NCBI GenBank assembly: GCA_022600535.1
Contig: JAHZKE010000053.1
Coordinates: forward strand, 1-37,872
Direction: 5' to 3'
DNA from: Pseudomonadota bacterium
GTDB lineage: Bacteria > Pseudomonadota > Gammaproteobacteria > Tethybacterales > Persebacteraceae
Length of the DNA: 37,872 bases
Within the stretch, counting starts at the first letter, position 1; the number at the start of each line of letters is the position of its first letter. The notes beneath the pieces are model-generated. The model did not search any database and was not told the origin of the DNA. It was given only the letters and a program-made list of their open reading frames with translations. Below, piece by piece: positions 1 through 37,872 of the stretch. A program made the position numbers and the translations under genes.

Positions 1-1
1 A

Positions 2-2245
2 AAACACAACATTGCTCCCGGGCAGGCGCTGTGGTTGCCCATGCAGGCAGGGGATATGCTCTCCTGCCGACCCGAAGGCACAATGTATATTGCCGCGATT
101 GCGCAGAAAGACGGCAGCAATGCCATTGACACATTCATAGATGATACTAACGCTCTGCAAGCGGTGCCACTCAATAGCGGCGATTATGATAGCCGTTTGA
201 TTAACGCACGGCTTGCGGCATTGGGACTACGCCATGAGGCACTAACGTTTTATGCCTTTGACCAGACACCGGAAGAGGCGGTAATATGGCGCAGTAACAG
301 TGCGCTGATAGTGTTGATGGTACTGCCCGAAACCCGCGAAGCACTTGTTATTGGTAATACAACAGCGGCGGCGATTGATATACAATACCATGCAACAACA
401 GCAAGCAACATACAACACCTACCCGCACCACTTGGTACCTTGCTGGATGAATTTACCATAGAACGCGGCACCGCCCGAGCGTATAAAATCCCCAAAGGTG
501 CGTATGTACAAATTATTGATGTCAAAGGGCGGCAGTGCTCAGACTTTATGGCATTTAATGCACAGGCGCTGGATGCCGGCAAAGAACGATACATAGACAG
601 CACCGTCAGCCGCACCTTTACCGGCGGTGCCTATCCGCGTCCGGGGGTACTCAATAAATTTTACGATAGCGACATTCTGCCGTTGTTAGAAGTTGTACAA
701 GATACGATTGGGCGACACGATACCTTTGCCCTTGCCTGCACCGCCCGCGGCTATGAAGAACGCGGCTTCCCCGGACATATTAATTGCTCTGATAATATTT
801 CTCATGCTGTTGCTCCTTATGGTGTTGGTGCAAGGCGCGCCTGGCCGGCGATAAATTTCTTCTTTAATTCGTGGATATTGCCAACGCATAACATGCTGCA
901 ATCGGATGAAGCATGGTCGCGCCCCGGCGATTATGTACTGATGAAAGCACTCAATGATTTGGTGGCAGTTTCTACCGCCTGCCCCGATGATATAGACCCT
1001 ATCAACGGCTGGAACCCCACCGAGATACACATTCGCCTTTATGCCGCCGCCAACAATATTAAACCCGCGGTTGCCTACCGTCTCCTCCCCAACGAACCTG
1101 CTAATATGACAACCGAAAGCCCTTTCCATTCACGCACCAGTGAACTCACTTGCAAATACGCCGCCGCGATTGATTATTGGGTGCCGCAATATTACGAGCC
1201 GTACGGTGCAATAGAAGAATACTGGGCATGTCGCGAGCGTGCCGTTATACAAGACATGTCTAATTTACGCATCTACGATATTTGCGGTAATGATGTTGTG
1301 CCGTTTTTGCAACAAGTAATGACGCGCGATATTACGCGCATCGCGCTCAACAAAGGCAAATACGCCCTGATTTGTGATGACAGTGGCAGCGTGTTGGATG
1401 ATGGTACCTTATTTAATATCGGACAAAATCTGTACCGCTGGACATGCTCCACGGGGGAGTCGCTACTGCACCTAAAACAAGTCGCACAAGAACACGGCTA
1501 TCATGTATTTATCCGCGATATGAGTAAAACACTATGCACACTCGCGGTGCAGGGACCCAAAAGCGCTGACCTCATCGGCGATCTATTATTTATCCAACCA
1601 ACGCAACCGGCATTTGCCAACATCAGTTGGTTTGGCGGCGCAGTGGCACGCCTGCACCATAGAGAAGGGCTACCGCTCTATGTTAGCCGCACGGGATATA
1701 CCGGCGAGTTGGGTTATGAATTCTTTTGTGATAACCGCGATGCCGAACAGCTGTGGGACAGCATTACCGAGGCAGGCGGTGAGCAACTCGTTCCCATGGG
1801 TGCAGATGCACTGAATATAATCCGCATAGAAGCCGGATTAATGGCACGCGGTAACGAATTTGGCAACATGCAAGATGCCTACGAAAGCGGTTTGGGCTTT
1901 GCCGTAGATGAAAAAAAAGAAAATTTTATCGGTGCAGCAGCACTGGCACGCAATCGCGCCGCAGCAAGACGGCGACTGGTCGGCTTAATATTAGAAGGCA
2001 GCGAAGTCGCACACCACGGCGATGTGGTTTATCAGCAGCGCCATCAAGTCGGTACAATCACCAGTGCTGTTTTTTCGCCGATGTTAAAAAAATCTATCGC
2101 GATGGCAATCGTTAATATAGAGCAAGCCGCCCCCGGTAACACACTGGAAGTGGGAAAATTAGATGGCTATGCCAAACGACTCAGTGCGACAGTAACGACG
2201 GTGCCCTTTGTTGATGCACAGCGCAAACGTCCGCGCGGGTTATAA
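2..2245 (+). CDS. DUF1989 (urea-carboxylase-associated) - GcvT aminomethyltransferase fusion protein; 5' end truncated by the window edge
   Basis: The ORF track starts at TTG 35, but the frame is open to base 2 (KHNIAPGQALWLPMQAGD...). DUF1989-type block GAYVQIIDVKGRQCSDFMAFNA...GHINCSDNI, then a GcvT-type region (YWACRERAVIQDMSNLRIYDICG...LAVQGPKSADL...SRTGYTGELGYEFF). Paralogous to 27393..29765. Confidence 0.85.
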   Translation, partial: KHNIAPGQALWLPMQAGDMLSCRPEGTMYIAAIAQKDGSNAIDTFIDDTNALQAVPLNSGDYDSRLINARLAALGLRHEALTFYAFDQTPEEAVIWRSNSALIVLMVLPETREALVIGNTTAAAIDIQYHATTASNIQHLPAPLGTLLDEFTIERGTARAYKIPKGAYVQIIDVKGRQCSDFMAFNAQALDAGKERYIDSTVSRTFTGGAYPRPGVLNKFYDSDILPLLEVVQDTIGRHDTFALACTARGYEERGFPGHINCSDNISHAVAPYGVGARRAWPAINFFFNSWILPTHNMLQSDEAWSRPGDYVLMKALNDLVAVSTACPDDIDPINGWNPTEIHIRLYAAANNIKPAVAYRLLPNEPANMTTESPFHSRTSELTCKYAAAIDYWVPQYYEPYGAIEEYWACRERAVIQDMSNLRIYDICGNDVVPFLQQVMTRDITRIALNKGKYALICDDSGSVLDDGTLFNIGQNLYRWTCSTGESLLHLKQVAQEHGYHVFIRDMSKTLCTLAVQGPKSADLIGDLLFIQPTQPAFANISWFGGAVARLHHREGLPLYVSRTGYTGELGYEFFCDNRDAEQLWDSITEAGGEQLVPMGADALNIIRIEAGLMARGNEFGNMQDAYESGLGFAVDEKKENFIGAAALARNRAAARRRLVGLILEGSEVAHHGDVVYQQRHQVGTITSAVFSPMLKKSIAMAIVNIEQAAPGNTLEVGKLDGYAKRLSATVTTVPFVDAQRKRPRGL

Positions 2246-2255
2246 ATAACGCAAA

Positions 2256-3023
2256 ATGACACACTTGGCAATACAACAATGGGGCAACAGAAACACCACA
2301 CCACTGGTACTGGTGCATGGGTTTTTATGCGGCGGGCGTTTTTTTCGCCCGCTGGTTAACACCTTACAGCAAGATTATCACATCATTACAATAGACCTCC
2401 CCGGTTTTGGCGACAGCGCTAACATTGCCGCCGCCGATAGTATCAGCAACATGGCAAAAGAGGTGCAAGACACACTCAACGCCAACGGCATTGAACAATA
2501 TCATTTGCTGGGGCACTCTATGGGCGGCATGGTGGCACAACAACTGGCGCTATCCGTTCCTGCCCAAGTCGTTAGTTTAATTATCTATGCCAGCAACAAC
2601 AGCGGCAACCTGCCTGATAGGTTTGAGAGCTTTAGCGAAAGCAAGCGGCGCTTGCAAGAAGATTTTAGCGCCAGCAAACGTCGTATCTGTGCGACATGGT
2701 TTGTGAACGGCGATGCCAACCCGCATTTTCATTTATTAGAGCAATGTGCCGATGTTGTAACGTTAGCGACCGCCCACCGCGCCATTGACGCAATGCGCAC
2801 ATTTGACGTGAGCAACCGCATGGCAGAATTATCTATGCCGATTTTAATCATCAGCGCCGAACACGATCGCACCTATACCTTAGCCAGCCAGCAGCAACTC
2901 CACCGGCAACTCCCGCAAGCAACAACAGCACTCATAAAAAACTGCGCCCACTGTGCCCATTTAGAAGACGAAATAACTTTTAATGACACACTACGGGCGT
3001 GGCTACCGCCTGCGGCAAATTGA
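2256..3023 (+). CDS. alpha/beta hydrolase
   Basis: VLVHGFLCGG, nucleophile elbow GHSMGG, late HCAH motif; starts 11 nt after the upstream stop. Confidence 0.9.
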   Translation: MTHLAIQQWGNRNTTPLVLVHGFLCGGRFFRPLVNTLQQDYHIITIDLPGFGDSANIAAADSISNMAKEVQDTLNANGIEQYHLLGHSMGGMVAQQLALSVPAQVVSLIIYASNNSGNLPDRFESFSESKRRLQEDFSASKRRICATWFVNGDANPHFHLLEQCADVVTLATAHRAIDAMRTFDVSNRMAELSMPILIISAEHDRTYTLASQQQLHRQLPQATTALIKNCAHCAHLEDEITFNDTLRAWLPPAAN

Positions 3024-3050
3024 GATAAAATCTTTCAGGGTCCCAAAAAA

Positions 3051-3449
3051 TTATTTCCGTCCTTGCATTGTAGTGGGATATGTTTCTAATTCTCTATCCA
3101 TTTCATAAAAATCACTTGCATAATCAACGTATATATTTTTAGTCGTTTTTAATTTTGTTGGTGTGTCTATAGCACCGGCAGATACACAAATTCCATCGTC
3201 TTTTTCTTTTTTCCAAAACAAACTTGAGCCGCAAGTTTTACAAAATCCTCTTAATGCACTTTCATTTTTCACTTGGTACCAATTTATATTTTCCTCGCCA
3301 GAAATAGAAATATCTTCATTTTTAACTTTTGTAAAAGCGGCATAGTTTCCATGAAATTTTCTACATTCTTCGCAATGGCAATTAACGACATCCCTTAAAT
3401 GCTTTAAAGAAAATTTTACTTTCTTGCATAAACACGCCCCTGTTTTCAT
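3051..3449 (-). CDS. GFA-family (glutathione-dependent formaldehyde-activating-like) zinc-binding protein
   Basis: Cysteine pattern CLCKKVKF...CHCEECRKFHG...FCKTCGSSLFW typical of the GFA fold. Confidence 0.8.
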   Translation of the reverse strand: MKTGACLCKKVKFSLKHLRDVVNCHCEECRKFHGNYAAFTKVKNEDISISGEENINWYQVKNESALRGFCKTCGSSLFWKKEKDDGICVSAGAIDTPTKLKTTKNIYVDYASDFYEMDRELETYPTTMQGRK

Positions 3450-3560
3450 TTTTATAGCCCTCTTTTGTTGCTTTTTACTCTTTCAACTTACTGCTTACTT
3501 TCCTGCTTTTTGTGCCTTATCAAAACCACCCCGTCATGTTTCGCTTCGCTACACATGCCA

Positions 3561-3605
3561 CCCCTCCGATGGAGGGGAATTTAATTTTTGCCACTTCGGG
3601 AGTGG
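3561..3605. repeat. Intergenic double hairpin: CCCCTCC-gat-GGAGGGG (3561..3577) and CCACT-tcggg-AGTGG (3591..3605)
   Basis: Inverted repeats read directly; related CCACCCCTCCGAT core recurs at 34185..34197. Confidence 0.6.
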
Positions 3606-3641
3606 TTGATTTAATTTTACGAGCGCAGCAAGTTCGGGCTT

Positions 3642-3980
3642 TTATAACTTACTATACTCTTTTTTCAAATCTACCAACGGATGCCGGCGCGACATTTGGA
3701 ATTTTACTAATAATTCGCGGGCGATCATGTCGCGGTCTTGTTGAGATTCGGGGAGTTTGATGTTTTCCGGTACTGTTACCCATGCGTTAATGTTGCGGTC
3801 AAATACTGCGGGGCGATCTTCTTCGTATCCCATGTGGATGTCTTCTAACCAGTTGAGGTCTTTCCAGCCCATCACTTCTATGTATTTTTTCAAAAACGGA
3901 GTAATTTTTTCGGGGTCGGCGACCAAATTAACGTCGTAGCGATAACCGATGTGTTGCGGTTCGTTGTGTTTTGTGCTCAT
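3642..3980 (-). CDS. Uncharacterised 112-aa protein downstream of the GlxD-like gene
   Basis: ORF with an 18-nt gap to the upstream GlxD-like gene on the same strand; acidic/hydrophilic sequence, no motif I recognise. Confidence 0.65.
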   Translation of the reverse strand: MSTKHNEPQHIGYRYDVNLVADPEKITPFLKKYIEVMGWKDLNWLEDIHMGYEEDRPAVFDRNINAWVTVPENIKLPESQQDRDMIARELLVKFQMSRRHPLVDLKKEYSKL

Positions 3981-3998
3981 TGTCTTTTCTCCTACTTA

Positions 3999-5372
3999 TT
4001 AATAACGGGTCATGTCGGGTCTGCCAACGGTGTGTTGCGTGCCGGCTAACGGTACCATTGCCATTGCCGATGCTTCCATTGTCAAGGCGGCTAAATCTTC
4101 CGGCTCTAAACTGTGAATGTTGGTTTTGCCGCAAGCGCGTGCCATCATTTGACATTCTAATGTCAGCGTGTGCAAAAAGTTATAAACGCGCTCCGCTGCT
4201 GCATCGGGGTTGAGCCGTGCGCGTAATGCTGGGTCTTGTGTTGCCACGCCGACGGGGCAACGCCCAGTGTGGCAATGGTAACAGCTTCCTGCGGGTACGC
4301 CCATTTCTTTTTCATAGTCGGCTTCGGGGATGTCTTTGTTGCAGTTGAGTGCCATTAATGCCGAATGCCCGATGGCGATGGCGTCTGCGCCTAATGCGAT
4401 TGCTTTGGCAACATCACCACCGTTGCGGATGCCGCCAGCATAAATTAAACTGATTTCGCCTGTTTTGCCAACGTCGTCTAATGCTTTACGCGCTTGACGA
4501 ATGGCGGCAATACCGGGGACTCCCGTTTCTTCGGTGGCGATGTGCGGGCCCGCACCGGTGCCGCCTTCCATGCCGTCTATGTAAATCATATCGGGGTTGG
4601 TTTTTGCTGCCATGCGCACGTCATCATAAACACGTGCCGCACCGAGTTTTAATTGAATGGGGATTTCCCAATTTGTTGCTTCGCGCACTTCTTCAATTTT
4701 CAATGCTAAATCGTCAGGGCCCAACCAATCGGGGTGGCGTGCGGGGGAGCGTTGGTCAATTCCTGCTGGTAACGAGCGCATTTCGGCAACTTGGTCGGTT
4801 ACTTTCTGCCCCATTAAGTGCCCGCCTAAGCCGACTTTACACCCTTGCCCGATAAAAAATTCGCAAGCGTCTGCTAACTGTAAGTGATGCGGGTTAAAGC
4901 CGTAGCGTGATTGAATGCACTGATAAAACCACTTGGTAGAATAGCGGCGTTCATCGGGGATCATCCCGCCTTCGCCCGAACATGTTGCACTGCCTGCCAT
5001 GGTGGCACCGCGGGCTAAGGCAATTTTGGCTTCGTAGGATAATGCTCCAAAGCTCATGCCGGTAATATAGACGGGAATGTCTAATTCTAACGGGCGTTTG
5101 GCGCGCGGTCCTAATACGGTTTTTGTCAGGCATTTTTCGCGGTACCCTTCAATGACAAAGCGCGTGAGGGTGCCGGGTAAAAAGGTGAGTTCGTCCCATG
5201 TGGGGATGGGTTTGAAGAGCGAAAATCCGCGCATACGATAGCGCCCGAGTTCTGCCTTAATGTGAATATCATTCATTACGTCGGGGGTAAAGACATAGCT
5301 TTTACCGAGCAAATGACGTGAATCACTGGCTTTGTTTTCCTCTACGATGGGGGTTGTTTTTTTAGCTGCCAT
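3999..5372 (-). CDS. FMN-binding glutamate-synthase-like protein (GltB central domain; GlxD/MgsC-type)
   Basis: GMSFGALSYEAKIALARGA, GEGGM, IDGMEGGTGAGP, GGIRNGGDVAKAIALGADAIAIG, CYHCHTGRCPVGVATQ. Confidence 0.9.
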   Translation of the reverse strand: MAAKKTTPIVEENKASDSRHLLGKSYVFTPDVMNDIHIKAELGRYRMRGFSLFKPIPTWDELTFLPGTLTRFVIEGYREKCLTKTVLGPRAKRPLELDIPVYITGMSFGALSYEAKIALARGATMAGSATCSGEGGMIPDERRYSTKWFYQCIQSRYGFNPHHLQLADACEFFIGQGCKVGLGGHLMGQKVTDQVAEMRSLPAGIDQRSPARHPDWLGPDDLALKIEEVREATNWEIPIQLKLGAARVYDDVRMAAKTNPDMIYIDGMEGGTGAGPHIATEETGVPGIAAIRQARKALDDVGKTGEISLIYAGGIRNGGDVAKAIALGADAIAIGHSALMALNCNKDIPEADYEKEMGVPAGSCYHCHTGRCPVGVATQDPALRARLNPDAAAERVYNFLHTLTLECQMMARACGKTNIHSLEPEDLAALTMEASAMAMVPLAGTQHTVGRPDMTRY

Positions 5373-5399
5373 TGTTGTTTTTCCTGTTAGTTTCTTAGT

Positions 5400-6224
5400 T
5401 TACAGTACCAATTTTTTCTCGGAGGGTTCTAAGTTATCGTAGTTCCATAACTGTTTGCCCGAGACGATTTTTGTCATGTTTTTTATTTTGCTGGTATCCA
5501 TGTTGTACAGTTTTAGTTTGCTGGTAAGCCAACGTACATCCATGTCGTTCATTTCGGCTTCGGTCGCATCAACGCCTAAGCTGGAAATTTTTCCGCCCAC
5601 AAAAAGCATTCCGTCATACATGGTATCGCCCAAATTATTACCGGCATCGCCCATAATAATCATGCGTCCGCGTTGCATCATAAAGCCGGTAAATGCACCG
5701 GTGCGCCCGCCGACAATAATGGTGCCGCCTTTCATGCAGATTCCCGTGCGTCCGCCAACGTCGCCGTGGCAAACTAAATCGCCACCGCGGATTGCCGCGC
5801 CAAAGGTAGAGCCGGCGTTTTTGGCAATTTCAATCACGCCCGACATCATGTTTTCGCCGCACGACCAACCAACACGCCCGCTAATGTTAATGACGGGTCC
5901 GTCAATTAATCCGCAACCGAAATATCCTAAACTGCCGTTAATGTTTAACTTCAAACGGTTTAAGATTCCGGCGGCGATGGAATGTTGCGCCCCGGGGTTA
6001 TTGACGGTAATGGTGCCGACGCCGTCTGCCATTAATGCGCGGATTTTTTTATTTATCTCGCTGGCATTCATTTCGGCGGCATCAAATTCTGCCGTTTTAT
6101 CAAAATCAACTTCTAATGAATCCGGATAGAGAAAATTCTCCTCTTCTTCCGGAGTAAAAAACATTTGTTGTGAACGCCCGACGAGTTCCTCGCCGCGCAT
6201 TTTTTCGCTTAATTTATTTTCCAT
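5400..6224 (-). CDS. GXGXG-motif glutamate-synthase-like subunit (GlxC/MgsB-type)
   Basis: Repeated G-X-X-X-G beta-helix pattern (GSLGYFGCGLIDG, GDVGGRTGICMKGGTIIVGGRTGAFTG, GDAGNNLGDTMYDG). Confidence 0.88.
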   Translation of the reverse strand: MENKLSEKMRGEELVGRSQQMFFTPEEEENFLYPDSLEVDFDKTAEFDAAEMNASEINKKIRALMADGVGTITVNNPGAQHSIAAGILNRLKLNINGSLGYFGCGLIDGPVINISGRVGWSCGENMMSGVIEIAKNAGSTFGAAIRGGDLVCHGDVGGRTGICMKGGTIIVGGRTGAFTGFMMQRGRMIIMGDAGNNLGDTMYDGMLFVGGKISSLGVDATEAEMNDMDVRWLTSKLKLYNMDTSKIKNMTKIVSGKQLWNYDNLEPSEKKLVL

Positions 6225-7144
6225 GCTAATACTTCTCCATCATAAGGGTCGTAGGTGTCAATTTCGTGAGGGAATATGCTGCGTATCGCGACTTCTTCCG
6301 ATGCCATGGCGATAAAATCATCTCCTTCATACAATACCATTGGTTTTGCTGCCATGACATCTTTTGCCATGCCGAGTGCATCACTGGTGGCGATAAAGTA
6401 GGTGAATACACCATCTAATTCATCTATTGAGCGGCGCATTGCGGTTTCTAAATCGTCTCCGCGTTCCATACGCTCGGCAACATAAACGGCGATGAGTTCG
6501 CTATCGCAGTTAGATAAAAAGCGGTGCCCGATGCGCTCCATTGCGCGGCGCATTGTCCAATAGTTTGTGAGTTGCCCGTTATGCACAACGGAAATATCGC
6601 TAAAGGGATACGCCCAATAAGGATGTGCCGAACGAATATCGACTGCCGACTCGGTTGCCATGCGGGTGTGCCCGATGGCGTGCGTGCCGTTAAATTTACT
6701 GAGTTGGTATTGGTCGCCGACGGTTTGTGCATCGCCTAAATCTTTAATTAGTTCTAAGTTGCGCCCGACGGATAATACTTCTACCTCGTCAATGTCTTCT
6801 AAATAGTCAATCAGTTTTTTATCGCCGCCGTTTTTAATGCTCACACGGCACGAGTATTCGGTGGCGTCTTCTATTGCGACCACTTCTACTCCGCGTTCTT
6901 GCAGGCGGCGTTTCATCTCCGCTTTGCGATCGATTACTTTTTGGTGAATGTCAAAACCGCTGTGCATGTCTGCCTGTTCGGCAAACTTAATTCGCAATAT
7001 TGTTACATCCTGTTTTCCATCCCCGTATAGGGCAAATCCTGTCGAATCGGGTCCGCGATGTTTTAATGATTGCAACATTTGCATCATCTCGCTTCCGATA
7101 TCGGCATTTTTGCCGCGGTGAATTAATCCGGCTAATCCGCACAT
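6209..7144 (-). CDS. Class II (Ntn) glutamine amidotransferase, glutamate-synthase-like (GlxB/MgsA-type)
   Basis: N-terminal MCGLAGLIHRG (Cys2), LKHRGPDSTG, HTRMATES...AHPYW, HNGQLTNY. Overlaps the next gene by 16 nt. Confidence 0.9.
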   Translation of the reverse strand: MCGLAGLIHRGKNADIGSEMMQMLQSLKHRGPDSTGFALYGDGKQDVTILRIKFAEQADMHSGFDIHQKVIDRKAEMKRRLQERGVEVVAIEDATEYSCRVSIKNGGDKKLIDYLEDIDEVEVLSVGRNLELIKDLGDAQTVGDQYQLSKFNGTHAIGHTRMATESAVDIRSAHPYWAYPFSDISVVHNGQLTNYWTMRRAMERIGHRFLSNCDSELIAVYVAERMERGDDLETAMRRSIDELDGVFTYFIATSDALGMAKDVMAAKPMVLYEGDDFIAMASEEVAIRSIFPHEIDTYDPYDGEVLAWKIN

Positions 7145-7200
7145 TGAGTGTTTCTCCTATTATCTATAATTATAAATTGTAAATTGTAATTGCTTTGTTG

Positions 7201-8679
7201 TTATGGCAGACAATCCCAGTAGGTTTCTAAGTCCCAACCGGTAACGGATGCCAAAAACTGCTCCCATTCGTTACGCTTGTAGTGCATAAAGACGCGAAAC
7301 ATTTCATCCGGCATGGCGGATTTTATCACTTTGTCGCTTTCTAAACATTCTAATGCATCGCCTAAGGTCAGGGGGAGTTTTTTAACTTCCTTGCCTTGTT
7401 TCATTGCTTCGTAAATGTTGCGCGACTCGGGTTCGCCCGGGTCCATTTTCTTGCTGATGCCGTTATCAAATGCTGCCAAAATACCGCTTCCCATTAGATA
7501 AGGGTTCACTGCCGAATCGACTGCACGATATTCGCAACGCCCCGGTGCTGAGACGCGCAAACCACAGGTGCGGTTTTGATAGCCCCAATCGGCATAGACG
7601 GGCGCCCAAAAACCGGTATCCCACAAACGCCGATAGGAATTGACGGTAGAACACCCTATTACGGTTAATGCTGGTAAGTGTTCCAATATCCCGCCAATAG
7701 ACATTAAGCCGACTTTGCCGGGTTTTTTGCCGGTTTTACCATCGGGCATAAACATGTTTTGCCCGCCTTCGGCGTAACTAAATACGCCTTTTGTGCCGGG
7801 GAGTGTTTTTGCGGTATGCCCCAACATGTTAACGACATCTTTACCGCCTTTCCACAACGAAGTATTGTGATGACACCCCGATGCCGATACGCCCATAAAT
7901 GGTTTGGGCATAAAGCAGGCAATCAGGTTAAACTCGCGCGCGACTTGGGCGCAAATTTGTCGGTAGGTGGTCAATCGGTCGGCGTTGCGTAATACATCGT
8001 CATATTGAAAATTCAATTCTAATTGTCCGGGGGCGTCTTCGTGGTCGCCCTGTACCATGTCTAAGCCCATCGCGCGGGCGTATTCCAATACTTTCAAAGT
8101 TACGGGTCGCAACATTTCAAATTGATCAATATGGTAGCAGTTGGGTTTGGTGTACCCTTCGCTGGGGAGCCCGTTTTCACCGCGTTTTAACCACATCATT
8201 TCCGGCTCGGTGCCAACACGTAATTGGTAGCCGTGCTTTTTTTGAAACGCATTGTGTTGACGGCGCAAGTTACCGCGACAATCAGAAGTTAGCGGGCCGC
8301 CCGGGTCTTTTTCTTCTTCACGATTGCGGAAGCAAGTACAAAACACGCGGGCAATGCGTTTGTCCCACGGCAGTTGCACAAATGTTTCGGGGTCGGGAAT
8401 GCCGACTAATTCGGATGCCTCAGGGCCGTAACCAATGTATTCGCCATGGCGGTCGGTGTAGAGATTGGCGGTTGCGCCGTAGACCAACTGAAACCCTTTT
8501 TCGGCGGTACGCTCCCAATGGTCGGAAGGAATGCCCTTACCGACAATGCGCCCGGTAACTGAAATAAATTGATAATAAACATATTCAACGCCCAGTGCAT
8601 TAATTTGCGCCCGTACTTGCTTAACGAGTTCGGCGCGCCCGGGTTGTTTTACGTGTTGTTCTAAAGCGGTGTTTTTCAT
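7201..8679 (-). CDS. Glutamine-synthetase-family ligase (492 aa); possibly a gamma-glutamyl-amine synthetase
   Basis: GTEPEMMW, GDHEDAPGQLELNF, FMPKPFMGVSASGCHHNTSLW, RVSAPGRCEYRAVDSAVNPYL: GS catalytic-fold motifs with a non-standard substrate region. Confidence 0.85.
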   Translation of the reverse strand: MKNTALEQHVKQPGRAELVKQVRAQINALGVEYVYYQFISVTGRIVGKGIPSDHWERTAEKGFQLVYGATANLYTDRHGEYIGYGPEASELVGIPDPETFVQLPWDKRIARVFCTCFRNREEEKDPGGPLTSDCRGNLRRQHNAFQKKHGYQLRVGTEPEMMWLKRGENGLPSEGYTKPNCYHIDQFEMLRPVTLKVLEYARAMGLDMVQGDHEDAPGQLELNFQYDDVLRNADRLTTYRQICAQVAREFNLIACFMPKPFMGVSASGCHHNTSLWKGGKDVVNMLGHTAKTLPGTKGVFSYAEGGQNMFMPDGKTGKKPGKVGLMSIGGILEHLPALTVIGCSTVNSYRRLWDTGFWAPVYADWGYQNRTCGLRVSAPGRCEYRAVDSAVNPYLMGSGILAAFDNGISKKMDPGEPESRNIYEAMKQGKEVKKLPLTLGDALECLESDKVIKSAMPDEMFRVFMHYKRNEWEQFLASVTGWDLETYWDCLP

Positions 8680-8716
8680 ATTTCAATCCTATTGTAATAA
8701 GTATTTATCTGTGTGG

Positions 8717-10033
8717 TTAACTCCACGGGAACGGGCTGTTGCTCGTTTCGTGCAGGTCGCCGGCAGCGTAACGCGCAAAGCGAAAACGTTGCAATAATTG
8801 TTGCGGTTTGCCGCAGAGTTCTTCTGCCACTAATGCGCCAACGCCAAGCATTTTATAACCGTGATTGGAATCGGCAATAAAATAAACGTTATCGCAAAAG
8901 CGGTCAAATATCGGGAAGCTATCCGCGGTAAAACAACCGATACCGCCGGAGGGTTCTTTAGCAAATAAATGCCCCTGCCCGACAAAACGCTTCTGGGCAA
9001 ATGCCAGTGCGGCAGTCCACATTTCGGCAAAATCTTTACCGACAATAAATTCCGGTGAGTTTGGTCCGTATGGGTCTACTTGCACTTCGTCGGCAGTACG
9101 GGTAATTTCGTATGGCGCTGCCCCGCCTTGCACGCCGTTAAAATAATAATCGGGTTTGTAATAAATGCCCCAATTTTCGCGCACGACTTTACCATCTACA
9201 ATCAACGGTTCGTTGCTGTCTAAATGCACTACCGGCGGCATGTTGCCGTTGTTGTCGGTTAGAAAGTCCGGCGACACCCCGAGTGTGCCTTCTTGCAATG
9301 CCCAATAACGCCACATCGCAATATCATCGCGCACGGTATCGCCATTTTTAACGGTGATGGTATTGGGGAGTTGCAGATAATCCCAAAATGTTTTTACCCA
9401 CGGACCGGCAGCAACCACGACTTGCCCGCAAGCAATGCGCGCGCCATCGGCAGTGAGCACGGCACACACGGCGCCGCTATTGTCGCGTTCAAAACCGCTG
9501 ACGTTGGTGTTGGAACAAATTTGCACACCGCAAGCGGTTGCTTTCTCTACCAAACCTTTTACCGATTTCATGTTGTTGGCGTAACCGCCGTGTTTTTCGT
9601 GCAAGACCGAAGTGACTCCCGGAGCGTGCCAATCGTCAAAAATACCGCGCATATATGCCATTGATTCTTTTTCGCCGACAATAAAATCGGATTCATAACC
9701 AATGTTTTTTTGTTCGCTGTAGATTTTTTCTACATCGCTACGCATCCCTTCGTGTGAGATTTGCAAATAGCCAACGCTATGATAATGAAACGCTTCGGCG
9801 TTTTCTTCCCATATCTTTACGCTGTGCGCCATGAGTTCGCGCATTGCCGATTGGAAATAATTATTCCGCACGACACCGCAAGCAATACCACTGGCACCGG
9901 CGCCGGCTTCGGCTTTGTCTATAACGACAATATCATCGCCACGACCGCGTATTTTTGCTAAGTGCCATGCTGTTGATAAGCCATGAATGCCTGCGCCGAT
10001 AATAACAAATTCTGCATTTTTAGGGACTGTCAT
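8717..10033 (-). CDS. DAO-family FAD-dependent oxidoreductase (sarcosine oxidase beta-like)
   Basis: N-terminal dinucleotide fold FVIIGAGIHGLSTAWHLA; C-terminal GYKMLGVGALVAEELCG. Confidence 0.88.
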   Translation of the reverse strand: MTVPKNAEFVIIGAGIHGLSTAWHLAKIRGRGDDIVVIDKAEAGAGASGIACGVVRNNYFQSAMRELMAHSVKIWEENAEAFHYHSVGYLQISHEGMRSDVEKIYSEQKNIGYESDFIVGEKESMAYMRGIFDDWHAPGVTSVLHEKHGGYANNMKSVKGLVEKATACGVQICSNTNVSGFERDNSGAVCAVLTADGARIACGQVVVAAGPWVKTFWDYLQLPNTITVKNGDTVRDDIAMWRYWALQEGTLGVSPDFLTDNNGNMPPVVHLDSNEPLIVDGKVVRENWGIYYKPDYYFNGVQGGAAPYEITRTADEVQVDPYGPNSPEFIVGKDFAEMWTAALAFAQKRFVGQGHLFAKEPSGGIGCFTADSFPIFDRFCDNVYFIADSNHGYKMLGVGALVAEELCGKPQQLLQRFRFARYAAGDLHETSNSPFPWS

Positions 10034-10052
10034 ATATAAATATTTCTACCTA

Positions 10053-10274
10053 TTAACTGTTATCGGAAGATGAAGATGAAGAGGGCGGCGAATTACGTAA
10101 GTCATTCAATATCGCTTCCTCCTCTTCTTTTTCGTGACGCATTTGCCAGACGTGCCAGCCAATCCAAGCAATGACTGTTAATACAACGAGCAATACTTCA
10201 CTGCCGACGAAGGGGTAAATCGCCCCTAATTCGGCAAGGTCTACTGCCCAACTTTCTACAATTGTTGTTGACAT
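10053..10274 (-). CDS. Small (73 aa) single-TM membrane protein with acidic Ser-rich tail, next to Amt
   Basis: TM stretch SEVLLVVLTVIAWIGWHVW, charged RHEKEEEEA, terminal PPSSSSSSDNS; 18 nt downstream of amt on the same strand. Confidence 0.7.
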   Translation of the reverse strand: MSTTIVESWAVDLAELGAIYPFVGSEVLLVVLTVIAWIGWHVWQMRHEKEEEEAILNDLRNSPPSSSSSSDNS

Positions 10275-10291
10275 GATAATCTCCTCTTTTG

Positions 10292-11692
10292 TTATTTGTT
10301 TCTAAGTGCTGCTTCTGCCGCACGGATTTCTGCTTCGGCTTCTTCTTGCTGACGTATAGAATGAAAATCTAAACCGACAAGCTCTATCGCTTGCGGTATG
10401 CGTAACAAGCCCATGTTTTTGAGTATCTTAGAAACAATCCACGCCGGTGCAAAGCCCAACACAAAGAACATGATGATTGCACCAAGAAACTGCCCTAAGG
10501 GATTGATCGCAGCATACCCTTCAAAACCAGAAGAAGGATGCCCCCACAACATAAAGCCGGCAATCACTAAACCGGCAAAACCAGCATAGCCATGCACCGC
10601 GACTGCACCGACAGCGTCATCTATTTTAAATTTGCGTTCTACCCAGAAGTGCATTTTATAAGCGATAAACACGCCGACACCACCGATAAAGAATGCCTGT
10701 AACGGATGATACAAATCATTCCCCGCCGATGCGGTGATGATCCCTGCTAAACCGCCAGAGTATGTCCAGAACGGGTTACCACGCGATACGACATACCCCG
10801 CCATTAAACCGCCGGCAAGCGATAACAAGAAGTTAAAAGTAATTGCCGATAGCGTTGTTGGCGTGAGATAAATATTAGTTGCGGTAAAAGTAACCCCTTC
10901 GGCGCCAATATCACCCGCGCCGATAATCGGCACATTACAAGCGACATAAAAGCCCCAAAAACCAGTATAGATAAGGAACAAGCCCATTGCGACCATCCAC
11001 GGATTGCGTGGCGGAATATCGCGCGGGGTGCCGTCGGCGGCAAATTTACCAATACGCGGACCGAGATTAATCAATACCGCTAAAGCAGCACCGCCAGCAA
11101 TGGCATGAATCACACCCGAAGCATAAGCATCGTGATAGCCCAATTTTTTGACCATCCAGCCATCCCAATGCCAACCCCAAGAAGCGTCAATAATCCAAGT
11201 GAATGAACCGACTAATACGGCGAGAAACCAAAACGCCGAAGAACGAATACGCTCAATCACCGCACCAGAAACAATAGAAGCTGCTGTCCAAGAAAACAAC
11301 AAAAACGCTGCCCAGAACACGCCGTTAATACGCGCCCAATATGCAGTGTCATCGCCGGTTAATGCATCGCTTGCGGGGGCACCGCCTAAGTGTGTGCCCA
11401 TGAGTTCGCTCCACGGTACTGCACTAGGAGAAGCAACCAACCCCTTACCTTCAAAAATAAAGGGACCATTTGGGAATGCAAAATAAATCCACCAACCGAA
11501 CAAATAAAAAGTAATTGTTACCAGTGGGATTAACATTGTATTTTTCATCAATGTATGCATCATATTTTTATGACGCGATACCGCGACTTCGTATAAACAA
11601 AAGCCAACGTGTATTAAAAACATAAGTGCCACCGTTAACCAGTAGTAAAACTCGGTAAAAATGACAATTAACGCACCAATATCAGTATCCAT
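10292..11692 (-). CDS. amt: Amt/MEP-family ammonium transporter
   Basis: Many TM segments; ASWGWHWDGW, GVIHAIAGGAALAVLINLGPRIGK, AVAVHGYAGFAGLV. Confidence 0.9.
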   Translation of the reverse strand: MDTDIGALIVIFTEFYYWLTVALMFLIHVGFCLYEVAVSRHKNMMHTLMKNTMLIPLVTITFYLFGWWIYFAFPNGPFIFEGKGLVASPSAVPWSELMGTHLGGAPASDALTGDDTAYWARINGVFWAAFLLFSWTAASIVSGAVIERIRSSAFWFLAVLVGSFTWIIDASWGWHWDGWMVKKLGYHDAYASGVIHAIAGGAALAVLINLGPRIGKFAADGTPRDIPPRNPWMVAMGLFLIYTGFWGFYVACNVPIIGAGDIGAEGVTFTATNIYLTPTTLSAITFNFLLSLAGGLMAGYVVSRGNPFWTYSGGLAGIITASAGNDLYHPLQAFFIGGVGVFIAYKMHFWVERKFKIDDAVGAVAVHGYAGFAGLVIAGFMLWGHPSSGFEGYAAINPLGQFLGAIIMFFVLGFAPAWIVSKILKNMGLLRIPQAIELVGLDFHSIRQQEEAEAEIRAAEAALRNK

Positions 11693-11960
11693 AAAATTCT
11701 CTCCTTTTTTTAATTTTTATAAAAAAATTACTCTCTCAAAAAAGTGCAAACCATTTAATTTACAAATTTTTATGTTTGAGATATTAGCACAATTTTAAAT
11801 TTAATTACAATAATTTAATTCCGCTTTATTTTTTATTATCTTATTGCTGTTTTTTTATTATCTTATTTTTATTTCTGGTAATATGTTTTTTATCTTTAAA
11901 AATATTTATTATTTATTTAATGTTGTAAAATAGTTCAACGCTATAAAAAGGGAGAGAATC
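11693..11960. promoter_or_regulatory. AT-rich divergent intergenic region between amt (-) and a GS-like gene (+)
   Basis: 268-nt A/T-dominated spacer between divergent genes; no specific operator confidently identified. Confidence 0.4.
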
Positions 11961-13262
11961 ATGCCACAAAATTTAGCTAAACTTGCCAAACAAAAAGGCA
12001 TCAAATATTTTTTAATCAGCTTTGCCGACTTGTTTGGCACCGCGCGCGCCAAGCTCGTACCCGCTGCCGCCATTGATGACATGCAAAAACAAGGCGCGGG
12101 TTTTGCCGGCTTTGCCACTTGGTTAGACATGACACCGGCACACCCCGACATGTTTGCCGTGCCCGATGCCGATTCGTTAATTCAATTACCGTGGAAGCCC
12201 GAAGTGGGTTGGCTTGCCGCTGATTTATGGATGGACGGCAAACCCGTTGCCGCCTCGCCGCGGGTAATGTTGAAAGAACAATTAAAACGCGCAGCAAAAC
12301 GCAACTGGCGACCGATGAGCGGTGTGGAATGCGAATATTTTCTTGTTAATAACGACGGTACCGCAATCGCCGACACACGCGACACGCAAGAAAAACCTTG
12401 TTACGACCAATCGGCACTCATGCGGCGTTATGATGTCATTACCGAAATTTGCGATGCTATGTTGCAACTGGGTTGGAACCCTTATCAAAATGATCACGAA
12501 GATGCGAATGGTCAATTTGAAATGAATTGGGATTATGCCGACCTATTGACGACAGCAGACCGACATCTGTTTTTTAAATTCATGGTAAAAAGCATTGCCG
12601 AACAACACGGCTTACGCGCCACCTTTATGCCGAAACCTTTTGTTAACCTCACCGGTAACGGTTGTCATTGTCATTTATCGGTGTGGGATAAAAGCGGCAC
12701 ACGCAACCTGTTTGCCGGCAAAGACGAAAACGGCTTATCACCCGTTTCCTATCAATTTTTAGGCGGGGTATTACATTCTGCCACTGCACTTTGCGCTTGG
12801 TTTAACCCCACGGTTAACAGCTATAAACGCATTAACGCCCCACGCACCATATCGGGCGCGACATGGGCGCCGACTTCTGTTACTTATAGCGGCAACAATC
12901 GCACGCATTTAGTGCGCATTCCCGATGCGGGGCGTTTTGAATTTCGCCTAATGGACGGCGCCGCCAACCCTTACCTAATGCAAGCGGGTTTATTGGCTTG
13001 CGGCTTAGACGGCGTAGAAAACAAACGCGACCCGGGCAAACGTTTAGACATTAACATGTACACCGAAGGGCATAAAGTAAAAGCAAAATCGTTGCCGCTA
13101 AATCTGTTAGACGCCTTACGCGAAATGGAAAAAAGCAACGTGCTAAACAATGCCTTTGGTAAAGATACTATTGCTTCCTACACCAAATTACGCACCAGCG
13201 AATGGAATGATTATTGCCGCCATCTGACAAATTGGGAGCGAGAGCGGACGTTGGATTGTTAA
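11961..13262 (+). CDS. Type III glutamine-synthetase-like protein (433 aa; GlnT/GmaS-like)
   Basis: MSGVECEYFLV, NDHEDANGQFEMNWDYAD, TFMPKPFVNLTGNGCHCHLSVWD, NSYKRIN, RFEFRLMDGAANPYLMQAG; ribosome-binding-like GGGAGAG before ATG. Confidence 0.88.
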   Translation: MPQNLAKLAKQKGIKYFLISFADLFGTARAKLVPAAAIDDMQKQGAGFAGFATWLDMTPAHPDMFAVPDADSLIQLPWKPEVGWLAADLWMDGKPVAASPRVMLKEQLKRAAKRNWRPMSGVECEYFLVNNDGTAIADTRDTQEKPCYDQSALMRRYDVITEICDAMLQLGWNPYQNDHEDANGQFEMNWDYADLLTTADRHLFFKFMVKSIAEQHGLRATFMPKPFVNLTGNGCHCHLSVWDKSGTRNLFAGKDENGLSPVSYQFLGGVLHSATALCAWFNPTVNSYKRINAPRTISGATWAPTSVTYSGNNRTHLVRIPDAGRFEFRLMDGAANPYLMQAGLLACGLDGVENKRDPGKRLDINMYTEGHKVKAKSLPLNLLDALREMEKSNVLNNAFGKDTIASYTKLRTSEWNDYCRHLTNWERERTLDC

Positions 13263-13551
13263 CTATATTTAAAAAGGTAATGCCTAATAATGATTTTTAA
13301 ACTATTGCAAACGATATGATTATTACGGGCAATAAAAAAAGATGTTACGTCTATAAAAAATATTTAAGTCGTATTTATTGATTGCTTAGAAATTTATAAA
13401 TGTTAAAAGTAAAGTACACCTATTTTCTTTATGTGCAGACATACTACTTTAAATATCTTATTAATCTACCTCACTTGCTCTAAACTGCAAGAGCCTGAAA
13501 CCAAAGCACTAATACAAAGTAACGCTAAAATACGGCGAGTGTGAAATATCA

Positions 13552-13574
13552 TAAAATTATAGTACGCTGATATT
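13552..13574. repeat. Left copy of the 23-bp imperfect direct repeat bounding the hsd/SIR2-HerA cassette
   Basis: taaaattatagtacgctgatatt; matches 23523..23545 at 21/23 positions, same orientation. Confidence 0.75.
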
Positions 13575-13612
13575 CAATCTCTGTGTTGTTGACGACAATG
13601 TTAGTCGTGTTG

Positions 13613-16600
13613 TTATTGATTATCCCCGCTATAAGTTAGATCAAAAACAGTATCGTGCATCCACCGCTTAAATCCTTCGTTGTCCATGAACTGCTTAAAC
13701 AATTCAGTGTCATCTTGCATAATGGAAGTCATGGCTCGCACAAGGGCTTTGTCATGTTCAATGCGGGCGTTCTGCTTATCCGAATTTGCTTGGGCATTTT
13801 GGTATGCCGTATCTTGCGCAACGCGGGCGGGAATCGTCTCGGTAATGAGTAGCCGTACACGGTCAGCATCTCTCCAGGGGATACCTCCAAAATGATGATT
13901 AAATACTTTTAGAATATTTGATAGTAAATCTAATTCTGGCTCTGCACGCGCTCCGCCTGCATCAACGGGAACGGGCTCTATTTCTGCTTCTTCATCAGGA
14001 AGTTGAATTTTCTGGATTTCTTTTTTCTCTGCCCGATAACTATCCATGTCTATGGCATCCAAAATACCTCTAGATAGGTCTTCCTCTGCCGGCGCGGGTA
14101 GTTTAGTAACCAGAAAGCTCAAAAATATAGAACGCTTTTCCCATGCGGCATTGCTGTAGGGCAACACCATAGACAAAAAGTTATAAATGCGCACAAAACC
14201 CTTACACTTACCTTTAAAATCTACCTGTCCATCTTCGTCCAAATTGTTTATATAGTTTGCCACACAGACATCTAAAATCGGGTCTAGTTGGTCACGCTCG
14301 GCATTGCCAAGATAGAGATTTATAAAGTTATCTATCTGCTCTGGCGAATACACCTGTGCACCATCTAAATCTGATTGCATATCGTGCAGCTTGTTGGGGT
14401 CGGTCTCATCGGCAAGAATAGTCGCGCGATAATAATCAGCAAAGGACTCGCGAATCGTCTCAATCTCATTCAAAAAATCAAGCACGAAAACATCATATTT
14501 CTTTGGGCAGGCACGGTTTAACCGCGACAACGTTTGCACCGCCTTAATACCCGACAGTTCTTTATCCACATACATAGTATGCAACAGTGGCTCATCGTAA
14601 CCGGTCTGAAACTTATCGGCACAAATTAAAAAACGATAAGGGTCTTCCTGAAATTTATCGGCAATCCTGCCCGAGGGGAAGCCATTAAGTGATGCCTCGC
14701 TCACCTTCTGCCCACCAAATTCATGCTCGCCTGAAAAAGCAACAATAGCACGGCACTCACTCTTACGCTCTTGCAGATAGGCATTAAATGCGTGATAGTA
14801 TTGGATAGCTCGCTCAATGCCGTTGGTGACCACCATTGCCCGCGCCTGCCCGCCAATTTTATGCTTCGCCAATACTTGGCTATGAAAATGATCCAACATA
14901 ATCTCCGCCTTTAGGCGAATCGCATACTCATGCCCTTCTACATAGCGACGCAGTTTTTTTTGCGCCTTTTTAACATCAAATTTCGGGTCGTCCTCAACCG
15001 CCTTTGCCAGTTTGTAGTAGCTCTTCACTGGGGTGTAGTATGCCAGCACATCTAAGATAAACCCTTCTTCAATGGCCTGTTTCATAGAATAAGTATGGAA
15101 GGCATAATGCTTAACTGTGCTGTCTGCCTGCTGCGCTTTCCTTCCAAATATTTCCAGCGTCTTATTCTTCGGTGTGGCAGTAAAGGCAAAATAGCTGGCA
15201 TTCGGCAATAATTTACGCGATTCCATCAAGCGATTAATGTGATCTTCAGCGGTTTCGTCCTCACCGGCAACATTTGCTTCGGCAAATGTCCGTGCCATTG
15301 CCGCACTGGTTTTGCCACCTTGACTGGAATGCGCCTCATCAATGATAATAGCAAAGGTACGTTCTCGCTGCAAGTCACCAATCTCCTGCAAAATAAACGG
15401 GAACTTCTGTACGGTAGAAATAATAATTTTCTTACCATCTTCAATAAACTTTCTCAAATCGCTTGAATCCTCGGCATGCCCCACCGTTGCACCAACCTGT
15501 GCAAATAATTTAATGGTATCGCAAATTTGTTTATCCAGAATGCGGCGGTCAGTAACTACTATAATTGAATCAAATATATAGGCGTTATTTTTCTTTAACC
15601 CAATTAATTGGTGGGCAAGCCAAGCGATAGAGTTGGATTTACCACTACCGGCAGAATGCTGAATCAAGTAGCGTTCACCTACCCCTTGTGCCGCCGCATC
15701 AGCGAGCAAACACCGCACGACATCAATCTGGTGATAGCGCGGCCAAATTTGGGTCTTTTTCTTTTTGCCCGTTTTCTTGTTTTTCACTTCTACAATTTGG
15801 GCGTAGTTTTCAATAATATTGGTCAAACTTTCGCGAGTCAGCACCTCGCGCCATAGATAATCCACTTTAAAACCGTTTGGATTAGGCGGATTACCAGCAC
15901 CATCGTTCCAACCTTTATTAAATGGCAAAAACCACGATGCTTTGCCTTGCAAATGTGTGCAAAATTGCACTTCACTCTCATCCACCGCAAAATGGGCGAT
16001 ACAGCGACCAAATTCAAACAGCTTTTCACGCGGGTTGCGGTCTGCTTTATACTGCCCAACAGCATCGCTCACCGTTTGCTTGGTAAGATTGTTTTTTAAC
16101 TCAAAAGTGAACACTGGCAAGCCATTAATAAACAGCCCCATATCTAAAGCGCGCCCAGTCTCATTAATACTGTATTTGAGCTGGCGGGTAACGCTAAAGC
16201 GGTTTTGTTCAAAAAGTGCTTTGGCTTTTTCGTTTTCTGCTGATGGCGTGCCATAGAAAAGGTCAATAGCGTGCGCTCCATGCTTGATACCATCTCGTAG
16301 CACATCTATGCTGCCGCGCTTACTGATTTCGCTCTGCAACCGCGCCAGAAATTTTTGCCGTATCGGGCTATCTTTATTTAGCATCAGCGATTCCGCCACA
16401 TTGGGCTGAGTTATCTGCAAAAAAGCAGCCAGTTGCACCAGATCTATGCAGTACTCACGATTGTAATCGTGAGGATTACCACCACTCCAACCAACGCCGC
16501 CATAGGTGGCAGGAGGTGCACTAACCGAACCCGTCGAAGGTGGGTCGCAAGGATGACCAGCGAGAACGGTGCAAATTAATTTTTCTAAGCCACGTTCGGT

Positions 16601-16633
16601 GGTATCTGTTACCTTTGTTTTCATATCGTTCAT
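13613..16633 (-). CDS. hsdR: Type I restriction enzyme R subunit
   Basis: FTFELKNNLTKQTVSDAVGQY nuclease region, HSAGSGKSNSIAWLAH Walker A, IIDEAHSSQGG DEAH, AFTATPKNKT; ATGA overlap with hsdS. Confidence 0.95.
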   Translation of the reverse strand: MNDMKTKVTDTTERGLEKLICTVLAGHPCDPPSTGSVSAPPATYGGVGWSGGNPHDYNREYCIDLVQLAAFLQITQPNVAESLMLNKDSPIRQKFLARLQSEISKRGSIDVLRDGIKHGAHAIDLFYGTPSAENEKAKALFEQNRFSVTRQLKYSINETGRALDMGLFINGLPVFTFELKNNLTKQTVSDAVGQYKADRNPREKLFEFGRCIAHFAVDESEVQFCTHLQGKASWFLPFNKGWNDGAGNPPNPNGFKVDYLWREVLTRESLTNIIENYAQIVEVKNKKTGKKKKTQIWPRYHQIDVVRCLLADAAAQGVGERYLIQHSAGSGKSNSIAWLAHQLIGLKKNNAYIFDSIIVVTDRRILDKQICDTIKLFAQVGATVGHAEDSSDLRKFIEDGKKIIISTVQKFPFILQEIGDLQRERTFAIIIDEAHSSQGGKTSAAMARTFAEANVAGEDETAEDHINRLMESRKLLPNASYFAFTATPKNKTLEIFGRKAQQADSTVKHYAFHTYSMKQAIEEGFILDVLAYYTPVKSYYKLAKAVEDDPKFDVKKAQKKLRRYVEGHEYAIRLKAEIMLDHFHSQVLAKHKIGGQARAMVVTNGIERAIQYYHAFNAYLQERKSECRAIVAFSGEHEFGGQKVSEASLNGFPSGRIADKFQEDPYRFLICADKFQTGYDEPLLHTMYVDKELSGIKAVQTLSRLNRACPKKYDVFVLDFLNEIETIRESFADYYRATILADETDPNKLHDMQSDLDGAQVYSPEQIDNFINLYLGNAERDQLDPILDVCVANYINNLDEDGQVDFKGKCKGFVRIYNFLSMVLPYSNAAWEKRSIFLSFLVTKLPAPAEEDLSRGILDAIDMDSYRAEKKEIQKIQLPDEEAEIEPVPVDAGGARAEPELDLLSNILKVFNHHFGGIPWRDADRVRLLITETIPARVAQDTAYQNAQANSDKQNARIEHDKALVRAMTSIMQDDTELFKQFMDNEGFKRWMHDTVFDLTYSGDNQ

Positions 16634-18000
16634 ATCGTTTGTTCCATACTACCATTAACCAGCGAATCAACCTCGGGGAGAGAAGCTGCTGCATCGCGCA
16701 CATCTAACTTACCGGTAACCACATCGGCGATTAATCGGGTTTGGTATTCGTTAAGCAATTTTATCTCATGATTGGCGCGGGAAATTGTGGAGTCAATGTT
16801 GGCGGTGGTTTTTTCGAGATATTCGACAATGGCGGTTTGTTCGGGGAGAGGCGGGAGAGGCATCCATGCAGACTTGATTCCCGAGTGAGAGAGTCCATAA
16901 CGAGTAACTCCTTTCGCTTCTACATGAAATTGATATGCCAAACCTTTGCTTTGAAGCGCTCGTAGCAAATATCCACCTTTCAATTTATCCTGAAATGGTT
17001 TCAGTATCGCCAAGTGATAGCCAGAAATCAAATCCTCTGCTACCTCTGTTACAAGCGCAGGAACTCCTATGTCGTCCCATGCCTCGGAATCCTTAGTGAT
17101 TAGCACATCGTCTATCTCAAGCATGAATCGTTCGATTTCATTATAGGTGGCTGTCGCATGCATGAACTTCATGCGTTTGTTAATATAGTCGTTTTTATAT
17201 ACATCTACGTAATTGCAAAGCCGAACTGGCTGCTCACCTTCCTTTGTGTGCTTATCTACATTGCTTACTCGCATTTCTGCAATAGTGCGAATTCGCCTCA
17301 CCTCCCAATGTGCTGGCACTTCACCCAACCACTCGACACCTGAATCTTTTAGTGGCACATCAGGGTCAAGCCCGCGGGTGACAGCGTGGTGAATGATGGC
17401 TTTCTTCTGCTCGGTTAACAACGCGATTAACTTGCGTTTTATCTGCACCAAACGCTGCACCCGCTTATCAACATAATCCAAATATTTAACAATCGCGGTT
17501 TGTTCTGGGAGGGGTGGGAGAGGGAGGCGTGAACGACGCAGTTTTTCATAGTCAACATTCTGACCCTCACGAATACCCGTTACATAAAAACCGAGATTTT
17601 CGATATAAGGTTTGGACTTAAATAATTGTGCTAGAAAACCATGATTGCGTTGATTACTCGAAAATAGAACTGTATAGGCTGGGCTGATGATTCCTTGCAC
17701 TCTGGCAAACTCGATACCACCTTGAAACGATCGTAAACTAATAACAAAATCTCCAACCTCCACTAACTTCAACAGGTGGAGATCCTTTAATGCAAGAACT
17801 GTCCTATTCTCGTATTGATCCTTTCTGACCACACCTTTGGTCTGTGTTGCTGCAAGCAATGGTTTGTCTGGAAATCCCTTTTCGCTTCGCTCGCAAAGTA
17901 TCGTTTTGATTCTCGGAAGTTCCCAATGTGCAGGCACGTCTCCCAACCACTCAACGCCGGAGTTTATCATTCTGGGATAGGGCTTAATCTCGGCAATCAT
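16630..18000 (-). CDS. hsdS: Type I restriction specificity subunit with two target-recognition domains
   Basis: Duplicated NSGVEWLGDVPAHWELPRIKTI / DSGVEWLGEVPAHWEVRRIRTI and LPPLPEQTAIVKYL / LPPLPEQTAIVEYL. Confidence 0.95.
   Translation of the reverse strand: MIAEIKPYPRMINSGVEWLGDVPAHWELPRIKTILCERSEKGFPDKPLLAATQTKGVVRKDQYENRTVLALKDLHLLKLVEVGDFVISLRSFQGGIEFARVQGIISPAYTVLFSSNQRNHGFLAQLFKSKPYIENLGFYVTGIREGQNVDYEKLRRSRLPLPPLPEQTAIVKYLDYVDKRVQRLVQIKRKLIALLTEQKKAIIHHAVTRGLDPDVPLKDSGVEWLGEVPAHWEVRRIRTIAEMRVSNVDKHTKEGEQPVRLCNYVDVYKNDYINKRMKFMHATATYNEIERFMLEIDDVLITKDSEAWDDIGVPALVTEVAEDLISGYHLAILKPFQDKLKGGYLLRALQSKGLAYQFHVEAKGVTRYGLSHSGIKSAWMPLPPLPEQTAIVEYLEKTTANIDSTISRANHEIKLLNEYQTRLIADVVTGKLDVRDAAASLPEVDSLVNGSMEQTI
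16826..16860 (-). repeat. hsdS internal repeat (second LPPLPEQTAIV block)
   Basis: acaatggcggtttgttcggggagaggcgggagagg, near-identical to 17489..17523. Confidence 0.85.
17489..17523 (-). repeat. hsdS internal repeat (first LPPLPEQTAIV block)
   Basis: acaatcgcggtttgttctgggaggggtgggagagg, near-identical to 16826..16860. Confidence 0.85.
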
Positions 18001-20108
18001 ACTTCTGCCTCTTCGTCTTTAACACTAACATCCTGCCACTCCTCTGCGATAGGCTTCCAATTCGCATCACGAGATACTGGCTTCTTGTTTTCGTCTTTGC
18101 CAACCCACACATCCCAAAAATCAGGGTCATCGGAGCGGGGTTGATGGATTTTCGGTAAGTCATTCATTTTTACTAACACCGGAAGCTCAGACGCCCACCC
18201 AAGCAGGACAGCTTTCTGTGAAGGCAACGATGGCAGTTCACGAAGTAATCCCCTGAGATTATCGGGTAGCAGGCGGCGCACTAGCTCCTGGTCCCTATCA
18301 TTGCTTAAGCGGTGGAGGAGAAAAGAGTTGCACTGAGCAAGAACTGTAGGTGATAACTCTGATGGTCTTTGGGAAGAAATAATCAAACCTAAGCCGAATT
18401 TCCTACCTTCACGTGCAATTTTCTCAAATATCTGACAACAGATTCCAGCCGCATCTTGGTTCTCCACATCCTCCTTATAGCGCTTGATGAACGTATGAGC
18501 TTCTTCCATCACTAACACTGTAGGCAATACCTCTTTATTTATCCTGCGGTAGCGCTGGAGGGCTTCAAAGGTAATGCGAGCAATCACTGCCGTAACAACA
18601 TGTACAACCTCGGCAGGAACAAGAGACAGATCAATCACGGATACGCAACCCTCTTCCGCATTATCACTCCCGATGTAATCTTGAAGCCAGCTTTCAAATA
18701 ATGTGTCCTCGGAGTCAGATATGATTGAGCGCATCCTGGAATCTGCCAAAAACGTACGTATTCGAGAAACAAGAAAATCCAAATATTGACTAACATTCTC
18801 TTGCTCTGCCAGTATTTCAAGATGATCTGCCAAATCACTACCTCTGAAATGTAACGGAACGTCCTCATCAGGACCATCCTGAAAGACAATGCCACCAAAG
18901 GTTTCTAGGGATTTGTTCAATGCATCTACTATTTTTTCAATCTCCTGATCGGTAAACGCACGATAGTATTTAACAAGTTTCTCATCATTGTCTTTGAATT
19001 CATTAAATCTAGCATTAAGCGCTTCCCCAGTAACGTCTATTACTTCTTGTAGATAATTATCTTGAAAATCAACGATATTCTCCTTGAGATTGCTAACCAT
19101 GGCTTCCATGCTAAATCCAAAACCGCTACAGGACTTACCCCTAATCGCACCTGAACGCAAATCACGTCGAATAGAGATCAGATAGGAAGAAAGCCGGCGC
19201 CGCATCTTCATCTTTTTCTCCTCATCCGTGGGAGCAGCGATACTCGTCCGCCCCGCCTTCACTTCGCGCAATGCCCGCCGAAGCAATGGCCGCTGCGTTT
19301 TTGCACTTGCCTGCGTAAAAGAACACCATTCCGCACTATTCCAAAACCAAAGCGGCACCTTTAACGGAAGCTCACCTTCTTCTGGATCCACCCTAAAGAT
19401 ACGCGCTTTAACCGTTGAATCTTCACCTGAAAATGCCCGCGAATACTCTCCGTTTGGATCAAGCACAATAAATCGGGCATTGGGCACGCTCTCACCTTCC
19501 GACTTTGCCTGTTCTAAACTCCAGCGAATCAATCCGGCGACGGAACAGGATTTCCCACTGCCTGTATTGCCAAGAACAGCAAGATGTCTCCCAAATAATC
19601 GATTCGGATCTACGCACACCTTTGCATCACCTGCCAATGGGCTAATACCAATATGAACTCGTCTTTTTTCTCCTGACTCGACAATTGACCGCAATTGCGT
19701 ATCCGTAGGTAATAGCACGGCAACCCCCACCGAAGGCAATGCATCGCTACCACGCCTAAAGACAATACCCTTATTATCCGAAAGAACATGCAATGTGCCC
19801 AATGGAGTAAGACTCAATCGGCGCAATGGATAAGGTAAATCTATGAGTCCAAAATCCTGCATTCCCCGTCGTTTAGGAAAAGGAGATCGCTCAACCGTTA
19901 TCCACTCAACTTGACCAACGAGATGTCCGTCATCAACCGGAATGAGTACATAGCCATTCACCCGAGGGAATGGTCGGGGACCTCCAGTATTCAGGGCAAC
20001 TGATTCTGGCGCTTCAATGTCAAGACCTACCTTAATTTCGTCCGGCGAAACGAAATCCACAGTGCCTATTCGGAGGTTTCCTGCCTGCTCAAAGGGAGTT
20101 TGGCTCAC
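17997..20108 (-). CDS. herA: HerA/DUF87-family ATPase/translocase (703 aa)
   Basis: N-terminal HAS-barrel-like region, LAVLGNTGSGKSCSVAGLIRW Walker A, IVLDPNGEYSRAF, TVLVMEEAHTFI Walker B, ISSQRPSELSPTVLAQCNSFLLHR; GTG start inside a GTGA overlap. Confidence 0.92.
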   Translation of the reverse strand: MSQTPFEQAGNLRIGTVDFVSPDEIKVGLDIEAPESVALNTGGPRPFPRVNGYVLIPVDDGHLVGQVEWITVERSPFPKRRGMQDFGLIDLPYPLRRLSLTPLGTLHVLSDNKGIVFRRGSDALPSVGVAVLLPTDTQLRSIVESGEKRRVHIGISPLAGDAKVCVDPNRLFGRHLAVLGNTGSGKSCSVAGLIRWSLEQAKSEGESVPNARFIVLDPNGEYSRAFSGEDSTVKARIFRVDPEEGELPLKVPLWFWNSAEWCSFTQASAKTQRPLLRRALREVKAGRTSIAAPTDEEKKMKMRRRLSSYLISIRRDLRSGAIRGKSCSGFGFSMEAMVSNLKENIVDFQDNYLQEVIDVTGEALNARFNEFKDNDEKLVKYYRAFTDQEIEKIVDALNKSLETFGGIVFQDGPDEDVPLHFRGSDLADHLEILAEQENVSQYLDFLVSRIRTFLADSRMRSIISDSEDTLFESWLQDYIGSDNAEEGCVSVIDLSLVPAEVVHVVTAVIARITFEALQRYRRINKEVLPTVLVMEEAHTFIKRYKEDVENQDAAGICCQIFEKIAREGRKFGLGLIISSQRPSELSPTVLAQCNSFLLHRLSNDRDQELVRRLLPDNLRGLLRELPSLPSQKAVLLGWASELPVLVKMNDLPKIHQPRSDDPDFWDVWVGKDENKKPVSRDANWKPIAEEWQDVSVKDEEAEV

Positions 20109-21526
20109 GAAGTGCCCCCTCCTTTTTCTTTTGCATCAACCCCTGCACTATCAAGTGTTTCCCTACCTTCGCCGGTTGTCCACCTAGCCTTCAAAAGTTC
20201 AGCCATCCGAAATGTAGTCCGGTCTATCGCCGACTTCGGCAAATAATGATCAACCAATGTCTTCATATCACCAAGGTGATCGCCTATCAAAAGCGTGATC
20301 TGAGCAGGGCGCCCCAGTTCATCGTAAGTGCTCATGATTCTACCAAGCGGATCGTCACGCGATATTACGACCAAGTGAGTCGATGGAATTGTCAACATAT
20401 CTTTGAGCACCCGGTTAATGTGTTCATCGCCAAATGCATAGCCGTAGCAAATTATGGTGCTGTTCGGTCTACAGATTGCAGCAGCTAAGTCGCGAAACAA
20501 ATCGACATAGGGTTGCGATGCAGTTTCTCTGTCCTTGGCGGCGTTTGGATATATCATCAGCCGCAATGCGTCAGTACCTTCTACGCCCGCATCGGCAAGG
20601 TAAGGTTCGGTAGATTTCGCGCCAAACGGAATCCCGAGTCGGCGGATAGAGTGCTTGCAGTCAAACCAGTCAATAGAACCATGCAATTTTGTAAAACGGG
20701 CAACTCCCTCTAAGTAGCGTGGTTCGCCGCGGATTCCCGGAGGGTTGTAATGAAAATCAACGTCTAACCGTGATGAGCGAAATATCGGCGACAAAGTACC
20801 TACGAACCTATCCATTAGTCGCAACCCTGCAATATCCGCGCTAGCTTCAATCGTTCGGTCGTAGTTCGTGGTAAAAATATGTAAGCGCTCACGAGTCCCT
20901 GACCGGCTCGCAAAGCTCATGAGAAAACTTACGAGGTAATTAAATGATTCTTCACGCTTTAAAGCGTCTGCCGAAATGAGTTCTTGCTCTCCTTTAAGGA
21001 TGGATTTGGCGAATTGACTGAGAACGTTGTTCAAATCATTTTGAAGTTCAGAAACAATCTTTCTCCACTTTGTGCCTTCTTTCTTAGTCAATGCAATAAT
21101 TTCAGCACCCCGAAGAATCTCATTGGCAGCACGAATTGTGTCCTCTATGTTTCCACTATTGCGCCTGGCAGCTATTGCTGCTCGATTTGCCTCCGCTATA
21201 ATTTGATCGTTTAGAGTTTTAAAGAGAATCGCGTCCATCCCGGGACCTGGCTTACTCCTAGCTATCCCATGTGCAGCGTGTGTCAGACCCGACCCTACCA
21301 GCAATGAAAGGTTTTCGGATTGAACGAGCGCTGTAAGCCATGGTTCAATTCTTGGTCGCAATGTTTCCGTACCGAAGGCACCGGTGGTTTTTGCCCAAGA
21401 ACAAGTCGCACCCTCGGCAAGTTTAAAATCCTTGCCTGGTTCATCACTTACGCGCACAAAATATACTGGATTTTTGTCATCGCGCGTTTTGAGTATTTGT
21501 TTTGTACCAGCAGATCTTTGTGTCAT
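20105..21526 (-). CDS. SIR2-like domain protein (473 aa), putative NADase defence effector
   Basis: LSLLVGSGLTHAAHG glycine-rich NAD-binding loop, HIFTTNYDRTIE, FTKLHGSIDWF, IICYGYAFGDEHINRVLKDML: motif order of prokaryotic defence SIR2 proteins. Confidence 0.88.
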   Translation of the reverse strand: MTQRSAGTKQILKTRDDKNPVYFVRVSDEPGKDFKLAEGATCSWAKTTGAFGTETLRPRIEPWLTALVQSENLSLLVGSGLTHAAHGIARSKPGPGMDAILFKTLNDQIIAEANRAAIAARRNSGNIEDTIRAANEILRGAEIIALTKKEGTKWRKIVSELQNDLNNVLSQFAKSILKGEQELISADALKREESFNYLVSFLMSFASRSGTRERLHIFTTNYDRTIEASADIAGLRLMDRFVGTLSPIFRSSRLDVDFHYNPPGIRGEPRYLEGVARFTKLHGSIDWFDCKHSIRRLGIPFGAKSTEPYLADAGVEGTDALRLMIYPNAAKDRETASQPYVDLFRDLAAAICRPNSTIICYGYAFGDEHINRVLKDMLTIPSTHLVVISRDDPLGRIMSTYDELGRPAQITLLIGDHLGDMKTLVDHYLPKSAIDRTTFRMAELLKARWTTGEGRETLDSAGVDAKEKGGGTS

Positions 21527-23478
21527 GTTGTACTCCTATTTATAATCTCACCCAACAAACCTTCTGTCTCTTGTTCCAGTGCCAAAATATCGGCGCGGAT
21601 TTCCCCAAGATTGCGCATTGGCTGCGGCTTATAAAAATAACGGGTAAAACTGATTTCATAGCCGATTTTAACGTTGTCTTTTTGATACCAAGCATCGGTA
21701 GCATACGGCAATACTTCACGCTGCAAAAATGCTTCTATACCGCCTTTTTCCTGTAATGGAATTTGCTCACTATCACGCAGGTCGCTATCGGGTTCGTATT
21801 CAACCACCGCGGGCTTACCGTTTATATCTACGGCAAACAGCCCCTGTAGTGGATCTGCCTTAACGCCTTTTTTATGGATACTCTTTATCACTGGCGCAGC
21901 GGTGTTGTTGCGGATTCCGGTTTCTTTCAATGCTTTAATTTCTTTTGGCTTGTAGACACGGTGAGGGTCGATGCCTTCAATGCGTAGCGGTCTGTCAACG
22001 ATCACTTTCCAATAGCCAAAATCGGCGTTGTTAAATATCTTAGATTGCTCTGTTTGTTCAAAGTTAATAAAAGTATCGCTAATTCGCTGAATGTCGGCTT
22101 CGCCGAGCTCACAATTTTTTTTGCCGAGATTTTTACGCAAGAGTTGGTACCATTGGCTGGCATCTATTAACTGTACCTTGCCACGGCGATGTGCGGGCTT
22201 GCGGTTAGTTAACACCCATATATAGGTGGCAATGCCCGTGTTATAAAACATATTTAGCGGCAGGGCGACAATGGCTTCTAACCAGTCATTCTCTATAATC
22301 CAACGGCGGATGTTGCTCTCGCCTTGGCCGGCATCGCCGGTAAACAACGAGCTGCCATTGTGCACTTCGGCAATACGGCTGCCCATTGGAGTGTTTTGCT
22401 TCATCTTAGAAAGCATATTAACCAAAAACAGCATCTGCCCGTCACTTGAGCGCGTTACCAATGAATATTTAGGATCACCGTTATGCTTAATTATAAAACG
22501 TGGGTCGCGCATGTCTTTTTTGCCGCCCATTTGCTCCAATTCTCCATTCCAACTTTTACCATAGGGGGGATTAGCAAGCATAAAATCAAATTCATGGCCG
22601 GGAAAAGCATCTGCCGAGAGGGTGGAGTGCTCGGGACCGCCAATGATATTATCCGCCGCATCTCCCCCACCTTTCAGCAATAAGTCCGCCTTGCAGATAG
22701 CATAGGTCTCGGCGTTGATTTCCTGACCATAGAGGTGGGTTGCCACTTGCTTGCCGTGCTCGGTAGCAATCTGCTGCAATGTTTCTTCGGCAACGGTGAG
22801 CATCCCTCCGGTACCACAGGCGCCATCGTACAGCAGATAAGTGCCCGATTGTATTTGCTTAGCAATTGGCAAGAACATAAGATTAGTCATCAGTTTAACC
22901 GCATCGCGCGGTGTCCAGTGTTCCCCCGCTTCTTCGTTATTACCCTCGTTAAACTTGCGGACTAACTCCTCAAAAATTGAGCCCATGCCGTGGTTATCCA
23001 AACCAGTAGGGCTAAGGTCAATGTCAACTGAGGTGAGCTTTTCAATTAACTTGCCTAAGACATCTGCCCTAGACAACCGTGGAATTTGGTTACGAAACTC
23101 AAAATTATCAAGGATGTCTTGCACATTGGGGGAAAAACCATCAAGGTAGGCTTCAAAGTCCGCCTTAAGTTGTTGGCGGTTGGTGCGTGATCTAAGATCG
23201 CGCATGGTGAACTTGGATGTGTTGTAGAACGCCTGATTAGCAGCCTGACGTAAGGCGGCGTCCTGCTCGACCAATTTCATGCTATCAAGGGATGCCTTCA
23301 TCTCTATGACCTTCTGCTTGCTGTCTTCCAGCACAGCGTCCAACCGGCGTAACACCGTCATGGGCAGGATGACATCCCGATATTTACCGCGCACGTAGAC
23401 ATCTCGCAAAACATCGTCGGCGATACCCCAAATATAACCCGTTATCCAGTTGGGATGGTTGGATTGATTTTGTCTCAC
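21523..23478 (-). CDS. hsdM: Type I DNA N6-adenine methyltransferase M subunit
   Basis: GSIFEELVRKFNEGNNEEAGEHWTPRDAVKLM, YDGACGTGGML, ANPPYGKSW (NPPY); GTG start preceded by AAGGAG. Confidence 0.95.
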   Translation of the reverse strand: MRQNQSNHPNWITGYIWGIADDVLRDVYVRGKYRDVILPMTVLRRLDAVLEDSKQKVIEMKASLDSMKLVEQDAALRQAANQAFYNTSKFTMRDLRSRTNRQQLKADFEAYLDGFSPNVQDILDNFEFRNQIPRLSRADVLGKLIEKLTSVDIDLSPTGLDNHGMGSIFEELVRKFNEGNNEEAGEHWTPRDAVKLMTNLMFLPIAKQIQSGTYLLYDGACGTGGMLTVAEETLQQIATEHGKQVATHLYGQEINAETYAICKADLLLKGGGDAADNIIGGPEHSTLSADAFPGHEFDFMLANPPYGKSWNGELEQMGGKKDMRDPRFIIKHNGDPKYSLVTRSSDGQMLFLVNMLSKMKQNTPMGSRIAEVHNGSSLFTGDAGQGESNIRRWIIENDWLEAIVALPLNMFYNTGIATYIWVLTNRKPAHRRGKVQLIDASQWYQLLRKNLGKKNCELGEADIQRISDTFINFEQTEQSKIFNNADFGYWKVIVDRPLRIEGIDPHRVYKPKEIKALKETGIRNNTAAPVIKSIHKKGVKADPLQGLFAVDINGKPAVVEYEPDSDLRDSEQIPLQEKGGIEAFLQREVLPYATDAWYQKDNVKIGYEISFTRYFYKPQPMRNLGEIRADILALEQETEGLLGEIINRSTT

Positions 23479-23522
23479 GCCGTTCTCTCCTTACTGTACT
23501 TTTTAACCATTTAACAACCCAG

Positions 23523-23545
23523 TAAAATTATAACACGCTGATATT
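23523..23545. repeat. Right copy of the 23-bp imperfect direct repeat
   Basis: taaaattataacacgctgatatt; see 13552..13574. Confidence 0.75.
23527..23535 (-). promoter_or_regulatory. Extended -10 promoter-like element (TGTTATAAT) for the hsdM-led operon
   Basis: On the minus strand reads TGT-TATAAT, about 49 nt upstream of the hsdM GTG; no good -35. Confidence 0.55.
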
Positions 23546-23573
23546 TTATTATTATTGCTCGCTTTTTAAGATT

Positions 23574-23777
23574 GCGATGTGTTGGAGTATGAATATTTTT
23601 CACTGGGTATCTTTTTTGTGTGCTATGTTCTCTTTTGTGTCAACAATTTTATTGTAATACCAATCGGCTAAAAATAAAAATGCGGACTTTTTCCGCCAAA
23701 GTAAAAGGGTCTGGATTGTAACTGTGTTTTGGTAAAGGCGGTTTACCTGCACTCGTTTCCCAATGCTTGATGCGCTA
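23574..23777 (-). pseudogene. Degraded duplicate of the FAD-oxidoreductase 3' end / GATase1 5' end junction
   Basis: 204 nt aligning to 26031..26234 (roughly 90% identity by eye), same orientation. Premature stop (AHQALGNECR*) and single-base indels break both frames. Confidence 0.9.
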
Positions 23778-23847
23778 AATTTATTTAATGGCTAACTTGC
23801 AATATTTTCACGGTTTCAATGTTTTTTCTGTTCCCATTATCATCTAT

Positions 23848-25263
23848 TTATTCCTGCTTCGCTTCTGCTGCTGCTCCAATCTCTGTTACTGCATCGTAGG
23901 ATTCAATTGCCAACTCTACATATTGCCATATAAAGTTAAAAAATGATTGTTCCTCGGCACCGTATTCTTTCAGTACATTCGCGGTCTGGATATTATTAGA
24001 TTTGTTGGCGGCATCTAATGGTGTGCCGAAAATAAAAGAAACAGCATTAATATCAGCTCCGTTTTCTATCAGAAGTTTTGTTATGGCAGCGTTGCCATAA
24101 AAAGCAGCGTTGTGTAGTGGAGTATCTCCTCCCATTGAAGAACTCATGGAAGAAAAAGCAGCGTCCATAGCAGCATCCGCAGTTTCCTCACCTAATTCAG
24201 CATCTAATTTATCTAACTCGGCAGCCAATTCAGCATCTAACTCTGTTAACTCAAGTTTCAATTCGGGAGACAATGTAGGCAGGAGGTTATCTATAGCGTT
24301 AACATCTGCGCCGTTTTCTAACAATACTTTGGCGGTTGCTACCGCGCTGTGCGTTGCGGCTTCGTGTAGCGCGCCTTCAACTTTAGCTCCGTGTTGTATC
24401 AACATTCTGGCGGCGGCGGCATGATCTCCCAATGTTGTTTGGTGCAATGGGGTCCCGCTAAATTCTCCTTGGGCTTCAACATTTGCACCATTTTCTAACA
24501 GAAGTTTAATCAAGGCAACATTGCCACCCAATGCTGCTGTGAACAATGGCGTTTCTTTTTTGTCATCCAGTACTTCAACATCTGCACCGTGATTAATTAA
24601 AATGGCGGCAATTTCATGATTCCCCTGCTGCGCTGCTAATAAAAGCGGGGCTAGCCCTATACCACTTCGCGCATTAACATCAGCTCCTGCTACTAATAAA
24701 CGCAGTACTTCGGCGCTATCATTTTCAGATACCGCATTGTGTAACGGCGAGATATTGTTATCGTATCCCGCTGGTACTGTGCTCCCTGCATCTAATAAAA
24801 CTTGTGCGATTTTTCCATAGCCGTATTCTTCTGCTGTATCTAATGCCCGTTCATTGTAACCGTTTTTAATGTTGACATCCGCACCGGAATCAATTAATAA
24901 TTGCACCATTGCTAAGTTACCTTCGCCAGCGGCAATGTGTAATGGGGTGCCATAAAAATCCCCCGCGGGTTGCGCGTTGATTGGTGCGCCGTTTTCTAAT
25001 AACAACTGCGCGACTGCAATTTGATTATGGCTCACCGCTACATGTAACGGCATCCAATTATTATGCCATTTTGTATTAACAATTGCGGCGGTATCTTTTT
25101 GCAAATAATACTGCACCGCGAGAACATCTCCCTGGGTAACGGCTTGCCTAAAATTGATTGTTGGGGGTTCTTGCTCCGCCCAAGCAAAATGGAAAGATAA
25201 GGAAAAAAGACAAGCAACGCTAACTATTAAACTACGTGTTAGAGAAGTGGCTAAGGTTTGCAT
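23848..25263 (-). CDS. Ankyrin-repeat protein with N-terminal signal peptide
   Basis: SLIVSVACLFSLSFHFAWA signal-like segment, many G(A/H)GADVN / TPLHxAA repeats, with an acidic 11-residue repeat insert (LDAELAAELDK LDAELGEETAD). Confidence 0.9.
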   Translation of the reverse strand: MQTLATSLTRSLIVSVACLFSLSFHFAWAEQEPPTINFRQAVTQGDVLAVQYYLQKDTAAIVNTKWHNNWMPLHVAVSHNQIAVAQLLLENGAPINAQPAGDFYGTPLHIAAGEGNLAMVQLLIDSGADVNIKNGYNERALDTAEEYGYGKIAQVLLDAGSTVPAGYDNNISPLHNAVSENDSAEVLRLLVAGADVNARSGIGLAPLLLAAQQGNHEIAAILINHGADVEVLDDKKETPLFTAALGGNVALIKLLLENGANVEAQGEFSGTPLHQTTLGDHAAAARMLIQHGAKVEGALHEAATHSAVATAKVLLENGADVNAIDNLLPTLSPELKLELTELDAELAAELDKLDAELGEETADAAMDAAFSSMSSSMGGDTPLHNAAFYGNAAITKLLIENGADINAVSFIFGTPLDAANKSNNIQTANVLKEYGAEEQSFFNFIWQYVELAIESYDAVTEIGAAAEAKQE

Positions 25264-25321
25264 TTCAGAAAGTAAGCGGTAAGATAAAAAGAGCGAAAGA
25301 AATTACTCTCTGGAGGGGAAT

Positions 25322-26059
25322 TTAGCTTTTGCTGGTGTTTGCTAATAACTGTTTAAATCCATTATACAGTAGCGCGGCATGGTGATTCATCGCGCTCATG
25401 TGTTGTTTGGCTTGGGTGTCAAATTCGTTTAAAGCGTTTGCGCCCAGTGTGTTTTCCAGTGCTTGTTTGTATTCGGCAATATCCCCCCAATCCTGCACGG
25501 TTGTTGGTCGTACTTCTATATGAAATTGAATGCCGTAGGCGTGTTTTTTGTAGCGGAATATTTGATAACGTGTTACCGGGGAATGCCCTAACACTGTTAC
25601 TTCGGGGGTGTTATCTAAACCGCAAACTTCGTATGAATGCCATTGCACCGATTTAATAACCTCGGGAAATTTTTCAAAGAGTAAATCGTTTTTTCTGTCG
25701 TTAGATAAGTTAACATCTAAAACACCAATTTCTGATGGATTGGATTGCACGACTTGACCGCCGACTGCTTCCCCCAACAACTGCGCCCCGAGGCAAAACC
25801 CTATAAAGGGTTTTTCTAATGTTTTTACATAATGTTTAATTTTTTCTTTTTCTTGCACCAACCATGGATATTCTTCTTCCATCCACGTATCCATTGGCCC
25901 ACCCATGCACAACATGCCATCAAAATCGTCAAGGTTTTCGGGGATTGTTTCGCCTTGGTCTAATTCAATCGTTACCAATTCAAAGTTATCGGCTAACATT
26001 AAATCTTTTAGAGTGCCCGGGTCTTCTATGGCGATGTGCTGGAGTACGAGTATTTTCAC
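25322..26059 (-). CDS. Class I glutamine amidotransferase (GATase1)-like protein
   Basis: FIGFCLGAQLLGEAVGG nucleophile Cys, YGIQFHIEV His-Glu; GTG start overlapping the upstream stop (GTGA). Confidence 0.85.
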   Translation of the reverse strand: MKILVLQHIAIEDPGTLKDLMLADNFELVTIELDQGETIPENLDDFDGMLCMGGPMDTWMEEEYPWLVQEKEKIKHYVKTLEKPFIGFCLGAQLLGEAVGGQVVQSNPSEIGVLDVNLSNDRKNDLLFEKFPEVIKSVQWHSYEVCGLDNTPEVTVLGHSPVTRYQIFRYKKHAYGIQFHIEVRPTTVQDWGDIAEYKQALENTLGANALNEFDTQAKQHMSAMNHHAALLYNGFKQLLANTSKS

Positions 26060-26234
26060 TGGGTATCTTTTTTGTGTGCTCTATTTTCTTTTGTGTCAAC
26101 TATTTTATTGTAATACCAATCGGCTAAAAATAAAAATGCGGGCTTTTTTCCGCCAAAATAAAAGGGTCTGGATTGTAACTGTGTTTTGGTAAAGGCAGTT
26201 TGTCCGCGCTCGTCTCCCAATGCTTGATGCGCTA
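26031..26234 (-). repeat. Intact copy of the duplicated gene-junction segment (partner of 23574..23777)
   Basis: Direct comparison of the two 204-nt segments. Confidence 0.9.
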
Positions 26235-27381
26235 CTTTCATGCCGAGATAGGGTGCCATGACAACACCAGAACCGCTATACCCCATGGCATAATGCATGC
26301 CGTTTGTTACTCCTATATTGGGGAGATGGCTAAATGTATAGCCCGTGTTTCCTGTCCAACAGTAATCAATGGATAGGTCGGATAGTGATGGGAAAATGTC
26401 GGCAATACAAGTGTGTAATCGCTTGGCTGCTAACGTTAAATTAATAGGGCGTAATGATGCCCTTGCGCCCAATAATAACCGCGTCCCATCAGGGGTTAAC
26501 CGATAGTAGCAATGTTTGGCACGCGTTTCTACTACCATGCGTTGACGTGGGAATAATTGTTGCCAAAATTCAGGCGGACGAGGTGCTGTTACCGCAATAA
26601 AGCTAGGGAGCGGAAAAACTCGCTTGGCTAGCCACGAAAATTTTCCTTGTAAGTAGCCATTGGCAGTAATAATGACTTTCTTTGCCTGAATGTCTCCTTT
26701 ACTGGTGATTGCGGTAAAGCCATTGCCGTATTGATTAATGGCTTGTACAGGGGTTTGTGGGTGTAGGTTAACACCATGCTTTATGGCGAGTTGTACCAAT
26801 CCACTATGAAACTGCTGCGGGTGTAAGCCACCATGTTCAGGAAACAACAAACCACCAATATAAGATTGGGTGTTAATTTCTTCGCGTAAATCGGCTTGTT
26901 GCAATACTTTAACTTGTATATCGGTGTATTGTTTTAGTTCTTGGGCTAATCGTTGTTGGTTTTTAAAATGCGCGATTGTGCTCGCCCCTTGCACCCGCCC
27001 ACATAATTGTAGTTGGCAATTTATATGGTTATTGTTTATTAAGTTTTTGGTAAATTGGTAGGCGGTTTGTGCTTCTTGTAATAGCGATTGTGCTGTTTTT
27101 TCACCGTAAGTTTTGGCAACGACTGCATAAGGTAGTTTTGGATGCGCCCCAAACATTCCCGCATTACGCACGGATGCACCATTGGCGATTTGATCGGCAT
27201 CTACTACCGTAACGGCATGCCCTGCTTTGGCACAAACCAATGCGGCAGATAAGCCACTGTAGCCACCGCCTACAATTAATATATCGGTGGTTTTGTCTAA
27301 TGCGCTTGGTTTTATTGGTGAGGGCGGTGACTCTACCTGCCAATAAGAAGAGGAGGGACTGGTTGATAGGATGCTAGGCAT
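26056..27381 (-). CDS. DAO-family FAD-dependent oxidoreductase (OrdL/PuuB-like)
   Basis: ILIVGGGYSGLSAALVCAKAGHAVTVVDADQIANGASVRNAGM; YCWTGNTGYTFSHLPNIG...YAMGYSGSGVVMAPYLGMKVA. Confidence 0.88.
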   Translation of the reverse strand: MPSILSTSPSSSYWQVESPPSPIKPSALDKTTDILIVGGGYSGLSAALVCAKAGHAVTVVDADQIANGASVRNAGMFGAHPKLPYAVVAKTYGEKTAQSLLQEAQTAYQFTKNLINNNHINCQLQLCGRVQGASTIAHFKNQQRLAQELKQYTDIQVKVLQQADLREEINTQSYIGGLLFPEHGGLHPQQFHSGLVQLAIKHGVNLHPQTPVQAINQYGNGFTAITSKGDIQAKKVIITANGYLQGKFSWLAKRVFPLPSFIAVTAPRPPEFWQQLFPRQRMVVETRAKHCYYRLTPDGTRLLLGARASLRPINLTLAAKRLHTCIADIFPSLSDLSIDYCWTGNTGYTFSHLPNIGVTNGMHYAMGYSGSGVVMAPYLGMKVAHQALGDERGQTAFTKTQLQSRPFYFGGKKPAFLFLADWYYNKIVDTKENRAHKKDTQ

Positions 27382-27392
27382 CTAACAAAGCG

Positions 27393-29765
27393 TTATGCGG
27401 TTGGTGGATAATTGCCTTTAACGCGTTCTTTCTTTGGGTCAAAGTGTGGGAATGCGGTAATGGTGGCACTTAGGCGTTTTTGCTGACCATCTAATTGCCC
27501 GACTTCAATGTTCGTGCCAATTTGAGCGTGGGCAACATCTACCCGTGCGAGGGCGATGGTTTTTCCAAGTATGGGGGATTTGGTGGCAGAGGTTATTTCG
27601 CCTACTTGTGCACGACCAACGCGAAGACAATCGCCGTTGGCTGGCACAATGCCGCTTTCAATGTTTAGCCCAACCAATTGCCGTTGTGGATGGGCTTTGC
27701 GTTCTTCTAATACGCTACGCCCGACAAAGTCATCGTTGGTGCTTTTTAGCGCAACAGTAAAACCAATGCCGGCTTCATACGGATTGGTTTGGTCGCAAAA
27801 TTCATAGCCGGCAAATATTAATCCGGCTTCTATGCGCAACATGTCTAATGCGGCTAATCCTAATGGGGCGATGCCGTAGGGCTCGCCAGCAGTCCATACG
27901 GCGTTAAAAAAGGTTTCGGCATCGTTGGGGTGGCAAAATAATTCATATCCTAATTCGCCGGAATATCCCGTGCGGCTCACAACGCAAGCGGGTCCGTTAA
28001 AATCATGTAAGCGCGCCACGGTAAAACGAAACCATGGGAGTTCTTCAATGGTTGCGCGTTGTGGGGGAGTCCATAAAAATTGTTTGAGGATTTCACGCGA
28101 GCGCGGCCCTTGTATTGCAATGTTACAGAGTTGGTCGGTAGCGTTACGTACCCATGCTTGATAGCCGCGCGCTTGCGCTTGTTCGCGTAGCCACAAGCCG
28201 CTGGTGTCGTTACCGCCAATCCAACGGTAGTTATTTTCGCCTAAGCGATAAATGGTGCCGTCGTCTATCATGCCGCCGTGTTCGTAACACATTGCGGTGT
28301 AGACGACTTGCCCGTCGCTTAATTTTTTAACATCGCGGGTGGCGCACCATTGCATTAATTCGCCGGCGTCTGGTCCTGTTATTTCATATTTGCGTAAGGG
28401 GGATAAATCCATTACTGCTGCCTGCTCACGACATGCCCAATACTCAGCAATCGCGCCTTTGTTGGTCATGGTTGTTGCTAACCAATAGCCGTTGTATTCG
28501 GCAAAGTCGCGCGTGTGGCGCGCAAAGCATTTATGAAAACCGGTTTCTTTTGTTTCTTGCATATCGTCCTCTGCTGTTTTTCGCCAAGCAATGGCGCGGT
28601 TAAAGTTTTCTTGTTGGCGGTAGACGCGTACTTGTATGTCGGTCGGGTTCCAACCATTTGCCGGGTCAATGTCGCACGGGCAAGCGGTAGAAACGCAAAT
28701 GAGATCGGTTAATGCGCGCAATAAAACATAATCCCCCGGGCGTGACCAAGGGTCGTCCATGCCAATGGCGTGAGTATCATCTAACAGGGTGTTGAAGAAA
28801 AAATTGATTGCCGCCCATCCCCCGCGCGGGCGAACATTAAATTGTTCTAAATCGGCATTAATGTTATCGGTGCAATTAACGTGCCCGAGGTAGCCCATGT
28901 CTTCATAATAACGTGCGGTGCAAGCGGAGCCAAAGGTATCGTGTCTGCCGCAGGTGTCTTGCACAATTTCTATTAAGGGTTCGTGATCGGTACTAAAATA
29001 TTTTGCAAAAATCCCCGGTTGCGGATATAAAGTGCCCGTCAGAGAGCGCGTTGCGGCAACATCTATCTCGCGTTCTATCCCCTTATCTAATGCGCGTAAC
29101 GAGAGTGCTTGAAAATCCGAACACTCGCGCCCTTGCACGTCTTGTATTTGTATGTATTGCCCAGCTGCAACTTGATATGCTTTTGCTGCTCCGGGGAGTA
29201 GATTGAAATCTTGCACAGGGTCGGCTAAGGGAGCGGGGGGGTTTAATTTTTCACTCGCGGCAAGGGCGGCGGCGCGGCGGATATACAACACGATGTCGGT
29301 TAAGGTTTCCTGCGTATCGGGTTGCATGGCGCTACCTAATGCACAAACAATTAGTAAGCCGTCGTTTGCTGCGGTTAAGGTTTGGCTCTCCCCCGCTTGC
29401 GAACCTTCGGCAAATAAACGAATCACATCGGCGCGGGCAAGGTCAAAACCGCCGCTTGCTAATGCCGCCAATACTTTCTGCCCGCTGCGGCTATTGGCTA
29501 ATACATTTTGTATTGCGCTTGCTGTGCGCCCGCCGCGGGTGCCCAACATTGCGGCATCCGACAAACCGTTGGGGGCAAAAAATATTAATTCGGCGGGTTG
29601 CAGTCCTTCGCGGTCAACGATTGTTATTTCATCGCCGTTGTGGATTTCTACCGCTCGCGAACCGCCGCCGCTAATCGGATAGCGTTCTACTCCCGCCGGC
29701 AATACGGGCAACCCCGGCGTAACGACCCCGCGTTGTTGGTAAGGGGTGGCAAATACATCAGACAT
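27393..29765 (-). CDS. DUF1989-like/DUF1989-GcvT fusion protein (790 aa), full-length paralogue of 2..2245
   Basis: AYQVAAGQYIQIQDVQGRECSDFQAL...GHVNCTDNI; GcvT part YWACREQAAVMDLSPLRKYEITG...SRTGYSGELGYELF; extra N-terminal block AVEIHNGDEITIVDREGLQPAELIFFA. Confidence 0.9.
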   Translation of the reverse strand: MSDVFATPYQQRGVVTPGLPVLPAGVERYPISGGGSRAVEIHNGDEITIVDREGLQPAELIFFAPNGLSDAAMLGTRGGRTASAIQNVLANSRSGQKVLAALASGGFDLARADVIRLFAEGSQAGESQTLTAANDGLLIVCALGSAMQPDTQETLTDIVLYIRRAAALAASEKLNPPAPLADPVQDFNLLPGAAKAYQVAAGQYIQIQDVQGRECSDFQALSLRALDKGIEREIDVAATRSLTGTLYPQPGIFAKYFSTDHEPLIEIVQDTCGRHDTFGSACTARYYEDMGYLGHVNCTDNINADLEQFNVRPRGGWAAINFFFNTLLDDTHAIGMDDPWSRPGDYVLLRALTDLICVSTACPCDIDPANGWNPTDIQVRVYRQQENFNRAIAWRKTAEDDMQETKETGFHKCFARHTRDFAEYNGYWLATTMTNKGAIAEYWACREQAAVMDLSPLRKYEITGPDAGELMQWCATRDVKKLSDGQVVYTAMCYEHGGMIDDGTIYRLGENNYRWIGGNDTSGLWLREQAQARGYQAWVRNATDQLCNIAIQGPRSREILKQFLWTPPQRATIEELPWFRFTVARLHDFNGPACVVSRTGYSGELGYELFCHPNDAETFFNAVWTAGEPYGIAPLGLAALDMLRIEAGLIFAGYEFCDQTNPYEAGIGFTVALKSTNDDFVGRSVLEERKAHPQRQLVGLNIESGIVPANGDCLRVGRAQVGEITSATKSPILGKTIALARVDVAHAQIGTNIEVGQLDGQQKRLSATITAFPHFDPKKERVKGNYPPTA

Positions 29766-29786
29766 TGTTTTTATTCTAACGTTAAT

Positions 29787-31847
29787 TTAAGCCAAGCCCA
29801 AAATTGCGCGGCGTTTTTTCGCCCATGTTTGAATTAAATGGTCTACTGCCAAGCCGATAAAAGCAACGCACAAACCCAAAATTAACCCGTTGCCGATTCC
29901 GTTTTTGTCGGATAATGCTTTTAATATTAATTGCCCTAAGTCATCGGTGCCAATCATCGCGCCGATAATCACCATAAACAACGCGAAAATAACGGTTTGA
30001 TTAAATCCTAACATGATGTGCGGAAATGCCAACGGTAATTCAATCTTTAACCATCTTTGCAGTTTGGTCACGCCCGACATGGTGCCGGCATCCTGCAGGG
30101 AGGGCGGCACATTGCGTAGCCCTTCAACAGTGTAGCGGGTGGCGGGAATGGTGGCATAAACAATGACGGCGATAATCACCGAGGTATCGGTAACGCCAAA
30201 CAACATAATGACTGGTATCAGATAAATAAACGAGGGAAAGGTTTGGAAGGTGTCGCAAATTAATAAAACGGTGCGGCTGGCGCGTTCGTTTTGTGCTGCC
30301 AACGAACCGACGACAACCCCGATGATGACGGAAATAATGACAGAAAAAGAAGCGATGTAAGCGGTGATCAGCGCCCGATCCCACCACTCGGTGAGGGCAA
30401 TAAATAACAAAAATGCGCCGACCACTAAGGCAGAGCGAATGCCGCCAATGAGATAACCGACCCCCATCGCCAATACAAATGTTGCCGCAACGGGCATACC
30501 GAGGTATGCTTCTTTCATCGGGATGAGTACATTAACAATTAATCCTTTATTAAAAACTTGCAATCCTTGGTGCCAGTTATCTACCATCCAATCTACACCG
30601 GCTTGCCAAAAGTTTTCAGTGGTAATGCCTTTGTTGTGTTCAATCAGATAAAAATAATTAACGCCGTCTTTAAAAATAAAACTGCCGATATAAGCCAAGA
30701 GCGAACCCGCAATTAACGCCCCACCGATTAATAAAGAATATTTATAACGTTGCATAAAATTAGAATTGGCAAAATAATCAATCGGCTTGTGCGCCCATGC
30801 CAATGATAATTTATCTAACACGACGGCAATCAATACAATACAAATGCCTAACTCTAATGCTTGCCCGATGCGCAACTGATTGAGTGCGAGCAGCAGGTTA
30901 TACCCTAACCCTTTTGCACCGATAAAGGAAGCAATCACTGCCATTGCCAAACATTGCATGATGACTTGATTAACGCCGATTAAAATATCGCGCCGTGCGG
31001 TCGGCAACAGTACTTTAAATAATAATTGAAAATTATTACAACCGCTCATCATGCCGGCTTCGCCCACTTCTGGTGGTACGCGTTTAATTCCTAACAATGT
31101 TAAGCGCACCATTGGCGGCGTAGCAAAAATAATGGTGGCGATTGCACCGGCGTGGTCGCCGACGCCAAACAATACGGTTACCGGCACCAGATAAGAAAAA
31201 TGCGGCATGGTTTGCGCCACGTTCAACAGCGGAGTAAGGGCAACTTCTACCGCCCGTTTACGATATGCCCAAACGCCTAATGCTAAACCCAACAAAACCG
31301 ATACGGGAGCGGCAATCAATACAAATGACAAGGTTTCCATAGAGGGCACCCACTGCCCGAAAACTGCAATATAAATAACGGCGAAGGCGACTAATGTTGC
31401 TAACCCTTTGCCTTTAAGGGCATATCCTAAAATCACCGCGGCGGCGGCAACGACTGTCCACGGTAATGCCGGCCAATACGCCCATTTATTATCGCGGACA
31501 AAATCCCAACTGGTGAAGGCGACAATTGTTTTTTTACCGCCTAAAAATATTTCGCGAATTAAGTCAATGCAAAATAGCAACGCGCCGGAAAAGCTTCGCG
31601 TTACTTCTTTTAATAGCGGCGATTTTTCATACTCTTCAATATCGGGGTCGTAGATATCAATCGGCAACCATTGAAACATTAAAAACTCTACCGCTTGATT
31701 CAACAATATCGGCGCACTTGCCAATAACGGCGGTAAGCGCCAGAGGATATTCCCTTCTGTTGGTGTTACCGTGAAATACAAGAGAAAAAACACGGCTAAC
31801 AGCAGCATGAACTGCGTTAGTTTCGGCATGTTTTTAAATAGTAACAT
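29787..31847 (-). CDS. Glycine betaine/proline-type ABC transporter, fused tandem permease (686 aa)
   Basis: Two permease modules, each with an EAA-like loop (VPPEVGEAGMMSGCNNFQLLFKVLLPTARRDI; VPPSLQDAGTMSGVTKLQRWLKIELPLAFPHI). Confidence 0.9.
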   Translation of the reverse strand: MLLFKNMPKLTQFMLLLAVFFLLYFTVTPTEGNILWRLPPLLASAPILLNQAVEFLMFQWLPIDIYDPDIEEYEKSPLLKEVTRSFSGALLFCIDLIREIFLGGKKTIVAFTSWDFVRDNKWAYWPALPWTVVAAAAVILGYALKGKGLATLVAFAVIYIAVFGQWVPSMETLSFVLIAAPVSVLLGLALGVWAYRKRAVEVALTPLLNVAQTMPHFSYLVPVTVLFGVGDHAGAIATIIFATPPMVRLTLLGIKRVPPEVGEAGMMSGCNNFQLLFKVLLPTARRDILIGVNQVIMQCLAMAVIASFIGAKGLGYNLLLALNQLRIGQALELGICIVLIAVVLDKLSLAWAHKPIDYFANSNFMQRYKYSLLIGGALIAGSLLAYIGSFIFKDGVNYFYLIEHNKGITTENFWQAGVDWMVDNWHQGLQVFNKGLIVNVLIPMKEAYLGMPVAATFVLAMGVGYLIGGIRSALVVGAFLLFIALTEWWDRALITAYIASFSVIISVIIGVVVGSLAAQNERASRTVLLICDTFQTFPSFIYLIPVIMLFGVTDTSVIIAVIVYATIPATRYTVEGLRNVPPSLQDAGTMSGVTKLQRWLKIELPLAFPHIMLGFNQTVIFALFMVIIGAMIGTDDLGQLILKALSDKNGIGNGLILGLCVAFIGLAVDHLIQTWAKKRRAILGLA

Positions 31848-31883
31848 CGGAAAAATTAAGGAACGTTAGGTCGCATTATGCAG

Positions 31884-32954
31884 TTAAGCACTGGCTGCTG
31901 CCGTGTTATCCCTACCAAATAAAATATGAATAATTGTTTTGCTTCTTAACACCCCGACAATTTGATTGTTATCATCCACCACGGCAACGGGATTGACTTC
32001 GTTTAACACGGCTTCGGCAACTTCTTCTATAATCGTCGCTTGCGGCACGCGCAAGTCGCTCATCTGTGTAACGCCTTGCTGCGTTTCCATAACGTTTGCG
32101 CAAGTGAGTACTTTTTCGCGTGGAACTTCACGGGTAAATTTTTCAATGTATTCGGTTGCCGGATTTAAAATAATGTTTGCCGGAATATCAATTTGTTCAA
32201 TCACTCCGTCTTTCATAATTGCAATTCTATCTGCCAAACGCAATGCTTCGTCAAAATCGTGCGTAACAAATAAAATGGTTTTTCCTAACACGCCTTGCAG
32301 GCGTAAAAATTCGTCTTGCATTTCTTTGCGAATTAACGGATCCAGCGCAGAAAAGGGTTCATCTAAAAACCAAATGTCGGGTTCTACCGCTAAAGAGCGG
32401 GCAATACCAACGCGCTGTTGCTGCCCGCCGGACAGCTGGCGGGGGAAATAATGCTCGCGCCCTTGCAAACTGACTAATTCAATCATCGTTAATGCGCGTT
32501 GAATGCTATCGGCGGTACTCATGCCTTTAATTTGTAAGGGAAAGGCGATATTTTCTAATACGGTTTTGTGCGGTAATAGAGCAAAGCTTTGAAACACCAT
32601 GCCCATTTTGCTACGGCGCAATTCAATCAATTCTTTATTTGTCATCGCTAACAAATCTTTACCATCAATAAAAATGTTACCTGCTGTTGGTTCGGTTAAG
32701 CGTGAAATACAACGTAGCAAGGTAGATTTTCCCGAACCGGATAACCCCATGACAATTAAAATTTCACCGCGATAAACGTTAAAAGTCGCATTATTAACGC
32801 CGATAATACAACCCGCTTCTTGCAGTGCGGCAATGTTTATTTTATCCGCAGCGTTTCGCCCGACCGACCCTGCACTATCGCCAAAAATTTTATAAACCCC
32901 ATCACATTGAATAACGGGTTGCGCGTTGGCTGGAAAAGTAGAGGAATCTGCCAT
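31884..32954 (-). CDS. Glycine betaine/proline-type ABC transporter ATP-binding protein (ProV-like)
   Basis: MGLSGSGKSTLLRC Walker A, LSGGQQQRVGIARSLA signature, DIWFLDEPFSALDP Walker B, C-terminal CBS-like region. Confidence 0.93.
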   Translation of the reverse strand: MADSSTFPANAQPVIQCDGVYKIFGDSAGSVGRNAADKINIAALQEAGCIIGVNNATFNVYRGEILIVMGLSGSGKSTLLRCISRLTEPTAGNIFIDGKDLLAMTNKELIELRRSKMGMVFQSFALLPHKTVLENIAFPLQIKGMSTADSIQRALTMIELVSLQGREHYFPRQLSGGQQQRVGIARSLAVEPDIWFLDEPFSALDPLIRKEMQDEFLRLQGVLGKTILFVTHDFDEALRLADRIAIMKDGVIEQIDIPANIILNPATEYIEKFTREVPREKVLTCANVMETQQGVTQMSDLRVPQATIIEEVAEAVLNEVNPVAVVDDNNQIVGVLRSKTIIHILFGRDNTAAASA

Positions 32955-33034
32955 AGTTTTAATTACGTTTATTTATATCTTTTCACAATAGCACAAAGAC
33001 GAACAAGTGTTCGCCTTCGGTGTGCGTATTGATT

Positions 33035-33049
33035 TTTCCCCTGGGGAAA
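33035..33049. repeat. Inverted repeat TTTCCCC-T-GGGGAAA
   Basis: Perfect 7-bp arms; between the binding-protein and ATPase genes. Confidence 0.6.
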
Positions 33050-33057
33050 GAATACAA

Positions 33058-33103
33058 AATGCCTGCACTTCCTCACCCGATGGAGTGAGGAAGTGCAGGC
33101 ATT
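33058..33103. repeat. Perfect 19-bp-stem hairpin (8-nt loop) between the binding-protein and ATPase genes
   Basis: aatgcctgcacttcctcac / ccgatgga / gtgaggaagtgcaggcatt; 8 nt past the stop of 33112..34044. Confidence 0.9.
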
Positions 33104-33111
33104 GAAAGGAA

Positions 33112-34044
33112 TTATTCGGTGAACGGTTTCCAAACTTCTTCGTTACTTGCAAGCCATGCTTTCGCTGCATCCTGATGACTCATTTTGTCTATATCAACCA
33201 ATGATGCCATATCCCCGATGTTTTTTGTGCTAAAGGACAATTTAGAAAATGTCTTGTAAGCACTGGGATGTGTTTTGGGGAACTTATAGTTTGCTGCTTT
33301 TTTCAACCAACCTTTAGGAGAACCGCAACTTCCATCGCCACCGTCTACTTTACGGCAACCGTCAAAGAAAGGAGGAAACTCAATAAAGACAAACCCTTCG
33401 GCATCGGTAAAGTTAGGTGTCCAGTTAAAAGTGATGATCCCGCGACCTTCTTTTTTAGCGGATTCTAACTCTGCCCAAAGTGCATCTGCACCGCCGGCAA
33501 ACTTCACGACATATTTATCGCCAAGCCCTAACGCTTCAATACGATCCGGCATTAAATCGCCGTGCCAGCTTTGCGGCCCTTCTAACCAACGCCCTTTACC
33601 GCCGGAATCGGCAGTGGCAAAAACTTCGTGGCAATCTTTAAGTGCTTCCCAGTTGGGGAGCCCGGGGCACAAGTTGTCGTCAATCACGTATTGCGGAACG
33701 CCCATTTCTTCTAACGTTTCTGCTTCGTGCGTGCCGGCATCAATCACACCACCTTTTTCCATCGCATTGTAAAATGACTTACCAAATGTGGATTGCCAAA
33801 CTTCATGCGAAATGGTTATATCGTCATTGCGAATTGCTTCGTAGACGGCTTGTGAATCTGCTGGAACATATTCAACATTGTTGCCCATTTTTTCAAAAAT
33901 TCCACCAATGACATAAGCCATCACCACTTGGCTAGACCAGTTATGGGTAGGAATTACAATGGGTTCGCTACTGTCGGCGGCAATTGCCGAAAAGGGAGCA
34001 CTCGCGAGTGCTGCGGCGCATAACATTGTGATAAGTTTTTTCAT
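33112..34044 (-). CDS. Glycine betaine/proline-type ABC transporter substrate-binding protein (OpuAC/ProX-like)
   Basis: Signal peptide MKKLITMLCAAALASAPFSAIA; PIVIPTHNWSSQVVMAYVIGGIFEKMG...VEYVPADSQAVYEAI; upstream of cognate ATPase and permease. Confidence 0.9.
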   Translation of the reverse strand: MKKLITMLCAAALASAPFSAIAADSSEPIVIPTHNWSSQVVMAYVIGGIFEKMGNNVEYVPADSQAVYEAIRNDDITISHEVWQSTFGKSFYNAMEKGGVIDAGTHEAETLEEMGVPQYVIDDNLCPGLPNWEALKDCHEVFATADSGGKGRWLEGPQSWHGDLMPDRIEALGLGDKYVVKFAGGADALWAELESAKKEGRGIITFNWTPNFTDAEGFVFIEFPPFFDGCRKVDGGDGSCGSPKGWLKKAANYKFPKTHPSAYKTFSKLSFSTKNIGDMASLVDIDKMSHQDAAKAWLASNEEVWKPFTE

Positions 34045-34081
34045 TTTAGGTCTCTCCTTAAATTAATTGTGATTATTTTAT

Positions 34082-34111
34082 AATATAGCACATTTACGAT
34101 AAATATGTCAA
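34082..34111 (-). promoter_or_regulatory. Sigma70-like promoter for the binding-protein/transporter genes
   Basis: Minus strand: TTGACA (34111..34106) - 18 nt - TATATT (34087..34082), about 38 nt upstream of the ATG. Confidence 0.6.
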
Positions 34112-34348
34112 TTTTTAGCACCTATTCGGCAAAGGATGAACGCTTGCGTCTTGTGAATGTAAAAGCAAATTCGCCTTTTAAATCCCACCCCTCCGATAGT
34201 GTTGAGTATTTGATTTGTTGCGGCTTGATAATAGTAACAATAAGTTAAAAATTAAGGGGGTGTGCTAAAATCAAAATCAAGTTTTGTTCTTTACTAAAAT
34301 AAAAACATATAGAACAAATATTTTTACCACATAAAAAAAGGAAAAGCT

Positions 34349-35944
34349 ATGAGTAAAACTAAATTACCCTCTACTATTGATAATCAAGCGTTGTTGCTAA
34401 AAGATGCAGCAACGATGACACGCCGGCAATTTATCGGTAGCGCCACTGCTGCGGGCATTGCCTTGCCGTTAGCCGCATCGGTGTTTAGCGATGTACAGGC
34501 GCAAACGCCAAAAAAAGGCGGGCTGATGCGCTTAGCGATTGATGGCGGTTCTACGGGCGATTCTTTAGACCCCGCTTTATGCACCAACAACACTTGCGGT
34601 ATTATTTTGAAACAATGGGGCGATACGCTCACACGGGTTACGCCCGAGGGTAAGGTTATCGGACGTATTGCCGAATCGTTTGAAGTTGCCGATGGTAAGG
34701 GTGCCAAGTGGCATTTCCGTCTGCGTCAAGGGATTAATTTTCATAATGGGCAATCGCTCACGTCGGCAGATGTTGTTGATACCTTGCGCCGCCACAGTGA
34801 TGAAAATTCAAAATCGGGGGCGCTTGGTATTATGCGCTCCATTACCGATATCGCCGCCGATGGCAAGTACGGGGTGCTCATTACTTTAGATAGCGCAAAT
34901 GCCGATTTTCCTTATTTATTGTCTGATTATCATCTGGTAGTTCAACCCGCCGGCAGTAAAGGCGATAGCGCAGTTGGTTGCGGTCCTTACATTATGAAAG
35001 AAGTAGAACACGGTGTGCGCTACTTGGTAGAAAGGGATCCTAATTTTTATCTCTCCCCCGGCTATGCTGATCAAATTGAAACGTTGGTTGTTAATGACAC
35101 TACGGCACGGATTACGGCTCTGACGACGGGCGATGTCCACATGATTTCACGTGTGGATCCAAAATTGGCAGGTCGCTTAAATGGGGTCAATGGCGTAACG
35201 GTGCAAAATGTTTCCGGACGCGGACATTATGTATTTGTCTGCCACACCAATACGGCGCCTTTTGATAATGTTGATTTACGCCTTGCGCTGAAATATGCAA
35301 TTAACCGCGAAGAAATGGTGAAGCGTATCCTGCATGGCTATGGCGGGCTCGGTAACGATTTCCCCATTAATGCCGCTTATCCGTTGTTTGCTAAAGATAT
35401 TCCGCAACGCACTTACGATATGGATAAGGCAAAATTCCATTATAAAAAATCGGGACACAGCGGTCCCGTCGTTTTACGCACGGCAGATGCCGCTTTTCCG
35501 GGAGCGGTGGATGCGGCGGTGTTGTTTCAAAATCACGCCAAAGCTGCGGGGATTAATCTGGAAGTTAAGCGCGAACCGAATGATGGTTATTGGTCTAGTG
35601 TTTGGAATGCACAACCGTTTTGCGCTTCCTATTGGAGTGGGCGTCCGGTGCAAGATCAAATGTATTCTACTGCTTATAAGTCGGATGCCGATTGGAATGA
35701 TACCAAATGGAAAAATCCCAAGTTTGATACCTTGCTGTTGCAAGCACGGGGCGAATTAGATGAAACTAAACGCCGCTCTTTGTATAAAGAATTGGCGTAT
35801 TTGGTGCGCGATGATGGCGGGGCGATTATCCCAATGTTTAACGATTGGGTGGATGCAACGCGCGGGATTGGCGGCTATGTTAAAGACCCCAACTTAAAAT
35901 TGAGTAACGACTACGCCCCCGTAGAGGCGTGGTTAACCGAATAA
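34349..35944 (+). CDS. Dpp/Opp-type ABC transporter substrate-binding protein with twin-arginine signal
   Basis: TRRQFIGSATAAGIALPLAA Tat motif; family-5 binding-protein features (GKVIGRIAESFEVADGKGAKWHFRLRQGINFHNGQSLTSADVVDTL). Confidence 0.92.
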   Translation: MSKTKLPSTIDNQALLLKDAATMTRRQFIGSATAAGIALPLAASVFSDVQAQTPKKGGLMRLAIDGGSTGDSLDPALCTNNTCGIILKQWGDTLTRVTPEGKVIGRIAESFEVADGKGAKWHFRLRQGINFHNGQSLTSADVVDTLRRHSDENSKSGALGIMRSITDIAADGKYGVLITLDSANADFPYLLSDYHLVVQPAGSKGDSAVGCGPYIMKEVEHGVRYLVERDPNFYLSPGYADQIETLVVNDTTARITALTTGDVHMISRVDPKLAGRLNGVNGVTVQNVSGRGHYVFVCHTNTAPFDNVDLRLALKYAINREEMVKRILHGYGGLGNDFPINAAYPLFAKDIPQRTYDMDKAKFHYKKSGHSGPVVLRTADAAFPGAVDAAVLFQNHAKAAGINLEVKREPNDGYWSSVWNAQPFCASYWSGRPVQDQMYSTAYKSDADWNDTKWKNPKFDTLLLQARGELDETKRRSLYKELAYLVRDDGGAIIPMFNDWVDATRGIGGYVKDPNLKLSNDYAPVEAWLTE

Positions 35945-35973
35945 GCATGTCTGCCCGCTCTTGACCGGGTCAC

Positions 35974-36933
35974 TTGTCTGAACTAACGCGCCTCATCCTG
36001 CGCCGTATCTTGTTTGCGGTCGGGGCGTTATTGGGTGCTTCGGTGCTGATTTTTATCGGCACCAACATTCTGCCCGGAGATGTCGCCCAAGCCATCCTCG
36101 GACAATCGGCAACGCCGGAAGCACTTGCCAACTTGCGCCGTGATTTAGGATTAAACGAACCGGCAGTCACGCGCTATTTTAATTGGCTGTTCTCCCTGTT
36201 ACAGGGAGATTTAGGGCACTCGCTCACTAATCAGCAATCCATCAACGACATGCTCGGGGGGCGTCTTGCCAACACATTTTTTCTTGCCGCTGTTGTTGCC
36301 GTCATCACGGTGCCACTGGCATTGTTACTCGGGCTTATTGCTGCGCGGTATCACGATAAACTGCCCGATAAAATCTTGTCGTTCACGACCTTAGCGGCAA
36401 TTTCGTTACCGGAATTTTTCATCGCCTATATTTTCTTGCTGTTTTTCGCCGTCCAATTAGGGTGGTTACCGGGGTTGGCTAAAATTTCACCGCAAATGAA
36501 TTTTTGGCAGCAGCTACATGCGGTATTGCTCCCCGCGAGTACACTAACGTTTGTGGTGCTTGCGCACATGATGCGGATGACGCGGGCGGCGGTGCTCAAT
36601 GTCATGTCCGCTCCCTATATTGAAACTGCGCGTCTTAAGGGGGCATCGTTGCGTTCGGTTATTTTTCGCCACGCGCTACCTAATGCGATTGCGCCGATTG
36701 TTAATGTTATTGTGCTCAACCTCGCCTATTTAGTTGTCGGCGTTGTTGTGGTAGAAGTTATTTTTGTCTACCCCGGGCTCGGGCAACTCATGGTGGATCA
36801 CGTCTCCAAGCGCGACATTCCCGTCGTGCAGGCGTGCGGTCTTATTTTTGCCGCCACTTATATTTTGCTCAATATGGCAGCCGATATTATTGCAGTTGCT
36901 AACGACCCGAAGTTACGCTACCCGCGCACATAA
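35974..36933 (+). CDS. Dpp/Opp-type ABC permease (DppB-like), TTG start
   Basis: ILRRILFAVGALLGASVLIFIGTNILPGD; ARLKGASLRSVIFRHALPNAIAPIVNV EAA loop. Confidence 0.9.
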   Translation: MSELTRLILRRILFAVGALLGASVLIFIGTNILPGDVAQAILGQSATPEALANLRRDLGLNEPAVTRYFNWLFSLLQGDLGHSLTNQQSINDMLGGRLANTFFLAAVVAVITVPLALLLGLIAARYHDKLPDKILSFTTLAAISLPEFFIAYIFLLFFAVQLGWLPGLAKISPQMNFWQQLHAVLLPASTLTFVVLAHMMRMTRAAVLNVMSAPYIETARLKGASLRSVIFRHALPNAIAPIVNVIVLNLAYLVVGVVVVEVIFVYPGLGQLMVDHVSKRDIPVVQACGLIFAATYILLNMAADIIAVANDPKLRYPRT

Positions 36934-36937
36934 AAAA

Positions 36938-37750
36938 ATGAACCGCCATAACTTATTATTGTTTTGTGCTGCTGCTGTGGTGGTTTTTTTTCTTGCGATG
37001 GCGTTATTTGCTCCCTTAATCGCCCCCTATGAAGTCGGCGAATCGGTGAGCGATGCTTGGGAAGATTCATCCGCAGCATTTCCGTTAGGGACTGATAATC
37101 TCGGGCGCGATATGCTCACACGCCTCATCTATGGTGCGCGTACTACTATTCTTATCGCTTTAGCGGCAACGTTGTTGTCTTTTTTTGTCGGTTCTATCAG
37201 CGGCTTGTTGGCGGCATCACGGCGCGGTTGGTTAGATTCTATCCTGTCGCGCACGGTGGATTTATTGTTGTCCTTCCCGCCATTGATTTTTGCCTTAGTG
37301 ATGCTATCGGTGTTGCCGGTGAATCACTTTACACTGATCACCATCATGGCGTTTTTAGATTTTACCCGCGTCTTTCGTTTGAGCCGCGCGGCTTCGTTAT
37401 CTATTGTTACTTCGGATTTTTACGAAGCGGCGAAGCTGCGCGGCGAAACAACATTGTATTTATTGCGTCATGAAATTTTACCCAATATCTTACCGCCGTT
37501 GCTTTCTGAATTTGGCTTGCGTTTTAGTTTTATGATTTTATTTTTAAGCTCGCTTAGTTTTCTTGGTTTGGGAGTGCAACCGCCCGATGCCGATTGGGGC
37601 AGTTTGGTCAAAGAAAATAAAGATGGAATTGCCTTTGGTATTACCGCGCCGCTAGTACCGGCAACGGCGATTGCCTTACTTGTTGTTTCGGTTAATATTC
37701 TTGTTGATGGAGTGGTCAATCGTGTTGTCCGCGGGGATAAACAAAGATAG
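36938..37750 (+). CDS. Dpp/Opp-type ABC permease (DppC-like)
   Basis: In-frame ATG 36938 gives MNRHNLLLFCAAAVVVFFLAMALFAPLIAPYE; FPLGTDNLGRDMLTRLIYGARTTI; AAKLRGETTLYLLRHEILPNILPPLL. Confidence 0.9.
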   Translation: MNRHNLLLFCAAAVVVFFLAMALFAPLIAPYEVGESVSDAWEDSSAAFPLGTDNLGRDMLTRLIYGARTTILIALAATLLSFFVGSISGLLAASRRGWLDSILSRTVDLLLSFPPLIFALVMLSVLPVNHFTLITIMAFLDFTRVFRLSRAASLSIVTSDFYEAAKLRGETTLYLLRHEILPNILPPLLSEFGLRFSFMILFLSSLSFLGLGVQPPDADWGSLVKENKDGIAFGITAPLVPATAIALLVVSVNILVDGVVNRVVRGDKQR

Positions 37751-37872
37751 ATGAATACCGCAACCCATACAAACAACGGAGCAAGCCCCCCGCTGTTGCA
37801 AATTAATAATTTGCACATCAGTGTTGTCTCACCCGACAGCGGCAAACGCACTGAGATTGTCAACGGGGTATC
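37751..37872 (+). CDS. ABC transporter ATP-binding protein (DppD-like) N-terminus, truncated by the window edge
   Basis: ATG immediately after the DppC-like stop; MNTATHTNNGASPPLLQINNLHISVVSPDSGKRTEIVNGV resembles a DppD/OppD start. Confidence 0.75.
   Translation, partial: MNTATHTNNGASPPLLQINNLHISVVSPDSGKRTEIVNGV

Follow-up and report, generated by a model that had tools for sequence, protein, structure and literature searches.

A degraded partial copy of a FADox-GATase gene junction beside a restriction-SIR2-HerA cassette

The window, which is the whole stretch of 37,872 nt of DNA that was analysed, contains a degraded partial copy of the junction between the genes for an FAD-dependent oxidoreductase (FADox) and a class-I glutamine amidotransferase (GATase). 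This copy very probably goes back to a partial duplication within the locus, formed after FADox had joined GATase in this lineage, and is now decaying. The features of the region are listed in Table 1.

Table 1. Features of the window around the copy and its source.
Feature	Position	Strand	Remarks
Degraded partial copy	23571..23777	-	FADox codons 383-441, stop and ~32 nt of the GATase 5' end
Source segment, where the intact FADox 3' end overlaps the GATase 5' end	26028..26234	-	alignment and reading frames
FADox (DAO family), intact, 441 aa	26056..27381	-	Pfam PF01266, E 2e-56
GATase, intact, 245 aa	25322..26059	-	Pfam PF00117, E 1.5e-20; relatives align from residue 1
Ankyrin-repeat protein, 471 aa, between source and copy	23848..25263	-	Pfam Ank, E 2e-53
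Cassette left direct repeat, 22 bp	13553..13574	+	imperfect repeat
Cassette right direct repeat, 22 bp	23524..23545	+	28 bp from the end of the copy (counted from 23574)
Type I restriction-modification operon with SIR2 and HerA genes between HsdM and HsdS	13613-23478	-	4-bp overlaps throughout
Weak terminator-like hairpin inside the copy	23682..23696	-	consensus scan and fold energy

Local alignment matched a core of 207 bp between copy and source, both on the minus strand and in the same orientation. Identity was about 91%, and each of the two single-base indels lay within an A homopolymer. The alignment score was 322, while the highest score of 200 shuffles was 31. Exact stretches of 40 and 38 bp were common to both segments, and a looser alignment lengthened the match by 7 weak bases, to positions 23784 and 26241. 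An independent repeat finder returned the same pair with a spacing of 2456/2457 bases. When the whole genome (1.6 Mb, 116 contigs) was searched by blastn, the segment was present at two places only, the copy and the source (E 7e-79). These results agreed well with the original prediction, which had aligned positions 23574..23777 with 26031..26234 in the same orientation and had proposed a pairwise alignment as a check; its coordinates were right to within 3-7 bases. It had also correctly seen that the match spans the oxidoreductase 3' end and the GATase 5' end, that the copy lies between the ankyrin gene and the right repeat of the cassette, and that it carries a premature stop and indels.

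The gene order on the minus strand is substrate-binding protein, ABC ATPase, fused permease, tdm, FADox and GATase, followed by the ankyrin-repeat protein, the copy and then the HsdM-SIR2-HerA-HsdS-HsdR cassette. The GTG start of GATase overlaps the TGA stop of FADox. The product of tdm was identified as TMAO demethylase by NCBIfam NF053776 (1192 bits versus a cut-off of 1100). The window encodes two TMAO-demethylase-like proteins in opposite orientation, one above this cut-off of 1100 (27393-29765, 1192.5 bits) and one below it (35-2245, 930.8 bits). The ABC permease encoded at 29787-31847 has 686 aa with two BPD_transp_1 domains and is apparently a fused duplication; similarly long permeases are present in the genomes G055 and G001.

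Of FADox, the copy retains no more than the 59 C-terminal codons, without the start, and of GATase about 32 nt. A change from CAA to TAA introduces an in-frame stop at FADox codon 394, and one base is deleted at codon 411. At the GATase start one A is inserted, which leaves the overlapping GTG in place and shifts the frame at once. The stop and both frameshifts were confined to the copy, and the source was intact. The 12 substitutions in the FADox part, scored singly, comprised 6 synonymous, 5 missense and 1 nonsense change. When mutations were simulated at random under the same bias towards transitions, on average 3.7 changes were synonymous, with at least 6 in 12% of the runs (P 0.12), and a stop arose in 44% of the runs. 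The changes fit neutral, unselected decay, with few sites and low power in this comparison. The copy unites the features by which pseudogene fragments are recognized: significant similarity to an intact gene of the same genome, disabling changes together with incompleteness, and changes that are consistent with no coding constraint.

The DNA of the segment had no match in 56 relatives, no match in plasmids and phages at blastn sensitivity, and no match in viral contigs as an exact 24-mer. No Rfam family came near its threshold for the segment. On these results a conserved RNA or regulatory element was rejected; the original prediction had named an element conserved independently of FADox in other genomes as the finding that would speak against it. 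A plasmid or phage (mobile) origin of the copy was rejected by the same searches of plasmids, phages, and viral contigs.

We compared the surroundings of GATase in relatives. The gene occurs family-wide, with 58% identity of the protein in G002 and 53% in G001, both aligned from residue 1, and in these two genomes of the same family GATase has no FADox beside it. The closest FADox homologues were 34-37% identical; the FADox search of genome contigs returned 28-34% identity, and among 369 genomes searched across the class none exceeded 37%. An intermediate of the duplication was not found in the FADox searches, including the class-wide one (369 genomes, best identity 37%). Neither FADox nor the ankyrin gene was found beside GATase in relatives. 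In G055, which belongs to another family of the same class, the genes for the substrate-binding protein, ATPase, permease, Tdm, GATase, and ammonium transporter (amt) are consecutive, and no FADox, ankyrin gene or cassette lies between tdm and amt. The 355-bp spacer between tdm and GATase of G055 contained no FADox remnant. The relatives compared are distant, and G055, whose GATase is only about 36% identical to that of the window, represents the ancestor only imperfectly.

Because GATase lacks an adjacent FADox in genomes of the same family, and tdm, GATase, and amt are neighbors without FADox in G055, the junction of FADox and GATase seems to be derived and lineage-specific. If the copied junction is lineage-specific, its lone copy must therefore be derived as well. 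The adjacency of tdm, GATase, and amt in G055, together with the absence of FADox beside GATase in genomes of the same family, likewise implies that the duplication postdates the joining of FADox to GATase. The locus of G055 on contig C68 as a whole has the order of transporter, tdm, GATase, and amt seen in the window, without FADox, ankyrin gene, and cassette. Its Tdm is 67% identical to that of the window, compared with 52-54% in genomes of the same family, and these identities suggest lateral exchange of the operon.

We infer the following order of events. First, FADox would have become the immediate upstream neighbor of GATase in this lineage. Then a segment reaching from near FADox codon 383 into GATase would have been duplicated on the far side of the ankyrin gene, about 2.46 kb downstream and in the same orientation. 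This may have happened in one step by dispersed duplication, with about 207 bp alone being copied. It may also have happened by tandem duplication from about FADox codon 383 to past the ankyrin gene, followed by deletion of the second GATase and ankyrin genes. Both routes would result in the same sequence and cannot be told apart. Lacking the FADox start, frameshifted and with a stop, the copy would then have gathered mutations as unselected sequence. The original prediction had assumed an ancient tandem duplication of the FADox-GATase(-ankyrin) block and had suggested a synteny comparison with relatives lacking the cassette and/or the ankyrin gene, to see whether a second complete FADox-GATase pair had existed. 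The degraded local duplicate of the junction was confirmed, but no remnant of a complete second block was found beside the cassette, and no relative examined had two FADox-GATase pairs.

As a special form of the tandem route, the second GATase, possibly with the ankyrin gene, could have been deleted when the restriction-SIR2-HerA cassette was inserted, as the original prediction had proposed. One duplication and one deletion would yield exactly the observed layout, and the truncated side of the copy is the cassette side. The cassette of about 10 kb is bounded by the 22-bp direct repeat AAAATTATA(GT/AC)ACGCTGATATT, which has two differences between its copies and could be a target-site duplication or an attachment site. 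Elsewhere in the genome this repeat was matched more weakly at two places, position 13028 of contig C1 (2 mismatches) and position 4196 of contig C63 (3 mismatches), and the reversed control had no genome match. The repeat is, however, present at both cassette ends, and the copy stops 28 bp outside it. No GATase or ankyrin remnant was found in the 289 bp beyond the left repeat (13263-13551) or in the 95 bp before HsdM (23479-23573), where alignment scores were the same as for shuffles. Since the copy ends outside the repeat and no such remnant lies beside the cassette, a link between truncation and the cassette was not supported, and we consider a deletion of this kind unlikely.

The copy could also be the leftover of a recombination with DNA of a diverged strain, which imported FADox, GATase, and the ankyrin gene, and a part of the 9% divergence would then be older than the event. 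The slight excess of synonymous changes (6/12) would also fit divergence that partly arose at a time when the two copies were coding sequences, for instance in a different strain, and the lack of FADox and the ankyrin gene next to GATase in relatives speaks in the same direction. The excess was not significant, however, and with 44% each the ankyrin gene and FADox had a base composition that is unremarkable for the window. We regard this origin as improbable. A recombination that brought in the ankyrin gene, also suggested by the original prediction, received no support from contig C58, on which no comparable gene-end duplication lies near other ankyrin genes; a general tie between ankyrin genes and gene-end duplications was therefore rejected.

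The hairpin within the copy consists, on the sense strand (23696-23682), of a GC-rich stem of 5 bp followed by a T-rich tract, with a fold energy of -7.5 kcal/mol in the copy versus -6.5 in the source. Downstream of the ankyrin gene, the copy might have been retained as a transcription terminator that shields the cassette from read-through of the catabolic operon upstream; the indel together with a C>T change would then have strengthened a hairpin that was already latent in the coding sequence. Both the C>T change and the deletion of an A do tighten the stem, but the hairpin is already present in the source. Among 400 simulated decays, 8.75% gave a hairpin at least as good, and the 7 terminator-like sites of the region were not clearly above the 4.0 (sd 2.2) found in shuffles. 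Since the hairpin was not significant against simulated decay, we rejected a functional terminator, which is very improbable. An assembly misjoin within the contig is likewise very improbable: exact stretches of 40 and 38 bp are long enough to mislead a short-k assembly and the genome is in 116 contigs, but the two copies differ at about 9% of the positions, with disabling changes in one only, and the source is part of overlapping genes that are intact on both sides.

We saw no good reason to assign a function to the copy, which probably has none and is an ordinary scar left by local duplication in the past. In itself it is of little importance, and for annotation no gene is to be called at this position. 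The region from GATase to the glutamine-synthetase and ammonium-transporter genes has accumulated the ankyrin gene, the duplicate, and the defence cassette in this lineage, with FADox just upstream, and the genes flanking this region are direct neighbors in G055. The number of ankyrin-repeat matches was 137 in G001 and 36 in G003, and there were none in G002, which belongs to the same family as G001.

A search of the literature found nothing specific to this arrangement. As in the att-type duplications of integrative elements, two direct copies of the FADox 3' end flank 2.46 kb of DNA with GATase and the ankyrin gene. Unlike in such duplications, the repeat continues into GATase, which is a family-wide gene and not the cargo of an element, and the DNA between the copies contains no integrase, only the GATase and ankyrin genes. 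The copy resembles bacterial pseudogene fragments and remnants of partial duplications, being a short direct copy of a gene end that lies near its source and carries a stop and frameshifts. It differs in comprising the ends of two adjacent genes, the 3' end of the first and the 5' end of the second. GATase and the ankyrin gene separate it from its source, and there is nothing unusual in its kind.
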